Part shown: in pieces, positions 1 to 64,000 of the stretch
Numbering within the stretch: the first letter of the stretch is position 1
How the letters are laid out: every line of letters starts with the position of its first letter
Source of the DNA: a virus
Virus record (IMG/VR): IMGVR_UViG_3300009157_000001
Coordinates: 62,001-126,000 of that record
Length of the DNA stretch: 64,000 nt
Direction: 5' to 3' (one strand)
Translations under genes and position numbers: made by a program
Notes under the pieces: model-generated
Database searches by the model: none
What the model saw: the letters and a program-made list of their open reading frames with translations, nothing else
What the model was told of the DNA's origin: nothing

Positions 1-102
1 GGCAACTCCAGCACAGTATCTACAGAACCCCTTCCCCTCAATTCTTTTCCAAATTGGTCTTTTCCTTTTACAATTACTACAGATCTTTTTTTTCTGTATC
101 AT
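1..102 (-). CDS. Small zinc-ribbon-like protein, cut by window edge
   Basis: Reads from an ATG at 102 to the window edge, giving the first 34 codons. The visible part has a CSNC pair, a basic stretch with PIW, and a second FCRYC pair, so two CxxC knuckles about 20 residues apart, as in small zinc ribbons. The start lies inside the 3' end of the next gene upstream (26-nt overlap), an arrangement common in this arm. Function is unknown; a metal-binding, possibly nucleic-acid-binding role is inferred only from the cysteine spacing. The rest of the gene lies outside the window. Confidence 0.6.
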   Translation of the reverse strand, partial: MIQKKKICSNCKRKRPIWKRIEGKGFCRYCAGVA

Positions 103-325
103 TTACTTCAGGGATTTCTGGTTCACCCTCTTGTTTTCTTATCATACCCCTCCTTGTAAGAGCCAGGCCATTTTTAACTGTTTTGTTAAGAATGCTCATA
201 CTACTCCGGAACTCCACTATATCATTATCCTGTCTGGATAAAGTTTTGAGAAGTTCCTCTTCCATAGGATTTTCTGGAGTAAGTACAAGAGTAACATAAT
301 CACTCACTATAAAGTCATATTTCAT
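77..325 (-). CDS. Hypothetical 82-aa protein
   Basis: Not recognised. A hydrophilic protein with a central, possibly helical segment (EEELLKTLSRQDNDIVEF) and a charged C-terminus. It starts 4 nt inside the stop of the upstream gene (322-645), so it is probably translationally coupled to it. No signal peptide or cysteine motif. Confidence 0.6.
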   Translation of the reverse strand: MKYDFIVSDYVTLVLTPENPMEEELLKTLSRQDNDIVEFRSSMSILNKTVKNGLALTRRGMIRKQEGEPEIPEVNDTEKKDL

Positions 326-645
326 GCTAGTGCCTCCACTCCTTTAAACATTTGGTCAAGATGATCATACATTTCTACCTCACTTTCTTTTATCAGGGTC
401 ACAATAGGTTCTAACTTACTATTGACCTCACGAGCACACCTATAAAATTCTGACTTCTTCAGTTCTTCTATGGCATCAGGTTCTACCGGTTTGAAGATCT
501 TCACATCCCCAAGTCCTGGTAAAGGAATATTAGCATTCACATGAAAGCCTTTATTCTCTATACACCTCTGGTACTTTAACATGGTAATTCTATTACACAT
601 GTATAGGTATACTATCTCTTCGTTGTTTAAGTTGTGGTAGCCCAT
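322..645 (-). CDS. Hypothetical 107-aa protein
   Basis: Not recognised. The N-terminal half has a helical run (NNEEIVYLYMCNRITMLKYQ) and the C-terminal half is acidic and probably helical. The longest reading frame overlaps the upstream gene by 53 nt. An internal ATG at residue 16 (position 600) would cut the overlap to 8 nt and is an alternative start. No catalytic motif is visible. Confidence 0.6.
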   Translation of the reverse strand: MGYHNLNNEEIVYLYMCNRITMLKYQRCIENKGFHVNANIPLPGLGDVKIFKPVEPDAIEELKKSEFYRCAREVNSKLEPIVTLIKESEVEMYDHLDQMFKGVEALA

Positions 646-1129
646 GAGGATCAGTTATTAGTTCATAAAAATTAGGAGGGAGTATCCCTTCCTGGATAAA
701 CTTGTCAACTACTACCCTTTTATCAATTTTCAAGTCCTTAAGACTTAACTCAATAGGATAATCAGGATCAATCAGCTCAGATTCTGAGAACAGTTCTGAT
801 CCCAGGATACTCTTAGGAAACATCTGATCTGCAAATCCACCTACTATTTTATTCACTTTTTCCTGCTTAAGGATATTAACCAGGATCTTAGCCTTTTTGT
901 GGACTTTCAAAATCCTCTGTTTTTTCTCCCTATGCATCTCCTTTAACTCATTTGGCTGGAATATATCCAGACCATATAGTGCTCTCTGGTACAGAAACTT
1001 CTGGTACTTGGTCATAGATAATGCACTGTATCTGCGTCCTTTATACTCAGAACCCTCCTGCTGAAGTTTTTCTAGTTTGCCGAGATACTGCAGGGATTTC
1101 TCAGACAACTGATCAATGATTGGAACCAT
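593..1129 (-). CDS. Hypothetical 178-aa basic, helical protein
   Basis: Not recognised. Lysine/arginine-rich in its first 110 residues (for example KEMHREKKQRILKVHKKAK), followed by a more acidic half. It begins 35 nt downstream of the intrinsic terminator at 1164-1199, so it is the first gene of the block that runs to the left edge. A nucleic-acid or regulatory role is possible from charge alone but is not shown. Confidence 0.65.
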   Translation of the reverse strand: MVPIIDQLSEKSLQYLGKLEKLQQEGSEYKGRRYSALSMTKYQKFLYQRALYGLDIFQPNELKEMHREKKQRILKVHKKAKILVNILKQEKVNKIVGGFADQMFPKSILGSELFSESELIDPDYPIELSLKDLKIDKRVVVDKFIQEGILPPNFYELITDPHGLPQLKQRRDSIPIHV

Positions 1130-1163
1130 AAATATACAGATTTTTGGATGAATACTAGGAGAG

Positions 1164-1199
1164 AAAAAAAGAGGAGAGGCCTGTATGACCCCTCCTCTG
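1164..1199 (-). terminator. Intrinsic terminator
   Basis: On the minus strand, AGAGGAG pairs with CTCCTCT (7 bp) and a run of seven T follows. It lies 17 nt past the distal TAG at 1216-1218 of the upstream gene, which fits the view that the coding region originally ended there rather than at the TAA at 1300. Confidence 0.8.
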
Positions 1200-1215
1200 T
1201 TATAGATGATCTGGA

Positions 1216-1299
1216 CTACTTCTTTTCCAGTCCGGCTTTCTGAAGCTCCAGGTAAGCAGCCTTGATGGCCTCACCATTGGTATGAGCAACAAGCTCATC
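1216..1299 (-). other. In-frame coding extension beyond a TAA stop
   Basis: Directly after TAA (1300-1302), the same frame encodes DELVAHTNGEAIKAAYLELQ and then KAGLEKK before TAG. The stretch is amphipathic-helix-like, unlike random sequence. Either a point mutation truncated the gene or the stop is read through to give a 148-residue product. Confidence 0.6.
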
Positions 1300-1665
1300 T
1301 TAAGCATCAGGATCCAAGGTGAACATCTGCTTGCGGTAGATAGGATCCCCACCTACACAACAAACAATCTTGGTTTCACCAGCCACTTTATAATCCCTCT
1401 CAGGATTTTTAGGATTGAGGGCTTCCAGAGATTCTTTGATGATAATCTTACCATCAATCTCCTGGCCATTTGCCCATTTCATTCCTTCCAGGTCAGCAAC
1501 TGTACCCGGGATGAAAGCACTTACTTTCTGCCTGCGCAAAAAGCCTGCTTCATCAATCATAGCACGGGTTTGTTCTACTCTCACTGAGCCATACTCAGGA
1601 TTGTTTTTGGAAGCTACCACGACTTTTCCATCGGGTGATGCAACCACTTTCACTTTTGTGTTCAT
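1300..1665 (-). CDS. Conserved small phage protein, 121 aa up to an in-frame TAA
   Basis: A compact protein of mixed strands and helices: residues 1-30 look like beta strands, then RVEQTRAMIDEAGFLRRQKV, and later KIVCCVGGDPIYRKQMFTLD. It resembles short conserved proteins of large Bacteroidota phages, but I cannot name a family. The TAA at 1300-1302 is followed in the same frame by 27 sense codons of good coding character ending in TAG (1216). It sits just upstream of a strong terminator and has its own leader (TTTAACTCAAAA... before the ATG), so it may be a single-gene, well-expressed unit. Confidence 0.75.
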   Translation of the reverse strand: MNTKVKVVASPDGKVVVASKNNPEYGSVRVEQTRAMIDEAGFLRRQKVSAFIPGTVADLEGMKWANGQEIDGKIIIKESLEALNPKNPERDYKVAGETKIVCCVGGDPIYRKQMFTLDPDA

Positions 1666-1766
1666 TTTGAGTTGATTTTTGAGTTAAATAAGGACCATGA
1701 GTTGTAAAGATCACTCCAAACCCGGTCCGGGATCTGGATGACCTATATAGTGAAAGCACCTTCTTA

Positions 1767-2051
1767 CTAGGATTCAGTGCTGTCTATATCTTCTTCTGGA
1801 ATTTCAAGAGTAGATTGATCAATCTCCTCTAATTTGGGTTTTTGTAGAGTATCCTCCTCTGGAGAGATATCTAGTTCATTACTAAGTCTTATAGACCTTT
1901 CTTTCTTTCCCAGGGCTGAACCATACCAGGGATATTGTATTACTTCACCGGCATTAATAGAGAGGAGGTATTGATAATCCTGATCATCAAGATCAAGATA
2001 TTCCTCCACGGACATATGGACCACTCTGCCGTTTCCTATACTTACTATCAC
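1767..2051 (-). CDS. Hypothetical acidic 94-aa protein
   Basis: Not recognised. The N-terminal 55 residues look folded (MIVSIGNGRVVHMSVEEYLD, then a YQYLLSINAGEVIQYPWYGS segment), and the last 35 are a disordered acidic tail rich in E, P and S. The YLxLDDxDYQYLL segment recalls small phage proteins that bind host enzymes, but this is weak resemblance only. It stands alone between two short intergenic gaps. Confidence 0.65.
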   Translation of the reverse strand: MIVSIGNGRVVHMSVEEYLDLDDQDYQYLLSINAGEVIQYPWYGSALGKKERSIRLSNELDISPEEDTLQKPKLEEIDQSTLEIPEEDIDSTES

Positions 2052-2127
2052 TAAATGAGGGTATTATACAAACAGACCCCAAAGTTAGTAAACCTTCATG
2101 ATTTAAACAAAATAAATTTGGAGATTA

Positions 2128-2155
2128 GGAAAGAGGGACCAATTTCCCCCTTTCC
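2128..2155 (-). terminator. Terminator-like hairpin
   Basis: On the minus strand GGAAAGGGGG pairs with CCCTCTTTCC (10 bp, one G-U) around a short loop. It lies 34 nt after the stop of the 156-aa gene. No clear U-run follows, so termination may be weak, or the stem may protect the mRNA end. Confidence 0.5.
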
Positions 2156-2188
2156 ATCCTCTCCTGATTAATGGTTCCATCATTAATC

Positions 2189-2659
2189 TTAAGCTTCCTC
2201 TTCCTTCATCTCTGGAAGTACATCTTCCAAAGGTTGGACCTCTTTTTCATGTACTGGATACTCATATTGACAGTCTTGATCCTTAGAATCTTTATATGTG
2301 TACTGAACTTCCAGCTTATGCTTCTTATAAAGATCTATTGCTATAATTTCAGTTTTGAGACAGTGTCCCTTAACAAATAGACCTGCAGACTCAGTCTTAG
2401 CATTATCTATGCTGTAACTGTTGAGGTGTTTTACATCAACCAAGACCTCATCACCTATTTTGTATGCAGAGACTGGAGCTAGACCTTGTAATGCCTTATA
2501 GAACTGCTCCAGACCATATCCATTCTCACTTTTAGAAAGATGATTTAATATCACATCTACTATGAGATTTCTATAAGGATGATTAATCATACCTCTTAGG
2601 GAATCTCTTAGCTCTTTTACTGTTATACTGACTTGTATCTTCTTATTATCCTCCAGCAT
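2189..2659 (-). CDS. Hypothetical 156-aa protein
   Basis: Not recognised. Residues 1-65 are mainly helical; residues 66-130 look like a small beta barrel (AYKIGDEVLVDVKHL..., then YKKHKLEVQYTYK), and the tail is acidic (LPEMKEEEA). The barrel part is vaguely similar to SH3-like modules elsewhere in this arm. It is a single gene with intergenic gaps on both sides. Confidence 0.65.
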   Translation of the reverse strand: MLEDNKKIQVSITVKELRDSLRGMINHPYRNLIVDVILNHLSKSENGYGLEQFYKALQGLAPVSAYKIGDEVLVDVKHLNSYSIDNAKTESAGLFVKGHCLKTEIIAIDLYKKHKLEVQYTYKDSKDQDCQYEYPVHEKEVQPLEDVLPEMKEEEA

Positions 2660-2783
2660 GTATCTTGAATAAATGGTTAAGTATCATGGGCCATAGTTCC
2701 GCTCCCGGGTCAGGTCAGCTCCCATGATACAAACCCTATTGCGGATTTCCACCAATTTGTTTCTCATTTCTTCTTCTTAGGAC

Positions 2784-3137
2784 CTAATCAACTTTGGGCA
2801 AAACCTGTCTGTTGACATAATAATACATTATTTGTCCAGGAGAATCTTCCGGGGCAACAGTTATCATCTGAGCATAAACCTCACTTCCTACCCCTATAGA
2901 TTTACCTATAGTAATAGTAAAAGAGGTTGAGTCATTAATACAGTAGTACTTGTTTTCTCCAAGGTCTCTTAGAATCTTATACCGGTCTGCATTAATACTG
3001 ATCTTGTTCTCAAACACAGCAACCTGTATATGAGAATCATGAGTCCCGGATTTAGTCCTGATCATACCTCCCTGATAATTCTGAGAATACACAAAAGAGG
3101 ATATGACCAGTAATAGTACTGTAAATAGCTTTTCCAT
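2784..3137 (-). CDS. Secreted or periplasmic 117-aa protein
   Basis: Starts with a clear type I signal peptide (MEKLFTVLLLVISSFVYSQN); cleavage after YSQ is typical of Bacteroidota exported proteins. The mature part (~97 aa) is probably a small beta-rich domain containing one Cys and repeated T/I/V strands. A phage-encoded exported protein could alter the infected cell envelope, for example superinfection exclusion; that role is inference. The ATG follows an A/C-rich leader. Confidence 0.75.
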   Translation of the reverse strand: MEKLFTVLLLVISSFVYSQNYQGGMIRTKSGTHDSHIQVAVFENKISINADRYKILRDLGENKYYCINDSTSFTITIGKSIGVGSEVYAQMITVAPEDSPGQIMYYYVNRQVLPKVD

Positions 3138-3208
3138 GTGTGAGTTAAAGTTTTGAGTTCAAGTTGAGTAACAAATTTAGAGTTATTTCAGATCTTTTTC
3201 AATAAGGT

Positions 3209-3451
3209 CTACAAAGTAGATACTAGGTACAAATTATAGAGATCCTCAGTAGTCTTCTCAGGACTCTTTCCATCCTGTTGATTAAACCACCACATATCAG
3301 GTTTATCGGGTATTTTATATATACCATACTTAGCAATCCATAAAGCAAAGTCCTGACATTCCTTGGAATTTGTTATAGGTTCATAATGCTTAGTTTCATC
3401 ACCTACTACTTTGACTTTGGATCCACAGACAGGACAGTTTTGGCTACTCAT
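3209..3451 (-). CDS. Small zinc-knuckle protein (80 aa)
   Basis: Opens with a CPVCG motif, one half of a zinc ribbon; a further Cys occurs at CQDF. The C-terminal 40 residues (ALWIAKYGIYKIPDKPDMWW...) are aromatic-rich. Overlaps the upstream gene by 8 nt, suggesting coupled translation. Probably metal-binding; function unknown. Confidence 0.65.
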   Translation of the reverse strand: MSSQNCPVCGSKVKVVGDETKHYEPITNSKECQDFALWIAKYGIYKIPDKPDMWWFNQQDGKSPEKTTEDLYNLYLVSTL

Positions 3452-3977
3452 ATGGACAAACCCTTTCGTGTTTGTTCTTGTATATCTTCTGAAGTCTTTC
3501 GGAACTTACAGAGGATACTTCCTGATCGACCTGGTGGATCTCTTTAAGTACATCCAGTACTTTGCAAAGTCCCTCAAATTGCATAAGAGTTTCATTCTCA
3601 GACCTAACTGTCTTTTTAGAAATAGATTCAAAAGCCTTTTCTATCCTAGCAAGTTCTTTCCAGTGGTAACCCGTACATTCCACATGAGTCCTGATAACAG
3701 AATCTTTTCCCAGGATCTTTTCTGGAATTTTAGAAATGAACTGTCTTGAGTGTCCAGGTCTGCTGGTTACAAATAATCTGGTCCAAGTTCTCAGAGTAAT
3801 CCGACTTCCCATTCTTTCCAGATCATCCATAGTATAAGATTTGCCAAGTTTTTTCATCCCATCCCCCACAAGATTCCCTACAGCACAAGCAGTGCAATCT
3901 CCATGTTTGAGTTTTTTATCATTGTATGCATCCAGGAGTACATCTACTGAATGGTAATAAAGTTCTGATCTGTTCAT
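3444..3977 (-). CDS. Hypothetical 177-aa protein with HGDCTACAVGNL motif
   Basis: The N-terminus carries HGDCTACAVGNLVGDGM, a compact Cys/His/Asp-containing stretch that I recall from other uncharacterised Bacteroidota phage proteins but cannot assign. The middle is basic (RITLRTWTRLFVTSRPG) and the C-terminal third is a predicted coiled coil (VDQEVSSVSSERLQKIYKNK). Lies in a run of Cys-containing small genes. Confidence 0.65.
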   Translation of the reverse strand: MNRSELYYHSVDVLLDAYNDKKLKHGDCTACAVGNLVGDGMKKLGKSYTMDDLERMGSRITLRTWTRLFVTSRPGHSRQFISKIPEKILGKDSVIRTHVECTGYHWKELARIEKAFESISKKTVRSENETLMQFEGLCKVLDVLKEIHQVDQEVSSVSSERLQKIYKNKHERVCPYE

Positions 3978-3997
3978 AATTTGATTAGGTTTAGATG

Positions 3998-4234
3998 TTA
4001 AGAAATTTCTTGGACCTGTATTCCGGTAACACAGGAGTAATGGACCTCTATTGCCACTGCATTATAAGGTTTACCGGCTCTACACTTATTCTGATCATCT
4101 AGGTCATTTCCCGGACCCAGAGCTACTAAAGTAGTATAATCCCCTTCTTTAAAAGGTTCCTTACAAGCAGGGCATTCCTGTCCAATAGAAGGATGATCTG
4201 ATCTCTTGGGTCCAAATTTTGGTGCTTCACTCAT
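3998..4234 (-). CDS. Small Cys/His zinc-binding protein (78 aa)
   Basis: Contains CPAC near residue 21, then a single Cys (NKCRAG), and HYSC near the C-terminus. A C-x2-C ... C ... H-x2-C pattern over 45 residues could bind one or two zinc ions in a RING- or ribbon-like fold. It overlaps the upstream zinc-ribbon gene by 8 nt, so the two are probably co-translated. Function unknown. Confidence 0.65.
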   Translation of the reverse strand: MSEAPKFGPKRSDHPSIGQECPACKEPFKEGDYTTLVALGPGNDLDDQNKCRAGKPYNAVAIEVHYSCVTGIQVQEIS

Positions 4235-4538
4235 TTATTTTCTCCTTTCTGATAGGTCTGAATAATAATCCTCCCCGCTCTACATAAGCTTTGATATTAG
4301 TAAATATCTCAAGAGCCATATCAGATTTTAGGTCCCTCAAGTCTTCTTCTGTGGGATTATACCATTCGTGGGTAGGCTCTAAGGATTGATCTACCCTGTA
4401 CATAGAAGACCTGGCAGTTTTAGGTGGAGGACATTCAGGACAAGCTATTAGAAAGGCCGTTGTCCCTTTATCTCTGTCCACAGTTACTGTTTTGTGACCC
4501 TCATTACAAATATAAATATTCTTCTTACCTTTGTACAT
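4227..4538 (-). CDS. Zinc-ribbon-like protein (103 aa)
   Basis: The N-terminal 40 residues form a ribbon-like unit: IYICNEGH, then a beta turn, then ACPECPPP. The rest is helical and charged. It has its own leader and starts a three-gene unit of zinc-knuckle proteins (4538 down to 3998). Possibly a nucleic-acid-binding accessory protein; no enzyme motif seen. Confidence 0.65.
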   Translation of the reverse strand: MYKGKKNIYICNEGHKTVTVDRDKGTTAFLIACPECPPPKTARSSMYRVDQSLEPTHEWYNPTEEDLRDLKSDMALEIFTNIKAYVERGGLLFRPIRKEKINE

Positions 4539-4696
4539 AGTTGATTGATTTAATGAGTTTTAAATGGACAGGCAATATAGAACCCTTCAAGTTCCACAGA
4601 TCCTATAAAGATCCTGTCCACTGTATAGACCTGGGAGTGTGAATGCCACATAACTAACATGAACTTCTCCTAGGTACTACACGTCCCTTTAAGGTT

Positions 4697-5128
4697 TTAG
4701 GCAACTAGTTTTCTTGAAAGATAACAGAGTACAGGGTCTACCTGACTAAAAGTACCGAGACCTTCTATAAAAGATATCTCGTCACTATTAGATAAACATA
4801 AAGGCATCCTGTGATGATAAGGTCTTACTGTTGGATTTGCATCCACAGTAACAATACTAAACTCTCCTTCAGAGTTAAAAATTACTCCTATCTGAAAGTT
4901 TATACCACTATACCTTCTAAACTCTGCTCCTCCTTCCCAGAAGGACTCTATACTTAGAATCCCCCGGTTCTGCTCAATCTTCTTCCAAGTAGACTTAAGA
5001 TTTTCCAGACGAGAGTTATAAGTATCTCCTCCAAATAAACCCCAGGTCATCTCTCTTTCACCTTTTCTAGTTGCAATCCTGAACCTTGTTTTTGGGGCAC
5101 TGAATCCCGCCCCTATCCTGTAACACAT
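4697..5128 (-). CDS. Hypothetical 143-aa protein
   Basis: Not recognised. Basic N-terminal 30 residues, then an aromatic/Gly stretch (MTWGLFGGDTYNSRLENLKS) and beta-rich C-terminal half (FQIGVIFNSEGEFSIVTVDA). An internal Met at about residue 27 could be the real start. Separated by 4 nt from the upstream PcfJ-like gene. Confidence 0.6.
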   Translation of the reverse strand: MCYRIGAGFSAPKTRFRIATRKGEREMTWGLFGGDTYNSRLENLKSTWKKIEQNRGILSIESFWEGGAEFRRYSGINFQIGVIFNSEGEFSIVTVDANPTVRPYHHRMPLCLSNSDEISFIEGLGTFSQVDPVLCYLSRKLVA

Positions 5129-5132
5129 ATTA

Positions 5133-6299
5133 TTAAGCAGCTACTGTTATAGAGTTTTCTCCCTTTATAAGATCAGCAGCATAAATCTGAAGATTTGTGG
5201 TGATCCTTTTGAAGAACAACTGAAGACTCTTTTCAGATACTATAGACTCAATTATCTCCCTTATATCTGCAGGACAAGAAGCATTTCTCAGTCCACAGAT
5301 CTGATCTATAACAAACTCATTAGTACCTTCCCCAAAAATAGCTTTTCTTATACCAATAGTGAACCTTTTACTATAGTCATGGATAGGAGAAGGAGTATAA
5401 CTAATAACAAAATAAGATAAGTCCTTAATTCTGTTTCTGTAGTTAGTATAAACACAATGACTCATCTCCTTCCCTTCTCTGAATAATTCCCGATCACTGG
5501 TTATCAAACAGAAGCCTTCAGGTAGTTCTGGTATTTTACCATAACCAAAATCTGTATCTGGAATACTCATTACCTCATATTCCATGAGTTTTCTGGTCAT
5601 TCTCTGATGTTCTTCTTCCAATCTCTTCTTGCTCCACCTGTGATCTACCTTTTCCCCAAGCATCATTGCTTGGTCTAGGATATCTTTGTATTGACTACCC
5701 TCAGGTTCTCCCTCTTCCACTATATGCTTCAAGTAAGCTGCTGGGTTCTTTGCTTGTTTGAGAAATCTGCTGTAATAAGCAAGAGTTGTATTTGGAGCCT
5801 CCTGAGCTAACTTATAGAAATACTTTGGAGAAAGTCCTTTTATCTTAAGACTTGTAGATACCCACCTCCTTATAAGCTGGGTAGGGTTAGTAATCTTTTT
5901 GCTTAGGATCAATCCTAAGGTAGTATCTGTGATTACTTGTGTAATAGAATGAGGAAGTATGCAGACCCATTCATTACCTGTATATTTGAAAAGTTCACAG
6001 ATAGCATGTATATTCTTACCTGTTTTTCCAAACCAGGTTTTGACCTTCCTTGTCTTTTTGTCATAAGACATACCAGATCGGACTTTGTCCCGTCTGTAAA
6101 AGGCTGTACCAAATCCTACTACTACTTCTTTACTGGAAAAACAGATCTTCTCGTCATTTTCATAGATCTCTTTATAAGTCATCCCAGTAAACTTCTTAGA
6201 AAAGACCATCCATCTCTGAACATCGGGAGCAAACTCCTTTATCTTACTAAGAAGGTCCCAGTTCTCTCCAACGGTATTTACAAGTATTCTTTTTTCCAT
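5133..6299 (-). CDS. PcfJ-like protein
   Basis: 388 residues from the chosen ATG at 6299; a longer frame begins at 6416 but overlaps the lipoprotein gene by 52 nt and its extra 39 residues look non-coding. The C-terminal third carries the PcfJ signature: a glycine followed by MSHCVYTNY (around residues 275-290), a FVISY strand, then FVIDQICGLRNA (about 325-335). The PcfJ family was named from a conjugative-plasmid locus and also occurs in phages; its biochemical role is unknown. The N-terminal two thirds is basic and helical. Two small genes of unknown role flank it. Confidence 0.7.
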   Translation of the reverse strand: MEKRILVNTVGENWDLLSKIKEFAPDVQRWMVFSKKFTGMTYKEIYENDEKICFSSKEVVVGFGTAFYRRDKVRSGMSYDKKTRKVKTWFGKTGKNIHAICELFKYTGNEWVCILPHSITQVITDTTLGLILSKKITNPTQLIRRWVSTSLKIKGLSPKYFYKLAQEAPNTTLAYYSRFLKQAKNPAAYLKHIVEEGEPEGSQYKDILDQAMMLGEKVDHRWSKKRLEEEHQRMTRKLMEYEVMSIPDTDFGYGKIPELPEGFCLITSDRELFREGKEMSHCVYTNYRNRIKDLSYFVISYTPSPIHDYSKRFTIGIRKAIFGEGTNEFVIDQICGLRNASCPADIREIIESIVSEKSLQLFFKRITTNLQIYAADLIKGENSITVAA

Positions 6300-6364
6300 A
6301 AACCTGCTAATTAGAAGACCATACCAGATCTCTCCAGTATGGTCTTGAGTTTTGTGATTATGAG

Positions 6365-6820
6365 TTATCTTACCAGTATATACCGGTAGAAAGAAGCTGA
6401 TCCGGATGCTCCCCACTGATCCAGTACCATAGAATCCTTAGTCAAGTATTTTATCTTGTATTCTGCATTAGTAATATACATAGAGGTGTCCTTATAAATA
6501 GCCCAGGTAGATCCTGTTACAGGAGTACAACTTAATCCCTGAATACAGTAATACTTCATGGTCAAATTAGTACTGCTGAATACATTGGATGTGAAATCCA
6601 TAAGACACTTATCTCTATCTGTGTTGTTATCCACAGAAAAGAGAGTGTCTGGTGTCCCCATTCTCCACTCTCTTCGTTTGAAGAACCACTTACCAAGAGC
6701 ATCCTGCTCCATTTTAGTAAGTGTGGGAGCAGTAGTTACCGGAGGTGTTGCAGGAGCCGGATTCTCCTTCTTACATGAGAACATTCCCAGCAAGATAAAA
6801 CAAAACAATAGTTTTTTCAT
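6365..6820 (-). CDS. Lipocalin-like lipoprotein
   Basis: N-terminus MKKLLFCFILLGMFSCKKE is a lipoprotein signal peptide with lipobox LGMFSC, so the mature protein should be lipid-anchored at Cys16. A P/T-rich linker follows, then a ~110-residue beta-rich domain starting at GKWFFKRREW, typical of small Bacteroidota lipocalin-like domains, with Cys pairs (DKCLMD; YYCIQGLSC). Lipocalin-like domains bind small hydrophobic ligands or proteins. A phage copy would sit in the host envelope, and superinfection exclusion or receptor masking is my inference. It has its own leader (TAACTCTAAAAAC). Confidence 0.75.
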   Translation of the reverse strand: MKKLLFCFILLGMFSCKKENPAPATPPVTTAPTLTKMEQDALGKWFFKRREWRMGTPDTLFSVDNNTDRDKCLMDFTSNVFSSTNLTMKYYCIQGLSCTPVTGSTWAIYKDTSMYITNAEYKIKYLTKDSMVLDQWGASGSASFYRYILVR

Positions 6821-6846
6821 AGTCTTAGTTTTTAGAGTTACACAAT

Positions 6847-7464
6847 TTAGTCAAATTCAATGAGTTTATCAAGAAGATTAATTATAACATTCTGAACAGA
6901 TATAGGAGTTATTACTAACCAGTTAAATAGATCAGGAATCCCTACAACTTTATCAGGAAAATATACTTTCCAGATACTTTGTTCATCAAACCCCTTATCC
7001 ATACACTCCTGGATAATAGTAACCAGGTCTGCTTTTGAGAACAATCTGTCTTTGTAAGGTTCCAATAATGTACAGTGAAAAATGATATCTTCACTAGTTG
7101 TACAAGCTCGGACTTGTCGCAGTATCTTAGTAAAAAGAATCATATCTAGGACAGGGTTGTCTATCTTAGGAAGTTTCTCTAGGAAAAGTTCTGTACATAT
7201 AGTTGACCTAAAGCCTGTATTTATAGATTGATCTATAATCCATCTCCCTTCAGATCTTGAAGTATTCGTTCCCTGTCCAGTACCCTTACCGAACTTTTCT
7301 GTCAAAAGCTTATAAAGAGCTGCTTTGCCATTTCTTTTATACCAAGACCCTCTTGTTAGTCTATATCCTGAGAACTTTACACCGATACTTACTGCTCTAT
7401 ACCCACACTCATAGTATACTGTGTTAAAATACTCTCTTATTCTTTCAGGGGACATGCTTTCCAT
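6847..7464 (-). CDS. Hypothetical 205-aa protein
   Basis: Not recognised. N-terminal basic half with a possible DNA-binding-like stretch (RLTRGSWYKRNGKAALYKLL), C-terminal half helical and hydrophobic (VQNVIINLLDKLIEFD). Overlaps the pyruvyl-transferase-like gene by 28 nt; a second Met four residues in gives a 19-nt overlap. As the last gene of the glycan cassette it may act in that pathway, but nothing in its sequence shows it. Confidence 0.6.
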   Translation of the reverse strand: MESMSPERIREYFNTVYYECGYRAVSIGVKFSGYRLTRGSWYKRNGKAALYKLLTEKFGKGTGQGTNTSRSEGRWIIDQSINTGFRSTICTELFLEKLPKIDNPVLDMILFTKILRQVRACTTSEDIIFHCTLLEPYKDRLFSKADLVTIIQECMDKGFDEQSIWKVYFPDKVVGIPDLFNWLVITPISVQNVIINLLDKLIEFD

Positions 7465-8198
7465 AGGGCTTCCAGATCAATATTCAGGGTAGTATTTTGT
7501 GGTATCTTACCCAGGATATTATCCAGAGTTCTTATATCATGTTTCATATCCAAGGGCTCATAAATCTCATGGCCCACGCTTCTTAGATAATCCCTGAATT
7601 TGGTCCCATCCCCAAGTACTCCTTCTGAGAACTTAACCCACATACAAGGTTTCTCATAGGTATGAGCTACTATAATTCCATGAAGTGAAGAACTGATTAA
7701 CTGCTCACATTCCTGGACCCGGTTTACTACATGTTCTATACCCAAAGTCAGATCAATTACCTGGACTTCTTTCATGTCCCAGTATTTCATCTTAGTCTGT
7801 GCATAATCAATCATATGAGGGATTATCCCGAGTTTATACTTCTTTCCTCCTACTTGCCCAGAATAAAACCTGGGTAGTAAAAGGCAAGGATCTCCATAAA
7901 CCTCAGGACAGTCATGACCAAATCTCATGATTATCTCTCTACTTATAGGTCCTCTTACAGCCTTTATATCTAAAGGTTTCTTTATAAGAGTGTCAGAATA
8001 AGCTATCCCGGCACCCCACACAATACATGATTGAATCATAGGATCATTGAGAAGACTTCCCGTTATCATATACTTAGGTTCATACTCCTGGTTAGACCAG
8101 ACAGCATCAAGACCTGTTATTTGTTTTACTAAATAAGCTGTCAGGTGATCCCCAAAGTTAGGGGACTTATGCCAGTAACAAGGTATTGCTTTGATCAT
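7437..8198 (-). CDS. Polysaccharide pyruvyl transferase family protein
   Basis: The N-terminus has NFGDHLTAYLVKQITG, the classic opening of the polysaccharide pyruvyl transferase family (CsaB-like), followed by VWGAGIAY, VYGDPCLLLP and a C-terminal ISSSLHGIIVAHTY motif. Family members use phosphoenolpyruvate to put ketal pyruvate on sugars of cell-surface polymers. Length (253 aa) is somewhat short for the family. It overlaps a 55-aa gene by ATGA and sits in a cassette with a glycosyltransferase and two methyltransferases, which suggests modification of a surface or virion glycan. Confidence 0.8.
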   Translation of the reverse strand: MIKAIPCYWHKSPNFGDHLTAYLVKQITGLDAVWSNQEYEPKYMITGSLLNDPMIQSCIVWGAGIAYSDTLIKKPLDIKAVRGPISREIIMRFGHDCPEVYGDPCLLLPRFYSGQVGGKKYKLGIIPHMIDYAQTKMKYWDMKEVQVIDLTLGIEHVVNRVQECEQLISSSLHGIIVAHTYEKPCMWVKFSEGVLGDGTKFRDYLRSVGHEIYEPLDMKHDIRTLDNILGKIPQNTTLNIDLEALWKACPLKE

Positions 8199-8362
8199 GT
8201 TTTGCTCATTTTTTCATAAGTAGATATATGAATCTTCAACAGATCCAACCGTCTTTTGAATTCTTTTTTCCTAAATTTGCTCAATGCCAGAAGCATCTTT
8301 ACATCCCCCTGAAATTGGTAAGCAAAAGCCTCTTCTCTATTCTTTGGTACAAGTTTGCTCAT
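8195..8362 (-). CDS. Small basic helical protein (55 aa)
   Basis: A 55-codon frame from ATG 8362 to TGA 8195. It starts 3 nt past the stop of the kinase-like gene, and its stop overlaps the next start as ATGA. The product is helical and Lys/Arg-rich (FRKKEFKRRLDLLKIH in the middle). Its perfect fit in an otherwise empty 168-nt gap argues that it is real. Function unknown. Confidence 0.7.
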   Translation of the reverse strand: MSKLVPKNREEAFAYQFQGDVKMLLALSKFRKKEFKRRLDLLKIHISTYEKMSKT

Positions 8363-8365
8363 AAG

Positions 8366-8824
8366 TTACCTCCATTTTACTTTTCTCATCTTCAGACTCA
8401 TCCCCTTTTCCATAAGGAGATTTCCTGCATAGTCATAACAGACTACATGCCCATTATACATACCAAAGTTATCGTATTTTATATCTGTCAGGAACTCAGG
8501 TAGTTTAGCTGGGTACGGATATATCAAAGGTTTACATTTCTTCATTAGAAGTATTCTACCACACTTAGACATCAAGGTCACCGGGGCAAACCACTTATTG
8601 ATACTCTTTACTTCAGATACCCGGGTCCAGACCTGGTGTTCCATAACATTGGCATTCCAGTTACTCACATCAATCTTAATCACTGTAGTTTTATCAAAGG
8701 GATTCTCAAAGACCCGTCTACTACAACCATACCCTAACATTTCTCCCAGAAAGAAGTCTGCAAATTCCAGGGATACAATCTTGTCACTAAGTATTTGTTC
8801 TATAGCCTCATCTTTAGTAAACAT
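8366..8824 (-). CDS. Compact protein-kinase-like fold protein
   Basis: 152 residues from ATG 8824, which overlaps the upstream stop as TGATG; a start at 8851 would add nine residues. It has the landmarks of a kinase-like fold in order: a glycine loop (LGYGCSRRVFE), a VAIK-like VIKID, a helix-C Glu (NVMEHQVW), a hinge-like ILLMKKCKPL, then TDIKYDNFG and VVCYDYA, which match the catalytic-loop Asn and DFG-like Asp of aminoglycoside-phosphotransferase-type kinases. I recall similar short kinase-like proteins from other phages. The HxD Asp appears as DIK, so activity is uncertain. Substrate unknown. Confidence 0.55.
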   Translation of the reverse strand: MFTKDEAIEQILSDKIVSLEFADFFLGEMLGYGCSRRVFENPFDKTTVIKIDVSNWNANVMEHQVWTRVSEVKSINKWFAPVTLMSKCGRILLMKKCKPLIYPYPAKLPEFLTDIKYDNFGMYNGHVVCYDYAGNLLMEKGMSLKMRKVKWR

Positions 8825-9417
8825 CAGTCTCGGGGCATTATAAAAACACAACCCCTGCGGGCCCCAGTTGCCTGGTGATTAAAATAATGATAGTAATTGT
8901 CTTGTCCATAGATATTATCTATGTGATTCTTAATCCAGGACCACTCATAGACTATTTTCTGATCCGGATAAGTATCATATCCTAAAGTAAGATCATTAGG
9001 GGACTTGAAGTCATGAATAGCAATTATAGGCTTGATTTCTGCCCAAGCTATCTGTTCTAACTCCTTGAGTACCGGGTTTTTATACCAATGAGCATCCAGG
9101 AATATAAGACATGCTCTCTTGGAAAGAGAAGCAAGTACTTTCCCCAAATCCTTAGAAGAATCCCCTTCTACTGTTTGTACATGAGAGAACTCTTTCAGAG
9201 TAGCCCGGGCTATTTTCAGGTATTCCGGATTGGACTCTATAGTTACTACCTTTTCAAAGTTCTGAGCCAACCACTCAGTAGTAACTCCATGATAGGTTCC
9301 AGTTTCAACTACTTCTTTAATCTTGTATTTATCCCTGAGGTTCAGGAATTCATCTTGGAGAAAACTATCTCCATTAAAAGGAAGGGCTTTTGTCATAGTT
9401 TTTATATTTCTTCCCAA
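8824..9417 (-). CDS. Class I SAM-dependent methyltransferase
   Basis: Motif I VVETGTYHGVTTEWLA near residues 35-50, the acidic motif II VVTIESNPEYLKIA, then LIFLDAHW and IIAIHDF are those of a Rossmann-fold methyltransferase of the Methyltransf_24 type, common in sugar- and O-antigen-modifying clusters. It would transfer a methyl group from SAM to an unidentified acceptor. Overlaps the next methyltransferase by 16 nt. The context suggests a glycan substrate. Confidence 0.8.
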   Translation of the reverse strand: MGRNIKTMTKALPFNGDSFLQDEFLNLRDKYKIKEVVETGTYHGVTTEWLAQNFEKVVTIESNPEYLKIARATLKEFSHVQTVEGDSSKDLGKVLASLSKRACLIFLDAHWYKNPVLKELEQIAWAEIKPIIAIHDFKSPNDLTLGYDTYPDQKIVYEWSWIKNHIDNIYGQDNYYHYFNHQATGARRGCVFIMPRD

Positions 9418-10073
9418 TCAGCATCAGGTCTATGAGCATGATAAGGATAATGTTGAAAGTCTACTTTAATCTCTGCATTTGGATCAACCAAAAGGTCTTT
9501 CCTGAGCATATACAGGTTCAGGGCATCATTCTGAAATATGACCTTGTAACCGGTCATCTCGGCAAGTTTGACCCCGGCACTGAAACTGAATCCATAGAAG
9601 TCATCTCCAGAATACTTATGATCGGGATTGTATCTTATAGTCTTACTAAACTCAATAGGAATAGTCCCATTTATTTCACAAACTACCAGATCTGGTTGAT
9701 ACTCAGTTATTACCTCTTTTAGAATATAATAATCATTACCATCCAGATCCAATGACAAGAAAGAGAACTTCTTAGGACAAGAATAGGACCTGAGAGTCTC
9801 TATAATATTGTCTCTAGTAACCCAGAGATTCTTAATCTCTGGGTTACCAAAGTTCTTTCCATCTATAAGAATACTATTGTATCCTTTCTCCATCCTGAAG
9901 TACCTAGTATTAGAGTTACTTTTTCCATCACTGGCTCCTATATCAACAAGGAATTTATCCCCATAACCTATATGACTCAGAATGAAGTCAATATAACCCT
10001 CTTCTCCGGCCTGGCTCCACTTCTTAATCTTAGGGGAAGATCCGATCTTGTTTATCCAGGAATCATCTTTCAT
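9402..10073 (-). CDS. FkbM-like methyltransferase
   Basis: Contains FLVDIGASDGKSNSNTRYF (SAM-binding motif I), SILIDG, and FSFLSLDLDGNDYYILK, the Asp-rich motif of FkbM-type sugar O-methyltransferases. The C-terminus is rich in His/Tyr. Overlaps the glycosyltransferase gene by 4 nt (ATGA). Two methyltransferases next to each other and after a glycosyltransferase suggest sequential decoration of one sugar chain. Confidence 0.75.
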   Translation of the reverse strand: MKDDSWINKIGSSPKIKKWSQAGEEGYIDFILSHIGYGDKFLVDIGASDGKSNSNTRYFRMEKGYNSILIDGKNFGNPEIKNLWVTRDNIIETLRSYSCPKKFSFLSLDLDGNDYYILKEVITEYQPDLVVCEINGTIPIEFSKTIRYNPDHKYSGDDFYGFSFSAGVKLAEMTGYKVIFQNDALNLYMLRKDLLVDPNAEIKVDFQHYPYHAHRPDADWEEI

Positions 10074-11668
10074 ATAGCCAGGATTTTTAGTAGTTCCTTG
10101 ATCCTGCTTTCCCAGGTATGTTTACTATGTACCAGATTACACCCGGTTATGGCTATGTCCTTCCTGAGCTTATCCTGGCCCAGATAGTAGTCTATCTTCT
10201 CACAGAGCTCATCTGTATCCACCCAGGTGTCCAACTCCCATCCTGGTCTGAAATCCTTCTCTAGGCCTGGATAATAGTGGCTCAGACAGAATGCTCCGGA
10301 TCCCATAATTCTAAAGATTCTATCAGAAGAATACCTCTCATAGTTAAAGTGGGAGAAGTTAATAGCAATTTTACATCCTCTATAACAGTCTGCTTCTCCC
10401 TGAATATCATTCATCAGGTTACCTGCTGCAAGAGATGACCAATTACCTCCATATACCCCGAATTTCTCACCATATTTAGTGGCCAGGAGCTTAACCATCT
10501 CAGTTCTAGCTACTGATAGAGGAAACTGAGTATTATAGTTATTACCCAGAAATACTATCTCAGGCCAGGTCTTTTTAGGTTCACCTGCTATAAAGATCTC
10601 ATTATCAAATCCTATTTGTAAATACTGAGATTTTACTCCTAGTCTTTTTATCCTTTCTACATCAGTCTCATTAGAAAAACAAGTAAGATCTACATGTTTA
10701 CCAAGTTCTGCATACCACTTTTGCTGCGGGAACCTGACATCTCCGGACCAGTTAACAAACTGAGTATTAGGACACAAAGATCTCATTGTAATGATAGTCC
10801 CGGGATCCACAATATTAGCAGTCTGAACATGCATAAAGACAAGATTGTACTGATCTGCTTGTTGTGAAGCAATCATCAGTTTTCTTAGTTCAGGAACCTT
10901 TCCCTGATAATCTGTCCATTTAATAAATTTATACTTAGTTGCTATCTTAGCAAATACTTTCTCCAAAGGAGCCTGATCAAATCCTACATGTAGTATCTTC
11001 ATAGATTTCTTTGTTACTGAGCTAGTTACAGTCTGAGTAGTGTTTAGAGAACTTAAGGTACAGGGTTCTACAAAATGATAAGGGCCCGGTACTGTATCTA
11101 TTCCGGATTTATAGTTTCTTACCTTGGATAGATGAAGATGATGAAATATCACATCCTTGGAAGGATTGAGTATCTGATACCCTTGTTCTTTTATTTCCTG
11201 TGCTATCCGATTATCACATCCGGGAACCCCAATACCATAGAAACCAGGTATTTCCTTAATTGGAGACCTGAATATCCACACGTCCTGAGAGTCTTTTCTT
11301 ACATAATGCTTACTTGATCTACTAGACATAATATCCCACCGGGATAATGCATAGCACTGACTATCTGTTATACCCTTAATCTTTTCTATTGCACCTTCTG
11401 ATGGATATAAGTCTGTGTTAGCTATAATCACTATATCTCCATCCTTGGAGATGTGATTACCTACACTGAACATATCCCTGTACCTTATCCGGCCTTCCAT
11501 ATATTCAACCACGAGCTTCTCTGACTTAACAGGAAGCTCACAGTTAGTAAATACATGAACCAGGTCAATTTGAGGATGATTTATTACATTCTGAAGACAG
11601 GTTGTTAGTTCCTCTCTTCTTCTTTCATCCTTTTCCTCATACCATGATAATAAATAGATGACTCTCAT
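10070..11668 (-). CDS. Two-domain glycosyltransferase
   Basis: 532 residues. Residues 1-200 resemble a GT-A-like sugar-nucleotide domain (MRVIYLLSWY; IANTDLYPSEGAI in the DxD position; a late HHLHLSKVR). Residues 225-532 are a GT-B-like domain of the CgeB/Glycos_trans_1 type (MKILHVGFDQAP; FVNWSGDVR; IMGSGAFCLSHYYPGLEKDF; a C-terminal HTWESRIKELL). It probably makes or extends the glycan that the downstream methyltransferases and pyruvyl transferase modify. It is the first gene of the cassette, just after the tRNA-like element. Confidence 0.75.
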   Translation of the reverse strand: MRVIYLLSWYEEKDERRREELTTCLQNVINHPQIDLVHVFTNCELPVKSEKLVVEYMEGRIRYRDMFSVGNHISKDGDIVIIANTDLYPSEGAIEKIKGITDSQCYALSRWDIMSSRSSKHYVRKDSQDVWIFRSPIKEIPGFYGIGVPGCDNRIAQEIKEQGYQILNPSKDVIFHHLHLSKVRNYKSGIDTVPGPYHFVEPCTLSSLNTTQTVTSSVTKKSMKILHVGFDQAPLEKVFAKIATKYKFIKWTDYQGKVPELRKLMIASQQADQYNLVFMHVQTANIVDPGTIITMRSLCPNTQFVNWSGDVRFPQQKWYAELGKHVDLTCFSNETDVERIKRLGVKSQYLQIGFDNEIFIAGEPKKTWPEIVFLGNNYNTQFPLSVARTEMVKLLATKYGEKFGVYGGNWSSLAAGNLMNDIQGEADCYRGCKIAINFSHFNYERYSSDRIFRIMGSGAFCLSHYYPGLEKDFRPGWELDTWVDTDELCEKIDYYLGQDKLRKDIAITGCNLVHSKHTWESRIKELLKILAI

Positions 11669-11671
11669 TGT

Positions 11672-11788
11672 GCGGGGAAGATGGGAATCGAACCCACGTC
11701 CACTTCCTGGTCTAGTCTAGACTGCCAGGTTTAGCATTTGAATAGTTCCGGATATCTCCTTTATCTATTCCCTCTCTGCAACTTCCCC
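11672..11788 (-). ncRNA. tRNA-like or tmRNA-3'-domain-like RNA
   Basis: The minus strand ends in a canonical T-arm (GTGGG TTCGATT CCCAT) followed by acceptor strand CTTCCCC and GCA. A perfect 7-bp partner GGGGAAG lies 110 nt upstream (11782-11788). Between them are GAATAG/CTATTC and CCTGG/CCAGG stems. The block GCTAAACC...GTGGACGTGGGTTCGATTCCC resembles the 3' end of tmRNA. No normal D- or anticodon arm is seen, so this is not an ordinary tRNA. It lies just upstream of the glycosyltransferase start. Confidence 0.55.
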
Positions 11789-12114
11789 TTGGTGAACATG
11801 GTGGGTACTGCCCCCACTGAGTTGATGAATCCTAATACCGGACTCTTGATTGAAGAGACTTATACACCCACACCATTATGTGGAGGGTATTCCCACTCTC
11901 TCCCTTTCCCGGCAGCACTCTTAACTGCCATGGATTTATCCCTGGTTGGTCCCCAGGGCCAGACTTCTATGCCTGGACCATGTTCATAAGATTGGACTAT
12001 TGATAGGCTTGCAAGCTCCAGAGCGATGATCCCTCCTCTACTATTGTCCTTGTTGATTTTTCACAACTAAGTGGGTCCTGAGACAGCTTTCCTGATATCA
12101 ATAATCCAAATTCT
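11789..12114 (-). ncRNA. Hairpin-rich gene-free stretch upstream of tRNA-like element
   Basis: No convincing gene. Local stems: CCCTGG/CCAGGG (11940-11958) whose loop GGTCC can pair with GGACC at 11975-11979, a pseudoknot; ctctt/aagag (11843-11857); gtggg/cccac (11801-11817); ggcag/ctgcc near 11911-11929. Several hairpins plus a pseudoknot before a tRNA-like 3' end is the layout of tmRNA, but I could not find the 5' acceptor half or a tag reading frame ending in ALAA here. It may be one RNA together with 11672-11788. Confidence 0.4.
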
Positions 12115-12447
12115 TCAAATAACTTTGATAATAGGGGTTTCTCCCCTTCTGTAGATATATTCCCTTTTTGGGATAGTTTTCTTCTTAGTTTTGATCCCCA
12201 GTGCTTTCCTTCTGGCATTCTCTTCATTTAAAGCCCAGACTGTTTTATCACCAATTGTGAACTCCATGAGTCCATTACTCATTCTGGTGTGTCTTTGAGC
12301 ATTATAAATCCGGGTCTTTTCCTGCTCAATCATCTGCTCCAGATCCTCATCACTCATCTTTCTCATTCTCTTCTGATTACCTCCTGCAAACATCATCATT
12401 GCTGCTGCCATCAGTCCTGCACTTGATCTCATTGGTTGTTGTGCCAT
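12115..12447 (-). CDS. Hypothetical 110-aa protein
   Basis: N-terminus is Ala/Met-rich (SAGLMAAAMMMFAGG), perhaps a membrane-associated or flexible segment, followed by a basic helical part (RMRKMSDEDLEQMIEQEKTR) and a beta-rich C-terminal half. Met-rich small proteins of this kind are common in phage early regions; function unknown. It is preceded by a TAACTCTAAAAACCAA leader and followed by the structured spacer. Confidence 0.65.
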   Translation of the reverse strand: MAQQPMRSSAGLMAAAMMMFAGGNQKRMRKMSDEDLEQMIEQEKTRIYNAQRHTRMSNGLMEFTIGDKTVWALNEENARRKALGIKTKKKTIPKREYIYRRGETPIIKVI

Positions 12448-12487
12448 GGTTTTATTGGTTTTTAGAGTTACAAATATAATAAATTTC

Positions 12488-12715
12488 TTAATCTCTCAAT
12501 TTGTGATGAATACACCCAAAATCCTTTGTTGTATAGACAGCATTTCCTGAATTAAAAGGTTTTTTCTGATCAGGATACTCCCCCGGTCTCAAAATACCCA
12601 CTCGGGGTCCTGTACTTACACCTGATAATTTACTACAGAATGATGCCGGGTTTGTGTAAAGAAGGACCTCCCAAAACCTACAGTTCTTACAAGCTATGAG
12701 TTTATCCATATTCAA
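12488..12715 (-). CDS. Cys-rich 75-aa protein, zinc-binding type
   Basis: Starts with CKNCRFWEVL, then FCSKL, and ends with FGCIHHK: a C-x2-C ... C ... C-x-H-H set with aromatic residues. This arrangement recurs in small phage and mobile-element proteins and probably binds zinc. It overlaps the upstream gene by 14 nt. Function unknown. Confidence 0.65.
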   Translation of the reverse strand: MNMDKLIACKNCRFWEVLLYTNPASFCSKLSGVSTGPRVGILRPGEYPDQKKPFNSGNAVYTTKDFGCIHHKLRD

Positions 12716-13013
12716 GTTTTAAGAAGAATACTAATCTAGTAAGAGCTTGGAAGTCCTCATAGTTTGTCTCAGGCCAGAATCCTATATCAGTAGAATATCC
12801 ATATATTTTTGAGATCTTCTCTCTTATCTCAACTGTTCCCACAAATCCAAGCTTTTTAAAAATAACAAGGGAGGTACTATGATCAGTAGCAGCCATAAAA
12901 AGACCACCTTTTCCTCCTATAGAGACTTTATAGACACGACTCCCTATAGATATATTCTGATTTAGTTTAACTGGTCTATCAAAAGTCAATCTCGAGATCT
13001 TCCGGTGTTCCAT
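12702..13013 (-). CDS. Hypothetical 103-aa protein
   Basis: Not recognised. Beta-rich with glycine turns (IGSRVYKVSIGGKGGLFMAA) and a helical C-terminus (FQALTRLVFFLKLEYG). Overlaps genes on both sides (35 and 14 nt), as expected for a translationally coupled chain. Confidence 0.55.
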   Translation of the reverse strand: MEHRKISRLTFDRPVKLNQNISIGSRVYKVSIGGKGGLFMAATDHSTSLVIFKKLGFVGTVEIREKISKIYGYSTDIGFWPETNYEDFQALTRLVFFLKLEYG

Positions 13014-13215
13014 GTTTTAACAGTCCTGAATAATACTGATCATAGATCCAATGAGGTACCCCGGATTCTGATACTTTTTCCAGATACTCTTCATGCTCCT
13101 GAATAAAAGGATCCTCGGATACTTTTTCTTTCTTAAGTGAATTACTCATAGTGTCCATGATTTGTATAAGTCTCAGATGATTTAGCAGGAACATCCTTTG
13201 CCCCGATCTTTTCAT
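12979..13215 (-). CDS. Hypothetical 78-aa acidic protein
   Basis: Not recognised. The longest frame overlaps the membrane-protein gene by 74 nt. The internal Met before SNSLKKEKVSEDPFIQEH (about residue 23, position ~13149) gives only a short overlap and is the likelier start. The product is then ~57 aa, acidic and helical. Confidence 0.5.
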   Translation of the reverse strand: MKRSGQRMFLLNHLRLIQIMDTMSNSLKKEKVSEDPFIQEHEEYLEKVSESGVPHWIYDQYYSGLLKHGTPEDLEIDF

Positions 13216-13303
13216 ATAGAAGATCTATTATTTTGTATAAGGAGAAACCTCCTAAAACTAAGAGAAAGGCTCCTAAGAGATAAGTGAGAATCTTCTTCTT
13301 CAT
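13142..13303 (-). CDS. Small single-pass membrane protein (53 aa)
   Basis: Start taken at ATG 13303, which overlaps the upstream stop as ATGA; a longer frame from 13363 adds 20 residues inside the upstream gene. MKKKILTYLLGAFLLVLGGF is a basic N-terminus plus a hydrophobic helix, followed by a polar tail ending NHGHYE. Probably an inner-membrane peptide; it could be involved in exclusion or lysis control, but this is not shown. Confidence 0.65.
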   Translation of the reverse strand: MKKKILTYLLGAFLLVLGGFSLYKIIDLLYEKIGAKDVPAKSSETYTNHGHYE

Positions 13304-13542
13304 TGTACCCTCCAAACTCTTATCCAATTCTCTGATTTGGAACTTCTTATCATGAACTTCCATTTCTGTCCTTTATCTGTGTACTTTTTAAAACTCTGTA
13401 TAGCAGAATATATTGACATATGACTAAGTCTGTCATAAGGGATCTTAAAAGAATCTCCCACAACCATCTTGTCAAATGGGTATTTCCTGGATCCTTTTCT
13501 TCTGCAAATAGGTACTCCTTTTTCAATTTTGATTTTTTTCAT
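13300..13542 (-). CDS. Conserved phage protein with SFKIPY and RVWR motifs
   Basis: Layout MKKIKIEKGVPI, then MVVGDSFKIPY, a helix (MSIYSAIQSFKKYTDKGQKW) and a C-terminal WIRVWRV strand. This order is widespread in small uncharacterised phage proteins (DUF7303-like). Function unknown; a small nucleic-acid-related fold is likely. It is the first gene of a four-gene overlapping set. Confidence 0.65.
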   Translation of the reverse strand: MKKIKIEKGVPICRRKGSRKYPFDKMVVGDSFKIPYDRLSHMSIYSAIQSFKKYTDKGQKWKFMIRSSKSENWIRVWRVQ

Positions 13543-13576
13543 TGTCTTTTATTTATATGTTGGTAATAGGGGATTT

Positions 13577-13610
13577 GGGGAGACCAGGATCATTCCTGGT
13601 CCTCCTCCCC
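13577..13610 (-). terminator. Terminator-like strong hairpin
   Basis: GACCAGGA (13582-13589) pairs with TCCTGGTC (13594-13601) around a 4-nt loop, flanked by GGGGA/TCCCC. It lies 35 nt past the stop of the 85-aa gene at 13645. No U-run follows. Confidence 0.5.
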
Positions 13611-13644
13611 TTGTCTGGAAACTCTGCCTAGTAAGAAAGTTATC

Positions 13645-13902
13645 TCAGTTCTTTCTTTCTTGTTCCCTTCTTTTCCTCCTTTTAGCCCGCCCTCCTTCTG
13701 GAGAAACATAAGGTTCTACCAGAGATTCGAGTTTCTGTATTACAAAAGGTTTTGGAGGTTCTACTGATATATTTGGTAGAAAAGACTTCATGTCCTCGGG
13801 TTTTACTAGGATCACAGAAGTTGTATCCATCCCAGCAGCTTTTAACTTGGAGAGGATGTCTGAACCATCTCCGTGGTCTATTAAAATGATCTTATTTTCC
13901 AT
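13645..13902 (-). CDS. Hypothetical 85-aa protein
   Basis: Not recognised. N-terminal beta-alpha-beta start (MENKIILIDHGDGSDILSKL then SVILVKPEDM) and a very basic C-terminus (RAKRRKRREQERKN) that could contact nucleic acid. Last gene before the hairpin at 13577-13610. Confidence 0.6.
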   Translation of the reverse strand: MENKIILIDHGDGSDILSKLKAAGMDTTSVILVKPEDMKSFLPNISVEPPKPFVIQKLESLVEPYVSPEGGRAKRRKRREQERKN

Positions 13903-14038
13903 CTCTTCTTTTTTTATAGATTTCTACATCCTTGGGTGTTGCAGGTTTTATGTCTTCTGTACTGGCAAGATGAGATATAACTCCATATAGAGTGATTACT
14001 CCTTGCCAGACTACTATTTCTTGTTGGGAATAACTCAT
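13892..14038 (-). CDS. Small 48-aa protein
   Basis: A 48-codon frame from ATG 14038 to TAA 13892; it overlaps the upstream gene's stop by 4 nt and the downstream start by 11 nt, so it bridges the gap exactly. Sequence begins MSYSQQEIVVWQGVITLYGV and ends in a basic tail (IYKKRRDGK). No known family. Confidence 0.65.
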   Translation of the reverse strand: MSYSQQEIVVWQGVITLYGVISHLASTEDIKPATPKDVEIYKKRRDGK

Positions 14039-14298
14039 ATCCTTTTCAGTATCTGAGGTTTTATTATACTCTGAAGTGCAAATTCAAAAGTATGAGGACT
14101 TTCTCTCATATAATGTACATTGATTTTATGTTTGGTAATAAGCATGGCTCTTAGATAAGTTTGATAAGGACCGTGTGTTGTGATAAATTTCTCTCTTTTA
14201 CCCATATTCTCTTCTACCCAGAAATTTATCTTGTCTCCTTCTGCAATATCCCAACCAAACACACACCTATCCTCAATAGGATCATAGGTTTTGATCAT
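14035..14298 (-). CDS. PVFG-family small protein, copy 1
   Basis: 87 residues. N-terminal signature DPIEDRCVFGWDIAEGD (residues 6-22), then strands ending in the family's C-terminal IIKPQILKRI. Thirteen proteins in this window share the opening [D/E]P[I/L]E-x-[R/K]PVFG[I/W]D, a following charged G-x-x-[V/I] turn, and a basic I-x-x-[F/I]-x-I-x-R end, suggesting one small beta-barrel fold. This one has Cys in place of Pro. Last of seven overlapping copies. Confidence 0.75.
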   Translation of the reverse strand: MIKTYDPIEDRCVFGWDIAEGDKINFWVEENMGKREKFITTHGPYQTYLRAMLITKHKINVHYMRESPHTFEFALQSIIKPQILKRI

Positions 14299-14521
14299 AT
14301 CTTTTTATCATTTTGGGTTCAGTTACTTGTTTGAATCTAATTGTCTCATATGTAGTAAAAGACAATGAAGGGGAAAGATAAAGTAGTTCATTTGAAAGTT
14401 TATATACATACCCAGTTCTGGGAAATCCTATTACCATACCAGATACAGTAATTATCACCTGATCTCCTTTTTGTACATCCCATCCAAATATTGCATGGCT
14501 ATTAAGTGGTTCCTCAGTCAT
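14282..14521 (-). CDS. PVFG-family small protein, copy 2
   Basis: 79 residues. A divergent signature EPLNSHAIFGWDVQKGDQVI at residues 4-23 is followed by alternating beta strands (VIITVSGMVIGF) and a basic end (EPKMIKRYDQNL). Overlaps its neighbours by 17 and 8 nt, which implies coupled translation through the seven-gene run. Function unknown. Confidence 0.7.
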   Translation of the reverse strand: MTEEPLNSHAIFGWDVQKGDQVIITVSGMVIGFPRTGYVYKLSNELLYLSPSLSFTTYETIRFKQVTEPKMIKRYDQNL

Positions 14522-14831
14522 GTATTTTGAAATTAATTATGTTCTGAGTAACATAGATCTTGGACATGTTGGGTTTACTTCCATTAAAAGACATCACATT
14601 TATATAGAAATCTGATACCTCTGACATAAACAGACCTTGTATATGTTCTACCTCATCTATATAATCCCCGGGTGCATGTTTCCACCTCTTAGTAATATAG
14701 TCAAAGGATACCCTGGCATGCTTAAAAATATCTATTCCAAATAGAGGGAAGTCCTCTATAGGGTCTGGGAATATATAAGGATTATTCTTTAGAGTTACAT
14801 GGTTCTTATCTACTCTTTCTGTAAGATTCAT
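14514..14831 (-). CDS. PVFG-family small protein, copy 3 (long form)
   Basis: 105 residues, the longest member: ~20 extra residues (ERVDKNHVTLKNNPYIF) precede PDPIEDFPLFGIDIFKHARV. C-terminal INFKIHD replaces the usual basic end. Overlap of 4 nt with the gene upstream. Divergence at the signature (Leu for Val) shows that this is an old paralogue rather than a recent copy. Confidence 0.7.
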   Translation of the reverse strand: MNLTERVDKNHVTLKNNPYIFPDPIEDFPLFGIDIFKHARVSFDYITKRWKHAPGDYIDEVEHIQGLFMSEVSDFYINVMSFNGSKPNMSKIYVTQNIINFKIHD

Positions 14832-15049
14832 AGTCTTCTTATTGATAAACAGTCTTCTATACGAATTATGTTGAGCGGATCTTTGAAATAAAAGAACTGA
14901 TCAGACCCCAGTTTTATTGACATGAAGATCCCCACAAAGGGAGGATTCTCTCCCAAAGAGTTATCTCCAGATTTAAAAACAATAACTTTTTCTCTATCCT
15001 CAATATCCACACCAAATACTGGTTTATAATCAAGACTCTCTTTTTCCAT
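14828..15049 (-). CDS. PVFG-family small protein, copy 4
   Basis: 73 residues with a clean signature ESLDYKPVFGVDIEDREKVI, strands (FVGIFMSIKLGSDQFFYF) and the C-terminal IRIEDCLSIRRL. It starts at ATG 15049, 20 nt inside the upstream member. Confidence 0.75.
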   Translation of the reverse strand: MEKESLDYKPVFGVDIEDREKVIVFKSGDNSLGENPPFVGIFMSIKLGSDQFFYFKDPLNIIRIEDCLSIRRL

Positions 15050-15290
15050 AGACCCAAGATTTACCTATATGATATACACCTATATTTCTTGACCTGTAGA
15101 CTCTTCTGTTATGTGTTCTCATATCTGTAATTACTACAGTTGTTTCAAGTCCCTTTTTATAAATATGATGAATCCTCCCTGTTACGAGACTGACACCATT
15201 TCCCACATGAACAAACTTCACAAAGTCTCCGGGTTCCGCTTCTGCTCCAAATACTGGCTTTCTTTCTAGAGGTTCAAGTACCTCTTCCAT
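15030..15290 (-). CDS. PVFG-family small protein, copy 5
   Basis: 86 residues. Signature EPLERKPVFGAEAEPGDFVK (Ala-Glu in place of Ile-Asp), then VTGRIHHIYKKG, the family's G-x-[I/V] strand pair that looks like an SH3-like turn. The C-terminus is basic (GKSWVYGKRES). Confidence 0.75.
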   Translation of the reverse strand: MEEVLEPLERKPVFGAEAEPGDFVKFVHVGNGVSLVTGRIHHIYKKGLETTVVITDMRTHNRRVYRSRNIGVYHIGKSWVYGKRES

Positions 15291-15510
15291 ATACCCTCCT
15301 TAGTTTTGTGATCCGTGTTTTAGCAAAATGTTTCATACTAGGAAAATCATGAGGATCTATCTCTATTATACCAAACTCAACTCTCAGAAAGTTCCCTCTA
15401 TGAGAAGTTCTGCCGGCATGGCTTAGGTAGATAAACTCTATGACCTCTCCTTTTTCAAAATCCAGCTCAAATACTGGTCTGTTTTCAATAGGATCTTGGA
15501 GCTTATTCAC
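15274..15510 (-). CDS. PVFG-family small protein, copy 6
   Basis: 78 residues. Signature DPIENRPVFELDFEKGEVIE, in which the Gly after Phe is Glu, so that glycine is not absolutely required. C-terminal AKTRITKLRRVYGRGT is basic. Overlaps 17 nt downstream and 8 nt upstream. Confidence 0.75.
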   Translation of the reverse strand: MNKLQDPIENRPVFELDFEKGEVIEFIYLSHAGRTSHRGNFLRVEFGIIEIDPHDFPSMKHFAKTRITKLRRVYGRGT

Positions 15511-15769
15511 TCTCTCTTTTTAAGTTTCTTATTCGAATCTTACTAAATTCATAGAGCCCTCCGGACAAGGCACTTCCTTCTTTTGTACTTACCAGCAAAG
15601 AGGAAGTTTTTACTTCATGTAACAATCCTACCCAAGGATCATAACGACTTCTACCAGCAAAGGTCTCACTAAATGTGATTAACTCTCCCCATTCAAGATC
15701 ACAACCAAATACATCTACTAATTCCAATGGTTCAACATCATCAAATATTCTTACTTGGTGATAATTCAT
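15503..15769 (-). CDS. PVFG-family small protein, copy 7
   Basis: 88 residues and the first of this seven-gene run. Signature EPLELVDVFGCDLEWGELIT begins at residue 13 after an extra N-terminal segment. C-terminal KIRIRNLKRESE. Its start overlaps the upstream membrane-protein stop by 4 nt (ATGA). Confidence 0.7.
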   Translation of the reverse strand: MNYHQVRIFDDVEPLELVDVFGCDLEWGELITFSETFAGRSRYDPWVGLLHEVKTSSLLVSTKEGSALSGGLYEFSKIRIRNLKRESE

Positions 15770-16029
15770 TTTGCTGGAAAAGTAGTCACAGTAATGTTCT
15801 CAGCACAGACTTTCTGCCGGAGTCCAAGCATATTGACAAAATCCACACATCTCTCTGACTGAAAGATAATACTATCTGCAGTATACACATTCTGAGTCTG
15901 GTTATCATAAGCTTCAATCAGATAGAGTGAACTGGACTGATACCCTTTTGTATCCAGTCTTATTGATAATGCTGCTACATATACTACACAGAGTAATGTT
16001 ATGAATCCTATAATCAGTTTTCTTCTCAT
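15766..16029 (-). CDS. Membrane-anchored or exported 87-aa protein
   Basis: MRRKLIIGFITLLCVVYVAA is a signal peptide or signal anchor; the rest is a polar, beta-rich domain with two Cys (ERCVDF; KVCAEN) that could form a disulfide in the periplasm. It precedes the seven PVFG genes in the same transcript and overlaps the first. Function unknown. Confidence 0.7.
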   Translation of the reverse strand: MRRKLIIGFITLLCVVYVAALSIRLDTKGYQSSSLYLIEAYDNQTQNVYTADSIIFQSERCVDFVNMLGLRQKVCAENITVTTFPAK

Positions 16030-16469
16030 ATCTTCTTAGTTTTAAGTTTGTTATTCAGATCTCCCCAAGCTTTTGAGGATTGTTCTCCCCACCAGTATCT
16101 TATCCATCTGTATTTGAGAGGATGAAATAAGGGAAGGAAGAACCTTAAAATTCTCAAAGTTATCATCATCTATGGTTTTTACATTGGTATGAATGAAGCT
16201 GCGTACACTACTACTAGCAGTATTAATAAGACTTTACATTCTTGTAGTCCTAGTCTCCTTTTACCAATGCTATCAAATCTACTTGTAGGCATAGTCGACG
16301 CAGTGTGTTTCAACATGCCGCCTTTGCTTCTTTCGTTGCAATTACTCTCCTTACATTACAAGCCGCCCCTTTAGAAGGCTAGAGATGATTTCATAATCCT
16401 CCAGGGCCGTCCCGCTACACACTTGAAGTTATCTTTGTGTATAGGAGGGACATTCCTTAGAGGTGTTTC
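16030..16469 (-). other. Gene-free spacer with stem-loops
   Basis: 440 nt without a convincing gene on either strand; the only plus-strand frames lack coding character. A strong stem-loop lies at 16409-16451 (gtccc/gggac outside tacaca/tgtgta). The rest has shorter repeats such as ctacttgtag and paired CTACAAG/CTTGTAG elements. It may be an untranslated leader or small RNA between the coiled-coil gene and the membrane-protein/PVFG operon. Confidence 0.4.
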
Positions 16470-16913
16470 TTATTTGAGCTTTGCCAGTTTCTGGGTAAGA
16501 AGAGCCATCCGGTCATCTTTGTCCATCAATTCTGTGTACTCCTTCTTGATGGCAGTAAGCTCCTCAAGTCTTTCTTTGTTCTCAATAATGGCAATCCTGA
16601 GCTGGATATCCTGTTTGTAGTCATCCAGAGAGAATCCATTTATCTTGAACTCAGGCACTGTTGTAAGTTCAAGGATCTGCTGAGATTCATCATAAGCTTT
16701 CTTCCGGGCAAGTACTGATGAGAACATCTTTATGAGCTCCATCACATTTGTCTCAGTCTCAATACTGTTGGAAAACCCATCCAGTTTACCTGAGGTCCTG
16801 TATACCTTGTCCTGAATATGCTTAAGTGCCTCAATCTTCTGATTGACAATCTCAATTCCTGATACAACACTTGTTACAGTCTGTACTCCTGTTTCTTCTT
16901 TTTTCTCTTGCAT
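16470..16913 (-). CDS. Coiled-coil protein (147 aa)
   Basis: Long heptad-rich helices (NQKIEALKHIQDKVYRTSGK; IAIIENKERLEELTAIKKEY) with no cysteine or catalytic motif. A-rich leader with ACCAATAATAATC before the ATG. Good codon regularity suggests strong expression. Possibly a scaffold or partner-binding protein; the name cannot be given. Confidence 0.7.
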   Translation of the reverse strand: MQEKKEETGVQTVTSVVSGIEIVNQKIEALKHIQDKVYRTSGKLDGFSNSIETETNVMELIKMFSSVLARKKAYDESQQILELTTVPEFKINGFSLDDYKQDIQLRIAIIENKERLEELTAIKKEYTELMDKDDRMALLTQKLAKLK

Positions 16914-16939
16914 GATTATTATTGGTTTTAGTTATTGAT

Positions 16940-17191
16940 TTAGAAAATTGTGTATGTTTCTAGTTTTGGTGATTCTTCAAGAAGAGGTGCCCATTTCCCA
17001 CCACTATAGATATATCCTGCACCAGCATCTATACGAAGAGGGTTCTTATCTAGAACTCGTACATCTCTAGATGTTGTAGTAATATTATGAGGACTTACAT
17101 CAAGTACCCTCCCATGTCCATTCATATAATAATGTTTGGTACCTTTTGGGTATCTTCTCTGAGCTTCTTTTATTATCTCTTCTTCAGTCAT
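16940..17191 (-). CDS. YxIF-tail protein 1 (EAQRRYP type)
   Basis: 83 residues: an N-terminal helix EEEIIKEAQRRYPKGTKHYY, a variable middle, a GGKWAPLL strand and the C-terminal tail LETYTIF. It is the last of eight consecutive genes whose products end in E-x-Y-x-I-[F]. The N-terminal helix (EEA-RR-P-GT) is shared with the next three genes, so these four are duplicates; others in the array share only the tail. Function unknown. Confidence 0.75.
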   Translation of the reverse strand: MTEEEIIKEAQRRYPKGTKHYYMNGHGRVLDVSPHNITTTSRDVRVLDKNPLRIDAGAGYIYSGGKWAPLLEESPKLETYTIF

Positions 17192-17193
17192 AA

Positions 17194-17436
17194 TTAGAAT
17201 ATTTTGTATGATTCCACATCAGGGATTATCTTTGCCCATTCTCCATTATTATAGATCCTGGCATTACATCCTGTATTTATTCTAAACCAGAGTTCACTGG
17301 TATTACCTGAACCTTGGCATCTGGTACTATCTATAATCTTACCAAAATACTGCCTGGGATTAAAAGTAGAGATTACAAAAACTCCTGTATTGTATCCTCT
17401 TGCATGTGCTTCCCTTATAAGTTCTTCTTTAGTCAT
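17194..17436 (-). CDS. YxIF-tail protein 2 (EAQRRYP type)
   Basis: 80 residues from ATG 17436, giving MTKEELIREAHARGYNTGVF; a longer frame from 17481 only reads the upstream gene's end out of frame. Ends GEWAKII...VESYKIF. Gap of 2 nt to the next gene and 4 nt to the previous one. Tail codons (TAC AAA ATA TTC) differ from those of other copies. Confidence 0.75.
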   Translation of the reverse strand: MTKEELIREAHARGYNTGVFVISTFNPRQYFGKIIDSTRCQGSGNTSELWFRINTGCNARIYNNGEWAKIIPDVESYKIF

Positions 17437-17440
17437 GATC

Positions 17441-17713
17441 CTAGAATATTTGATATAATTCAAGTTTTGGTAGTTGAGCAACTTCAGAAATCACCGCCCA
17501 TTGTTCTTTGTAATAAATTATCTCTGAGAAGTCATGTCCATTCTTTGTCATATCACCACTGCTTTCCTGAATAGCAGAATCAGTCAAATAAAACCTTTCT
17601 GGATCATATACTGTACATATCCTATCTCTGGCAGGACCAAGATGAACTGGGAAATATTTAGTCCCAGCAGGATATCTCCTTCGGGCTTCTTCAAGTAATT
17701 GCTTTTCATCCAT
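17441..17713 (-). CDS. YxIF-tail protein 3 (EAQRRYP type)
   Basis: 90 residues. MDEKQLLEEARRRYPAGTKY is the shared helix; an EQWAVIS strand precedes the tail LELYQIF (Gln at the x position). 3-nt gap to the upstream member. Confidence 0.75.
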   Translation of the reverse strand: MDEKQLLEEARRRYPAGTKYFPVHLGPARDRICTVYDPERFYLTDSAIQESSGDMTKNGHDFSEIIYYKEQWAVISEVAQLPKLELYQIF

Positions 17714-17716
17714 GAC

Positions 17717-17962
17717 TTAAAAGATTTTGTAAGTTTCTACTTTATCTTTATGACATACTTCAGCCCAAACCCTATTGCGATTACTATAAAGATTTGCAGT
17801 ATCAATAACCCAAACTTCACCGTCCCTATCTATATAGATCCTAGGCTCTCTCTTAGATGTGTATACTGAGGCTGATAATTTTCCACTAACCTGAACTGGT
17901 CTAAATCTGGTTCCTTCTGGAAACCTTCTTCTGGCCTCATCTAATAATTCCTGTTGGTTCAT
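17717..17962 (-). CDS. YxIF-tail protein 4 (EAQRRYP type)
   Basis: 81 residues. MNQQELLDEARRRFPEGTRF, then a beta-rich middle and VWAEVCHKDKVETYKIF. Tail codons TAC AAA ATC TTT. The preserved helix, W-A strand and tail with diverged middles indicate selection on the ends. Confidence 0.75.
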   Translation of the reverse strand: MNQQELLDEARRRFPEGTRFRPVQVSGKLSASVYTSKREPRIYIDRDGEVWVIDTANLYSNRNRVWAEVCHKDKVETYKIF

Positions 17963-17965
17963 AGT

Positions 17966-18286
17966 CTAAAAGATTTGATAGTTTTCTAATGGGGAAGAGA
18001 TGTCTTGACTATCAGGTCTTGGTACTAACTTATTAGCTCTTATACAGAGCTCTAACCAGTACTTCTCTGAAACAGAAGCCAAGGTGATTTTTCTTTCCCC
18101 ATAGTAAGGGGTACTTTTCTCAAAACAAAAGTCCTCTCCACCTCTCATATTGCTTAGGCAGTATGAGTCTTCAAATCTGTTACGACCATCATGAGAACCA
18201 GAAAATCGAGTGATTGTATAAGTGGGATCTGTTTCATGATTTATCCTATAAAACTCTCCTTTGATACAGTCTTTTGCATTTATCAT
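17966..18286 (-). CDS. YxIF-tail protein 5 (distinct body)
   Basis: 106 residues with a different body: MINAKDCIKGEFYRINHETD, a beta-rich middle with Cys, a helix (VSEKYWLELCIRANKLV) and the tail LENYQIF. Its layout resembles the last member, 18891-19187 (a K-G-[E/K]-[F/V]-Y opening and a W/R-LE-C-R-A helix), so these two form a second body type. Confidence 0.75.
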   Translation of the reverse strand: MINAKDCIKGEFYRINHETDPTYTITRFSGSHDGRNRFEDSYCLSNMRGGEDFCFEKSTPYYGERKITLASVSEKYWLELCIRANKLVPRPDSQDISSPLENYQIF

Positions 18287-18288
18287 GA

Positions 18289-18531
18289 TTAAAAGATTTT
18301 ATAGGTTTCCATATGAATTTCTTGTGTTTCCTGAACCAGGATAAAATTATCAGGGTCCCATCCCATACTGCTGCCCACTTCTTCTCTTGTTCCTAGTACA
18401 CATATCCTCACATTACCTATGTCCTCCTGATCATAAAGAACTCCATATATATTTCCCCTAAGCATACCTCTATCCGACCTATCCGGTCCTTTGTGTCTTT
18501 TTATTACATCTCCTTTTTTGAATAGTCTCAT
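18289..18531 (-). CDS. YxIF-tail protein 6 (FKKGD type)
   Basis: 80 residues. MRLFKKGDVIKRHKGP then RGMLRGNIYGVLYDQ, an SH3-like barrel pattern, ending HMETYKIF. Shares FKKGD...GM-x-G-x-x-Y with the neighbour 18535-18783, making a third body type. Confidence 0.75.
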   Translation of the reverse strand: MRLFKKGDVIKRHKGPDRSDRGMLRGNIYGVLYDQEDIGNVRICVLGTREEVGSSMGWDPDNFILVQETQEIHMETYKIF

Positions 18532-18534
18532 GGT

Positions 18535-18783
18535 TTAGAATATTTTGTAGGTTTCCAAACAATTATACTTAGATTCTAGCTCAAAGTAAGATGCTTCCCA
18601 GCTGCCATTAGCTCTTCCTGTATTTATAATAGGAATCCCTGTAAGATCTTCTACTATTACATCACTAGCTGATATTTGGTCGAATCTCACAATATAAGTA
18701 ACTCCTATAAACATTCCTTTTGAAGGATTAACATGACCCTGATGAACCCTAACAATACGATCTCCTTTCTTGAATATTGACAT
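18535..18783 (-). CDS. YxIF-tail protein 7 (FKKGD type)
   Basis: 82 residues. MSIFKKGDRIVRVHQG, then SKGMFIGVTYIVRFDQ, and ends LETYKIF. First of the seven tightly spaced genes (2-4 nt gaps). A hairpin-bearing spacer of 107 nt separates it from the eighth member. Confidence 0.75.
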   Translation of the reverse strand: MSIFKKGDRIVRVHQGHVNPSKGMFIGVTYIVRFDQISASDVIVEDLTGIPIINTGRANGSWEASYFELESKYNCLETYKIF

Positions 18784-18890
18784 AGTTCTTTGTTTTTAGT
18801 AAATAAAAGATAAAGTTCCGGGAGTGGTTTAAACTCTTCAACCAGACTCACACTGGTCCCGGATCTTCTGCATAGGCATCTGTAATTTCT
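18784..18890 (-). promoter_or_regulatory. Stem-loop spacer ahead of the seven-gene YxIF array
   Basis: TCCGGGA (18817-18823) and TCCCGGA (18857-18863) form a 7-bp outer stem with an inner ACCAG/CTGG hairpin; a U-rich run follows on the minus strand. It could be a terminator or attenuator for the upstream gene, or a leader RNA for the array. Confidence 0.5.
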
Positions 18891-19187
18891 TTATATTGTG
18901 TACCTTTCTAATGACTCTACTGGATCAATAAATCTCCCAGCTCTTTCACATATTTCCAGTCTTTCAATTTCTCCCGGGGTAGCAAGTCTTATGGTAGTTA
19001 CCTGATTTGGAGAACTTGATCCTTTTGTAGTAAAATCAGTAAACCGACCTGAAAGAGTTATACGTAAAAAAGTATCTTTATCTGGTGGGATGAATCTACT
19101 TATATATCCTTTCTTACCATTACCAAGATCAACATAAGGTATCTGATAATACACTTTTCCTGGTATTAGCTTATTATATGGGATCAT
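18891..19187 (-). CDS. YxIF-tail protein 8 (tail lacks final Phe)
   Basis: 98 residues. MIPYNKLIPGKVYYQIPYVD opening, a helix ERLEICERAGRFIDPVE, and the end LERYTI directly followed by TAA, so the terminal Phe of the other seven is missing. Body type resembles member 5. It overlaps the upstream Cys-rich gene by 4 nt. Confidence 0.7.
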   Translation of the reverse strand: MIPYNKLIPGKVYYQIPYVDLGNGKKGYISRFIPPDKDTFLRITLSGRFTDFTTKGSSSPNQVTTIRLATPGEIERLEICERAGRFIDPVESLERYTI

Positions 19188-19450
19188 ATCTCATCTTGTT
19201 TTGGACAGAAACATCCTTCCTCACATCCTATCTCCCGGCATCTCCAAATACCTCCATCCTGTCTCTTTGCTACAAGAAGGATAGCTCCATGTATCTTACA
19301 AGCAGGATACTCTCCCGGGGCCAAAGGGAAGTACTGATTGAATACTTTCCCTTCAGTTACTGATCTTACCCCTATAAATCCAGGTTGGTACTTGTACCCA
19401 GGGGTTTGTTCTATATCCATAAGTACCCGAGACTTAATTGATTCTTCCAT
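19184..19450 (-). CDS. Cys-rich 88-aa protein
   Basis: The C-terminal half has ACKIHG, IWRCREIGCEEGCFCPK: five Cys plus a His within 45 residues, likely a zinc site. The N-terminal half is beta-rich (YQPGFIGVRSVTEGKVFNQY). First coding unit after the structured spacer 19451-19777. Function unknown. Confidence 0.65.
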   Translation of the reverse strand: MEESIKSRVLMDIEQTPGYKYQPGFIGVRSVTEGKVFNQYFPLAPGEYPACKIHGAILLVAKRQDGGIWRCREIGCEEGCFCPKQDEI

Positions 19451-19777
19451 ACTACCAGTTTTTTAAATAAGTAAATATACTCTTCCCAAATGCAGTTGCG
19501 GATCAGAAGTAAATCTTCACCGGCAGAGGCATTTGGTAATGAACCCTTTATCCTTCTGACCAGGATTTCCGGTTAGCCCTGGACCCTTGGTACGCCCAAC
19601 AGTCTATGTTGAACCCCTTACCTAAGACAAGATGGGAAGAGCAATTTCCTTATGATAGTCTGACTTCCACAGACAGCAGGCCTTAGTATCCTGGTATCAT
19701 AAATAAGTTTTGGCAGCCAGGTCAGGACTGGTGCTTCCTGGATGACCTCTCAACAATGAGGATACTGCCAATATTTT
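19451..19777 (-). ncRNA. Gene-free structured spacer
   Basis: 327 nt with no reading frame of coding character. Paired elements include CCAAATGC (19486-19493) with GCATTTGG (19529-19536), ccagg/cctgg (19560-19582), caaca/tgttg (19597-19611) and ttggcag (19710-19716) with ctgccaa (19765-19771). No tRNA T-loop was found. A structured RNA is plausible; its strand is assumed from the flanking genes. Confidence 0.45.
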
Positions 19778-20203
19778 TTAACTATTAAGCCATCTTGTGT
19801 AACTGATGGATAAGAACCTCTCTGTTATTAATCTGGCAGTACTCTCCTCTTTAAAGTAGCAGCCACCCGGACGGCAAGAACCGTCACGATCGCAATACAC
19901 AGCATACAGTACCCAGCCAGAGGCAGTTTTTCTAAACCAAGGATAATACTTGGGAGTATTATCAGTAAAATCTGCCTTCCAGATCCTGTAACCATTATCC
20001 AGATAGTTGGCAGCTTTTATAATAGCTCTGATCTCCTCATCAGGTGAAGGTGAAACTTTTGGTTTCTCTTTCAGGATCTTAACTGCACTTTTATAAGAGA
20101 TGAGACTATCCATTCCTTTATCATCCTTCTCAATTATCTTTCTGAGTGCTAGAGCTTCTGCATCCAGAGCATCCATACGTTTTAGTGTTTCTTTTCTGTT
20201 CAT
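19778..20203 (-). CDS. Hypothetical 141-aa protein
   Basis: N-terminal coiled coil (RMDALDAEALALRKIIEKDD), then a beta-rich domain with WKADFTDNTPKYYPWF and YCDRDGSCRPGGCYF. The latter half (a W-Y-P-W-F pattern, then a Cys pair, then TARLITERFLSIY) resembles small uncharacterised phage and mobile-element proteins. Function unknown. Confidence 0.65.
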   Translation of the reverse strand: MNRKETLKRMDALDAEALALRKIIEKDDKGMDSLISYKSAVKILKEKPKVSPSPDEEIRAIIKAANYLDNGYRIWKADFTDNTPKYYPWFRKTASGWVLYAVYCDRDGSCRPGGCYFKEESTARLITERFLSISYTRWLNS

Positions 20204-20216
20204 GTCTTATGGGTTT

Positions 20217-20789
20217 TTAAATGAGATTTAGTTTATCTATAGCACTCTTCATATCATTATCTGTGAGTCCTGTCTCACTACTGGTTTTTATAAACCAAGG
20301 AGCCTGCTCTAAGAGCATATCTGCATCATCATCCAAAATAATATAAACAAAGTCCTTTCCTAGTTTATTTGAGAACATCTTCTTGAATGATTGATCTTCT
20401 TTAAATTCCTTATAAAGATGATCTAATTCCGGATTAGCATGCCAAGGGTAGACCAAATGTCTATCTATCCAGTGTTTTATCTCAACTCCCCGGGGAATAG
20501 GTAAAGAGCTTCCTTTCTTAGTCTCTGTATACCCATGGACTGTGATTCCTATAATCTCATCCCAAAGATCCTGAGGGAAACCGTGTTTGTCAAACTGCTC
20601 TTTCATAAGAGTGGAGTCACTGCACCGCCAGGAGGATGATACCACAATCTTGGCACCGGTCTGCTGGATTATATATTTTAACCTTTCCATACACAAGACA
20701 TCAAACATATTGTAGGGAGGAATATTGACTACTCCATCTATGTCCAAGAATATGATCTTTGCAGGGAGTCCTCCGGTTATTGTTTTCAT
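20217..20789 (-). CDS. HAD-like phosphatase (phage SAK-HAD type)
   Basis: 190 residues with all HAD landmarks: FLDIDGVVN (nucleophile Asp16, acid Asp18), VVSSSWR (about 49-55), and ILDDDAD (about 151-157) followed by IKTSSETGLT. The order matches the 'Swiss-army-knife' HAD domains found in phages and RNA-repair proteins, which dephosphorylate nucleotides or nucleic-acid ends. The substrate cannot be read from sequence. A 13-nt gap to the gene downstream suggests one operon. Confidence 0.8.
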   Translation of the reverse strand: MKTITGGLPAKIIFLDIDGVVNIPPYNMFDVLCMERLKYIIQQTGAKIVVSSSWRCSDSTLMKEQFDKHGFPQDLWDEIIGITVHGYTETKKGSSLPIPRGVEIKHWIDRHLVYPWHANPELDHLYKEFKEDQSFKKMFSNKLGKDFVYIILDDDADMLLEQAPWFIKTSSETGLTDNDMKSAIDKLNLI

Positions 20790-20807
20790 GACCTTGGTAT
20801 TTGTAAT

Positions 20808-21029
20808 TTAATGATTTACAGGAATTATACCTCTGGGAAAGTAATGAAGGGAAGCTTCTACTCTTTCTTCTGAGTAATCAGTACCAAACTGCCCTCCAAA
20901 ATACTCAAATGCGAGTTTTCTTCCTTCCTCATAGTCCTTACACTGAATAGAAGCAATACAGTCTTTATCAAAGGTTTTGCCATTTACAGAATGAGTATGG
21001 ATTTGTCCAAAGCTTATGTATAGTTTCAT
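20808..21029 (-). CDS. Hypothetical 73-aa phage protein
   Basis: Pattern MKLYISFGQIHTHSVNGKTF, then DYEEGRKLAFEYFGGQFGTD and a YFPRG end. This type recurs in many unrelated phages as a short conserved protein of unknown role. Overlaps the PVFG gene upstream by 4 nt. Confidence 0.65.
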   Translation of the reverse strand: MKLYISFGQIHTHSVNGKTFDKDCIASIQCKDYEEGRKLAFEYFGGQFGTDYSEERVEASLHYFPRGIIPVNH

Positions 21030-21259
21030 GGTCTGATAATTTTAAATTGGGTTATGTGTCTCTTTATGTATACAGTTATCCCTTCATCTGATGTATCCAG
21101 GCCTATATAGAAAGAAGTATTCTTGTCCAGTTGACCCGAAACAACCTGGTCATTATAACAAAACTGTACATATCTTGGAGGTTCCCAGTCTATTCCAAAT
21201 ACCGGACGATCTTCCAGGACCTCAGCATGTTTCTTTTTACCCCAGAAATCCTCATCCAT
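21026..21259 (-). CDS. PVFG-family small protein, copy 8
   Basis: 77 residues. VLEDRPVFGIDWEPPRYVQF, then QVVSGQLDKNTSFYIGLD and the classic end IKRHITQFKIIRP. A textbook member; it shows the body V-x-G-x-[I/L] followed by an aromatic strand. Starts 8 nt inside the preceding gene. Confidence 0.8.
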   Translation of the reverse strand: MDEDFWGKKKHAEVLEDRPVFGIDWEPPRYVQFCYNDQVVSGQLDKNTSFYIGLDTSDEGITVYIKRHITQFKIIRP

Positions 21260-21452
21260 AAGAACCTACCATATCAAGTCTCAGATTGCCTTGTACTATG
21301 GTTTCTTCCGGACTCTGTCCTTTAAGAGCACTGGGATATAAATACACGGATTCTACTCCAAGTAATTGGACAGAACAGTACCGGGTTCCAAACTTACAAT
21401 CTTTGTACATCTTCCCATTTGGGGCTATGTAGTACTTAGTTGGTTGGTTCAT
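21252..21452 (-). CDS. Hypothetical 66-aa protein
   Basis: Not recognised. Short, Tyr- and Gly-containing, two Cys (KDCKFGTRYCSV). Placed between two PVFG members with 4- and 8-nt overlaps, so co-translated with them; it lacks their signature. Confidence 0.6.
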   Translation of the reverse strand: MNQPTKYYIAPNGKMYKDCKFGTRYCSVQLLGVESVYLYPSALKGQSPEETIVQGNLRLDMVGSYG

Positions 21453-21700
21453 GATCTTAGTATTTTAAAGTTGGTTATATGGTCTATATCAAACACCATC
21501 AGTCTTTTTTGATCTCTAACAAAACTATGATCTGTCACAAAAATGTACAAGTACTTTTGTGTCTTGTTGAAACCATTTATCTGTCCTGAAACAAATCTCT
21601 GATCGTGATAAAGATAAGTAAAAGCAACTTTCTCAGCTATCTGAATATCAATTCCAAATACAGGATCTTTGTCCAGAGGTTCCTTTTTCATCTTCTCCAA
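21449..21700 (-). CDS. PVFG-family small protein, copy 9
   Basis: 83 residues. EPLDKDPVFGIDIQIAEKVA, then RFVSGQINGFNKTQKYLYIF, and the end IDHITNFKILRS. Closest in body to copy 8 (same VSGQ turn and H-I-T-x-F-K-I end), so these are recent relatives. Confidence 0.8.
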   Translation of the reverse strand: MEKMKKEPLDKDPVFGIDIQIAEKVAFTYLYHDQRFVSGQINGFNKTQKYLYIFVTDHSFVRDQKRLMVFDIDHITNFKILRS

Positions 21701-21894
21701 ACTTCAAAATCAGAAACTATAGTAGCAGAACAACTTATAAGAGGACTTGCTGTATGTAGATACATATCTTTTTCATGATAATATTGAAAGGTTGCCTCAC
21801 AGTATCCATGTCCTTTGATACGAAAGTTTATGAGTTCTCCTCTTTCAGCATCTATTCCGAATATAGATCTTTCCTCTAGTGGTTCCTTCTCCAT
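21688..21894 (-). CDS. PVFG-family small protein, copy 10
   Basis: 68 residues. EPLEERSIFGIDAERGELIN signature, aromatic strand (ATFQYYHEKDMYLH) and the end VSDFEVWRR. The shortest member. Overlaps copy 9 by 13 nt and the upstream membrane-anchored gene by 19 nt. Confidence 0.75.
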   Translation of the reverse strand: MEKEPLEERSIFGIDAERGELINFRIKGHGYCEATFQYYHEKDMYLHTASPLISCSATIVSDFEVWRR

Positions 21895-22325
21895 CTTTGA
21901 GACAGCATCTTCTTAATTCGGGGCTCCAAAGAATTCCTGATTGCTTTTGCAATCAAAGTTCGGATGTCTCTATTCTGAGCCCTTGAGTAAAGTCTGTCTA
22001 CTGCATTAGCTATTTGCCGGGCAGATAAATTCTTTCTCTTGAGTATCTCTACCGGGTGGGTAATTTTGCCATAGTCTTGGTTCTTTAGTTTAAACCTCAA
22101 ATATAAAGTATCACCTGACATGTGAGCAACCATCAGATCAGGGTTCTTGGAATTCTTACTGATCTCAGGAAACTCTTCTGGTAGATCTATTATATAGGTT
22201 GAATCGGTTACCTGGTTGTAGATCTTACCATTGGAATTCCACTCTCTATGCTCATATCCTGTCAAGTAACTTAGTATAATAACAAGCATAACACATGTGG
22301 ATAAAAAGACATAAGGGATTTTCAT
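21876..22325 (-). CDS. Membrane-anchored 149-aa protein
   Basis: Hydrophobic N-terminus (YVFLSTCVMLVIILSYLTGY) acts as signal anchor; the following ~125 residues are soluble, with a beta-rich middle and a basic C-terminus (IKKMLSQRWRRNH). Leader TCTAACTCTAAAAACCAAC before the ATG. As at 15.8 kb, a membrane-anchored gene heads a run of PVFG genes, a repeated arrangement. Confidence 0.65.
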   Translation of the reverse strand: MKIPYVFLSTCVMLVIILSYLTGYEHREWNSNGKIYNQVTDSTYIIDLPEEFPEISKNSKNPDLMVAHMSGDTLYLRFKLKNQDYGKITHPVEILKRKNLSARQIANAVDRLYSRAQNRDIRTLIAKAIRNSLEPRIKKMLSQRWRRNH

Positions 22326-22350
22326 AGTGAGTTGGTTTTTAGAGTTAGAC

Positions 22351-22782
22351 TTACAGAAGATTCAAAGCATGTTCTATTGCAATATTGAGTATTGCATATC
22401 GGTCACCGGCTCCCAGATCATCTGCAGGCCCAGGTTTTGGTTTTCCTACTTGCCAGATGAAAGCACGATAACAAGGAGTATTTACACTAGTATTTTCTCC
22501 CCATCCATCTATTATAAGTTCAATATAGATCCCTTTGGTTTCTAACCAGTCAAGAACCTGTTGGTAAAAGGGAGCAGAAATTACAGTTCTATGTGTATCT
22601 CTTATCCAGTTTGTACTTGAATTAGTATAAGTCCTCCATTCACTATCAGTATCCTCATATTCAACACATTCCTGTTTATTATTAAGAAGATGGCCATTTA
22701 CATACTCTGCTATACAAGGTTTATCAAAACCCTTTTTCTTAACTAAAAGAGCCAGCCTGTGTGGAATAAATAAATGTTTCAT
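22351..22782 (-). CDS. Hypothetical 143-aa phage protein
   Basis: Pattern of a conserved phage protein of unknown role: FYQQVLDWLETKGIYIELII in the middle, a W-x-x-[FY]-W segment, and a C-terminal helix (YAILNIAIEHALNLL). No catalytic residues evident. Lies between the HisRS-like gene and the membrane-anchored gene with short gaps on each side. Confidence 0.65.
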   Translation of the reverse strand: MKHLFIPHRLALLVKKKGFDKPCIAEYVNGHLLNNKQECVEYEDTDSEWRTYTNSSTNWIRDTHRTVISAPFYQQVLDWLETKGIYIELIIDGWGENTSVNTPCYRAFIWQVGKPKPGPADDLGAGDRYAILNIAIEHALNLL

Positions 22783-22794
22783 GTTCTTAGTTTT

Positions 22795-23424
22795 TTAGAA
22801 TAGTAAAGGTAATAATCTGTCAATTCCTAAAGCAAATCCAATCCCTCCATCATATTGTCCTCCACCACATACTTGTTTGGAGGACCCTAGAGAATCACAG
22901 ATGATCTCAAAGCCCTTACCTTCCTTGTAATAGTCCAAGCCTCGGGTTACCTCATAGTTTATCTTGAATAGATCTAACTGGAAGCTTGTATCAAGTAGTC
23001 TCATTGCAGCTACATGTATTGCATCATACAAATCTGTAGGGTTAAGTATCTCAACTCCTAATTGTGTAAATTGTCTATATCTCCCAGCCTGGGGTTTTTC
23101 ACCTCTAAAACACTCCTGGACATAAAACAACTTCACATTCTTCTGGTCCTTAAAGTAAGTACCTGCTAATTTCTGTATTACTGCAGTATATTCAGGTGCT
23201 AGGCACAAGCCCCGGTCTCCCCGGTCTTTAAAGTTGTACATAAGGTTATTGTTCTCTTCTCCTACTTTACCAGAAAAGGTTCCTTGGTGTTGTATAATAG
23301 GAACTGAGATCTCAGTAAATCCATCTCCGATTAAGAGAGCAACCATTCTTTGGATCATCTCTCTCTTTTTATTACCTAGAAGGATCCTGGTGCCTTTGTA
23401 GCATGTCTCTTTGATTTCTTTCAT
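22795..23424 (-). CDS. Miniature histidyl-tRNA-synthetase-like (class II aaRS) protein
   Basis: 209 residues with the class II catalytic core: motif 1 region (EISVPIIQHQGTF, about 38-50), motif 2 with FRGEKPQAGRYRQFTQLGVE (about 106-125, very close to HisRS), the histidine-specific RGLDYY (161-166) and GGGQYDGG (187-194), and motif 3 GFALGIDRL (196-204). HisRS is ~420 aa. Here the insertion domain between motif 2 and RGLDYY is largely missing and the protein ends at motif 3 with no anticodon-binding domain. It may activate histidine or act on a non-tRNA substrate. The gene directly follows a large structured spacer. Confidence 0.8.
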   Translation of the reverse strand: MKEIKETCYKGTRILLGNKKREMIQRMVALLIGDGFTEISVPIIQHQGTFSGKVGEENNNLMYNFKDRGDRGLCLAPEYTAVIQKLAGTYFKDQKNVKLFYVQECFRGEKPQAGRYRQFTQLGVEILNPTDLYDAIHVAAMRLLDTSFQLDLFKINYEVTRGLDYYKEGKGFEIICDSLGSSKQVCGGGQYDGGIGFALGIDRLLPLLF

Positions 23425-24056
23425 ACTTAATAATTTAAGTTAAAAACTCTGATTAGGTTATCTACCCAGGCCAAACCTGGAAAACTCATATAAGTGTGAG
23501 TACAACTATCCATGTTACCACAGATATTTCTGTTTATCACCAATAGATTCTTTATCTCAGAGCAAGCTCTTATAATAATCTTCTGTGCTTCTGCTGCAGT
23601 AGTTTAGAATGGGAACCCGGTATCTCAACCGGTATTTATCATTCCACCACTTCTGGTTGCCTATGGTTAACCCTAAGACTTAAGGCTTTAACGGGTGTTT
23701 TAAGTCTTTTTGCATTGCTGCCCTACAGCAGAAGACACAGAAGATTTTGTACATTCCCAACAATCAAGGTTGTTTACACCCAGCTCTCCAGCTAGAGAGC
23801 ACTACTGTGCTAATAAATAGTTGAGTCTTTTAGATTGTTGGGTATCTACATAAAAAGCTGCCGGTATTCCTTCAAGCATCAGGGTTCTTTTGAAACCACT
23901 GACATCGGGCCTGATCCACTGCCGGCTACATACCCAGTGGAGGAAATAAAAGATGACTGAGGGCATATGCCTGCTTTTTGCCCAGGTAATGACGCTTTTT
24001 CAATAGAAAAGACCATATCGTCTTTTGGTCTTGCAGTCCCTTTTCAGTCATATATC
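23425..24056 (-). ncRNA. Large structured gene-free RNA candidate (~630 nt)
   Basis: No convincing gene in 632 nt. Many paired elements: a 20-bp helix with one bulged A (23577-23596 with 23726-23746) enclosing aagacttaa/ttaagtctt (23675-23708) and gaatg/cattc around ccggt/accgg (23607-23644); cccaacaatc/gattgttggg, 10 bp (23756-23842) enclosing gctctc/gagagc; nested gccgg/ccggc and atcagg/cctgat (23860-23926); ccactg/cagtgg (23916-23940); aagacca/tggtctt (24009-24032); atgactga/tcagtcat (23953-24051); plus hairpins at 23466-23480, 23484-23501, 23520-23533 and 23559-23570. Strand is taken from the neighbouring genes. Confidence 0.7.
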
Positions 24057-24329
24057 TTAATGATTTGTTGCCCAGATGTGTGGACAAAGACCATGCCCTG
24101 GATATTCTCTCCAGGAAATTCTCTTTATAATCCAGAACCCTTCTGTCCATTCTTTTCCAGAACTTCCGGTCTTATCTCCCGGTTGAAAGGATTTAGTAAT
24201 ATACTTGGTTATATCACAAGCCCATACCTCATCTTCCTTACTTGGAATCTGTGGAAAAGGCCAGTCTACCTCAAAGGTAGCAACATCCGAGGAAGAGTCC
24301 AGTTTTATAACTTTGAATATTATCTTCAT
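24057..24329 (-). CDS. Hypothetical 90-aa Trp-rich protein
   Basis: Not recognised. Beta-rich start MKIIFKVIKLDSSSDVATFE, then VDWPFPQIP, and several Trp in the second half (GFWIIKRISWREYPGHG). The ATG lies 5 nt downstream of the upstream stop. Its stop borders the structured spacer. Confidence 0.6.
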   Translation of the reverse strand: MKIIFKVIKLDSSSDVATFEVDWPFPQIPSKEDEVWACDITKYITKSFQPGDKTGSSGKEWTEGFWIIKRISWREYPGHGLCPHIWATNH

Positions 24330-24334
24330 AGTAG

Positions 24335-24586
24335 TTAGGTATTAGTGAAGTTTTCAAGATCTAGTATGTAACTAACTATATACATCCTCTCATCAATATT
24401 CAGAGTCCGAGAATCTGTCCCTCCTATTAGTTTAGCTACTACAAGGGATCTTTCTAACCCACTCTGAACCAGATGATTTATAAATGCAGTGTTACTCTTG
24501 TCAAGTTTTTCTTTTATCTCATGATCAAAAGGAACCTGGGTAGATGAAATAACCTTTCTCCAATAATTTAAGTCTTTCATGTTCAA
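24335..24586 (-). CDS. Hypothetical 83-aa helical protein
   Basis: Not recognised. Mostly helical (DLNYWRKVISSTQ; FINHLVQSGLERSLVVAKLI) with a C-terminal helix IVSYILDLENF. Starts 4 nt inside the preceding gene (ATGA-type coupling). Confidence 0.6.
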   Translation of the reverse strand: MNMKDLNYWRKVISSTQVPFDHEIKEKLDKSNTAFINHLVQSGLERSLVVAKLIGGTDSRTLNIDERMYIVSYILDLENFTNT

Positions 24587-25011
24587 TAGTTTTGGGGGAT
24601 TAGATACTCGAGTTTTTCATCTATATAAATCTTATAGTCCTGGTTACCATGAAGTTGGCATCCCTGGGATATTGTATAAGTCACTTTCTTACCTAATTTA
24701 GTAGAAAGCCGGTTTATCCAGGTTGTAATACTGAAAGAAAAGTCTTTAATCTTACATTCAGTCCGGACTATCTCAAAAGAACCTCGGGTATCAGTCTCCA
24801 GAGAGATTCTATTAGCCGAGGACCTTATACATTTGTACCAATTCCCACCGTATAATACCTTCTCCTCTTTTAGTCTATGAGCAGAGCACTCACTTTTCTG
24901 AGGTACCCGGAGTCTTCCTGTTTCCAGGAAGCACTCAGAATACTGTTCACCTAATAAAGCTTTGAAAGTTGTATACATAGTTTCTTGGTTATTTGAGTTC
25001 TCCGGAGGCAT
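24583..25011 (-). CDS. Hypothetical 142-aa protein
   Basis: Not recognised. Beta-rich middle (NWYKCIRSSANRISLETDTR) and several Cys (ECFLE, ECSAH, TECKI, GCQLH). Ends in YLIPQNY. Overlaps the upstream gene by 23 nt. Confidence 0.55.
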   Translation of the reverse strand: MPPENSNNQETMYTTFKALLGEQYSECFLETGRLRVPQKSECSAHRLKEEKVLYGGNWYKCIRSSANRISLETDTRGSFEIVRTECKIKDFSFSITTWINRLSTKLGKKVTYTISQGCQLHGNQDYKIYIDEKLEYLIPQNY

Positions 25012-25309
25012 GGATAACCTTTCCTTCCAGTATCATTTTGACAGGTACAAAATAGAAGGATATACAGTCTTTAGACTGGGTAGTGAGAGTTAAGAAGCTC
25101 TCATCCGGTATGAGTCCTTCAGGTATTTCCTGTATATATTTTTGATCTTCTTCATCATCCTTGCCTTCTGCAGAACCTCCAATTTGATAAGTTTCATCAT
25201 TAAACTTGTGGAAGAATACCCACCGGTCTTTTGTATTGAACAGAAGAGAGAATATCCCATTAGGATGTTCCATTATCCGGTAACCGGTTACTTGCTTAGA
25301 GTTTTTCAT
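24989..25309 (-). CDS. Hypothetical 106-aa protein
   Basis: Not recognised. N-terminal strands (GYRIMEHPNGIFSLLFNT, then RWVFFHKFNDETYQIGG), an acidic loop (GKDDEEDQ) and a C-terminal beta-rich part. Overlaps both neighbours (4 and 23 nt). Confidence 0.6.
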   Translation of the reverse strand: MKNSKQVTGYRIMEHPNGIFSLLFNTKDRWVFFHKFNDETYQIGGSAEGKDDEEDQKYIQEIPEGLIPDESFLTLTTQSKDCISFYFVPVKMILEGKVIHASGELK

Positions 25310-25596
25310 GATTTAGTAAGTTTGTTTAGTTTCTTTTGAAGACTTTCCTGGAGTTTGCCCTGGAACTCATCTATATATGCTACTGCCTTCTCATAAGCAG
25401 TCCATGGATCCTTGTATGGGGTAACCAGGACACTACCATGATGGTTATATCTTTTCTGAGATCCCCGGGAACCACTCATATGCCTGAGCAGGATATGTTT
25501 ACCAGTTTGAGTAACATGAAAGATCTTGTACTGGGGCTGGGCCCCGGAAGTAACCTGGATCTTATACTCCTTGTAAAGGTGCTCTCTTATAATCAT
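25306..25596 (-). CDS. Hypothetical 96-aa basic protein
   Basis: Not recognised. Starts with strands YKIQVTSGAQPQYKIFHVTQ, a basic Gly/Ser/Arg turn (HMSGSRGSQKRYNHHG), then a C-terminal amphipathic helix ending QKKLNKLTKS. It heads a four-gene overlapping unit running to 24335. Confidence 0.6.
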   Translation of the reverse strand: MIIREHLYKEYKIQVTSGAQPQYKIFHVTQTGKHILLRHMSGSRGSQKRYNHHGSVLVTPYKDPWTAYEKAVAYIDEFQGKLQESLQKKLNKLTKS

Positions 25597-25620
25597 AAGT
25601 AGTAGAGTTTAAGAGGTTAG

Positions 25621-25752
25621 TTATAAATGACCCAATCTAATCATTTGAGCAATGTCCGGATCCACATCCTTAAGCAAGTTCTCCATAGCTGCTCTTATCC
25701 CATCATTCCACATTACCTCATCCCCGGTTTGTTCAGACCCCGGATCTCCCAC
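25621..25752 (-). CDS. Small acidic protein (30-43 aa)
   Basis: A short frame with strong coding character from GTG 25752 (43 aa) or ATG 25713 (30 aa) to TAA 25621: EVMWNDGIRAAMENLLKDVD followed by PDIAQMIRLGHL. The helix-rich, acidic sequence is unlike random translation. The open frame continues upstream of the GTG without an ATG, so the start is unsure. The IRLGH segment recalls the fibre anchor motif at 46.2 kb, perhaps by chance. Confidence 0.5.
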   Translation of the reverse strand: MGDPGSEQTGDEVMWNDGIRAAMENLLKDVDPDIAQMIRLGHL

Positions 25753-25981
25753 TATCTGAGACCTAAGAGATCTATACTTAATAAGTAATTGTATTATAGG
25801 TATAGAGTATTAAAGAAGTTAGTAATAAGAAGGTGTGCTATATACTGCGCCCAAAACCCATGATTTGAGTGGTTTTGGGGGTTTTGAGGAGTTAGAGGAA
25901 GGGGGAGAGGGAGGGTCTGCCCTCATATTCTCACCTTCTTTTCCCCCAAAATGAAGGAATTTCCCGGTAAAACACCCAGAC
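25753..25981 (-). other. Gene-free spacer with GAGGG hairpin and G-runs
   Basis: 229 nt past the last PVFG gene. On the minus strand GAGGG/CCCTC forms a small hairpin (about 25909-25925) flanked by GGGGGAAAAGAAGG and CTCTCCCCCTTCC, which can extend the pairing. A run of Gs occurs on the plus strand at 25876-25906. This probably includes the terminator of the 25982-26684 unit. Confidence 0.4.
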
Positions 25982-26215
25982 TCACTCTATCTTCTTACTA
26001 GTTCTCCTTATATATACCAGTTCTGAGTAGGTGAAGTATGCTGGATAAGCTACTGTGGTAGTATAATACTTATATATATCCACCACTATATCCTTATTAT
26101 ATAAGTGATTTACTCTTCCTTTATATAATCCGGTTATTACTTTGATCTCAACCTCTTCTCCCGGGTCTATTCCTATACCAAATACAGGTTTAGTATCTAT
26201 ATCTTCTGATTTCAT
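25982..26215 (-). CDS. PVFG-family small protein, copy 11
   Basis: 77 residues. DIDTKPVFGIGIDPGEEVEI signature (Gly for Asp after Ile), then GLYKGRVNHLYNKDIVVDIY and the end YSELVYIRRTSKKIE. The G-x-V-x-H-x-Y turn matches copy 5. 2-nt gap to the upstream member. Confidence 0.8.
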   Translation of the reverse strand: MKSEDIDTKPVFGIGIDPGEEVEIKVITGLYKGRVNHLYNKDIVVDIYKYYTTTVAYPAYFTYSELVYIRRTSKKIE

Positions 26216-26217
26216 GG

Positions 26218-26445
26218 TTATAATCTCCTGATCTTAAGTAATTCATAATTAGTAAATAACCAGGCCTCCTTTACTTCCGGTCTATCCTGTAGTTTTACAA
26301 GTAAAGATATGTCCTTACCATAACATCTATATACACTTCCCCGGACTATCTTGTCTACTGTGGTTACTTGTACCTGGGTACGAAGTTCATACTCCATCCC
26401 GAAGACCGGTCTATCCTCAATGGGATCATTACCAAATGTTGTCAT
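26218..26445 (-). CDS. PVFG-family small protein, copy 12
   Basis: 75 residues. DPIEDRPVFGMEYELRTQVQ, a strand pair (VRGSVYRCYGKDISLLV) and the end NYELLKIRRL. The N-terminus is almost identical to copies 1 and 6, which places all three clusters in one family. Confidence 0.8.
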   Translation of the reverse strand: MTTFGNDPIEDRPVFGMEYELRTQVQVTTVDKIVRGSVYRCYGKDISLLVKLQDRPEVKEAWLFTNYELLKIRRL

Positions 26446-26684
26446 GGATCTATCCGGGTTATACTCCTTATATTCTCTATATCTATTCTTCTGCTACCTC
26501 CAAGGTTAGGAGGAATATCATAGAGTATCAAATAAGACTCTCTTATATAGTATATAATACCCTGGAGTTCTTCACCATAATGTATCTGGCTATCTCTTAT
26601 CTGTATATCTACCATATCCCCTGGTCCATATCCTATACCAAAGATAGGGCCCAGGTCTATGTACTCATCTGAAAATGCATTCAT
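26442..26684 (-). CDS. PVFG-family small protein, copy 13
   Basis: 80 residues. EYIDLGPIFGIGYGPGDMVD signature, then QGIIYYIRESYLILYDI and the end IENIRSITRIDP. First gene of the third cluster; overlaps copy 12 by 4 nt. Its transcript begins downstream of the terminator at 26835-26858. Confidence 0.75.
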   Translation of the reverse strand: MNAFSDEYIDLGPIFGIGYGPGDMVDIQIRDSQIHYGEELQGIIYYIRESYLILYDIPPNLGGSRRIDIENIRSITRIDP

Positions 26685-26834
26685 ATCTTCTTGGTTATCA
26701 AGTTAAAACCGGTAGGTGTACCAGTGACATATCTACTCCAACATTTTTACTCTTACCCCAACTCACAATGCAGGGTAGCCTTGTGTGGGAGCGCATTGTG
26801 TGTGGAGGGTTGCCAATGAGATACCAGGAAGAGG

Positions 26835-26858
26835 AAAAGGGAGAGGTTTTCCCCTCCC
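26835..26858 (-). terminator. Intrinsic terminator
   Basis: On the minus strand GGGAGGGG and CCTCTCCC (8 bp, one G-U) enclose AAAA, followed by TTTT. It sits 24 nt past the stop of the 128-aa gene and separates it from the PVFG cluster at 26.0-26.7 kb. Confidence 0.8.
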
Positions 26859-26881
26859 CTTATTCCTTATGATCCAGGGTC

Positions 26882-27268
26882 TTACGACTTGGCCAGATCT
26901 GCAGGTGCTTCCACCGGCACTGATGCAGGAACACCTCCACTGAACAGCTTTGCAGCTGCTGCATTGGCAATGGCCTGTCCCAGGTTACCACCGTACTGTG
27001 CAGCAAGGTTGGCCTGAGCATTGATTTCACTCATGTCTGCAATGTACCGACCTGCAGAAGTCTTCACAATTCCTGCTGATTTGCCAGCAAAACGGGTGGC
27101 GAAGAATAAAGGCTGACCCTTGTCATCTTCCCGGAGATTCTCTCCCTGATCTTTCTTGTACTCAGCAATCTCTGATTCTGAGCCGGACACTGCATAGACA
27201 AACACGTCATTTACATTGCCACTTGGGCTCCTTTTCTTGTAGGAGCTGCGCATTGTTCCTTTTAACAT
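26882..27268 (-). CDS. Conserved small phage protein (128 aa)
   Basis: N-terminal basic beta-rich domain (MRSSYKKRSPSGNVNDVFVY; TRFAGKSAGIVKTSAGRYI) and an Ala-rich helical C-terminal half (NLGQAIANAAAAKLFSGGVP). Codon use is regular and the gene has its own leader (TTTAACTCAAAATTG...) and terminator, so it is likely strongly expressed, like the gene at 1300-1665, with which it shares the leader. A DNA-binding or abundant structural role is possible but not shown. Confidence 0.7.
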   Translation of the reverse strand: MLKGTMRSSYKKRSPSGNVNDVFVYAVSGSESEIAEYKKDQGENLREDDKGQPLFFATRFAGKSAGIVKTSAGRYIADMSEINAQANLAAQYGGNLGQAIANAAAAKLFSGGVPASVPVEAPADLAKS

Positions 27269-27378
27269 GACTTACAATTTTGAGTTAAACTACATATGCA
27301 TTTTGCACATGCACTTCCTGTTCAGGGTTGCATATGGAGATACTGGGCTCAAAAGAGAAAAGCTAGGATAGATCCTAG

Positions 27379-27579
27379 CTAATTCTCTGATACTCTGTCT
27401 ATTCCGGTCTCTACGAGAACCTGGACAATCTCAGTGCCTACTATGGTAAGTCCATCATTGATGAGGATCTCAGGTTGTTTCTCTTTCATTCCCTGGATCC
27501 AGCCTCTGGCAAAAGCCACTGATGGCAAGATGTTCACCATGTTATAACTATCTGAGAACCTTATTATTCCTATTATCAT
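27379..27579 (-). CDS. Hypothetical 66-aa protein
   Basis: Not recognised. Pattern IIGIIRFSDSYNMVNILPSV, a helix with ARGWIQGMKEK and a C-terminal strand; contains no Cys. Overlaps the upstream gene by 4 nt. Confidence 0.6.
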   Translation of the reverse strand: MIIGIIRFSDSYNMVNILPSVAFARGWIQGMKEKQPEILINDGLTIVGTEIVQVLVETGIDRVSEN

Positions 27580-27827
27580 AGCTTTGGTTTTTTATGGTTT
27601 CTAACTAGTCTTTCTGCATCATAGAAGAATTGACTCATTTGGTTAAAGGTGCCACCGAAGATAATATGTCCATTGGTTGTGAAGTGGATCATCATCTCCG
27701 GATATCTTCCTTTAAGTAAGTTTACTCCCGCATGAGCATGTATACTAACCCTATACTTAATAGAGTAGTATGATCCTTGACTGGTTCTATGTCCCCAGCC
27801 TGGTAATTGTAATAGTCTCTCTATCAT
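27576..27827 (-). CDS. Hypothetical 83-aa protein
   Basis: Not recognised. Beta-rich with His/Gly turns (YSIKYRVSIHAHAGVNLLKG; MIHFTTNGHIIFGG) and a basic C-terminus (LVRNHKKPKL). Pairs with the next gene through an ATGA overlap. Confidence 0.6.
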   Translation of the reverse strand: MIERLLQLPGWGHRTSQGSYYSIKYRVSIHAHAGVNLLKGRYPEMMIHFTTNGHIIFGGTFNQMSQFFYDAERLVRNHKKPKL

Positions 27828-27867
27828 CTTATTAAGTGTTAAGGGTTAGTAAATAAGTACTGATGAG

Positions 27868-28080
27868 CTAAATGCTCACCAGTACACCTGCAACCGGGTT
27901 CAGTTTATAGAACCTTGAGTTGATATCATCAAAGAAGGTATTATCCTGCTCAGTCTCTTTCAATACTGATATAGGTATACCTTTAAGATTGTGGATCCGG
28001 GCCACTCTCTTTCTCATGTTACTGTACCTGAAGATCTTCACTTTGTGAAGAATGCCTTCAATAATGCATGCTGCTATCAT
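27868..28080 (-). CDS. Hypothetical 70-aa protein, first gene of the left arm
   Basis: Not recognised. MIAACIIEGILHKVKIFRYS, a basic segment (RKRVARIHNLKG) and an aromatic end. It is the gene closest to the divergent central region and so would be the first transcribed towards the left. Confidence 0.6.
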   Translation of the reverse strand: MIAACIIEGILHKVKIFRYSNMRKRVARIHNLKGIPISVLKETEQDNTFFDDINSRFYKLNPVAGVLVSI

Positions 28081-28812
28081 GGTTAGTTGGTTTAGGTTAA
28101 ACTTTAATTTGGTTTAGGGTTGCTTTCACAGAACGTAATGAGAAAGCTCTCGGGAGGAAACAGAACATTATTCTGTTTGGAGGTAAAGCACCAGGTTTAG
28201 AACCCGGTGCTTATCCAACAAGCAGCAATCAAGAGAACATCAGCAATGACAGTGACAGGAAGAAGAGGCCTAGTGTGCTTCGTACCTTCGGTCCTTAGGA
28301 CCTGGATGAGACATAGTGTTATCATATAGTTGCAGGTTATTGGTTACTAGACTGTTACTCGAAAAGCAGCATGAGGAGGACGTAGCTAAGAGGACCTCAT
28401 CCCTCTCACCCGCATCGGGTGTCCTTATAAGCTGCTTCTTGGGTGAAGGGATAAGCCCTATTCCCGGGGATACACTTTAGCTCAGGCCGTAATAGTAGGC
28501 ATAGAGCTCATACTCTCTGTTATTCATGATAACTTTTGATTTTAGTTCAGGGTTGAGATTCACATTCTGGGAAAGCATGAGAAGGAGCACAACAAATCTA
28601 AGTCTCTTCCCAGAGAGAAGACTTGTTCTGTGCCATGAACTTTTTTCCTCAAGGACCTAATAGATAAGATCCTGATCCAGAGAAGGCAGGGGGTAGGGCC
28701 GGTTGGGGGAGAGAGCGGGGGGTTTGCGGGTGGGGAGTAGTGACATTCTCTACTTCAGATAAAACCTCCCCTAGAATTTTGATATAAGGTTTATACCCCT
28801 TACCTTTAGAAG
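28081..28812. ncRNA. Divergent gene-free region with nested stems
   Basis: 732 nt between the two arms with no gene of coding character. Paired elements: aaacagaa/ttctgttt (28158-28178), agcacc..ggtt/aacc..ggtgct (28188-28212), ggtcc/ggacc (28290-28302), and a nested domain aagcagc/gctgctt (28364-28437) enclosing atgagg/cctcat (28371-28400) and cacccg/cgggtg (28407-28421); a bulged gcacaacaa/ttgttctgtgc stem lies around 28587-28632. It probably holds divergent promoters and possibly one structured RNA or a replication or packaging signal. Confidence 0.55.
28689..28735 (+). repeat. G-run tract (potential G-quadruplex)
   Basis: Six runs of 3-6 G (28689-28693, 28696-28698, 28705-28709, 28717-28722, 28728-28730, 28732-28735) with spacers of 1-7 nt in an otherwise AT-rich genome, on the plus strand of the divergent region. 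Confidence 0.65.
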
Positions 28813-29631
28813 ATGGGGTATAAAAAAATTTCTGGGATATACCTGATAAGAAATCTTCTGAATAGGAAGGTTTATGTAGGATCTTCTGTGAGCATAAAGA
28901 AACGGTGGCTTAATCATAGGAAGATACTAAAAGAAGGACTTCACCATAATACTCATCTTCAGTCTTCCTGGAAGAAGTATAGAGAGAACCTCTTTGATTT
29001 TTCTATAGTGGAGCTGTGTTCCCAAGAGGAGTTTGTAGATAAAGAAAGCTACTGGATAAGGTTTTATAAGTCTTTGGACCGGGCTCATGGTTATAATGCA
29101 GTGATCCCGGATTCTCCTAAAGTTTATGTTAAGAGAATTGTAAAAGCCAAAGCTCAGATACAGAAAGTTATAGTTTGTATAGAGATCAAAACCGGGGTTT
29201 TACAAAGAAGAACTCGTCTGGATATAGAAAAGGATTTGGGAATCCCTCCCAAACGTGTTGGAAGAGTTTTGGATTACTGGATTTCTTCTTCTAAAAAGTA
29301 TCTAAAAAGAAGTTATAAAGGGTATCTTTTTATAAGAAGTGAAGAATACATTCCAGATTTTGATTATATAAACTATCACAAAAGTTCAAAGAAGAGAGTA
29401 AAATCAAACCCTCTCCCAAGATTAAAGAAGATATACAAGCCTGTATCTGAGTATAATATAAAAAGAATTCCTATAATAGCTCAGAATGTAGAAACTGGAC
29501 AGGAACAAACCTTCCCGAGTATTGAGAATTGTATAAACTCTCTAAAGCTTCTTCCTAGAAGAGTATATGAGGCTCTTGCAAAGAACTTTAAGGTCCGGAG
29601 TCACAGAGGATTTTATTTTAGAAAAGCCTAA
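28813..29631 (+). CDS. GIY-YIG homing endonuclease
   Basis: 272 residues. The GIY-YIG domain is at the start: SGIYLIRNLLNRKVYVGSS (about 8-26), KKRWLNHRKIL with the catalytic Arg, and a helix with EEFVDKESYWI. The C-terminal ~150 residues are basic and probably bind DNA (repeats of Y-K and I-x-x-V-x-x-G-Q). Free-standing homing endonucleases cut alleles lacking them. It begins the right arm after the TTTTGATATAA element. Confidence 0.8.
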   Translation: MGYKKISGIYLIRNLLNRKVYVGSSVSIKKRWLNHRKILKEGLHHNTHLQSSWKKYRENLFDFSIVELCSQEEFVDKESYWIRFYKSLDRAHGYNAVIPDSPKVYVKRIVKAKAQIQKVIVCIEIKTGVLQRRTRLDIEKDLGIPPKRVGRVLDYWISSSKKYLKRSYKGYLFIRSEEYIPDFDYINYHKSSKKRVKSNPLPRLKKIYKPVSEYNIKRIPIIAQNVETGQEQTFPSIENCINSLKLLPRRVYEALAKNFKVRSHRGFYFRKA

Positions 29632-29652
29632 GAATCGCTATATTTGTCTTTT

Positions 29653-29844
29653 ATGACTGATATGACCCTTTCTGAGTTTATTACTCTTTCTACTGCCAGG
29701 GATAACTCAGACGGGTCCTGGTCTGTTGGTATTATCCTCTCTACCGGTCAGCCTAGTACTTTAACTATCCAGAACTGTTCCTCAGAGTTTGATGCCAAGG
29801 AGAGGTCTTTTCTTTACCTGAGGAGTTTGATATATAAGGAATAG
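29653..29844 (+). CDS. Hypothetical 63-aa protein
   Basis: Starts at ATG 29653 (a TTG three codons upstream is possible). Beta-rich, Ser/Thr-containing (ARDNSDGSWSVGIILSTGQP). It is in the same frame as the endonuclease but separated by a TAA and 7 codons, and is most likely an independent small gene. Confidence 0.5.
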   Translation: MTDMTLSEFITLSTARDNSDGSWSVGIILSTGQPSTLTIQNCSSEFDAKERSFLYLRSLIYKE

Positions 29845-29902
29845 TTTGTAGATTTGACTTGACCATCGAGCAATTAAGCCATGGTATTAATCTATCCAAA
29901 CT

Positions 29903-30217
29903 ATGAAAAGCAGAATATCTATTGATGTTGATCAGGACAACCAACCTATCATCAAGATTGATCATGTTCACTCAGCGGATGTGAGAGATAAATTAGTAAA
30001 GAAGTTCCTGGAAGCTTTTGGTACCATGTCTTCCTGGTGCAAAGTAGATTTTAATCCCATCTACCAAGACCCTTCCAGAGACTGGGATGTGAACACGGTA
30101 CATATAAGGCCCATATCCCCGGCAGAGCTCCCTGAACATATTGCTGGTATGGCAGAGTCCGAGACTTTAAGACAAGATTTCTTTAAACTTCAAAACAATG
30201 AGTCTAAGAAAAAGTAA
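29903..30217 (+). CDS. Hypothetical 104-aa protein
   Basis: Not recognised. N-terminal beta hairpin (MKSRISIDVDQDNQPIIKID), a helix with VRDKLVKKFLEAFG, and a polar basic end. Overlaps the following small gene by 20 nt. Confidence 0.65.
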   Translation: MKSRISIDVDQDNQPIIKIDHVHSADVRDKLVKKFLEAFGTMSSWCKVDFNPIYQDPSRDWDVNTVHIRPISPAELPEHIAGMAESETLRQDFFKLQNNESKKK

Positions 30218-30338
30218 GGGTAAGCCCCGGGATGTCCAGGTTAGGATCCAGAAACTGGAAAAGGAACTGGACAAGCTTTATGAGAAGAAGAGGAAAGATA
30301 CTCTCATTGGGTTCCGGACCCCTGGGGATAATAGGTAA
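30198..30338 (+). CDS. Small basic coiled-coil protein (46 aa)
   Basis: ATG 30198 to TAA 30336; MSLRKSKGKPRDVQVRIQKL, then KELDKLYEKKRKD, an obvious charged helix. It ends 30 nt before the fibre gene. A real small gene by codon pattern. Confidence 0.6.
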   Translation: MSLRKSKGKPRDVQVRIQKLEKELDKLYEKKRKDTLIGFRTPGDNR

Positions 30339-30368
30339 TTCCCTATTTATTTCTAACTTTGATCTTCC

Positions 30369-31754
30369 ATGGCTACATTCATATATACTAGGGTAACTTT
30401 CTCAGCACTTCTCTATCTTAACCAGTCTAATCAGGCTCTGGTTGGGACTAGATACATCACCCCTGATGAGTTTTTACATGAAGGTCAACCAGACGGTACT
30501 ACTAAAAAGATTAGACAAGGTGCTGAGGCCTTTGTTGAGGATACTACATTAGATGCTCCCAGATCTTCTGTGGAGCCACCTGGACAAATACCTTTTTCTT
30601 ATTCTAGTTCCGGGGTTGTTTCAAATCATATAGCTGGAGAGAATATCCCAGCAGGAAGAGTAGTCTCTCTTATAAATGGAAGAGTGTATCTATTCAATCC
30701 ATCCAATACTAGTAACAGTTCCCGGGCAATAGGAGTATCCAAGGTTCTTGCTTGTAATGGTAAAAACTGTATTGTGATAAGAATGGGACAGCATATCTCA
30801 GCTACTAATCCTTTTACCACAAATTCTATTTACTATGCTACAGCTTACGGAGTTCTATCAACTATCCCCGATCCTAATATAACTCTTGAGGTAGCAATAG
30901 CAAGAAATGATCATACTTTAGAAGTTGCTCTTAATTTTACCCCAGCTCCTCTTGCTACTAACCTGGGTATATCAAATAGAACAGCTACTACTTTAGATAT
31001 AACCAGTTCTACTGGCACAAGTGCCACTGTTCCAGAAGCTTCTATCACAGAAGCAGGTCTTTTAAATGCCTCAGATAAAATCCAACTCAACAACTTAGCA
31101 ACAGATCTATCTTCCAAACTTGTTAAGGCATCTAATCTCTCAGATCTTACTAATGTATCAGATGCCAGAACTAATCTTGGTCTTGTAATAGGAACAGATG
31201 TACAGGCTTATGATCCCTCACTATCTTCAATAGCAGGAGTATCTTGGGTTCAGGGTGATGTTCCCTACTTCAGTGGAGTAGATACTGCAGCTGCTCTGGC
31301 TAAAGATACGGGAACATCCCGGTTTATAAAGAACTCCGGGGCAAGCAACAACCCGGCATGGGCACAACCTGCAACAACAGATCTTTCAGATGTAACCACA
31401 TGGACCGATTATAGCGCAACATCGACTATATCCGGGTGGAGTTCTTTTACCACAAAGATACTCCGGTATCATGTAATGGGGAAAACTGTTATTTATTTTT
31501 GGTATATCTCGGGGACATCAAATTCCGTCAGTAAATCCTACACAATAGCACAAATAGGAGTATCATTTGGAGGCGGTCAGAATGAAGCTGCAGGGTTTTC
31601 TGTTAATAATGGCACAACAAGTGCATCCGTAGGGTATCTCAATCTACCAGCCAATAGCAGTACAGCAAATGTGTACGCTACAGGAGCTGGGTCAAACTGG
31701 ACAGGTTCCGGCACAGCAACATCTACTGGAGTGGTAACACTGGGAATACAATAA
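30369..31754 (+). CDS. Fibre / receptor-binding-type virion protein
   Basis: 461 residues. The first 190 look beta-rich; residues ~225-290 have the collar-like EAGLLNASDKIQLNNLATDL ... NLSDLTNVSDARTNLGL pattern widespread in phage tail fibres. The C-terminal 120 residues (SGWSSFTTKILRYHVMGKTV onward) resemble a jelly-roll tip domain. It likely binds host glycan or another receptor. It is followed within 20 nt by a coiled-coil protein gene that may be a partner or chaperone. Confidence 0.75.
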   Translation: MATFIYTRVTFSALLYLNQSNQALVGTRYITPDEFLHEGQPDGTTKKIRQGAEAFVEDTTLDAPRSSVEPPGQIPFSYSSSGVVSNHIAGENIPAGRVVSLINGRVYLFNPSNTSNSSRAIGVSKVLACNGKNCIVIRMGQHISATNPFTTNSIYYATAYGVLSTIPDPNITLEVAIARNDHTLEVALNFTPAPLATNLGISNRTATTLDITSSTGTSATVPEASITEAGLLNASDKIQLNNLATDLSSKLVKASNLSDLTNVSDARTNLGLVIGTDVQAYDPSLSSIAGVSWVQGDVPYFSGVDTAAALAKDTGTSRFIKNSGASNNPAWAQPATTDLSDVTTWTDYSATSTISGWSSFTTKILRYHVMGKTVIYFWYISGTSNSVSKSYTIAQIGVSFGGGQNEAAGFSVNNGTTSASVGYLNLPANSSTANVYATGAGSNWTGSGTATSTGVVTLGIQ

Positions 31755-31774
31755 CATAATAAACCAAAAAAACT

Positions 31775-32338
31775 ATGAAAACATTTATTGGAACAGAAGT
31801 AACAGAAGTAATCCAAGCAGTTGCCGAGGATAAAATGCAAAAAATAACTATTCACAACCTTTCTATTATTGACCTGAATGTTGATGTGTGGATTGAAGAC
31901 GAGCAAGGGGTAAAATCCTCCATTCGGGAACAGGGAGAATCTGCTATCCATGCTGCCCGAGGACATGCCAACTATGAGTTCAGTATTAAGACAGGAGGGA
32001 AATTACTGGCAAAAGCGGAGAAGGAAGACTCTGTTATTATTGAAATCATTGATTTTACAAAGGAAGAGTTGGAAATTAAGATTACTCAAATAGAAAAGAG
32101 GATTCAGGATAGGAAATTAGAGGGAATAAAAATGAGTAAAGAGATCAGTTCTCAAGTACAACAGTATGAAACAGGTATTCTTTTTCTGGAAGAAGATTAC
32201 ATAAAGAAGAAACAACAGCATCGGGATTCTATTGCTTCTCTTACAGCAAATAAGGTTAGTTTAGATAATTCAATCTTGGTAAATGAGGAGAATGATCTAA
32301 AAGAAATAGAAATGTACAGGTCTCAAATTAAACCTTGA
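31775..32338 (+). CDS. Coiled-coil protein (187 aa) following fibre
   Basis: N-terminal ~90 residues beta-rich (IGTEVTEVIQAVAEDKMQKI; VDVWIEDEQGVKSSIREQGE), then long heptads (KEELEIKITQIEKRIQDRKL; QVQQYETGILFLEEDYIKKK). May be a fibre-assembly chaperone or virion component; the position right after a fibre gene supports the first. Leader AATAAACCAAAAAAACT. Confidence 0.6.
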   Translation: MKTFIGTEVTEVIQAVAEDKMQKITIHNLSIIDLNVDVWIEDEQGVKSSIREQGESAIHAARGHANYEFSIKTGGKLLAKAEKEDSVIIEIIDFTKEELEIKITQIEKRIQDRKLEGIKMSKEISSQVQQYETGILFLEEDYIKKKQQHRDSIASLTANKVSLDNSILVNEENDLKEIEMYRSQIKP

Positions 32339-32385
32339 GGAGATCCAATTTAATAGAAATATCCAAGTTTCTAGGAAATTATAAG

Positions 32386-32424
32386 AAAGTTTGCAGAAAA
32401 GACTTATATTTGCTATATTGTATG
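32386..32424 (+). promoter_or_regulatory. Candidate late promoter
   Basis: TTTGCAGAAAAGACTTATATTTGCTATATT region: TATATTTG matches the Bacteroidota -7 element TAnnTTTG and is followed by TATATTG, 17 nt before the ATG of the fibre gene at 32440. Confidence 0.45.
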
Positions 32425-32439
32425 TAAAATCTATTTATC

Positions 32440-33279
32440 ATGGGACTAGAAAAGAATACCTACGGGGGCAAAGGAGATAGTGTCAGTTTCAAGATCAGGG
32501 TACTTAAACTTCTGGCTGCTATAGGAACCTCTGGGGGAGGAAGTGCCACAGAAGCTACTCTCTTACAGGTCTTAACTGCCCTTCAGAATATAGATATTAG
32601 TGTAGATAATATCGAGATTGATGCAGACCAGATCAATCTTAACACCGATACCCTGGAGGCCCTGATTGCTGCATCCAATGCCTTACTCACCACAATAGAT
32701 ACTTCCCTCAATAATATCGAGTCTGACTCTGCGGCTATCCTCTCTGGAATAACCGGGGTTGGGGGTACAAATTTCTTTCTTGCTTCTCTTGATGGTAATA
32801 CAGTTTCTATTCTAACAGAGGTTACTGCTATTGATGCAGGCATAAATGGAGTAGGAGGGGTTATTGACAAGTTAAGCACAGCAAACATTTCTCTTAGTGT
32901 ATTAGATGATTGGGATGAAAGTGACCGGGCAAAGGTGAATCTTATTGTAGGACAAGTAGGTGTTGCAGGAGGAACAGGGGTAGATGCAGCAAATGTTATA
33001 AGAGTATCATTAGCAACAGACGTGCCTTTGCCGGCATTTGCATCAGGTACAGAAACCCCTACTGCTTCTATTGCAACAGATAGTACTGGTTCTCCTGTGA
33101 CAGCCGGGAAAAAAGCAGTAATATTTACTACCGATGCAACTTTTGCTGGCACTATATTAGGAGTTGCGAGAAATCCAAATACTTCTTATCCCTTTGAGGT
33201 TACAAATCCTGGTGCTACTCTTGCTGCAATTGCTTATACTGTAACTGCAGGAAGTATGACTATTGATGTACAAGTTTAA
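32440..33279 (+). CDS. Trimeric coiled-coil fibre-like virion protein, to an in-frame TAA
   Basis: 279 residues. Residues ~35-105 are heptads (ATLLQVLTALQNIDISVDNI) as in trimeric fibre shafts. Residues 150-200 hold DDWDESDRAKVN, a segment found in many phage virion proteins. The C-terminus is a beta-sandwich (SIATDSTGSPVTAGKKAVIF; YPFEVTNPG). The TAA at 33277 comes just after MTIDVQV and is followed in frame by 21 plausible residues. Confidence 0.7.
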   Translation: MGLEKNTYGGKGDSVSFKIRVLKLLAAIGTSGGGSATEATLLQVLTALQNIDISVDNIEIDADQINLNTDTLEALIAASNALLTTIDTSLNNIESDSAAILSGITGVGGTNFFLASLDGNTVSILTEVTAIDAGINGVGGVIDKLSTANISLSVLDDWDESDRAKVNLIVGQVGVAGGTGVDAANVIRVSLATDVPLPAFASGTETPTASIATDSTGSPVTAGKKAVIFTTDATFAGTILGVARNPNTSYPFEVTNPGATLAAIAYTVTAGSMTIDVQV

Positions 33280-33345
33280 TTTTCTGGAACAATAAATCCA
33301 GAAGGGCTTACATCTATCACAGTAGCATTTGCAACTACTAAGTAA
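33280..33345 (+). other. In-frame extension after TAA
   Basis: After the TAA the frame continues FSGTINPEGLTSITVAFATT then K and TAA. Alternating hydrophobic residues look like the last strands of the beta-sandwich. Same pattern as at 1216-1302: a truncated gene or a read-through stop. Confidence 0.55.
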
Positions 33346-33409
33346 TTATAACAGCCCAAATACTAACAGACGAAGATAAGATACGCCGGTCATTTATAAA
33401 ACCATAACT

Positions 33410-33694
33410 ATGCTACTATTCACAGTTACAATCACATGGGAGGCCGTTGCTGGGGTAATTGGCCTTGCTACATTCATCTGGGCTGTATTACGATATGTAA
33501 ACGGCAAAGACAAGAATATTGCTGACCTAAAAGAGAGTTCTGCTCTTGTAGCAATAAACAGTCTGCGAGATGCCTTCAAGAAACTTTCAGATGAATTTGC
33601 CGAGAGGGACAGACAGATTATTATTTTGATGGAACAGCATAACCAGCACCGTAAGGAGATTGATCTGATCTGGAAGAAACTTGAACATGAATAA
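33410..33694 (+). CDS. Membrane-anchored coiled-coil protein (possible lysis gene)
   Basis: 94 residues: a hydrophobic helix near the N-terminus (WEAVAGVIGLATFIWAVLRY), then a basic turn and a long coiled coil to the end (NSLRDAFKKLSDEFAERDRQ). One membrane span with a cytoplasmic or periplasmic helix is a layout seen in holin- or spanin-like lysis proteins. It lies 460 nt before the amidase gene. The holin role is inference. Confidence 0.6.
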   Translation: MLLFTVTITWEAVAGVIGLATFIWAVLRYVNGKDKNIADLKESSALVAINSLRDAFKKLSDEFAERDRQIIILMEQHNQHRKEIDLIWKKLEHE

Positions 33695-33776
33695 CACCCT
33701 CCCCTATCTACTCAACTTGTCCGAACCCAAAGATCACTTTCTCAAGAAGACTTCCAGGTTTAGAAAGAAGTCCTAA
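33687..33776 (+). CDS. Possible 29-aa ORF overlapping the membrane protein
   Basis: ATG at 33687 (ATGAATAA overlap with the previous stop) to TAA 33774: MNNTLPYLLNLSEPKDHFLK and a basic end. Plausible coupled small gene in the lysis region but too short for confidence. The remaining sequence to 33894 holds aatctct/agagatt (33785-33804) and a long hairpin near 33840-33885, possibly a terminator. Confidence 0.3.
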   Translation: MNNTLPYLLNLSEPKDHFLKKTSRFRKKS

Positions 33777-33894
33777 CTTTATTAATCTCTGTATCAAGAG
33801 ATTATCTATCATCTTCTCAATTATCTTCAAGTAAACTTTGTAGGGTTAAACTTTTGATGTATCTTAGCATCAGAAATTTAAACCTTAAACCAAC

Positions 33895-34155
33895 ATGGAA
33901 GAAACCAAAGCATCTGACCCCCAACCCACTCCTGAACAGATTAAAGAACACAGAGAACTCATGGGAAAATTCTATGAGGAAAACATCCCATTTTTAGAAA
34001 AGCAGAGTAAGTATGAAACCCTGCTTGCTGATATTCAGGAAGCAAGAGTAAGAAGAATGCATATGACTATTCAGCAAGCTCAGTTACAAGGGAATCAACC
34101 TACCAAATCAGGAGCAGAAACTCCAGTAAGAACTTTAAAAAAGGAAGAGAAATGA
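33895..34155 (+). CDS. Hypothetical 86-aa helical protein
   Basis: Helical, Glu/Gln-rich (PEQIKEHRELMGKFYEENIP; LLADIQEARVRRMHMTIQQA). Similar short helical proteins occur upstream of structural blocks. Leader TTAAACCAAC. Overlaps the amidase start by 4 nt (ATGA), so is coupled to it. Confidence 0.65.
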   Translation: MEETKASDPQPTPEQIKEHRELMGKFYEENIPFLEKQSKYETLLADIQEARVRRMHMTIQQAQLQGNQPTKSGAETPVRTLKKEEK

Positions 34156-34778
34156 GTAAGTACCTTTTTATATTTGATCCAGGGCATGGTGGTCTTATCA
34201 ATGGTAAGTATGTAACACCAGGCAAGAGAAGTCCTAAATTTGATAATGGGTCAGTTCTATATGAAGGGGTCAACAATAGAGAAATAGTTAAAAGGCTCTT
34301 AACTGTTTGTAAATCTGAGGGAATTGATGCCCTGGATATTACCAATGGGTCCAATGATGATGTTTCTCTTAGCAAAAGGGTTTCTAAAGCCAACAGTCTG
34401 CACCGGGAGAAAAGTTCTATCTATATCTCTATCCATTCGGATGCTGCTGGGGATGGGATATCCTGGCATCAAGCAAGTGGTATATCTGTGTATACATCAC
34501 CGGGACAGACTAAGTCTGATATCTTTGCTTCTCTGGTTATAGATGAACTAGAGAGGAACTTTGGATCTACAGTAAGGTGGAGAAAGGATACCACAGATTC
34601 AGATGAGGACAAGGAAGAAAACTTTTATGTCCTTAAAGAGACCATTATGCCTGCCATTTTAGGAGAGTTTGGATTTCATACAAACAAAGAAGAAGCTACT
34701 AAGATGCTCACAGATGAATGGAAGGGCAAGGTGGTAAATAGTATAGTATCTGCCATAAGGCAGTGGGAAAAGTTATAG
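34152..34778 (+). CDS. N-acetylmuramoyl-L-alanine amidase (endolysin)
   Basis: 208 residues, Amidase_3 family: DPGHGG (zinc ligand His12), YEGVNNREI (Glu38), SIHSDAA (His95), and the catalytic ILGEFGFHTN (Glu172). It cuts the amide bond between muramic acid and the stem peptide, freeing progeny. No signal peptide, so it needs a holin or other export; a membrane protein lies upstream. Full length for the domain without a separate binding module. Confidence 0.85.
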   Translation: MSKYLFIFDPGHGGLINGKYVTPGKRSPKFDNGSVLYEGVNNREIVKRLLTVCKSEGIDALDITNGSNDDVSLSKRVSKANSLHREKSSIYISIHSDAAGDGISWHQASGISVYTSPGQTKSDIFASLVIDELERNFGSTVRWRKDTTDSDEDKEENFYVLKETIMPAILGEFGFHTNKEEATKMLTDEWKGKVVNSIVSAIRQWEKL

Positions 34779-34801
34779 TACGTCAGTCATAATAAACCAA
34801 C

Positions 34802-35173
34802 ATGGCAATTGTAAATCTTGTACAAAAGAGGATGAGAATGCCCTTATGGGACATTGTCAGGTATCAAATCATGCACTATTGTTATTTGAACAAACTTTGT
34901 GTAATTGACTCAGACCTTGATCTTTTAACCCTTCTTGCTTGTGTAGGAGAATCAGAGCTTTCCAAATTCTGTATTCTGGCCTCAGATAAAGGTATATTTA
35001 CAGATCCCCAGACTGTCCGGAACAGACTGGCAAAGGCAGAGAAAAGAAGTCTTGTTATAAAACAAGGAAGAAATCGCAAGAAGATATACATCAATCCAGA
35101 GTTCAAAGTTCAGGCAACAGGTAATGTAATGTTAGATCTAAAGATAGCAAGTCTTGATACCAAAGAAAACTAA
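34802..35173 (+). CDS. Winged-helix-like protein (123 aa)
   Basis: Helix-rich with a possible winged helix: FTDPQTVRNRLAKAEKRSLV looks like the recognition helix with the wing IKQGRNRKKIYINPEF. Conserved in the head region of large Bacteroidota phages, as far as I recall. Could be a transcriptional regulator or a packaging factor. Overlaps the IHF-like gene start by 20 nt. Leader TAATAAACCAAC. Confidence 0.65.
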   Translation: MAIVNLVQKRMRMPLWDIVRYQIMHYCYLNKLCVIDSDLDLLTLLACVGESELSKFCILASDKGIFTDPQTVRNRLAKAEKRSLVIKQGRNRKKIYINPEFKVQATGNVMLDLKIASLDTKEN

Positions 35174-35561
35174 GGAGTTCATTCCAGAGGTAGCAAAGGA
35201 TTTGGATCTTGAGGAATCTTTTGTAAGAAATGTAGTAGATTTCTGGTGGGAAGACCTTAGAAAAGCCCTTTCTGATCTAAGGCATATCCGGATAAACATT
35301 CCTAGTTTTGGTACCTTCCAGGTAAGATACAAGAAACTAGAAGATATAAAGATGAAGTATGAGAAGATGATTACAAATCAGAGCATTACTACTTTTTCAG
35401 GTCATGCTATAAAAAAGAGACAACAGAAGATACTTGATGATGTAAACAGGACTTTGGAACTTTATCAACAAGAATTCAAAAGAAGAGAACTACATAAAGA
35501 GAAAAGATATGGACCTAAAAAAGATATGGCAAAACCGGGAGAAGATCCTGGAAGGGATTAA
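35154..35561 (+). CDS. IHF/HU-like DNA-bending protein
   Basis: 135 residues. N-terminal helices (KTKEFIPEVAKDLDLEESFV) followed by the HU/IHF body RINIPSFGTFQVRYK, where the beta-arm would start; the C-terminus is a basic helical extension. crAss-like phages carry an IHF-like gene in this position. It uses a TTG start at 35154 within the preceding gene; no ATG exists before residue 67. Likely bends DNA for packaging or recombination. Confidence 0.75.
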   Translation: MIPKKTKEFIPEVAKDLDLEESFVRNVVDFWWEDLRKALSDLRHIRINIPSFGTFQVRYKKLEDIKMKYEKMITNQSITTFSGHAIKKRQQKILDDVNRTLELYQQEFKRRELHKEKRYGPKKDMAKPGEDPGRD

Positions 35562-35823
35562 GAACTCTCTCTTCACTAAGGAACATATAGAACTTGTGGC
35601 AGAGGGTAGACTGGGGATGTGTAAGGTTTGTGAACATCTCGATAAGAAAGGAGAATCCTGTCAGGTTCCCGGTACTAATCCTTGTTGCAAGTTATGCGGA
35701 TGTTCTCTCCATTTAAAGACCAGGTCTCTTTCCTCAGGATGTGATGATAAAAGATGGTATCCTGTGCTTACACAGAGAGAAGAAGATATTCTAAATGAGA
35801 GGTTAGGAATAAAACCAGAATAG
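35509..35823 (+). CDS. Cys-rich zinc-binding protein (104 aa)
   Basis: Helical N-terminus, then CKVCEHL, SCQVPGTNPCCKLCGCSL and SSGCDDKRW: about nine Cys in 45 residues with CxxC pairs, as in a double zinc ribbon. The same arrangement is known as a small conserved protein near the packaging genes of crAss-like phages. Overlaps the IHF-like gene by 53 nt and abuts the nuclease. Confidence 0.7.
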   Translation: MDLKKIWQNREKILEGIKNSLFTKEHIELVAEGRLGMCKVCEHLDKKGESCQVPGTNPCCKLCGCSLHLKTRSLSSGCDDKRWYPVLTQREEDILNERLGIKPE

Positions 35824-35824
35824 T

Positions 35825-36670
35825 ATGGCCGTTATCTTTAAGGCAGAGAATCACATCTATGAGAGTCTGGACCCTTCCAATAATATAACCTGGATAGGGG
35901 CTACTACATTAGTATCTCATTTTAAAAAACCCTTTGATCCGGATAAGACCGCTTTGAAGTCCTCTCAGAACAGTAGATCAAAGTGGCATGGGATACCTCC
36001 AGAGGAGATAAAAAAGATTTGGAACAAAGAAACAAAAAGAGCAATAGATCTGGGAACCTGGTATCATGAACAAAGAGAACTGGATATAACGAATCATGAA
36101 ACTATAGAAAGAGATGGGGAAGTCTTATCTATAATAAAACCTATAATTAAGGATGGTATAAAATATGCTCCGGATCAGAAACTTATTCAGGCCCTTTACC
36201 CAGAACATTTTGTATACTTAAAGTCTGCAGGTATTTGTGGACAGGCCGATAGGGTAGAGGTAGTAAAGAACCATGTACACATCTACGACTACAAGACAAA
36301 TAAGGAGATAAAGACTGAAAGCTACAGAGACTGGGAAGGGATTTCTCAGAAGATGCTTCCTCCATTCTCTCATATTGAAGACTGCAATTATCAGCACTAT
36401 GCTCTTCAACTTAGTCTTTATATGTTTATGATAATGAAGCACAATCCCTGGTTTATTCCTGGGAAACTTGTTCTTCACCATGTCACATTTGAGGAGAACG
36501 GTAAGGATAAATTTGGTAATCCGGTTACCAGATTAGATTCAGAAGGAAGTCCTATAGTAAAACAGGTAATTCCTTATGAACTTCCTTACTATAAGGATGA
36601 GGTAAGGCAGATGATAAAATGGCTTCATGAGAACCGGGATAAAATTAAACCTAAGAAATTGATAGCATGA
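35825..36670 (+). CDS. PD-(D/E)XK superfamily nuclease
   Basis: 281 residues. Active-site strand GQADRVEVV then VHIYDYKTNKEI (D-x-K core), with an upstream helix (YHEQRELDI) bearing an acidic residue and a downstream QLSLYMFMI helix, as in RecB/Cas4-like nucleases of the PDDEXK_1 group. Gene position between the zinc protein and terminase matches crAss-like phages. May process DNA during packaging or repair. Overlaps the next gene by 4 nt. Confidence 0.8.
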   Translation: MAVIFKAENHIYESLDPSNNITWIGATTLVSHFKKPFDPDKTALKSSQNSRSKWHGIPPEEIKKIWNKETKRAIDLGTWYHEQRELDITNHETIERDGEVLSIIKPIIKDGIKYAPDQKLIQALYPEHFVYLKSAGICGQADRVEVVKNHVHIYDYKTNKEIKTESYRDWEGISQKMLPPFSHIEDCNYQHYALQLSLYMFMIMKHNPWFIPGKLVLHHVTFEENGKDKFGNPVTRLDSEGSPIVKQVIPYELPYYKDEVRQMIKWLHENRDKIKPKKLIA

Positions 36671-37188
36671 TAGTCAGATTATTTGATATACAGAATGATA
36701 AAGTAGTTCCCACGGAGCATTGCTACACTTTGAGGTTCTTGAAAGATATTATGGATAAGTTTCCCGAACACCATCTAAAAATGTATCAGTATCTTTTCTA
36801 TATGACTTGTCCGGATCCTGATTTGAATCCCTTTTTCAATTATCCCGAGAATGAGAAAGAAGAAGTCATTCTACAACAGATCCAAGCAGACTTCTCGACA
36901 GATGAAGAACTTCTAGAAGAAGCCCTTAAGTTATGTGATGATTTGTATACCACTCCTACCTATAGATCTTTTCTGGGAGCTAAATCAATGCTGGATAAGA
37001 TAAATACTTACTTAAGAGATACTACAATTAATGGCAATAGTAAAGATGGTAATGGTGCTTTTATTTTAAGAGCTATGAAAGATCTTACTGAGATGAGGAT
37101 GACTTATAAAAGTGCCGAGAGAGACCTTGCTGAGGAACAGAAGACTGAAGTACGAGGACAGCAGAGGCTATCGTATGATCAGAAATGA
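36667..37188 (+). CDS. Putative small-terminase-position protein (173 aa)
   Basis: Not recognised by motif. Helical, acidic, with KSMLDKINTYLRDTTINGNS in the second half and a basic end. Its position directly before, and 4-nt overlap with, the large terminase make a small-terminase or packaging-accessory role possible (inference). Confidence 0.6.
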   Translation: MIVRLFDIQNDKVVPTEHCYTLRFLKDIMDKFPEHHLKMYQYLFYMTCPDPDLNPFFNYPENEKEEVILQQIQADFSTDEELLEEALKLCDDLYTTPTYRSFLGAKSMLDKINTYLRDTTINGNSKDGNGAFILRAMKDLTEMRMTYKSAERDLAEEQKTEVRGQQRLSYDQK

Positions 37189-39380
37189 ATGCCGAACCTT
37201 TCATAACTATCCCTACTTGGGAATCTGGAAAGTGGACTTCTACATCTTTTCCAACAAGAGATCACTTCAAAGACTTTTGCATACCTCTTTTTAAAGAACC
37301 CGGTAAATATAAGTTTGATGAGACTTCTTTAGAGTTCAATTCTCAAGCTCATGTTTTTAGAAAACAAGGATTTTTCTGTGCTTCTCCAAAGGATACCCGG
37401 GATTATAAGAATTATTGGGATGATCAGAAGAGCAAATGCAGAAAGGGAGCAATATTCAAAAGTGGTAAAGAAACCTGGTATATTCCCAGGGATTACTACA
37501 TGTGGATTAACTTCCTGAAGATTTATGACAAGGCTAACAACAAGTTTGACTTTCCTGGAATAAGAGATGTCCAGTATCATCTGGCTCTTTATGAATTATT
37601 AGCAGAGCTTCACTACAAGCATGCTGCTATAGTTAAGAAGAGGCAATGTGCAATATCTTATTTTCATTGTGCAAAACTAGTAAACCAGATATGGTTTGAG
37701 GAAGGGGTTTCTCTAAAGATGGGAGCTTCTCTAAAGGATTATATAAATGAGAAGGGCACTTGGAAATTTCTTGATGAATACAAAGCTTTTCTCAATGAGC
37801 ATACTGCATGGTATAGGCCTATGAACCCGGGGAAACCTCTAAGTTGGAAGCAGGTAATTAAGGTAAGAAAAGGGGCCCGGGATACAGAGGTAGGAGAGAA
37901 GGGAACTATTCAAGGAATGTCTTTTGAAAAGGATCCTGCAACGGGGGTTGGTGGAGCCTGCAAAGTTTTCTTCCATGAGGAATCTGGTATTGCACCTAAG
38001 ATGGATATCACTTATGGATACATAGGTCCTGCTATGAAAGATGGTGATATAACCACAGGGATATTTATAGCAGCAGGTTCGGTAGGTGATTTGGATCAAT
38101 GTCTCCCCTTGAAGAATCTGGTATTGTATCCGGATGCCAATGATATTTATGCAGTAGACAGTACACTTATTGATGATAAACTTACTCCAGGCAGAACCGG
38201 TCTTTTCATTCCGGAACAATGGTCCAGACCGCCTTATATAGATCAGTTCGGAAACTCTGATGTGGAAGAAGCTCTCAGATCTCTGGATATTCAATTTGCT
38301 CAGTGGAAGAAAGATCTATCTCCAGAACAGTACCAGTTAAAAGTCTCACAACATCCCAGAAATCTAGAGGAGGCTTTTGCATTCAGAAAGACTTCTCCTT
38401 TCCCTGCCCATATTCTTCTTGCTCAACAAAGAAGAATACAAGACAAGGAATATTCGTATGAGTTTCTAGAACTTAGAAGAAGTGAGACAGGTCCTCTCGA
38501 AGCTATAGAAAGCAGCAAACTTCCAATATCAGAATTTCCCTTATCAAAGGTTTCTGATAACAAAGAGGGGGTGCTTGTTGTATGGGAAAGACCGGTAAAT
38601 AATCCTCAATTTGGTATGTATTATGCCAGTATAGATCCAATTGGGGAGGGAAAGACTACAACATCAGATTCTCTCTGTTCAATACAAATTCTGAAGAATG
38701 CAGTAGAGGTTACCAAGATAGATACTGCCGAGACTAAAACCCATATAGAACATGAGAAGCTAGTGGCTTCCTGGTGTGGGAGATTTGATGATATTAATAT
38801 TACCCATGAGAGACTTTCTATGATTCTTGAGTGGTATAATGCCTGGGCTGTTGTGGAGAACAACATCTCTCTATTTATTCAGTATATGATCTCTAAGAGA
38901 AGACAAAGATACCTGGTACCCAAAGACCAGATCCTGTTCTTGAAAGACTTGGGTGCAAATAACAATGTCTATCAGGAGTACGGATGGAAGAATACCGGTA
39001 CTCTATTCAAAACTCATTTGTTGAGTTATGCTATAGAATATATCAGAGAGCAGTTAGATATTGAAACCAAACCAGATGGGGAAATTGTCCGTATAAAATA
39101 TGGAGTAGAAAGAATACCAGATCCTATGCTTATAAAGGAGATGCTTTCCTATGTAGAAGGACTGAACGTGGACAGACTAGTTTCCTTTGCTGCCCTGGTG
39201 GCCTTTGTTAGGATACAACAGTCCAACCGGGGGTACATTAAGAGGGTAGAGGATACTCAGAATTTGCACAAATCAGATAATTTCCGTAAATTGACCCCGA
39301 GTCCTTTTAGACATATAGGAAAAGGAAATCACAGAAGTAGCATGAGACCACCAAGATCACCTTATAAAAATCTGAAATAG
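37185..39380 (+). CDS. terL: Large terminase subunit (TerL)
   Basis: 731 residues. The N-terminal ATPase domain has a degenerate Walker-A region around residues 146-160 (IVKKRQCAISYFH) and Walker-B-like KVFFHEESG near 257-265. The C-terminal RNase-H-like nuclease has YYASIDPIGEGK (about 478-489), AVVENN (about 554) and a late Asp near 645. It cuts concatemeric DNA and pumps it into the head through the portal. The order TerL-portal-scaffold-MCP confirms the call. The stop TAG abuts the portal ATG. Confidence 0.85.
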   Translation: MNAEPFITIPTWESGKWTSTSFPTRDHFKDFCIPLFKEPGKYKFDETSLEFNSQAHVFRKQGFFCASPKDTRDYKNYWDDQKSKCRKGAIFKSGKETWYIPRDYYMWINFLKIYDKANNKFDFPGIRDVQYHLALYELLAELHYKHAAIVKKRQCAISYFHCAKLVNQIWFEEGVSLKMGASLKDYINEKGTWKFLDEYKAFLNEHTAWYRPMNPGKPLSWKQVIKVRKGARDTEVGEKGTIQGMSFEKDPATGVGGACKVFFHEESGIAPKMDITYGYIGPAMKDGDITTGIFIAAGSVGDLDQCLPLKNLVLYPDANDIYAVDSTLIDDKLTPGRTGLFIPEQWSRPPYIDQFGNSDVEEALRSLDIQFAQWKKDLSPEQYQLKVSQHPRNLEEAFAFRKTSPFPAHILLAQQRRIQDKEYSYEFLELRRSETGPLEAIESSKLPISEFPLSKVSDNKEGVLVVWERPVNNPQFGMYYASIDPIGEGKTTTSDSLCSIQILKNAVEVTKIDTAETKTHIEHEKLVASWCGRFDDINITHERLSMILEWYNAWAVVENNISLFIQYMISKRRQRYLVPKDQILFLKDLGANNNVYQEYGWKNTGTLFKTHLLSYAIEYIREQLDIETKPDGEIVRIKYGVERIPDPMLIKEMLSYVEGLNVDRLVSFAALVAFVRIQQSNRGYIKRVEDTQNLHKSDNFRKLTPSPFRHIGKGNHRSSMRPPRSPYKNLK

Positions 39381-42161
39381 ATGGAAGTATTGTCGGCCAT
39401 GGACCTCAAAAAAGGTAAGAAAGCCAAACATAATTATATGGGCACTCTTACCCAACCACTTCAGTTTCTCCCCAGAGAAGAAAAAGATGAGGATTGGTTT
39501 TGTCACAACGCAGATTGGTTAGAATGGCAGGGAATCAAGCAGTTACAGAGAAATGCCAGGAGATTACTCAAGAACTATAAACTTGCCAAGGGAGTTATAG
39601 ATAAGACTGATTATATAGTTGAGGAGGATAATGAGTACCGAGATATAGTAGAGGCTCTTACTGAGGCCGATCAAGGGGCCCTGGAACTTAAGTTCTATCC
39701 CATCATACCCAATGTTATAAATGTTCTGACAGCAGAGTTTGCTAAGAGAAATAGTAAGGTCACATACAGAGCCGTAGATGATTACTCTTATAATGAACTC
39801 ATGGAGCAGAAGAGGTCTCAGATTGAGAAGAATCTTCTGGATGAAGCTCAGAGAAAGCTCATGACTAATCTCATCTCTGCAGGATATGATCCAGAATCTC
39901 CTGAGGCTCAACAGATTATGCAACCTCAAGCTTTAAAGTCTCTTCCTGAAATAGAAGGATTCTTCAGAAAAAGTTACAGAAGTTTAGTTGAACAATGGGC
40001 CAGCCACCAGCACGAGGTCGATGAGGAGAGGTTTAAGATGGATGAGCTGGAAGAAAGAGCCTTCAGAGACTCTTTAATTGGTGACCGGGAATTCTGGCAC
40101 TTCCATATGATGGAAGATGATTATGACATTGAACTTTGGAATCCGCTTTTGACTTTCTATCACAAATCTCCCGACATAAGATATATATCTCAAGGAAATT
40201 ATGTTGGCAAGATAGACATGATGTCTATAGCAGATGTGATAGACAAGTATGGTTATCTTATGACAGAGGAACAACTCGAGTCTTTGGAGGCCATATATCC
40301 TACCAGAGCTGCTGCTTATACCATAGGAGGTATGCAAAATGATGGATCTTACTATGATGCAACTAAATCTCATGAGTGGAATACAAACATGCCATCTCTG
40401 GCCTATAGGCAATTCACTTCTGTATTTGGTGACCATCTGAGTAATGGGGGAGATATTGTAAACCTAATTCTAAACCAATCTGAGGATTTTTCTGATCTTG
40501 GATCTACCTATTTGCTTAGGGTAAGTACCTGTTACTGGAAATCCCAAAGAAAGCTGGGTCACTTAACCAAAGTGACAGAAGCAGGAGAAGTTATTACTGA
40601 TATAGTAGATGAGACTTACAAGGTTACCGATAAACCTATATATGATACATCACTATTCAAGAACAAAACCAGGGATAATATAGTGTTTGGAGAGCACATA
40701 GACTGGATATGGATAAATGAGGTTCTTGGAGTAGTAAAGATTGGTCCTAATTTCCCAAGTCTATGGGGGATGAACAATGCAGGAGGAATAAATCCCATGT
40801 ACATAGGCATACAACAAAACAAACCGGGTAGGATCCGGTTTCAGTTCAAGGGAGATAATACTCTTTATGGATGCAAACTTCCTGTAGAGGGGGCTGTATT
40901 CTCTGATAGAAATACACAGTCTACAGCACTTGTAGATTTAATGAAGCCTTTTCAGATAGGATATAATATTGTAAATAACCAGATAGCAGATATTCTTGTT
41001 GATGAACTAGGTACTGTGATAGTTCTTGATCAGAATGCTCTTCCCAGACATTCTATGGGAGAGGATTGGGGTAAGCACAATTTTGCTAAGGCTTATGTGG
41101 CAATGAAGAACTTTCAGATGCTTCCCTTAGATACAAGTATCACAAATACAGAAAATGCTACGAACTTCCAGCATTTTCAAAAACTTGACCTGGAACAAAC
41201 AAACCGACTATTGTCCCGGGTACAACTTGCAAATTACTTCAAGACACAAGCATTTGAAAATATAGGCATTACACCTCAGAGACTAGGTCAACAGATTGGT
41301 CAGACAGATACAGCCAAAGGAATAGAACAGGCTGTAGCCGGATCTTATGCTCAGACAGAAATGTACTTCATTCAGCATTCAGATTATTTGATGCCTAGAG
41401 TACACCAAATGAGAACTGACCTGGCACAGTTCTATAATTCATATAAACCTTCCTTAAGACTTCAGTATATAACTTCTGCAGACGAGAAGATGAACTTTGA
41501 GATAAACGGCAAGGAGCTCTTACTCCGGGATCTTAATATCTTTTCTACTACTCGCACTAATCATAGGGCAGTAATGGAAGAGCTCAAAAGACTCATGATG
41601 AATAACAATACAACAGGGGCTTCCATATATGACCTTGGTAAAATCATGCAGGGGACCTCTCTTTCTGAGATTAACAATGTGCTTAAGGAATCTGAGTTTA
41701 AAACAGAGTCCCGGATTAGAGCTGATAGGGAATCTGCTGAGAAGCTCAAACAGATGGAAATCCAAGCTGCAGAAAAAGAGAAAGTGCTGGAGAGAGATCA
41801 TGAAGCTTCTGAAGCAGAGAAGAATAGAAGGAAGGACCTATTGGTTGCTGAGATCAGGGCTGCCGGTTATGGAGCTATGCAGGATATAAATGAAAATCAG
41901 ACCAGTGACTATCTGGATGCTCTTTCTCAGATAAAAGGCTCAGAAGAATACCAGGAACAGATTGGTTTACAGAGAGAGAAGAGTACTCAGAAAGCACAGG
42001 AAGTTAAGGACAAGTTACAAGTCGAGAGAGAGAAGATTTCTGCAGGTTTGCAGATGAAAGATATGGATGTACAAATAGCCCGGGAAAATCAGACGAGTGC
42101 AGAAATCCAGGCCCGGAATAAACTTAAGGAGAGTAAGAATAATAAGAAGAAAAAATCTTAG
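39381..42161 (+). CDS. Portal protein
   Basis: 926 residues starting immediately after the TerL stop (TAGATG); ATG 39399 is an alternative. The first 550 residues carry the crAss-like portal pattern (LQFLPREEKDEDW; NVINVLTAEFAKRNSKVTYR; IELWNPLLTFYHKS). The C-terminal 180 residues are a long charged coiled coil (KEKVLERDHEASEAEKNRR). It forms the dodecameric vertex ring for DNA entry and exit and tail attachment. Slightly longer than typical portals because of the coiled-coil tail. Confidence 0.85.
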   Translation: MEVLSAMDLKKGKKAKHNYMGTLTQPLQFLPREEKDEDWFCHNADWLEWQGIKQLQRNARRLLKNYKLAKGVIDKTDYIVEEDNEYRDIVEALTEADQGALELKFYPIIPNVINVLTAEFAKRNSKVTYRAVDDYSYNELMEQKRSQIEKNLLDEAQRKLMTNLISAGYDPESPEAQQIMQPQALKSLPEIEGFFRKSYRSLVEQWASHQHEVDEERFKMDELEERAFRDSLIGDREFWHFHMMEDDYDIELWNPLLTFYHKSPDIRYISQGNYVGKIDMMSIADVIDKYGYLMTEEQLESLEAIYPTRAAAYTIGGMQNDGSYYDATKSHEWNTNMPSLAYRQFTSVFGDHLSNGGDIVNLILNQSEDFSDLGSTYLLRVSTCYWKSQRKLGHLTKVTEAGEVITDIVDETYKVTDKPIYDTSLFKNKTRDNIVFGEHIDWIWINEVLGVVKIGPNFPSLWGMNNAGGINPMYIGIQQNKPGRIRFQFKGDNTLYGCKLPVEGAVFSDRNTQSTALVDLMKPFQIGYNIVNNQIADILVDELGTVIVLDQNALPRHSMGEDWGKHNFAKAYVAMKNFQMLPLDTSITNTENATNFQHFQKLDLEQTNRLLSRVQLANYFKTQAFENIGITPQRLGQQIGQTDTAKGIEQAVAGSYAQTEMYFIQHSDYLMPRVHQMRTDLAQFYNSYKPSLRLQYITSADEKMNFEINGKELLLRDLNIFSTTRTNHRAVMEELKRLMMNNNTTGASIYDLGKIMQGTSLSEINNVLKESEFKTESRIRADRESAEKLKQMEIQAAEKEKVLERDHEASEAEKNRRKDLLVAEIRAAGYGAMQDINENQTSDYLDALSQIKGSEEYQEQIGLQREKSTQKAQEVKDKLQVEREKISAGLQMKDMDVQIARENQTSAEIQARNKLKESKNNKKKKS

Positions 42162-42212
42162 CCAAATACTGCACTTTTTGTATAGCTAAGTCAAACTTGT
42201 GAGGTTTAATCC

Positions 42213-42230
42213 CGTATTTTTGTGTATATT
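42213..42230 (+). promoter_or_regulatory. Candidate late promoter of scaffold/MCP unit
   Basis: CGTATTTTTGTGTATATT: TATTTTTG matches TAnnTTTG, followed by TATATTA, 29 nt before the scaffold ATG. The leader continues AAACCAACAAACCAACAAT. Confidence 0.5.
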
Positions 42231-42258
42231 ACAGTATTGAAACCAACAAACCAACAAT

Positions 42259-43500
42259 ATGAGTACAGAATCAACCACAGTTACCCAGGTTGAAGTAGAC
42301 CTGGATAAAGAGTTTGGACAACCTGGAGCAGAGAGTGTAATGGTTCCAGAAAAGAAAGATGAGAAGCCTAGTTTCTTTTCTTCTGGTCCAAAAGCAGATA
42401 TGAAGTTCCTTGACACAACTGGTAAAGAAGAAGAGGGGAAAGAAGACAATGAGGAAGAAGGAGCAACTTCTACCACCGGTACAGGAAAAGAAGAAGATGC
42501 AGAGGTTACTGCTGCAGGAGTTGTGGCACAGACCAAGGATGATGATGATGAGGAAGGAGCCGGTAAGATCAAATTCGATAAGCCTACTCTTGAAGGATTC
42601 TTTTCAAAACTTATAGAGAAGAAAGCTCTGATGCCTTTTGATGATGAGAAAGCTCTGAAGGACTACACGATCAAAGATTATTATGAACTTGTAGATGCTA
42701 ACTTCCAGGAAAAAGAGAAGACTCTCAGAGAAGAAGTTTCTGCAGATCTCTTCGATTCATTGCCAGAAGAACTCCAATATGCTGCTAAATATGTGGCAGA
42801 CGGAGGAAGAGACATGAAAGGTCTTTTCAGAGCTCTTGCAGAAGTTCAGGAAGTCCAAGAATTGGACCCAACGAATGAACCAGATCAAGAGAAGATTGCA
42901 AGACAATACTTGAAATCTACCAACTTTGGATCTGAAGAAGAAATTGATGAGGAAATAAGTTCCTGGAAAGATCTTAAAAAGCTTGCTCAGAAAGCCCAAC
43001 AGTTTAAACCAAAGTTGGACAAGATGAAAGAGGATGTTGTAGGTAGGAAACTTGCAATAGAAGAGGGAAAGAGAAAGCAAAGAGCCGAGGCTGCACAGAA
43101 ATATACAGATAATGTATATAGTGTTCTGGAACCAGGGGATTTGAATGGTATTAAACTTGATAAGAAAACACAAGGTATGTTATATGCAGGACTTGTACAG
43201 CCCAATTATCCTTCTGCTTCGGGAAGACCTACAAATATGCTAGGTCATCTTCTAGAGAAGTATCAGTGGGTTGAACCAAATCATGGATTAATTGCAGAAG
43301 CTTTGTGGTTACTTGCAGATCCTGATGGATACAAGGCTAAAATCAAAGAAGCAGGAACAAAACTTGCTACTGAGAAAACCGTAAGACAACTTAAGTCCGA
43401 GGAGGGAAGAAGAAATTCAGGAGGAAATGGACAAGAAGAGGGAGAAAACAATAAAAGAACCGGGAAGATTGCAAGACCTGGTAATTTTTTCAAGAGATAA
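42259..43500 (+). CDS. Putative scaffolding protein
   Basis: 413 residues, very acidic for the first ~110 (runs of E/D, for example KEDNEEEGATSTTG), then helical and charged, and a basic C-terminus (TGKIARPGNFFKR). Composition and position between portal and MCP are those of a phage scaffold, whose C-terminal basic helix binds the capsid protein. Its stop overlaps the GIY-YIG start as TAATG. Confidence 0.75.
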   Translation: MSTESTTVTQVEVDLDKEFGQPGAESVMVPEKKDEKPSFFSSGPKADMKFLDTTGKEEEGKEDNEEEGATSTTGTGKEEDAEVTAAGVVAQTKDDDDEEGAGKIKFDKPTLEGFFSKLIEKKALMPFDDEKALKDYTIKDYYELVDANFQEKEKTLREEVSADLFDSLPEELQYAAKYVADGGRDMKGLFRALAEVQEVQELDPTNEPDQEKIARQYLKSTNFGSEEEIDEEISSWKDLKKLAQKAQQFKPKLDKMKEDVVGRKLAIEEGKRKQRAEAAQKYTDNVYSVLEPGDLNGIKLDKKTQGMLYAGLVQPNYPSASGRPTNMLGHLLEKYQWVEPNHGLIAEALWLLADPDGYKAKIKEAGTKLATEKTVRQLKSEEGRRNSGGNGQEEGENNKRTGKIARPGNFFKR

Positions 43501-44105
43501 TGAGTTACTATATTTACCGACACATTAGACCAGACAAAAATGAGGTTTTTTACATAGGATTAGGAAAGTCTAGGACAAAGAGAGCCTGGGAAACTAGAAG
43601 CAGAACAAATCTTTGGAATAGAATTGTTAACAAGAATCAAGGCAAATTCCAGGTACAAATCTTGATGATGGATGTAGACTTTATAACAGCAGCAGAAAAA
43701 GAAAAAGAGTTCATTGCCTTGTATGGCAGAAAGTCAGATAATACAGGAACTCTTGTAAATTTCCAAGTAGGTGGAGAAAATCATTCAGGGTGGAAAATGC
43801 CTGAGGAAAAGAAAGAAAGATTAAGAATCAGATGGCTTGGAAACAAGATAAACTTAGGAAGGGTTTGGACTAAAGAACAGAAGGACAAGATTTCTGTAGC
43901 AAGAAAGGGAAAAATAGGACCAAACAAGGGAAGAATTTGGAACCAAGAAGTTAGAGAAAAGATGAGTTTAGGACATGTAGGAAATTTATCACATTCAGGA
44001 AAAACCTGGATAAATAATGGAGAGAACTCAACTCTAATATTCAAGAGTACTCCTGTACCAGAAGGATGGGAAACAGGAAGAATAAGATGGAAGAACAATA
44101 AATAA
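43500..44105 (+). CDS. GIY-YIG homing endonuclease with NUMOD3 motifs
   Basis: 201 residues. SYYIYRHIRPDKNEVFYIGL (2-21) is the GIY-YIG core with a Tyr-Ile-Tyr opening, followed by RAWETRSRTNLW and a helix with Glu (AEKEKEFIALYGRK). The C-terminal half has NUMOD3-type repeats (RVWTKEQKDKISVARKGK; RIWNQEVREKMSLGHVGN) that bind DNA in homing enzymes. It splits the scaffold-MCP pair, a typical free-standing insertion. Confidence 0.8.
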   Translation: MSYYIYRHIRPDKNEVFYIGLGKSRTKRAWETRSRTNLWNRIVNKNQGKFQVQILMMDVDFITAAEKEKEFIALYGRKSDNTGTLVNFQVGGENHSGWKMPEEKKERLRIRWLGNKINLGRVWTKEQKDKISVARKGKIGPNKGRIWNQEVREKMSLGHVGNLSHSGKTWINNGENSTLIFKSTPVPEGWETGRIRWKNNK

Positions 44106-44134
44106 TTAATATAAACAACTAAAAAAACAAGAAA

Positions 44135-45751
44135 ATGGCAACTCCGGTACTGAATAATGGGATTTTCATGCGTGATACAAGCTATCAGGCATCTTCCCAT
44201 ATTGACTCCTATCACCTGGTGAATATGTTGAAGAATGCAGAACCTATGGACTTAGGACCAGTTGACATCTGGGCCATGGCTCAAAAAGTTGAAATGCCTC
44301 TTTATCAACTATCCAGTTTTGGTGGGAAAAATGTCATCATGGTCCAAAATGCCCGTGGTGAGTATAAATGGCAGACTCCTGTTTCTCAGGATCTTCCTTA
44401 CATAATTGAGGACATCGAGCCTACAAACACAACCAAAGGTCAGGATGGTACAACCTGGAAGATAAAACTCAACACTCGTGAGTTTGGTCATGGGGATATC
44501 ATCACTTATGACAAGTATAATGGTTGTGAGCTCTATGTTACTGCAGATGATATCCTGCCCATGGGTGATGGCTTCATCTACACAGTTCAGTTAGTAAACA
44601 ATGACAACTACAAGTTTCTGGACAACAAGTACTTGGCTTGTGGAACCAAATTCTTCCGTAAGGGCTCTGCTCGTGGAGAGTATGGTGAGAGGTTCTCTGA
44701 TATTCAGACTGGTGCAGGTTTCCGTGAATACTACAATTTTGTAGGTGGAGCAGAAGCACACGTGCACTATAGTATATCTTCTCGTGCAGATCTTATGATC
44801 AAAGGAGGACTTAATGCAGATGGTACGGTACCTGTAACTGAGATCTGGAGAAACTTTGACAAAACCATGGATCCATCCATTACTTCCCTGGAAGATATGG
44901 TGAAGAAAATGGGGCCTGGTGCAGTCAAGAATGCTATGAAAAATGGTAGTCTTGGTCGCAGTTTCTTAACTCAGATGGAGGCTAAGCACCTGACCAAGGT
45001 AGCAATGGACATCGAAACCTACTTAATGTGGGGACATGGTGGAAGGATCAAACAAGATGGTCCAGATGACATGCGCCTATCTGTAGGTCTATGGAAACAG
45101 TTAGATAACTCTTTCAAGAGGATCTACAATAAATCTGGGTTCAGCTTAGAACTTTTCCGTGCAGAAATCTTCAATTTTTACAATGGCAAGATTGAGTTCA
45201 AAGGACCCGATCCTAAGAGACAATTGGTTGTACAAACAGGCATGGGAGGAATGAGGTTGGTGAATGAGGCCATCAAGAGAGAAGCAGTAAACTCCGGTCT
45301 GGTTATCCAGGCAGCAGATATTGGGGCAATCACTAACAAGGGAATGAACCTTGGATTTGGATTCTCCTATACAAGCTACATCATCCCATTCCTGGCAAAC
45401 GTGCAGTTTGTACTGAATCCTGCCTTTGATAATGTACACACCAATGATATTGAGAACCCCATCATAGATGGATTCCCATTATCATCTTATAGCTTCATTA
45501 TCTTTGACATCACTGAGAATACCAATGACAACATCTTCTTACTGAAACTCTCCTGGGATAATGCCCTGAAGTGGTTCTATCAAAATGGAACTATGGATTA
45601 TAAAGGCTCTACCCAAGGATTTCAGTCATCTGGACAGTTCAATGGTTACCGTGTGATGATGACTCAGACAATGCCTGCTATCTGGGTAAAGGACCCAACT
45701 AAGGTGTTGAAGATTGTAATGAGGAACCCAATCACTGGTGGTTCGTTCTAA
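44135..45751 (+). CDS. Major capsid protein
   Basis: 538 residues. MATPVLNNGIFMRDTSYQAS and PMDLGPVDIWAMAQKVEMPL at the start, GKIEFKGPDPKRQLVVQTGM and SYTSYIIPFLANVQFVLNPA later, as in the crAss-like capsid protein (HK97 fold). Codon use is the most regular of the window, with an A-rich leader (TAAACAACTAAAAAAACAAG). It is followed by two strong hairpins. Assembles the icosahedral head on the scaffold. Confidence 0.85.
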   Translation: MATPVLNNGIFMRDTSYQASSHIDSYHLVNMLKNAEPMDLGPVDIWAMAQKVEMPLYQLSSFGGKNVIMVQNARGEYKWQTPVSQDLPYIIEDIEPTNTTKGQDGTTWKIKLNTREFGHGDIITYDKYNGCELYVTADDILPMGDGFIYTVQLVNNDNYKFLDNKYLACGTKFFRKGSARGEYGERFSDIQTGAGFREYYNFVGGAEAHVHYSISSRADLMIKGGLNADGTVPVTEIWRNFDKTMDPSITSLEDMVKKMGPGAVKNAMKNGSLGRSFLTQMEAKHLTKVAMDIETYLMWGHGGRIKQDGPDDMRLSVGLWKQLDNSFKRIYNKSGFSLELFRAEIFNFYNGKIEFKGPDPKRQLVVQTGMGGMRLVNEAIKREAVNSGLVIQAADIGAITNKGMNLGFGFSYTSYIIPFLANVQFVLNPAFDNVHTNDIENPIIDGFPLSSYSFIIFDITENTNDNIFLLKLSWDNALKWFYQNGTMDYKGSTQGFQSSGQFNGYRVMMTQTMPAIWVKDPTKVLKIVMRNPITGGSF

Positions 45752-45825
45752 AACTATCTGATTATCAGATAGTTAGATTAGACTTAGAAACAATAACTGG
45801 GATCCGGATATACTGGGTCCCAGTT
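45752..45825 (+). terminator. Double hairpin after the capsid gene
   Basis: AACTATCTGA/TCAGATAGTT (10 bp, 3-nt loop; 45752-45774) starts right after the stop codon, and AACTGGGA/TCCCAGTT (8 bp; 45795-45825) follows. No long U-run, so these may protect the mRNA 3' end or slow transcription. Confidence 0.6.
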
Positions 45826-45850
45826 TCTACAACCAAAAAATATTTGTAAA

Positions 45851-46072
45851 ATGGACACATTCAAACCTCAATCTCCTGATCCTTTCTTACAAAAGGATGA
45901 GGATATGTCACTAGCCAAGTTTGGGCATCTTAATGCCATCTTCTCTGATGGGGAAGGAGCACCCACATCTACTCCTAAAAAGATAGGATTTTTCTATACA
46001 GATACCCTAAACAAAAAGCTTTATGTAGCTACCGGCACAGCAGCTTCAACAGACTGGACAATACTTAACTAG
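45851..46072 (+). CDS. Small virion-anchor-like protein (73 aa)
   Basis: Residues 5-31 (KPQSPDPFLQKDEDMSLAKF, then GHLNAIF) match the N-terminus of the next protein (489 aa), after which it has a short beta-rich end (KIGFFYTDTLNKKLYVATG). This looks like a capsid- or fibre-anchor module followed by a mini-domain. Probably a minor head protein or a decoy/short fibre. The TAG is 7 nt before the next ATG. Confidence 0.65.
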   Translation: MDTFKPQSPDPFLQKDEDMSLAKFGHLNAIFSDGEGAPTSTPKKIGFFYTDTLNKKLYVATGTAASTDWTILN

Positions 46073-46079
46073 ATTTACT

Positions 46080-47549
46080 ATGTCACATTTCACCCCTCCT
46101 GATATAACCAAGCTCCGGCCCCAGTCTGATGATCCTTTCATCTTTAATGAGGAAGCTATGTATCTAATAAGGCTTGGTCATTTCCGGGCTCTTATTAAGA
46201 AACTTGAGACGGATCCCTTTCCGGTAGTAGCAGATCAGTTGACAATTATCGGGGATGGTACTATTGGTAGCCCTCTCATAGCAGTTGCAGCAGCTCCGGC
46301 ACTTCCCAGAAATGCGGTTCATGTAGACCCGGTATTCGGCAATGATGCTACAGGGCTTACTCATAGATTTGACAGGCCTTTCAAATCTATGAAGGCAGCA
46401 GAAGCAGTTTCAGTTGCAGGAGATACTCTTATTATGGGTCCTGGAACATACTCTGGTGTAGATAATGCTTTACTAGGACAGCCTGGAAGAAATTATCTAT
46501 TCATGGATGGAGCTGTTTCCAGCAATGCTACAGGGACTGCTACATTTACTGATCTGGCTCTTGTCGGTGGAGAGACCTTCTCTGTATCAGGCTGGGGAGA
46601 GTTCATATCAAACAGTTATATCTGTTTTGTTGGGAATTCGGCTATCAACACAGTTTATTTTACTTCAAAGAAGACAAAGATAACTGCTGGGGATAATGGG
46701 TTCTATGCCACCAATAGTGGAATAGTATTTCTATCTTTTACTGAAGGAGAACATGCAGGTGCTAATAACAATGAACCTTTTGTATGGGCCGAGGATACTG
46801 CTGGAGGGGCTTCTGTAATACATCTCAATGCAAAAAAATTATATCGGTCAACCCCTAACAGTGGACCCTTGGTAAGGATCTCGGCAAATACTACAGCTTG
46901 TAGAGTATATACAACAGTAGATGAGATGACTAATACCGAGGCTTTTGCCAATGTTATTGAGATGGTTGACGGAGGATACATGGAAGTGAATGGCAGAATA
47001 ACCTTTGGATCAGGAAGAGGAGTTTTGGTATCCAACGATTTAGGAGGGGCTGGTAAACTTATAGTCAATGGATCCATTCATTCTGATGATCCGAATTTTG
47101 GATCAATAGAGATTTCTACTTCAAATATAGAGGTAATCTCCAATGCTTTTATAACAGGATATGGAACTATAACAGCAAGTGTGGATCAGATCACTTTAAG
47201 AATACTTAAGGATGTGATAGTAGATACTGCACCTCTTGTTGGTCCGGGCCGTTCTGTTATAACTATCGGTGATACTGACACCACGTTATACACTTATAAC
47301 TGTACAATTCAAAATCTTCTTAATGAGGACAATGCTCATACTATAAATCTTGGAGGAGGAAATTCTACATTCATTTGTTCCGGGACTACTTTACTTGTAA
47401 ATCCTGCTAATCTAAACACATTTAGTATTTTTACAGCAGCTCTTACAACATATGTAGGAAAAGCAATGTACACAAATAGGGGATTACATGCTGATGTAAC
47501 AAATCTACTCCCTACAGGAATTGAGATAATTGATTCATTAATAGAATAA
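46080..47549 (+). CDS. Beta-helix fibre or spike protein
   Basis: 489 residues. Anchor-like N-terminus (RPQSDDPFIFNEEAMYLIRL, GHFRAL) and then from residue ~85 a repeat-rich body: VDPVFGNDATGLTHRFDRPF, FKSMKAAEAVSVAGDTLIMG, GTYSGVDNALLG, a pattern typical of right-handed parallel beta-helix (pectin-lyase-like) fibres. No clear catalytic triad, so it may bind rather than cleave polysaccharide. Position after MCP suggests a head fibre or tail spike. Confidence 0.7.
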   Translation: MSHFTPPDITKLRPQSDDPFIFNEEAMYLIRLGHFRALIKKLETDPFPVVADQLTIIGDGTIGSPLIAVAAAPALPRNAVHVDPVFGNDATGLTHRFDRPFKSMKAAEAVSVAGDTLIMGPGTYSGVDNALLGQPGRNYLFMDGAVSSNATGTATFTDLALVGGETFSVSGWGEFISNSYICFVGNSAINTVYFTSKKTKITAGDNGFYATNSGIVFLSFTEGEHAGANNNEPFVWAEDTAGGASVIHLNAKKLYRSTPNSGPLVRISANTTACRVYTTVDEMTNTEAFANVIEMVDGGYMEVNGRITFGSGRGVLVSNDLGGAGKLIVNGSIHSDDPNFGSIEISTSNIEVISNAFITGYGTITASVDQITLRILKDVIVDTAPLVGPGRSVITIGDTDTTLYTYNCTIQNLLNEDNAHTINLGGGNSTFICSGTTLLVNPANLNTFSIFTAALTTYVGKAMYTNRGLHADVTNLLPTGIEIIDSLIE

Positions 47550-47559
47550 AACATTTACT

Positions 47560-47946
47560 ATGGCATTTGCATCAAATGATAGAAAAGGACCAGTTCAAGG
47601 TGAGGGCATCATTGAATATAGTTTTGATGATGATACCCCTAGGGTTATCTTCTCTGTATCTTTAGAGGAAAATGAAATGGCTGTAGTCTCTCTACAAAAT
47701 ATGGTAGCAAATGATGACTTATCAATAGGATCTCAAGCTTTAGTAGAGACAACAATACTCAGACCAAATTTCACAGGAGATATAGAACTTGGTATAGGTA
47801 ACGTCAACGGTAATGACTTTGGAGTTACCCAGGCAACAGGAGTAAATATAGGAACACAGAGCTTTGAAGTACAATTAACAGGAGTGGCTGCAACCCCAGT
47901 GACAGGTAAATTACATTATAAATTTATCAAGAGACCTGCAATATAG
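47560..47946 (+). CDS. Small beta-rich virion-like protein (128 aa)
   Basis: Beta-sandwich-like: GIIEYSFDDDTPRVIFSVSL, IELGIGNVNGNDFGVTQATG, KLHYKFIKRPAI. Probably a head decoration protein or fibre tip; no family assigned. Starts 10 nt after the fibre stop. Confidence 0.6.
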   Translation: MAFASNDRKGPVQGEGIIEYSFDDDTPRVIFSVSLEENEMAVVSLQNMVANDDLSIGSQALVETTILRPNFTGDIELGIGNVNGNDFGVTQATGVNIGTQSFEVQLTGVAATPVTGKLHYKFIKRPAI

Positions 47947-47980
47947 ATCTATAAGATAAACCAACCAAAAACCAACAAAT

Positions 47981-48991
47981 ATGAGTGTAACAATTGTAGA
48001 AACACCCACCCTAAAGGCTACGACCATTGCGGTGAGACCCTATGTTGATGAAGCAATTCACAACATGGGACTTGAAAAGTATAAAATGGCCCTGTATGAT
48101 GGGGTCCTGCATGAAGAATATCTTGCATGCATTGAGATGAATGGGGTAAAGAGGTATGTCACAGGTCTGAATGAGTTTGCACCAGAGATTAAGCTCCTTC
48201 CCAAAGAACAAAGAGAAGCCAAAAGCAGACAGATCAGAGAGATGGTTGCAGAACTTGAGAAAGAACTTGCTGCCAACATCCTGGATGTAGAAGACAAAGA
48301 ATTCTGGAATAAGGTAAAACTCCTCAGACCAGATAATTCTGAGTTCTGGGATAAGATCAATATGAGATGTGGTAATGAACCGGTTTTTCTGGATCCTGTA
48401 AAGAGTCCGTATGACCGAATTAAACTATGTGCTATTGAAGTAGGAGGATTTGATATGATCTCCAAGAGCTATGACGAAGCTCGGAAAAAAGCAGTACCCC
48501 CTAAGTTTTACTTAGACAAATTAGAGGCTACCATCTCAACCAGAATGGAGATCACAAAACTCAGGAATAGTGCAGTTGCAGAACTTGAGAAGCTCTTTGC
48601 TAAGAATATGAGTAAGCTTTTCTACATTGCCAAAGTAGTAGATGCTAATAGTATTCAATACAAAAGAAGGACTCCAAACGATGTTATCTATGAAAATTTA
48701 GATAGGTACATCAGAGGAGAAGGTGCTGAGAAAAGTAAGACAAGAGCTATAAATACCTTCCTGGAAGCAACAAAGATGGATATGGAAACCTTGAAGATCC
48801 GTGCAATTATTAAGGATTCAACTTATCTGAAGCTAGTCCATCTGAAAGGAGATGGTATGATTTACCATTTGGCTTCTAGCACTATGATGGGAAGAAACCC
48901 ATCAGAACTTACAGAGTTTTTAAAGAACCCCTTGAATGAGAAGGAGTTAGCAAAACTCACAAGTGATGTAGAGAAATTCTGGAATGAGTAA
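47981..48991 (+). CDS. Conserved head-region protein (336 aa)
   Basis: Helical and basic: AKSRQIREMVAELEKELAAN, EFWDKINMRCGNEPVFLDP, YDRIKLCAIEVGGFDMISKS. Occurs after the fibre block in crAss-like phages as far as I recall, as a structural or packaged protein; no catalytic motif. Leader ACCAACCAAAAACCAACAA indicates high translation. Overlaps the HNH endonuclease start by 8 nt. Confidence 0.65.
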   Translation: MSVTIVETPTLKATTIAVRPYVDEAIHNMGLEKYKMALYDGVLHEEYLACIEMNGVKRYVTGLNEFAPEIKLLPKEQREAKSRQIREMVAELEKELAANILDVEDKEFWNKVKLLRPDNSEFWDKINMRCGNEPVFLDPVKSPYDRIKLCAIEVGGFDMISKSYDEARKKAVPPKFYLDKLEATISTRMEITKLRNSAVAELEKLFAKNMSKLFYIAKVVDANSIQYKRRTPNDVIYENLDRYIRGEGAEKSKTRAINTFLEATKMDMETLKIRAIIKDSTYLKLVHLKGDGMIYHLASSTMMGRNPSELTEFLKNPLNEKELAKLTSDVEKFWNE

Positions 48992-49541
48992 ATTGGTAGA
49001 AATAAAAAACTATAAGGAGACTAGAAAAGCATATTATAGGAATAATAAGGAGAAGATAGATAATCAAAGTAAGAAATATGCTCTTCTTCACCCAGAGTTA
49101 ATAAAACAAAACTCCAGAAGGTGGTATGAAAAAAACAAAGAGTACATTAAAGAAAAGATGCAGGTAGTTAAGGAAAGTCCTGACTTTAAGAAAAAAAGAA
49201 GCAGTTATAATAAGAAGTACAGAGAGGGTAGTAAAGTTAGACTAAGGAAGTACTACATAGAAAACAGGGATAAGATATTAACTCGTACCAGAAACTATAC
49301 ATACAAGAGAAATTTTGGGATTACAATAGAAGAGTATGATCGGATGTTGAAGGATCAAAATCAAAGTTGTGGTATATGCAAGATTTCAGAGAAGAAGTGG
49401 AGAAAGAGATTTTCTGTAGATCATTGTCATAAGACTGGAAAAGTAAGAGGGTTGTTATGTGGGAAGTGCAATAGTGTATTGGGGTTTGTATCAGACAGTA
49501 CAGAAATACTATCAAATTGTATAAATTACTTGAATAAGTAA
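48984..49541 (+). CDS. HNH / endonuclease-VII-type homing endonuclease
   Basis: 185 residues. Very basic N-terminal 90 residues (KARYYRNN..., SNKKYREGS), then SCGICKISEKKWRKRFSVDH, CHKTGKVRGLLCGKCNSVLG: the VDHCH-x-TG-x-VRGLLC-x-x-CN pattern of the recombination endonuclease VII family with zinc-binding CxxC pairs. A mobile nuclease inserted between virion genes by an 8-nt overlap upstream; the start of the next gene is 2 nt past its stop. Confidence 0.85.
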   Translation: MSKLVEIKNYKETRKAYYRNNKEKIDNQSKKYALLHPELIKQNSRRWYEKNKEYIKEKMQVVKESPDFKKKRSSYNKKYREGSKVRLRKYYIENRDKILTRTRNYTYKRNFGITIEEYDRMLKDQNQSCGICKISEKKWRKRFSVDHCHKTGKVRGLLCGKCNSVLGFVSDSTEILSNCINYLNK

Positions 49542-49542
49542 A

Positions 49543-50244
49543 ATGAATAATACCATATTACAGCTCAAGATAAAAGAGAGATTAAATAAATTGGACAGTC
49601 AAGATTATGATAATCTTACTTGTTGGCAGATGGTTGAAGCCTTCAACAAAGCTCAGGTAGAGTGGTGTAGACGGCAGTTACATGGCCAGAATATCTTTAA
49701 GGAGGGGGATGAGCAGTCCACAAGAAGGATAGATGATTTACAAGTTCTTTTGCTTGGAGCGGCTCTTGGAGGAACTACCAAGAAGCTTTTCCATGAAGCC
49801 AATATCCCGAATGATTATCTTCAGTGGAAGAGAGTTTCTGCCCAGGCTACAGATGATTGTTGTGAGACACCCAGAAGAATGGTGATATATCTGGCAGAGG
49901 AAGGAAACCTGGATATTCTTCTTAGAGACAAGGAGAAGCAACCAAGTTTTGAGTGGGCCGAGACATTTGCTACTATGAAAGATGGGAAGATCTTTATACA
50001 TACTGATGGGAAGTTTACTATAAGTTCTCCTTCTCTTGTGTATTATAGACAACCTGTCCGAATTCAGATCACTGGATGCACGGACCCTTTTACAAATACT
50101 GTTCCTCTAGTAGATGTTGAGTCCGAGTTTAAGGATGATATCGTGGAACTTATGATAGATGAGGCCGTATCAGTCCTTGCGGGAGACATAGAATCTATGA
50201 ATCAATATGCCAGGGAACAACAAAATACTGAGAAAAACAACTAA
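49543..50244 (+). CDS. Head-tail connector / ring protein
   Basis: 233 residues. Starts QLKIKERLNKLDSQDYDNLT with CWQMVEAFNKAQVEWCRRQL, a helical bundle seen in adaptor proteins of crAss-like phages; the C-terminal half is beta-rich (PSLVYYRQPVRIQITGCTDP). Probably one of the rings joining the portal to the tail barrel. The call rests on position and the helical N-terminus. Confidence 0.65.
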   Translation: MNNTILQLKIKERLNKLDSQDYDNLTCWQMVEAFNKAQVEWCRRQLHGQNIFKEGDEQSTRRIDDLQVLLLGAALGGTTKKLFHEANIPNDYLQWKRVSAQATDDCCETPRRMVIYLAEEGNLDILLRDKEKQPSFEWAETFATMKDGKIFIHTDGKFTISSPSLVYYRQPVRIQITGCTDPFTNTVPLVDVESEFKDDIVELMIDEAVSVLAGDIESMNQYAREQQNTEKNN

Positions 50245-50260
50245 TCTCTTGCAGAAGATA

Positions 50261-50279
50261 GTAAGATTTTGTATATTAG
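50261..50279 (+). promoter_or_regulatory. Candidate late promoter
   Basis: GTAAGATTTTGTATATTAG, the same TTTTG-TATATT element as at 42217 and 54210, 43 nt before the start at 50320 and right after the ring protein gene. Confidence 0.5.
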
Positions 50280-50319
50280 TGAATAATTAACTGTTTGTAT
50301 AATCTAAAACCTAAAAAAC

Positions 50320-51639
50320 ATGGCTTATTTTAATCATGCCTTTAAGAAGATCTTTATTGGCACTCATGCCAGTCAAGCATCTGTCCCCGGTGTCAGCAAG
50401 GGTGTTGACGAGGGGTATCTCCTTGACTCTGGAGTCCCTACTGTGGATTTCATTGACACTGCTGCTCCCAATGCCTTAGGTATTGGGGTATTTGGTCTGG
50501 TAGATCCTACCAATTACCAATCAGTAAATGCAGCCTCTGCTGCTTTAACTGGTGGTCAGCCTTTGCTCTTAGTGAGCACAGCTCTCTATGCCAATGACAA
50601 AATTGGTCCTTTTCATGGAGGTTATCAAGAGACTAACAAGTCCAAGATGATTAACCCAAAGTATGTAAGGGCTTTCTACAGGGTAGATCCTTGCTTACCA
50701 CAGAACATTGTGATCAACATAGGGAATACTCCCTATACATCCGGACTGAGTCCTTCTGATCCAAAGTGTTGTTTTGAATTCCTTTGCGATCAGACCTATT
50801 ACCTCAGAATTGATGTAAAAGGTTCTCCTGCACTAAGGTTTTTAAACCACCAGGATTATCGCACAATTGATTTCTATACAGGATGTTGCCCAGTAGATGG
50901 AACACCTTCTGTTGTGAACTCAACAAATGTGATGATTGGATGGGCAAATTTCATCATCAATGATCCTTACCTGAAGGACTTCATTTTCCCTGTTGTTTAT
51001 GGAGAAGATGGCAACATCTATTATCCTCCAGGAACCCCAGGAGCAGCACTGACTTGGGACATTTATGACCAGACAACCGCTCATACTGCAGATACATGTG
51101 CAGGTCTGATTCTCTATGGAGCTTATGTGGATACCCGGTTTGGAGATTGCTCGTTCCAGGTAACTGACTTCTTTGAAAAAGAGCCAGTTAAAATCCTTGC
51201 TTCCATGGTAGACTATACAGGAGATCCTTGTGTTTTTGAAGGAATCTGTGTAATTGAAGAGTGCTGTGGCCGTCAAGGAATGGGCTTTGGAGAAACTGTT
51301 CTCAGAGACCTCATCCTGGCAGAGAGATACTTACAGAATGCATTCCACAGTGATATCCGGATCAGGGAGATCACTCAAGGAGATGATCTGTTCAATGTAA
51401 TTACAAGGACTGCACAGTATTACAGGTATTTCATCCTACACTCTGTACCAAGGTTCAACAACCCAACCGGTGTATTTGACAATGACCAGTATCTTCTGGA
51501 AATTATCACAAATGCACCAAGTGTTCAATTTGAGACTGATATCCAGACTTGGATTGAAGCTTGTGGTTGCAACCAGGTGCCTTTTGAGATCAAGGATTGT
51601 GAAACTTGCGAGCCGGTAGTACCTCAGACACCAGACTAA
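50320..51639 (+). CDS. Abundant virion structural protein (439 aa)
   Basis: Starts MAYFNHAFKKIFIGTHASQA; many beta strands, eleven or more Cys (KCCFEFLC, GCCPVDG, ECCGRQG, ACGCNQ, DCETC). Its own promoter-like element upstream and a strong terminator downstream mark it as highly expressed. Likely a head auxiliary or tail protein; the exact role is not clear. A Leu/Gln leader is absent; A-rich CTAAAAAACATGG precedes the start. Confidence 0.7.
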   Translation: MAYFNHAFKKIFIGTHASQASVPGVSKGVDEGYLLDSGVPTVDFIDTAAPNALGIGVFGLVDPTNYQSVNAASAALTGGQPLLLVSTALYANDKIGPFHGGYQETNKSKMINPKYVRAFYRVDPCLPQNIVINIGNTPYTSGLSPSDPKCCFEFLCDQTYYLRIDVKGSPALRFLNHQDYRTIDFYTGCCPVDGTPSVVNSTNVMIGWANFIINDPYLKDFIFPVVYGEDGNIYYPPGTPGAALTWDIYDQTTAHTADTCAGLILYGAYVDTRFGDCSFQVTDFFEKEPVKILASMVDYTGDPCVFEGICVIEECCGRQGMGFGETVLRDLILAERYLQNAFHSDIRIREITQGDDLFNVITRTAQYYRYFILHSVPRFNNPTGVFDNDQYLLEIITNAPSVQFETDIQTWIEACGCNQVPFEIKDCETCEPVVPQTPD

Positions 51640-51650
51640 GTAGTTATCAT

Positions 51651-51697
51651 AAAGAGGAGGAGAGTGGGAGTTATTTCTCTCCTCTCCTCTTTTTTTC
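51651..51697 (+). terminator. Strong intrinsic terminator
   Basis: AAGAGGAGG and CCTCTCCTCTT pair over 9 or more bp around a 16-nt loop region, followed by seven T, 12 nt after the stop of the 439-aa gene. Confidence 0.8.
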
Positions 51698-51714
51698 TTA
51701 TACCCTAGAACCTC

Positions 51715-52278
51715 ATGGCCAATCACGTTTTAAGTCTGGAGATCCCTGACACATTAAATAAGTGTGTTCTTAGGATTATGGATCTGAGTGTATACAATTC
51801 CAGAATTCCTATAGATTGTCAAAAGCTCCATATCACAGTTCCCGGGTTTAGCACTGCAGTAGAAATCATCAATCTTCCTGATGTTACAGATCTCGCCCCC
51901 GGGTTCAACATTAATCTCACGGCCTGTAATCTAGGAATCCAGACAGTCAATTGTGGACAGATCTTTGCAAGTATTCCGGATGGGGTATATGTAGTAAGAT
52001 ATAGTGTGTCACCAAATGATATTGTATATGTTGAGTATAATCACTTGAGAATTACTCAGGCCCTGACTAAATATCAACAAGTGCTTTGTTCGTTGGATGT
52101 TGCCGGTTGTGATCCTCCTGCACAAACTAAGGAGAAACTCAAAGAATTAAGATTTATAAGAGAAATGCTTGATGCTGCTAAAGCCCAGGTAGAGTTCTGT
52201 CATAATCCTCAAAGAGGACTTGATATCTATTCTTATGCTCTAAAGAGACTAAATAAGTTATTATGTATCTCATGTTAA
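51715..52278 (+). CDS. Conserved tail-region protein (187 aa)
   Basis: N-terminal beta-rich domain (ANHVLSLEIPDTLNKCVLRI; LDLSVYNSRIP) and helical C-terminal half (QTKEKLKELRFIREMLDAAK). Ends with LNKLLCISC. Its position after the abundant protein and before the tail proteins fits a tail or baseplate structural part. Seven or more Cys. Confidence 0.65.
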   Translation: MANHVLSLEIPDTLNKCVLRIMDLSVYNSRIPIDCQKLHITVPGFSTAVEIINLPDVTDLAPGFNINLTACNLGIQTVNCGQIFASIPDGVYVVRYSVSPNDIVYVEYNHLRITQALTKYQQVLCSLDVAGCDPPAQTKEKLKELRFIREMLDAAKAQVEFCHNPQRGLDIYSYALKRLNKLLCISC

Positions 52279-52296
52279 ACCAACAAAAAACCAACC

Positions 52297-52497
52297 ATGA
52301 GCGGAACTTGCCCAAATTGTGGAAACAGACTAACCTGTGGTTGTCAAAAGAGAAAAGCCTCTGATGGCAAACAGACATGTACAAGATGTATAACATCTTA
52401 TGAAGCAGGAGTTAAGAGAGCAAAAGCTATTCCTAAACCTCCTACTCAAAATTCACTGGTTACCAGTGTCACTGCTACAATTGAGAAAGTGAGTTAA
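52297..52497 (+). CDS. Zinc-ribbon protein (66 aa)
   Basis: CPNCGNRLTCGCQKRKASDG with TCTRC: CxxC ... CxC ... CxxC, a zinc ribbon, plus a polar tail (PTQNSLVTSVTATIEKVS). The leader AAACCAACAAAAAACCAACC is one of the clearest in the window. Neighbouring tail proteins open with similar Cys pairs, so this could interact with them. Confidence 0.65.
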   Translation: MSGTCPNCGNRLTCGCQKRKASDGKQTCTRCITSYEAGVKRAKAIPKPPTQNSLVTSVTATIEKVS

Positions 52498-52506
52498 AAA
52501 GAAGTA

Positions 52507-54174
52507 ATGGCAACCAGAACCTATTATACAGGACTTAATGCCCTTGTTAAGAGACAGACCAATCTCTCAGGTCCCTGGGATGATATAAGTGTTTCTCTTA
52601 ATCCTATAATAGTTCCCGGGGGGTTTATTACCTACAGTGGTAATTTACATGATGTAATGACTGATCCTCTAATACCGGAGAAGGTATTTGTAGTAGGTCA
52701 GGTTGCAATCAGTCCCGTAGATCCTGCTTTTCCAGCAACTGGTATATTTTACTCTGTAGATGCAGGACAGACCTGGCTTCTACCTCTCATAGATGAGCAG
52801 CCTGGGTTTGAGTATGTGGAAGTATGGGTAATAGATTCCAATAACATTGTTGCAGTTGGTACCGGAGGTTTGGTCAGTAAGTCAATAGATGGAGGAGCAA
52901 CTTTTAACAAAACCGCATCTTATGCTACACCAACTGGTCTCATAGATGTCACAGGATCAGCAAGATGTACACATTGGGTTAATCCTAGTATAGGTGTTGT
53001 TGGTTTTAATAACAGACTTCTGAAAACTATAGATGGGGGTGTTACATGGTCTGTATTAAATGGAGGAAATCCTTTTGCTTCAGGAAATCTTTTAGGGGTT
53101 TTTATATCGGCAGATGAACAAACTATAGTAGCTTGTGGACAGTCAATTATAGTAAGAAGTGTTGATGGAGGGGCTAATTTCACCACAGTCCATACCTGGA
53201 CCCAAAATGAGGGATTACATTTAACCTGGAATGGAGAGAGTAATTTCTGGGCTACCGGACAGGGACAAGCCTTTATAAGAAGTACAGACGGGGGGGCTAC
53301 TTGGACAGTTATTTGGACCACAGCAGTTCCTCCGAACTCTGGTCCAATAGGACTAGCTGCTCATTTTTATAATCCACTGGATGGTTTCTTTTCCTGGAAT
53401 GATACTTTATTTGTTACTGCAGATGGAGGATTTAATTCATTCTCTGTAGATTTTAACTTTGATACTTATATTACAGCAGTTTGGACCCAACTTCAGATTT
53501 GTTATTTATTAACAAGTTGTGATGAAGACCAAAGCCCTGTTCCAATTCTTGTTACAAGTACTGACCTATCTCAGTATTTAGGTCAGGTGGTAAAGATCCA
53601 GGGAGATGATACAACTTGCTGGACAGTTAGTCTTTCTCCAAGTTGTACTGGTTCTGTTCCTGTTATAATTAGTGAGTCTTTTGATAATTGCCAGGATTGT
53701 TTTCCTCAGTGTTATCTACTAACTGATTGTAAGGAAAAGGAAGATCCTATCAAAATCTCCACAGATATAGGAGCATATGTTGGTAAGGTAATACAATTTG
53801 AGGGCTCAGAAACTTGCTGGATTGTATCAGAATCTCCGGATTGTATATGTGCTATACCCCTTCCAGGAGAACCTTTTATCTTTGATGACTGCGACAGTTG
53901 CCCTCCTACTCCTGTACCTCAGGTTACCAAACCTTTTATAGAACCGGGATTTGATCCTAAAAACTGTGATCCTGAGAAGGTTATAGAAGCTAATACTAAT
54001 TTTGCAGATGTCTATTACAGAAAAGTCTTAAGTCTAAGGTATGGCATTAACTCTTGTTGTGAAGAGGATCTTGATAGGGCTTTCATAAGAAAATCACTGG
54101 TAGATCTCGAGGCTTTGTGGGATCCGGGACTATGTTGTCCGGATACTTCTCCTTCAGATCCTTGTGCTATATAA
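52507..54174 (+). CDS. BNR/Asp-box tail protein with duplicated Cys module
   Basis: 555 residues. Five Asp-box repeats (SVDAGQTW 83-90, SIDGGATF 126-133, TIDGGVTW 174-181, SVDGGANF 218-225, STDGGATW 259-266) define a sialidase/Ycf48-like beta-propeller. Two tandem ~65-residue modules follow, each starting CYLLT and holding a CW[TI]VS motif, then a Cys-rich C-terminal domain. Sialidase-type catalytic residues are not evident, so binding rather than hydrolysis is likely. Confidence 0.75.
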   Translation: MATRTYYTGLNALVKRQTNLSGPWDDISVSLNPIIVPGGFITYSGNLHDVMTDPLIPEKVFVVGQVAISPVDPAFPATGIFYSVDAGQTWLLPLIDEQPGFEYVEVWVIDSNNIVAVGTGGLVSKSIDGGATFNKTASYATPTGLIDVTGSARCTHWVNPSIGVVGFNNRLLKTIDGGVTWSVLNGGNPFASGNLLGVFISADEQTIVACGQSIIVRSVDGGANFTTVHTWTQNEGLHLTWNGESNFWATGQGQAFIRSTDGGATWTVIWTTAVPPNSGPIGLAAHFYNPLDGFFSWNDTLFVTADGGFNSFSVDFNFDTYITAVWTQLQICYLLTSCDEDQSPVPILVTSTDLSQYLGQVVKIQGDDTTCWTVSLSPSCTGSVPVIISESFDNCQDCFPQCYLLTDCKEKEDPIKISTDIGAYVGKVIQFEGSETCWIVSESPDCICAIPLPGEPFIFDDCDSCPPTPVPQVTKPFIEPGFDPKNCDPEKVIEANTNFADVYYRKVLSLRYGINSCCEEDLDRAFIRKSLVDLEALWDPGLCCPDTSPSDPCAI

Positions 54175-54209
54175 GAACTTGAATGAGAAATTTGTCACAG
54201 AATAAAAAA

Positions 54210-54220
54210 TTTTGTATATT
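54210..54220 (+). promoter_or_regulatory. Candidate late promoter
   Basis: TTTTGTATATT immediately after an A-run, 9 nt before the ATG at 54229. Same element as at 42217 and 50267. Confidence 0.45.
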
Positions 54221-54228
54221 GTACCACT

Positions 54229-55728
54229 ATGCTGCCAACTAACAAATTTGAACACGGATGTGATCCCATCTCTTCCAATTGTGTCATATGGGAGGGGCCT
54301 GATATTGAATGCATAGACTTATGCAAAGGAGACTCCATCACAGATGTTGTATATAAACTGGCTACAGAATTATGTACAATAATGGACTATCTGGATGTTA
54401 AGGAGTATGAATTACTCTGTTTAACTGCATGTCCTGAACCCAAGAACTTTAAAGAACTCATCCAGATTATAATCAACAAACTCTGCGATCTTGAGGATTG
54501 TTGTGATCCAGAACCTACCCCTCAACCTGCTTTTGCTGAGGCTTCCACAGAAGTCCCTATTGCATCATGTTTTTATTTTGTCAATGAACAAGGGGATACT
54601 GTTACAACAATGGCATTTGCAGATTATGTAACAACTATAGGAAACAGAGTTTGTACAATAGTTTCTCAGATTATTACAATAAATGCTACACTAGAAAATC
54701 ATGAGACAAGAATAACAGCTCTGGAGAATGAACCAGAACCTGTATTTGTTCTTCCTACTATGATTCCTGACTGTGTATTACCTGCGATAGATACTCCTAT
54801 AGATGAAGTTCTTATAGCTCTGGAAGCTCAGTTTTGTGAACTCAGGGCAGCTACCGGATTACCAAATGAGATCTTCTTTGCTATTTCTCAGGAATGTCCC
54901 GGTCTTATAAACTCACCAAGATTAGGACCTACAGGTGGGGTTATGGGTACTATCCCAGGTTGGGTTAATATAGTACAGAATCTAGCAGATTCTATTAACA
55001 ACATGTGGTTAACAATCTGTGACTTGAGAGCAGCAGTCACTGCTATACAAGCCAACTGTTGCCCCACAGGTTGTGATGGAATTGAACTTACTCTTTCAGC
55101 AGAATTGGAAGGAACTATTCTTACTATCTACTTTACCGGTACTATACCTCCTGGATTTACTGAGTGTGATCCTGCCGGTACTATGGTTACTATCCGTGAT
55201 ACCGATGGTCACCAAGTAACTCAACTTATAAATGTAGTTGCTATACTTAATTCAGTAGGAGGTTTCCCACTTGATATAAGTGGATCTGAACTTAATACAG
55301 CTCTGGACTTTACTCTTTCTGCAGATGTTTGTCTTGAGAATGCAGAGACCAATGCTGAGTGTAGAATATGTGTAGAATACGTACTTGTTAATACTTTGGA
55401 TTGTCCTTCTCCTGTAACTCTTACACCAGGAACTACTACCATAGGTTACTCCTTCAATCATATAACTGGAGTAGTTACTTATACAGTAGAACTTTATGAT
55501 GAGACCGGTGCTGTACTTCTTGCATCTAATACCCATGATGTAAATACTGCCCAGACGGTTAGTGGCTCATTTAGTGGTCTGGCCTCTTCTACAACATACA
55601 AGATTAGGATAGTCATCACAGCAGGAAGCAAGACAAAGAATTGTCAATTTAATGTAACAACAACCTTATCTCAACCATGTTCTCCACCAAGTGGAATAAC
55701 TGTTGAGGTAGAAACTATAGAGACATGA
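54229..55728 (+). CDS. Cys-rich tail protein with Ig-like C-terminus (499 aa)
   Basis: N-terminal ~90 residues have Cys-rich helices (CIDLCKGDSITDVVYKLATE; ELCTIMDYL), then a coiled coil (NATLENHETRITALENEPEP). The C-terminal 200 residues are tandem beta-sandwich domains (VTYTVELYDETGAVLLASNT; SSTTYKIRIVITAGSKTK) as in FN3/Ig. Overlaps the next gene by 4 nt (ATGA). Likely a tail-surface protein. Confidence 0.65.
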   Translation: MLPTNKFEHGCDPISSNCVIWEGPDIECIDLCKGDSITDVVYKLATELCTIMDYLDVKEYELLCLTACPEPKNFKELIQIIINKLCDLEDCCDPEPTPQPAFAEASTEVPIASCFYFVNEQGDTVTTMAFADYVTTIGNRVCTIVSQIITINATLENHETRITALENEPEPVFVLPTMIPDCVLPAIDTPIDEVLIALEAQFCELRAATGLPNEIFFAISQECPGLINSPRLGPTGGVMGTIPGWVNIVQNLADSINNMWLTICDLRAAVTAIQANCCPTGCDGIELTLSAELEGTILTIYFTGTIPPGFTECDPAGTMVTIRDTDGHQVTQLINVVAILNSVGGFPLDISGSELNTALDFTLSADVCLENAETNAECRICVEYVLVNTLDCPSPVTLTPGTTTIGYSFNHITGVVTYTVELYDETGAVLLASNTHDVNTAQTVSGSFSGLASSTTYKIRIVITAGSKTKNCQFNVTTTLSQPCSPPSGITVEVETIET

Positions 55729-56252
55729 GTTGTAAAAAATGTAAATCTTCTCCTTGTGGATGTAAGGACACTGCTTTGCCAATGGCACCACTTTGTACAA
55801 CAGCAGAATGTCCTCAACCTGCTCAGTGTCCTGAGGTTTGGGATGCCTGTTGTGTGATATATACAGGGGATACTATTGTAGACCTTGACATAAATCCCGG
55901 GGACAAGGTTTGTGAAATTCTCCAGAAGCTTATACTTAATGGTTTAAATCCTGGTTGTGTGGATCCTACATCAACTTGTCAAAGTGTTCTTAATCTATTC
56001 TCATATAATATAACAGATGTTGGTCTTGAGGTGCAATGGACGGGAGTATCTACAGCAACTTCTTATATTGTAGAATATAAAGAAGCTACATCACTGGTTT
56101 GGATTCTCAACCCTGCAGTACTTCCTCCTGTAGATCATAATGCAATAACAGGATTACAACCATCTACAGACTATCATGTGAGGGTAAATGCCATATGTGC
56201 AAGTGGTAATTGTTATTCACTCACCATCCAGGTGACAACTAAATCAACATAA
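55725..56252 (+). CDS. Cys-rich FN3-domain tail protein (175 aa)
   Basis: First 80 residues hold 12 Cys (opening SCKKCKSSPCGCKD, then DACCVIY). Residues ~90-175 are one fibronectin type III domain (LEVQWTGVSTATSYIVEYKE; LQPSTDYHVRVNAIC). 14 Cys of 175 residues. FN3 domains on virions help carbohydrate attachment; the Cys region may be held by disulfides. Confidence 0.7.
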   Translation: MSCKKCKSSPCGCKDTALPMAPLCTTAECPQPAQCPEVWDACCVIYTGDTIVDLDINPGDKVCEILQKLILNGLNPGCVDPTSTCQSVLNLFSYNITDVGLEVQWTGVSTATSYIVEYKEATSLVWILNPAVLPPVDHNAITGLQPSTDYHVRVNAICASGNCYSLTIQVTTKST

Positions 56253-56255
56253 GAT

Positions 56256-56981
56256 ATGAATTTCACAGCAAAATTAACAGTAAATTTCACATCCAACTAT
56301 ATAGGTATACACAGAATATGCTGGAGGATAGGCAGTTCTGGTCCTTATGACTGTTCTAATACAGTTAGCTGTTCCGGAGGAGGAGATCCTTGCTCTGATG
56401 AGGTTCTTATACCTGTAGAAAGTGATGACTGTTCACCTATAACAATTGAAGGATATGTACAAGCCGGCTGTGAGGATCCAGACTCAGAAGGAGGAAGAAT
56501 TCCATTTACTGTAGAATTTACACCATGGGAAGATTGTGAAAGATATACAGTAGAATGTACTGATGAACCTTGTGTGGAGATAACCCCAACAGATTGTGCA
56601 GGAACTACTGGTGTTGTTATAGCAGAGGGATTCTTTGCTCTTACTGATACTATAAAGATGTGTGCCAGCGGAGGTCCTCCTTCTATTCCTGTAGGATATA
56701 GTGTATCACTGGATAGTCCATCGACCTGTGTTTGTGATTGTTCATGCTATGAACTATCCGTAACACAAGAAGAAGGAGAAGATGCCTCCATACTTTTATA
56801 TTATACATCTTGCTGTGGAGATTTTGGTAGTGCTGTAATTATACCAGGAAGTCCTTTTAGAGGATGTATAGTTACAGGATCTAATGTATGGAAATTAACG
56901 GGAGCAGGAAGTACATCAGAGAATATCACAACACCATGCTCAGAAGCATCACCAACATGTGAATCACCATCTTGTGAATAG
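56256..56981 (+). CDS. Cys-rich beta tail protein (241 aa)
   Basis: Beta-rich with 21 Cys of 241 residues (for example CVCDCSC near the middle). Repeats of a G-x-C ... D-C pattern suggest a stack of small disulfide-bonded domains. No enzymatic motif. It is the last of the Cys-rich set. Confidence 0.6.
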   Translation: MNFTAKLTVNFTSNYIGIHRICWRIGSSGPYDCSNTVSCSGGGDPCSDEVLIPVESDDCSPITIEGYVQAGCEDPDSEGGRIPFTVEFTPWEDCERYTVECTDEPCVEITPTDCAGTTGVVIAEGFFALTDTIKMCASGGPPSIPVGYSVSLDSPSTCVCDCSCYELSVTQEEGEDASILLYYTSCCGDFGSAVIIPGSPFRGCIVTGSNVWKLTGAGSTSENITTPCSEASPTCESPSCE

Positions 56982-57021
56982 TAAGTCATGATTTGTTGGT
57001 TAAACATGGCTGACGTGTGGG

Positions 57022-57060
57022 CCCTGGGGTAAAAGCCAGGGTTCACTTTATTTAATGAAC
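57022..57060 (+). terminator. Hairpins after the Cys-rich cluster
   Basis: CCCTGG/CCAGGG (57022-57041) and gttca/tgaac (57041-57060) precede the next gene. They may end the Cys-rich transcript or form a leader of the connector unit. Confidence 0.5.
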
Positions 57061-57070
57061 TAAGAAAATA

Positions 57071-57658
57071 ATGAGGACTTATAAAAAGCCAGATCTAAAT
57101 GCACCAAGATTCGCAAAGAAACTCTTACGTATAATATCACCAGAGTTTATAGAGAGGTTTAGGAAGAAGTATCCTCAGTACTCTAAGATTAAGGATACAG
57201 AGCTGGCTGCCAAGATGAAGACTATTATGAATAGCCTGGGAGATAAAATGTGGATGCATACAGCAAATAATAGGGATGGAGTAGAACTCCCTGAAGCCTT
57301 AGGTTATGTATTCTTAGGCAGTTACAAAGGAAAGATTGGAGATAGACCAACCTCTGCAGAGCTTGGAGTGTTAGTATCTCATAAAAACTGGCACTCGGAT
57401 AATCTCTGTATGAAGATATTCTACTCAAACTTCTCAAATAGATATAGATTTCTTAATAGAGAAGCTTGGATGTTTTTACCAGCAAGAAAGTTCTCAAGAA
57501 ATGCATCTGCTATATATAAGAAAGATCCATTTAAGTATCTAAGGCATAGTGATATAAGGAACCTTTCTAAGTTGTTTAGAAAGGATAAGTTTATAGACAA
57601 AATGAATATGAAGGAGGCATTTACTCTGGATAATTATGATGAATTTGATATGACATGA
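57071..57658 (+). CDS. Connector-region protein (195 aa)
   Basis: Basic and helical: PRFAKKLLRIISPEFIERFR, RKKYPQYSKIKDTELAAKMK, and a C-terminal SNRYRFLNREAWMFLPARKF. Typical of the small proteins between tail and connector genes in crAss-like phages; role unknown. Overlaps the next start by 4 nt. Confidence 0.65.
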   Translation: MRTYKKPDLNAPRFAKKLLRIISPEFIERFRKKYPQYSKIKDTELAAKMKTIMNSLGDKMWMHTANNRDGVELPEALGYVFLGSYKGKIGDRPTSAELGVLVSHKNWHSDNLCMKIFYSNFSNRYRFLNREAWMFLPARKFSRNASAIYKKDPFKYLRHSDIRNLSKLFRKDKFIDKMNMKEAFTLDNYDEFDMT

Positions 57659-58317
57659 ACACTATAGGTAAGGCAACATCCAGGATGAGAAACATTGTTA
57701 AGGCAGTGAAGGAAGACCCTTTCCTTACTGACAGAACTTTGTATAGTCTTATTCTTAAGTATGCCAAGCTTTATATTCACAGAGAAGACAACAAGAATAA
57801 AATACTTAAAATGAGTTCTCTATTTACAAGGCTTCCTTGTACAGAACTTGTTGAAGTTGATAGAATAGAAGCTTGTTGTGGCATAGCTTCTGGGTGTACC
57901 TTTATGAGAACCAAGAACAAGCTCCCAGACATAATAGATGGACCTTGGGGTCCGATGTTCCGGAGTATTACTTCTATTGATGGATCAGTAGAACTCTATG
58001 TAACAGAACCAGGGACTTATTTATCAATGACCAAGACAACTACTTTTAAGTATAACAAGAGTAAATACTACTGGTTCTTGAATGGTTATCTATATTTCCC
58101 CAATATAGAATGGGAGGCTGTGGCAATTGAGGCCCTATTTATAGGAGATACTGAATGTTTTGTATGTGATCAGAAGTGTCTTCCCAGACAAGAACAAGCT
58201 TTTTATGTACCAGATTTCTTATTTGCAGAAATTGAAGAGATGGTCAAGAAAGACCTTGGTTTTGGTATGCAAGTACCTCCTGATCAAAGTGATGATAAAC
58301 AAAACTCGCTTCGTTGA
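57655..58317 (+). CDS. Tail connector ring-type protein (220 aa)
   Basis: N-terminal helix AVKEDPFLTDRTLYSLILKY then a mixed fold with EACCGIASGCTF and VYNKSKYYWFLNGYLYFPNI-type strands; ends in LGFGMQVPPDQSDDKQ. The ordered strands plus terminal helix match a ring or stopper of the tail barrel. Overlaps the next gene by 4 nt. Names in other crAss-like phages are not certain. Confidence 0.65.
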   Translation: MNTIGKATSRMRNIVKAVKEDPFLTDRTLYSLILKYAKLYIHREDNKNKILKMSSLFTRLPCTELVEVDRIEACCGIASGCTFMRTKNKLPDIIDGPWGPMFRSITSIDGSVELYVTEPGTYLSMTKTTTFKYNKSKYYWFLNGYLYFPNIEWEAVAIEALFIGDTECFVCDQKCLPRQEQAFYVPDFLFAEIEEMVKKDLGFGMQVPPDQSDDKQNSLR

Positions 58318-59285
58318 TGTTAAACTACTCACTTAGATATAGAACCTTTAATCAACTACTTGAGGATGTATCGGTAGACTTCAGGAATTATGCCCTGGAG
58401 AATATGATAGAACCTCAACAGTTAATCAAGGTGGCCCGGAGAGTAAACTATGATCTTGGTCTTAGAATTTCTATGACTAAGCAAAAGGTACTTGAAATAG
58501 AGAAGAGAAGAGTTAAGCTTCCGGATGATTTCTATATCTTAAATTTTGCTCTTGTATGTGGAGAATGGACAGTAAGTAGACCGGCAATTCAAGGAAGACA
58601 GATTGAGGAAAAAGCCTGTGATTTAAGTTCACTAGATCCTTTAGGAACTTCTTCTTTACCTTGTTCTCCAACTGTAGACAACTGTACAACTCACGTCATT
58701 CCTTGTGATCCTTGTGCAGATCCTCCTACAAGTTGTGATCCTTGTACCAAAACTATAAGTTGTTCTCTAAACAAGTGTGGAGAAGAAATACAATTAGTGC
58801 AGATCCTTAAAACTGAAACCAGAACTGTTAGTGCATTCTTTCCACTTAAGATAAGAAGTTCTCAAGATGTGGACTGTGATTGTCCTAATGTAGGATGGAC
58901 TTGTACGGACGAGGCTTGGATAAAAGATGGTTTCTTATTTACCAACTTTGATTGTGGTAATATATATATATCTTATCAAGGAATGATGGAAGATGATGAA
59001 GGAAATCTAGTAGTACCTGATCATGAGCTTCTCAATGATTACTACGAGTATGCATTTAAAGAAAGAATTCTAGAAAATCTATGGATGGGAGGGGAAGATG
59101 TAGTTCAGAAGATGAGTTACATAGCCCAGAAGCTAAAGGCAGCAAGAAATCAGGCACTTGGTATGGTAAATATGCCAAACTTTGAGGAGATGAGAAAAGT
59201 CTTTAATATTAACAGAAAGGTTCAATATGCCCGATATTATGATATGTTCAGGTCTTATCCCCCTATAAACTCATGTTGGTGTTAA
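58314..59285 (+). CDS. Tail tubular / ring protein (T7 gp11-like fold suspected)
   Basis: 323 residues. N-terminal helix bundle QQLIKVARRVNYDLGLRISM, IEKRRVKLPDDFYILNFALV recalls the opening of tail tubular proteins; a Cys-rich insertion lies at about residues 100-160 (HVIPCDPCADPPTSCDPCTK); the C-terminal half is helical (EYAFKERILENLWMGGEDVV). Next gene is the muzzle, as in crAss-like phages where ring precedes muzzle. Confidence 0.7.
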   Translation: MMLNYSLRYRTFNQLLEDVSVDFRNYALENMIEPQQLIKVARRVNYDLGLRISMTKQKVLEIEKRRVKLPDDFYILNFALVCGEWTVSRPAIQGRQIEEKACDLSSLDPLGTSSLPCSPTVDNCTTHVIPCDPCADPPTSCDPCTKTISCSLNKCGEEIQLVQILKTETRTVSAFFPLKIRSSQDVDCDCPNVGWTCTDEAWIKDGFLFTNFDCGNIYISYQGMMEDDEGNLVVPDHELLNDYYEYAFKERILENLWMGGEDVVQKMSYIAQKLKAARNQALGMVNMPNFEEMRKVFNINRKVQYARYYDMFRSYPPINSCWC

Positions 59286-59286
59286 C

Positions 59287-62200
59287 ATGGCAGACAAGAT
59301 CCAAAACACCTCCAACAGTGTTACCAGAAGGTTCACCAAAGGACTCTTCCGGGATATTGAGGATTCTCTCCTTACAGACGGGGTATGGACACATGCCAGA
59401 AATGCCATAAATAATTCTAAGACCGGTGATCTGGGATCTCTCGGCAATGAACCTTCTAATACCCTTTGTGCTTCTTCTCCAATACCTCTTGTTATAATTG
59501 GGGTAATTCATCTGGATGGTACTCGTTGGGCAATATTCTCCACGAATGATACCACTTCAGAGATAGGCCTTTTTGATGAGGGAGCTTGTACTTATGTTCA
59601 GGTTGCTGATGATTCTATCGGCGGCTGTCTCAACTTTAAAAAGTCTAATCCTATAATAGGAGTTTCTAGAGAGAATGAAGACTGCACCTGGCAAATTTAT
59701 TGGGATGATGGACTGAACCCATCCCGGACTATGAATTTTGACAAGCCTCCTTTTGTAGAGACTTGTGTCACAGTAAACAATTGTATTACATGTACACCAA
59801 ATCCTCCTGAAGTAGATTGTGATAAGTTAAGACTTGCAAGACTTACAAAAACTCCTTGTCTTAGAGTAGAAAAGGGCCCGGCTGGAGGAACCCTGAGAAA
59901 TGGATCATACTATGCAGTTATTGCCTATACAATAAAGAAGATCCGGGTTACAGACTATTCAGTCCCTTCTAACATACAGTCTTTATTTGACCATGATAAT
60001 GTAGCAGGGTCTCTTGATATTCATATAGACGACGTTGATAAAGAGAATTATGACGAGTTTGAGTTAGTTATAGTAGCCACTGTCAATCAACAGACTGTTG
60101 CTAAAAGACTTGGAGTTTATAATGTCAGACAATCAGTAATTTCCCTGGATCAAATCAAAGAAGATCTTCCTTCAATACCTATCGAACTCATTCCTCTCAG
60201 AACCCCTTTATATGACAAGTCAGATGCTATGTTTGAGGTTGGAGAGTACCTGGTAAGAACCGGTCCAGCAACCAAGCTTGATTTTAATTACCAACCTCTT
60301 GCTAATCAAATAGTCACTAAGTGGGCTTCTGTACAGTATCCTTCAGATTATTATGCTAAAGGAGGGTCTCAGACAAGTTATCTAAGAGATGAAGTGTATT
60401 CTTTTTTTATAAGATGGCTTTATGATACCGGAGACAAGTCACCCTCTTATCATATTCCTGGAAGAGCTCCCAATGCCATTGATATACAGACAGTCGCCGG
60501 TGCTGATGCTCTCATTGAGATTAATGAAGGAATTACCCCATTTAGATGGAGGGTATATAATACAGCAACAGTTACTTCTCTTGTTTCCTCCACTCTTCCT
60601 GATGGAGGGGTTCAGGTAGCAGAAGGATTGATGGGTTACTGGGAATCAACAGAGCTATACCCTGACGATAAAATTCAGATATGGGGAAATCTCTGTGGAC
60701 AACCTATAAGACATCACAGATTTCCTGATAATGGACTGCATCCAAACACCCATCATATAAATCCCGGGGCTACTAGTATAAGAGTGATGGGAGTTAAGTT
60801 TGAGAATGTCCAGATCCCTTTAGACAATCTGGGAAATCCTATCCTTAATATTGTAGGATATGAGATACTTAGGGGATCCAGAGAAGGAAACAAGTCAGTT
60901 ATTGCCAAGGGTATAATTAATAATATGGGACAGTATGCCATTGAAGGAGGTATCACTCCAAGACAAGGATACTATCCCAACTACCCATATAATGATTTAA
61001 GACCTGATCCTTTTTTATCTACTACAGAAACCCAAGGAGGATGTAATCCAGGAACTGAGAACTTTACTCCTCAAGCTTCTTTTTCTAGAGATAGGTTCAC
61101 TTTTCATTCTCCCGATACTCAGTTTAAGAATCCTTTCTTATCTGCTAAAGAAATTAAGGTATATGGAGAACTTAATGGAGTTGTGCAGGGACAATTTACC
61201 CCTCCGGATAAGCATCCTAAACACAAACTTATAACCAATCTTGCATTTCTCGCAGCTTTTATAGGAGGGATAGGAGTAGCAATGCTTGCTTCTAATGGCA
61301 GAAGGACAATAAGGAGATCTGGACCAAGGCCTCTAAATGAAGGAGGATCTGGAGCTTTTGCAGGTCCTGCTGGTATAGGATCTTGGGCTGCACCAGGGGT
61401 GCCCTTTACAGGAATATCTGAGTTGGGAATATCCGGAGTTGCATTCAATGGAGCATACCACGGAGTTTTGGGAGGACTTGATGCAGCTTGGTATAAGTCA
61501 GGAATTGGGGTTTTAGGAGCAGCTGCAGGTACAGGACCGGACCTTGCTTATTATACCCCTTTACAGGCTGCTGGTATCCCGGGTTCTGGAATACCTGGTA
61601 TGCTAGGATACATAACTGATATTGATCAACAAGAAACTGGTCTTACAGCAACTCCCACAATACTTCGTGTATTCAATGCTCTTCCTACTTTTTCTTACTA
61701 TTTAGGAGAAGGAACTGATTCTATCCTTAGAATTATAAGAAACCTGGTACCCTATAGGCAGTATGCTCTTCAGTATACCTCTCAGTGCCTATATGATAGT
61801 TTTCAGATTCCTCAGGCAAATAACCAGAGAAGAACTATAAATGATGCCATTTACATTACTCCTAGTATTCAGGATTTTGGAGGATCTGATAGAATAAACA
61901 ATCTTTACAGAAGTAAGTCAGTCGCACTACAGACCTCTATAACTTTTGCAGATCCTCTTACCCAAGATATAACCAGGCAGAGAGTTGGAGATAATCCAGG
62001 AGGGGTGACTCATGTGAGTCCTCTCTTACCTTTTGCTACTATTTCCAGTTGTCATTACTCTGCCTTAAAGCAGAGGATAAGAAATCAATATGGTCAACTG
62101 GACGGGATACAACAGGTACCTGTATCAGTATGTCCGACTACAGTTTCTCCTTTGATATCCCCAGTATCTGCAACAGGAGTTCTCTTTAATGGAGATACTT

Positions 62201-64000
62201 ATGTAACCAGATATACAGAAAAGAATAGTTTCTTTTTCTTCTATGATTGGCTTTATGATCAACCTGATGGTTTTGAGTTCAGTTATCAGGAGAGAAAAAT
62301 GCTTCCTTTCCCAAGATACTGGATGGATACTACTCAGTTTGATTTTAATGACTTTACCTCTGCTATACTAAGTAATCTGCTTACTCCGGCAAACTGGGAC
62401 AACTCCCTGCCGAATAATAGGTTTAGACTTGATAGAACCGGACCTTGTTTTGCTATAAGGTTTTCCCAGAAAGAGGCTTATATGTATCTTTTTTCTTCAG
62501 GAGTAAGAGACTTCTATGTAGAATCTGAGATCAACACTGATCTAAGAGATTGGGGAGAAGACATAGAGCAAAGGCATTATGATCCTTATAGATTCACTGA
62601 TACTCTTGCTTTATTTAATGCTAAGCCTGCTACTATAAAATCAGGGAACTATTTCAAGTATGATATATCCTTAAGTGTATCCAGGTTATTTAACAATTTC
62701 ATATCCTGGGCAAATATTCAGGATAGGGATTATGATCCATTGGTTGCTCAGACTTGTTTCAGTTATTATCCAGATAGGGTTATATATTCTCTTCCTCAAC
62801 AGACTGAACTCAGAAAAGACAATTGGAGAATGTTCCTTGCTAATAATTATAAGGACTTTAAAAGTAGAGTTACTGCTATAAAACCTATAAATAAAAGTGG
62901 AGCTCTTATTCTGTTTCAGAATGAAGCCCCTGTTCAGTTTCAAGGATTAGATCAACTTCAGACAGATCTGGGTACCAAACTTACCATAGGAGATGGAGGA
63001 CTCTTCAGTCAACCTCTCCAGAATATTCTTAATGCAGACCGGCCTTATGAGTATGGTTCTTGTCAGAACAGACTCAGTGTAATTAATACCCCAATGGGGG
63101 CATTCTGGATGAGTCAGAATCAAGGTAAGATATTCCAGATTGGTCAAGGAATTCAGGAGATCTCTGCAGAAGGCCTTAAGTGGTGGTTTGCTGAGTATCT
63201 TCCCTATAAAATTCTTGAGAGTTTCCCAAATTTTGAATTAAAAGATAACACTATAATTGGAGTAGGTTGTCAGGCTATTTATGACAATGAGGATGGTATT
63301 GTATATTTTACTAAAAGAGACTTCAAGCTCATACCAAATCTTCCTGTAGTAGTTACTTATGTAAGTAAGGATGACTTTTTGGTTAATGGATCCCTTCCTA
63401 TAAAATTAGGAGATCCTCTATATTTCGAGGATGCTAGTTGGACTGTAAGTTATGATCCTAAGATGAAGATATGGCTTTCTTATCATGACTGGCATCCAAA
63501 TTTACTTATGCCATCTAAGACTCACTTCCTAAGTGTATTGAGTTCAGGTATATGGAGACATAACAATGTTTGCAACAGTTATTGTAATTTCTATGGAATA
63601 GATTATCCTTTTGAGGTAGAGTTCTATGCTCCTACAGAACCCACAGTATTTACTACAAGGAGCATAGAATATGTCTTGGAATGTTATAGATACTCTCAGA
63701 ACTGTTTTGATGGGTTTCATGTTCTTGACTTCAACTTTGACGAGGCTATTGTCTTTAATACAGAGCAAGTATCTGGGATTCTGAGACTTAACTTAAGTCC
63801 TAAGAATAATCCAGCTCAGACAGTAACTTTTCCTAATATACAGGCAGGTTTCATTAATATCCTATATTCTAAAGAAGAGAATAAGTATAGATTTAATCAG
63901 TTCTGGGATATCACAGATGATCGGGGGGAGTTTAATCTGGCAGCACAGAGAGCAATCTGGAACACTTCTTCTAATGGTTACGTAAAAACACTGAATCCCA
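59287..64000 (+). CDS. Tail muzzle/stabilisation protein, cut by window edge
   Basis: Open from ATG 59287 to the window end, 1571 residues visible. Opens MADKIQNTSNSVTRRFTKGL, then DGVWTHARNAINNSKTGDLG, the N-terminus of P22 gp10-like tail stabilisation proteins; later GAFWMSQNQGKIFQIGQ and WLSYHDWHPNLLMPSKTH are characteristic of crAss-like muzzle proteins. A hydrophobic stretch lies at ~650-668 (NLAFLAAFIGGIGVAMLA). It would close the tail end and open on host contact. Confidence 0.8.
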   Translation, partial: MADKIQNTSNSVTRRFTKGLFRDIEDSLLTDGVWTHARNAINNSKTGDLGSLGNEPSNTLCASSPIPLVIIGVIHLDGTRWAIFSTNDTTSEIGLFDEGACTYVQVADDSIGGCLNFKKSNPIIGVSRENEDCTWQIYWDDGLNPSRTMNFDKPPFVETCVTVNNCITCTPNPPEVDCDKLRLARLTKTPCLRVEKGPAGGTLRNGSYYAVIAYTIKKIRVTDYSVPSNIQSLFDHDNVAGSLDIHIDDVDKENYDEFELVIVATVNQQTVAKRLGVYNVRQSVISLDQIKEDLPSIPIELIPLRTPLYDKSDAMFEVGEYLVRTGPATKLDFNYQPLANQIVTKWASVQYPSDYYAKGGSQTSYLRDEVYSFFIRWLYDTGDKSPSYHIPGRAPNAIDIQTVAGADALIEINEGITPFRWRVYNTATVTSLVSSTLPDGGVQVAEGLMGYWESTELYPDDKIQIWGNLCGQPIRHHRFPDNGLHPNTHHINPGATSIRVMGVKFENVQIPLDNLGNPILNIVGYEILRGSREGNKSVIAKGIINNMGQYAIEGGITPRQGYYPNYPYNDLRPDPFLSTTETQGGCNPGTENFTPQASFSRDRFTFHSPDTQFKNPFLSAKEIKVYGELNGVVQGQFTPPDKHPKHKLITNLAFLAAFIGGIGVAMLASNGRRTIRRSGPRPLNEGGSGAFAGPAGIGSWAAPGVPFTGISELGISGVAFNGAYHGVLGGLDAAWYKSGIGVLGAAAGTGPDLAYYTPLQAAGIPGSGIPGMLGYITDIDQQETGLTATPTILRVFNALPTFSYYLGEGTDSILRIIRNLVPYRQYALQYTSQCLYDSFQIPQANNQRRTINDAIYITPSIQDFGGSDRINNLYRSKSVALQTSITFADPLTQDITRQRVGDNPGGVTHVSPLLPFATISSCHYSALKQRIRNQYGQLDGIQQVPVSVCPTTVSPLISPVSATGVLFNGDTYVTRYTEKNSFFFFYDWLYDQPDGFEFSYQERKMLPFPRYWMDTTQFDFNDFTSAILSNLLTPANWDNSLPNNRFRLDRTGPCFAIRFSQKEAYMYLFSSGVRDFYVESEINTDLRDWGEDIEQRHYDPYRFTDTLALFNAKPATIKSGNYFKYDISLSVSRLFNNFISWANIQDRDYDPLVAQTCFSYYPDRVIYSLPQQTELRKDNWRMFLANNYKDFKSRVTAIKPINKSGALILFQNEAPVQFQGLDQLQTDLGTKLTIGDGGLFSQPLQNILNADRPYEYGSCQNRLSVINTPMGAFWMSQNQGKIFQIGQGIQEISAEGLKWWFAEYLPYKILESFPNFELKDNTIIGVGCQAIYDNEDGIVYFTKRDFKLIPNLPVVVTYVSKDDFLVNGSLPIKLGDPLYFEDASWTVSYDPKMKIWLSYHDWHPNLLMPSKTHFLSVLSSGIWRHNNVCNSYCNFYGIDYPFEVEFYAPTEPTVFTTRSIEYVLECYRYSQNCFDGFHVLDFNFDEAIVFNTEQVSGILRLNLSPKNNPAQTVTFPNIQAGFINILYSKEENKYRFNQFWDITDDRGEFNLAAQRAIWNTSSNGYVKTLNP

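What the first reader, a model, noticed from the sequence alone, without database searches (positions are those of the whole stretch)
1216..1665. In-frame TAA followed by 27 coherent codons in an early gene
The 121-aa gene stops at TAA (1300-1302), yet the same frame continues DELVAHTNGEAIKAAYLELQ and KAGLEKK to a TAG at 1216, 17 nt before a strong terminator. The extension is a clean amphipathic helix, so it was or is translated. Read-through, or a recent nonsense mutation.
Basis: seen in the sequence. Interest (0 to 1): 0.65.

Follow-up and report, generated by a model that had tools for sequence, protein, structure and literature searches.

The report
Stop codon truncating a phage protein
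In a crAss-like bacteriophage, a small, probably DNA-binding protein has an early stop codon that removes a tail every known relative keeps; most simply this is a recent truncating mutation rather than a new way of reading the genetic code.

Summary
The minus-strand gene ends at TAA 1300-1302 and the same frame stays open for 27 codons to TAG 1216-1218. The open run alone is not unusual (18 of 110 long ORFs in this genome have one as long). Homology is decisive: all 126 homologous loci found in other viral contigs have a sense codon at the TAA position and read on, giving proteins of 149-192 aa where complete. The tail holds two of the family's most conserved residues (D123 in 90/92, H128 in 92/92 distinct sequences). 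The extension is the ancestral C-terminus.

The phage is crAss-like, uses the standard code (TAA is its commonest stop, 58/110), has no suppressor tRNA, and no other gene is convincingly interrupted relative to four large relatives. Recoding is rejected. A second contig of the same phage carries the same TAA, so a random assembly slip is unlikely.

The tail has not visibly decayed, so the stop is young or the tail is still translated. A nonsense mutation is favoured (0.75); even a read-through product would lack the acidic-hydrophobic tip seen in 84/92 relatives. The protein is probably an SSB-like OB-fold protein (weak structural evidence). Low to moderate interest.

The parts
1303..1665 (-). 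coding part of the truncated gene, 121 codons; probable SSB-like OB-fold protein of a crAss-like phage
   Evidence: homologues; structure model with weak SSB matches
1300..1302 (-). in-frame TAA at codon 122; a sense codon in all 126 homologous loci
   Evidence: same TAA in second contig L077
1219..1299 (-). 27-codon tail, homologous to the C-terminus of the relatives; includes D123 (1297-1299), H128 (1282-1284) and N130 (1276-1278)
1216..1218 (-). TAG that ends the extended frame
1170..1198 (-). terminator-like hairpin, 12 pairs, followed by a T run

Best explanation
A nonsense substitution in codon 122 (most simply CAA to TAA, one C-to-T change) has shortened a conserved crAss-like phage protein from 149 residues to 121. 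Translation ends at the TAA, and the 27-codon tail is an untranslated remnant that has not yet had time to decay. Shown: the tail is the ancestral C-terminus; the position is a sense codon in all relatives found; the genome uses the standard code; the same stop is in a second contig. Inferred: that the stop is obeyed, that the 121-aa form is stable and tolerated, that the ancestral codon was CAA, and that the protein binds single-stranded DNA.
For: All 126 homologous loci read through the position. CAA is the commonest codon there, 19 of 92 distinct sequences. TAA is the main stop of the genome, 58 of 110 ORFs and 30 of 49 of 600 nt or more. No suppressor tRNA. This is the only convincingly interrupted gene among the 50-59 genes shared with each of four relatives. 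No relative shares the TAA. The same allele is in L077. Even the read-through form would end in LEKK, without the acidic-hydrophobic tip that 84 of 92 relatives have.
Against: The tail shows no decay: it differs from L080 at 81% of silent but 16% of replacement sites (L079: 65% and 28%) and keeps 10 of 12 positions where both relatives agree; free drift of 0.3 substitutions per site would keep that many in only about 2% of simulations. The stop must therefore be young on a long branch. It also removes nearly invariant residues (D123, H128, N130), which should be costly, and there is no second copy of the gene.
Confidence: 0.75

Rival explanations
1. Leaky termination: the ribosome usually stops at the TAA but sometimes inserts an amino acid and reads on, so the phage makes a 121-aa and a 149-aa form of the protein.
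For: The tail is as well kept as in pairs of intact relatives and holds nearly invariant residues; no other source of the tail is encoded in the genome.
Against: TAA is the normal stop of this phage and, from general knowledge, the least leaky one in bacteria; no suppressor tRNA; no relative shares the TAA, so there is no sign of conserved read-through; the long form would still lack the family's usual tip.
Confidence: 0.12
2. Assembly artefact or minor allele: the phage population carries a sense codon and the TAA is an error or a rare variant chosen by the assembler.
For: Metagenomic sequence; the second contig L077 may come from overlapping or related reads, and it begins only 25 bases before the TAA.
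Against: L077 is a separate contig that matches over 13 kb with one substitution and one single-base gap, and has the same TAA; no contig with another codon in the same context was found.
Confidence: 0.1
3. Codon reassignment: the phage reads TAA as an amino acid such as glutamine.
For: Some Crassvirales reassign TAG to glutamine or TGA to tryptophan (PMC11210395, PMC10136315); glutamine is the commonest residue at this position in relatives, 25 of 92.
Against: TAA ends 58 of 110 ORFs; no other shared gene is interrupted by a TAA; no tRNA that reads TAA.
Confidence: 0.01

Closest known systems
Premature ochre (TAA) nonsense allele of a phage gene
   Same: One in-frame TAA, explicable by a single base change, in a gene whose relatives are all full length; downstream frame still recognisable
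   Different: Natural metagenomic allele with no tested phenotype; loss confined to the C-terminal tail
Stop-codon reassignment in Crassvirales (TAG to glutamine, TGA to tryptophan)
   Same: Same phage order; in-frame stop where relatives often have glutamine
   Different: The stop is TAA, which is the commonest working stop here; a single gene is affected; no suppressor tRNA
Programmed stop-codon read-through giving a C-terminally extended protein (such as RNA phage Q-beta A1, from general knowledge)
   Same: A short form and a potential in-frame extended form
   Different: TAA instead of the leaky UGA; no relative shares the arrangement; the extension is the normal end of the protein, not an added domain
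Single-stranded DNA-binding proteins (SSB)
   Same: Beta-rich OB-like core of similar size, and in most relatives an acidic C-terminal end with hydrophobic residues
   Different: No sequence match to SSB families; structural scores are weak; the window copy lacks the tip

Membership tests
Crassvirales (the phage) | crAss-type major capsid protein, portal and terminase | tested here: met
   Pfam Crass_capsid at E 1.3e-29 (cut-off 27 bits, score 103); PHROG portal at 8.9e-85 and large terminase at 1.3e-49
Premature nonsense allele | Sense codon at the position in relatives, tail homologous to their C-terminus | tested here: met
   126 of 126 loci; alignment
Premature nonsense allele | Translation ends at the stop and the tail is not made | not testable with these tools
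   Needs proteomics, ribosome profiling or a reporter
Stop-codon reassignment | The codon is avoided as a terminator and occurs inside many genes | tested here: not met
   TAA ends 58 of 110 ORFs; one interrupted gene only
Stop-codon reassignment | Suppressor tRNA in the phage (not always present) | tested here: not met
   Only one tRNA-like gene, anticodon CTG
Programmed read-through | Stop and extension conserved together in related genomes | tested here: not met
   No relative has the stop; no relative closer than 64% identity was available
SSB | OB-fold core | tested here: inconclusive
   Model pLDDT 89; nearly all leading Foldseek rows in PDB, and many in the viral library, are SSBs, but the best E-values are 0.03 and 0.009; VIA-align Z below 5, with other OB-like folds tied
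SSB | Acidic C-terminal tip ending in hydrophobic residues | tested here: met
   Met for the family, 84 of 92 distinct relatives by a simple motif; not met for the window copy, which ends TLDPDA or, read through, LEKK
SSB | Binds single-stranded DNA | not testable with these tools
   Needs a binding assay

The most novel reading that the evidence does not exclude
The TAA is read through at a useful rate in the phage's host, so that this phage makes a short and a long form of an SSB-like protein from one gene, a lineage-specific two-form system built on what is usually the least leaky stop codon.
Probability: 0.07. Interest if true: 0.55.

Novelty: new member of a known kind. Interest (0 to 1): 0.25.

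Why it matters
It is a clean natural case of a phage losing the conserved C-terminal tail of a widespread, probably replication-related protein, and it shows that an in-frame stop in a crAss-like phage need not mean recoding. If the tail proved to be translated, it would be a rare example of TAA read-through in a virus of bacteria.

Tried and rejected
TAA reassignment: rejected on stop usage and the absence of other interrupted genes. Separate downstream mini-gene: no in-frame ATG, GTG or TTG after the TAA. Frameshift instead of a stop: the frame is continuous. A second copy elsewhere in the genome: none. Function by sequence: no convincing hit in PHROGs, Pfam or PDB, none in annotated phage genomes, none in the species genomes scanned. 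Other alleles of the same phage: two degenerate DNA scans, one near-exact scan and one neighbour-gene scan returned only L077 and the known 60% relatives, so nothing closer than 64% identity was available to date the stop or to test whether it is shared. A first interruption scan gave many rows from antisense shadow ORFs; restricted to non-overlapping ORFs, the only other rows were an alignment running past a gene end and one at a gene start. Papers on crAss-like SSBs or TAA read-through: nothing relevant found. The second structure job, on the truncated form, was not run because such predictions are insensitive to truncation.

Full report
What is there. On the minus strand a gene starts at ATG 1665 and ends after 121 codons at TAA 1302-1300. 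The frame stays open for 27 more codons to TAG 1218-1216, and a 12-pair terminator-like hairpin follows from 1198. An open run this long after a stop is common in this genome (18 of 110 ORFs), so by itself it says little. No usual start codon lies in frame in the tail.

Homologues settle what the tail is. Searches of viral contigs gave 126 homologous loci (four of their contigs first seen). Every one has a sense codon where the window has TAA and reads on; proteins not cut by a contig end are 149-192 residues long. The codon at that column varies and is most often CAA (19 of 92 distinct sequences), so one C-to-T change explains the TAA. Residues just after it are among the most conserved of the family: D123 in 90 of 92, H128 in 92 of 92, N130 in 89 of 92. 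The tail is therefore the ancestral C-terminus. The closest relatives, 60-64% identical (L079, L080), read ASDVTVAHTNSEDIKAAYAAS and ASDVVIAHDNGEAIKAAYAEL where the window reads A*DELVAHTNGEAIKAAYLEL.

The phage. The window is part of a 126.6 kb virus record whose two ends repeat each other. Terminase, portal and a Crassvirus major capsid protein make it crAss-like. Members of this order are known to reassign TAG or TGA (PMC11210395, PMC10136315), so recoding had to be tested. It fails: TAA ends 58 of 110 ORFs and 30 of 49 of 600 nt or more, and the only tRNA-like gene has anticodon CTG. I fetched four large relatives of 107-122 kb and asked which of their genes are interrupted in this genome. 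Of the 50-59 genes shared with each, this gene was the only convincing case, and it was found with all four. Neighbouring genes on both sides are also neighbours in the relatives, and there is no second copy of the gene.

Is the TAA an error? A second contig of the same phage, L077 from metagenome 3300027722, matches this genome over 13 kb with one substitution and one single-base gap and carries the same TAA. That makes a random error unlikely, but the contig may derive from related reads, and it begins only 25 bases before the TAA. No other allele was found.

How old is the stop? Against L080 the tail differs at 81% of silent but 16% of replacement sites, against L079 at 65% and 28%. Of 12 tail positions where those two agree, the window keeps 10. 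Simulated free drift keeps 10 or more in 13% of runs at 0.2 substitutions per site and 2% at 0.3. So the stop arose late on this branch, or the tail is still translated; one lineage cannot separate these. With 19 codons the power is small, and the comparison of tail identities lies within the spread of other pairs, high against L080 and low against L083 and L103.

Truncation or read-through? I favour truncation. TAA is the working stop of this genome, no relative shares it, and nothing in the phage would suppress it. Moreover, 84 of 92 relatives end in an acidic stretch with hydrophobic residues, whereas the window's frame ends in LEKK at the TAG, so the long form would itself lack the usual tip. 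That suggests, without proving it, that this C-terminus had already been changing. Read-through keeps about one chance in eight, artefact or minor allele about one in ten.

What the protein does. The full frame gives a confident AlphaFold model (mean pLDDT 89): a beta-rich core, an ordered segment at 121-130 and a helix at 131-148. The leading Foldseek rows in the PDB, and many in the viral library, are single-stranded DNA-binding proteins, but with weak scores; VIA-align gives Z below 5 with several OB-like folds tied. Together with the SSB-like ends of most relatives I read it as a probable SSB-like OB-fold protein. This is inference, not a family assignment. If right, the mutation removes the part that in SSBs usually contacts partner proteins (general knowledge).

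Verdict. It is most likely an ordinary, recent truncating mutation in a conserved phage gene.

Noticed in passing
L008:16217-16303 (minus strand), record position 56217-56303, outside the window: The phage's only tRNA-like gene, called tRNA-Gln (CTG), has an anticodon arm of about 30 nt instead of 17: an 8-pair stem with a 14-nt loop by sequence. It may be non-standard, processed or degenerate.
   Followed up: partly
loci L011-L076 and L078-L136: The protein family is widespread in environmental viral contigs but has no match in annotated phage genomes, PHROGs, Pfam or the PDB: a conserved family apparently not described in these libraries.
   Followed up: partly
window 19853-19951 and record positions about 59087-59189 (outside the window): A 102-bp stretch is repeated at 80% identity in inverse orientation relative to the record, apparently inside coding sequence (CRPGGCYF-like).
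   Followed up: no
L085 (record G005), 149-aa homologue: This relative also lacks the usual acidic-hydrophobic tip (ends VVTDKL) and has the same length as the window's read-through frame, so C-terminal shortening may have occurred more than once.
   Followed up: no

What the first reader, a model, noticed from the sequence alone, without database searches (positions are those of the whole stretch)
7437..11668. Glycan-decoration cassette in an early phage operon
Glycosyltransferase (two-domain), FkbM-like and Methyltransf_24-type methyltransferases and a polysaccharide pyruvyl transferase are contiguous and overlap by 3-28 nt. Together they could build and cap a methylated, pyruvylated sugar. 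Phages usually carry single glycosyltransferases; a four-enzyme set suggests modification of host surface polysaccharide during infection (blocking superinfection) or of the virion.
Basis: partly seen in the sequence, partly recalled or inferred. Interest (0 to 1): 0.65.

Follow-up and report, generated by a model that had tools for sequence, protein, structure and literature searches.

The report
Recurrent phage sugar-decoration gene cassette
A crAss-like phage carries a small set of sugar-transferring, methylating and pyruvate-adding enzymes, and much the same set turns up side by side in unrelated phages, so it looks like a reusable kit for building a capped sugar on some surface, most likely the virus particle or the host cell.

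Summary
The four enzymes are real and their reading frames are intact, but they are not contiguous. A kinase-like gene (8366-8851) and a 56-aa ORF (8195-8362) lie between the second methyltransferase and the pyruvyl transferase. The glycosyltransferase is two enzymes in one chain: a GT-A-fold domain (AlphaFold plus Foldseek) and a GT-B-type Glyco_trans_1_2 domain. The pyruvyl transferase keeps the three PEP-binding residues known from CsaB.

The record is a 126.6-kb crAss-like phage. The cassette sits in a variable region and was not found in related phages at 64-67% TerL identity. All five catalytic domains have closer relatives in viruses (42-52% identity) than in the bacteria sampled. One viral contig (L325) carries four of them together, another (L335) all five in a row, and 19 independent viral contigs carry at least two linked parts. 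This is a recurrent phage module, not a recent host transfer.

It probably builds a short O-methylated, pyruvate-capped glycan in the cytosol. The acceptor is not shown. Virion protein is slightly favoured over host surface polysaccharide; DNA modification is unlikely. Nearest characterised analogue: chlorovirus A064R/A061L. Phage glycan clusters are known; this defined module with a pyruvyl transferase appears undescribed.

The parts
10070..11668 (-). Two-domain glycosyltransferase. Residues 1-205: GT-A-fold domain of a large virus family. Residues about 221-532: GT-B-type, Glyco_trans_1_2 (CgeB-like).
   Evidence: PF13524 2e-21. N-domain AlphaFold pLDDT 95.4, Foldseek to chondroitin synthase 3.7e-8 and other GT-A enzymes. 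196 relatives of the N-domain in IMG/VR. Full-length two-domain homologues L243 and L247 at 38-40% identity.
9402..10073 (-). FkbM-like SAM methyltransferase
   Evidence: PF05050 sub-threshold at 16.4 bits. Viral homologue L442 at 51% identity passes the cut-off. Invariant SAM-type motif G46/G50/N55 and D109/D111/D114.
8824..9417 (-). Methyltransf_24-like SAM methyltransferase (TTG start; an in-frame ATG lies 21 nt downstream)
   Evidence: PF13578 at 25.8 of 26.3 bits. Motif E38-T-G-T-x-x-G-x-T-T invariant with viral and cellular homologues. 52% identical to L325.
8366..8851 (-). Kinase-like phage protein inserted between the enzymes; probably not part of the glycan chemistry
   Evidence: phrog_4301 3e-28; relatives in Pseudomonas YuA-like phages and others, next to TerL in Pseudanabaena phage Pan1. 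Not seen in the other viral cassettes.
8195..8362 (-). 56-aa ORF whose stop overlaps the start of the pyruvyl transferase; function unknown
   Evidence: Translation P0001.
7437..8198 (-). Polysaccharide pyruvyl transferase (ketal-forming type)
   Evidence: PF04230 2.5e-13. R82 and H173 invariant and K200 nearly invariant in 68 sequences, matched here to CsaB R148/H308/K328, the PEP-site residues in PMC10435577. AlphaFold pLDDT 95.8. Tree: sister to L325.

Best explanation
This is a phage-borne glycan-building and capping module that moves between unrelated phages. Working in the cytosol with host nucleotide sugars, the two GT domains of one protein add two sugars in turn to a glycan or protein acceptor. 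The two methyltransferases O-methylate those sugars, and the pyruvyl transferase closes the chain with an acidic pyruvate ketal from PEP. The acceptor is most probably a virion protein, so the particle leaves the cell with a short, methylated, negatively charged glycan. Shown here: enzyme families, PEP-site residues, GT-A fold of the N-domain, recurrence of the set, viral rather than recent host origin. Inferred: order of reactions, sugars, positions methylated, acceptor, benefit. I put about 0.85 on 'glycan-building and capping module' and about 0.45 on the whole statement with virion protein as acceptor.
For: Enzyme families and residues. Linkage: the full set GTN-GTC-PPT-MT24-Fkb lies in 3.5 kb in L335; GTN-GTC-MT24-PPT in L325; GT-PPT-MT24 in L243; GTN-GTC-Fkb-MT24 in L421, L423/429, L439 and L458; PPT-MT24-Fkb in L344. 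In all, 19 independent viral contigs have at least two linked parts (beyond the two GT halves alone), all on one strand, ten with at least three. Best viral versus best sampled cellular identity: GTC 51 vs 35% (the latter over a short stretch), Fkb 51 vs 29-31%, MT24 52 vs 33%, PPT 50 vs 43%. All five module-linked viral PPTs fall with the window PPT in a virus-only set of nine (support 88), and window+L325 are sisters (96). GTC and Fkb are fused in single ORFs in two Bacteroidota genomes. For virion: no strongly hydrophobic segment in any enzyme, no GtrA and no NDP-sugar epimerase family in the record, and in L335, L442, L458, L422, L439 and L243 the module lies near terminase or next to tail/connector genes.
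Against: In this phage the cassette is on the strand opposite to the structural genes, so late co-expression with capsid genes is not suggested here. Both methyltransferases fall below Pfam cut-offs. Foldseek of the pyruvyl transferase model against PDB is weak: nothing below E 0.001, Pvg1p at rank 25 with TMq 0.51. A kinase-like gene and a small ORF interrupt the set. The module counts come from scans seeded with the PPT and MT24 profiles. No acceptor, sugar or expression evidence exists.
Confidence: 0.45

Rival explanations
1. Same chemistry, but the acceptor is a host surface glycan (lipid-linked intermediate, LPS or capsule). Capping it with methyl and pyruvate groups hides the receptor and blocks superinfection.
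For: The cassette is co-directional with the likely early block. FkbM homologues lie about 4 kb from pyruvyl transferase genes in Flavobacteriaceae loci L105 and L108. Cyanophage glycan clusters have been proposed to preempt attachment of other phages (PMC7824862). S-SM2 and LR756500 carry larger clusters with NDP-sugar or KDO-type genes.
Against: No strongly hydrophobic segment in the cassette enzymes, no GtrA flippase. In several other carriers the module is near late genes.
Confidence: 0.35
2. The enzymes hypermodify phage DNA (sugars on hydroxymethylated bases) against restriction.
For: Virus GTs that glycosylate DNA are known (cited in PMC12619734); the N-domain family widespread in phages could in principle act on DNA.
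Against: No thymidylate synthase/hydroxymethylase family member in the 126.6-kb record although controls rang. PPT and FkbM relatives sit in or near cellular glycan loci.
Confidence: 0.05
3. A set of unrelated accessory genes without a joint function, picked up by chance in a variable region.
For: Region 2051-33895 is variable and not shared with G002-G004; a kinase-like gene interrupts the set; PPT and MT24 often occur singly in viruses.
Against: The same combination recurs in unrelated viruses with coherent PPT ancestry; GTC-Fkb fusions. Of 80 loci found through the GT N-domain only one has MT24 or PPT, so the parts are not merely common everywhere.
Confidence: 0.1
4. Recent capture of a host polysaccharide locus, possibly decaying.
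For: GTC, FkbM, MT24 and PPT families also exist in Bacteroidota.
Against: Intact frames, GC like the rest of the phage, nearest sampled relatives viral for every domain. Cellular sampling was broad for PPT but limited to 296-395 Bacteroidota genomes for the others.
Confidence: 0.05

Closest known systems
Chlorovirus PBCV-1 A064R + A061L (capsid glycan capping)
   Same: Two GT domains in one virus protein plus two methyltransferase activities that finish and O-methylate the end of a glycan (PMC9614988).
   Different: Eukaryotic virus; A064R has its first methyltransferase in the same chain; no pyruvyl transferase; no sequence relationship was tested here; the acceptor there is the major capsid protein, here unknown.
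Cyanophage and huge-phage glycan clusters (S-SM2, S-SKS1, LR756500, LR756501)
   Same: Phage-encoded GTs and methyltransferases in one operon. S-SM2 carries an FkbM-like homologue (33%), S-SKS1 and LR756501 the GT N-domain (32-33%), LR756500 a pyruvyl transferase (36%).
   Different: Mostly larger, with NDP-sugar or KDO-type synthesis genes. The present cassette is compact, without sugar-supply genes.
Serotype-converting gtr cassettes of temperate phages
   Same: Phage genes that alter glycans.
   Different: GtrA membrane flippase not found here; the cassette enzymes lack membrane-type segments.
CsaB/Pvg1p-type ketal pyruvyltransferases
   Same: PF04230, PEP-site R/H/K conserved.
   Different: CsaB equivalog score is far below cut-off (15.6 against 213 bits); acceptor not known.

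Membership tests
Polysaccharide pyruvyl transferase (PF04230) | Score over the curated cut-off | tested here: met
   51.0 against 25.3 bits
Polysaccharide pyruvyl transferase (PF04230) | PEP-binding Arg, His, Lys (CsaB R148, H308, K328) | tested here: met
   R82, H173 invariant and K200 at least 90% conserved in 68 sequences; literature residues. The pairing was made by motif position, not by alignment to CsaB.
Polysaccharide pyruvyl transferase (PF04230) | Fold like Pvg1p (5ax7) | tested here: inconclusive
   5ax7 at rank 25, E 0.064, TMq 0.51
Glyco_trans_1_2 / GT-B type GT (PF13524) | Score over the curated cut-off | tested here: met
   76.9 against 25 bits
GT-A-fold glycosyltransferase (N-domain) | GT-A fold | tested here: met
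   Foldseek 3.7e-8 to chondroitin synthase and many other GT-A enzymes, TMq about 0.4-0.62
GT-A-fold glycosyltransferase (N-domain) | DxD metal site | tested here: inconclusive
   N84-x-D86, H177 and H179 invariant in 34 sequences; not a canonical DxD
FkbM methyltransferase (PF05050) | Score over the curated cut-off | tested here: not met
   16.4 against 22.7 bits. The 51% identical homologue L442 scores 25.0, so it is FkbM-like by relationship only.
Methyltransf_24 (PF13578) | Score over the curated cut-off | tested here: not met
   25.8 against 26.3 bits; SAM motif conserved
gtr serotype-conversion cassette | GtrA flippase and membrane GT | tested here: not met
   No PF04138 in the record; no membrane-type segment by hydropathy
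Cyanophage-type LPS/capsule cluster | NDP-sugar synthesis genes beside the GTs | tested here: not met
   No PF01370 epimerase in the record
DNA hypermodification system | Thymidylate-synthase-type hydroxymethylase | tested here: not met
   No PF00303 in the record, controls rang
A064R/A061L-like virion glycan capping | Glycan on the capsid protein | not testable with these tools
   Needs mass spectrometry of virions
crAss-like phage (the carrier) | Crassvirus major capsid protein and related portal/TerL | tested here: met
   PF23898 1.3e-29; portal and TerL; at least 598 TerL matches in viral contigs

The most novel reading that the evidence does not exclude
A mobile virion-glycosylation cassette shared by unrelated tailed phages of bacteria, working like the chlorovirus A064R/A061L capsid-glycan machinery but ending in a pyruvate ketal, so that these phages, a crAss-like one among them, wear an acidic methylated glycan on their particles.
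Probability: 0.3. Interest if true: 0.75.

Novelty: new variant of a known kind. Interest (0 to 1): 0.52.

Why it matters
It turns one odd operon into a defined, testable module: five catalytic domains that travel together between phage lineages. If it coats virions, it would be a phage counterpart of capsid glycan capping known from giant viruses, with consequences for adsorption and immune recognition of phages. If it acts on the host surface, it would be a compact superinfection-exclusion kit. The widespread GT-A-fold N-domain family (196 relatives in one scan; no Pfam or PHROG match for this member) also gets a fold assignment.

Tried and rejected
Single-protein scans of viral contigs with PPT, GT, MT24 and FkbM found no confirmed relative; only profile scans worked. 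Phage DNA blastn: no match. PPT and GT were not found in 30 TerL-related crAss-like records (many are fragments, and the GT query had no positive control). Reading other crAss-like accessory regions for glycan genes: none seen by eye. PDB sequence searches: no informative hit for PPT, GT or FkbM; weak O-methyltransferase hits for MT24. Crass_capsid search in the other module carriers rang nowhere, control included, so it does not prove they are not crAss-like; TerL of L439 hits the same PHROG as the window TerL. DNA hypermodification was rejected for lack of a hydroxymethylase. No literature on this exact gene set was found in the held library; subscription papers are mostly missing.
Full report
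What is there. The window is positions 62001-126000 of a 126,634-base virus record. The carrier is crAss-like: its capsid protein (44135-45751) matches Crass_capsid at 1.3e-29, portal and terminase match phage head-packaging families, and named portal relatives are crAss-like phages, Cellulophaga phages and, first in the table, Leptolyngbya phage Lbo-JY46. The host is not known. A Bacteroidota host is plausible from the phage group and from lipoprotein-like signal sequences seen by eye, but was not tested.

The cassette. They are not all contiguous: a kinase-like gene (8366-8851, phrog_4301) and a 56-aa ORF (8195-8362) lie between the last two. Downstream come an unknown 205-aa protein, a lipoprotein-like protein, a PcfJ-like and an SRAP-like protein.

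Enzymes. The GT has two domains. The C-terminal one is Glyco_trans_1_2. The N-terminal one had no Pfam or PHROG match, but a profile scan found 196 viral relatives. Its AlphaFold model (pLDDT 95.4) matches GT-A enzymes in PDB down to 3.7e-8. The two halves occur as neighbouring genes or fused in many viruses. The pyruvyl transferase keeps R82, H173 and K200, which by motif position correspond to R148, H308 and K328 of CsaB, the PEP site (PMC10435577). Its fold model is confident, but the PDB match to Pvg1p is weak. Both methyltransferases score below Pfam cut-offs, yet carry conserved SAM motifs; viral homologues of the FkbM-like protein pass the FkbM cut-off.

Where it sits. Compared with three long related phages (TerL 64-66% identical), the genome is collinear except mainly for window 2051-33895, a variable region that holds the cassette. 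The relatives show no glycan genes there by eye, and PPT and GT were not found in 30 related records. The cassette runs with the minus-strand block, against the structural genes. That is the only basis for 'early'.

Recurrence. Profile scans with PPT and MT24, then a search of the fetched loci with all cassette proteins, gave 19 independent viral contigs with at least two linked parts beyond the two GT halves alone. All are on one strand and within 4 kb; ten have at least three parts. L335 has the full set in the order GTN-GTC-PPT-MT24-Fkb. L325 has GTN, GTC, MT24 and PPT, and is the nearest relative of all four (42, 51, 52, 50%). L243 has the fused GT, PPT and MT24 after a tail gene and before a head-tail adaptor. 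Other carriers lie near terminase genes of several families. As a control, of 80 loci found through the GT N-domain, 47 have only the GT pair, 32 the N-domain alone, and one (L243) has MT24 and PPT. So the combination is specific, not a general background of glycan genes. These counts depend on the seeds used and are not a census.

Origin. For each domain the best viral relative beats the best sampled cellular one. In the PPT tree the window groups with L325 (support 96), inside a virus-only set of nine (support 88) that holds all five module-linked viral PPTs. Frames are intact and GC is that of the phage. This argues for an older viral lineage of the module rather than a recent host transfer. 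In two Bacteroidota genomes the GTC-type and FkbM-type domains are fused in one ORF with further methyltransferase domains, which ties those two activities to one glycan.

Mechanism. Inferred: two sugar additions, two O-methylations, one pyruvate ketal, all in the cytosol. No enzyme has a membrane-type segment. The record lacks GtrA and NDP-sugar epimerases, so sugars and carrier must come from the host or the acceptor is soluble. The best-characterised analogue is chlorovirus A064R/A061L, where two GTs and two methyltransferases cap the capsid glycan (PMC9614988). For phages, glycan clusters of cyanophages were proposed to alter host polysaccharide and preempt rival phages (PMC7824862). I lean slightly to virion protein as acceptor because other carriers place the module near late genes. 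In this phage the strand points the other way, so the question is open. DNA modification is unlikely: no hydroxymethylase family member was found, with controls ringing.

Verdict. It is a new variant of a known kind: phage glycan clusters are known, but a compact five-domain module with a pyruvyl transferase, recurring across unrelated phages, was not found described in the held literature.

Noticed in passing
window 11671-12118 (minus strand), directly upstream of the GT gene: A 450-nt stretch without a convincing gene folds unusually well (z -4.5). Its 3' end looks like a tRNA/tmRNA T-arm and acceptor stem (GGGGAAG...GGTTCGATTCCCATCTTCCCC) ending a few bases before the GT start codon; weak tmRNA match, ARAGORN silent, no phage DNA match. 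Could be a degenerate tRNA, an insertion scar or a structured leader.
   Followed up: partly
L005 19522-20000 and L006 1-476 (record about 59520-60480): Reverse-transcriptase-like coding sequence apparently in two ORFs (RVT_1 0.0005), perhaps a diversity-generating or group II type element.
   Followed up: no
window 22795-23424 (minus strand): 209-aa protein resembling the catalytic core of histidyl-tRNA synthetase (2.3e-18), much shorter than the enzyme.
   Followed up: no
L005 16311-16727 (minus strand): ClpS-like adaptor (4.9e-16) with matches in all three compared related phages.
   Followed up: no
L005 15353-15949 (minus strand): GT25-like protein by eye (no Pfam match at 0.01), another possible glycosyltransferase far from the cassette.
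   Followed up: no
IMG/VR loci L243-L322: The GT-A-fold N-domain family (about 200 aa) is widespread in viral contigs; the members tested had no Pfam match, and it often pairs with a Glyco_trans_1_2-type gene.
   Followed up: partly
L239 4562-8371 and L240 4505-7531: Bacteroidota multidomain proteins (1269 and 1008 aa) fusing a Glyco_trans_1_2 domain, one or more methyltransferase domains and an FkbM-like domain.
   Followed up: partly
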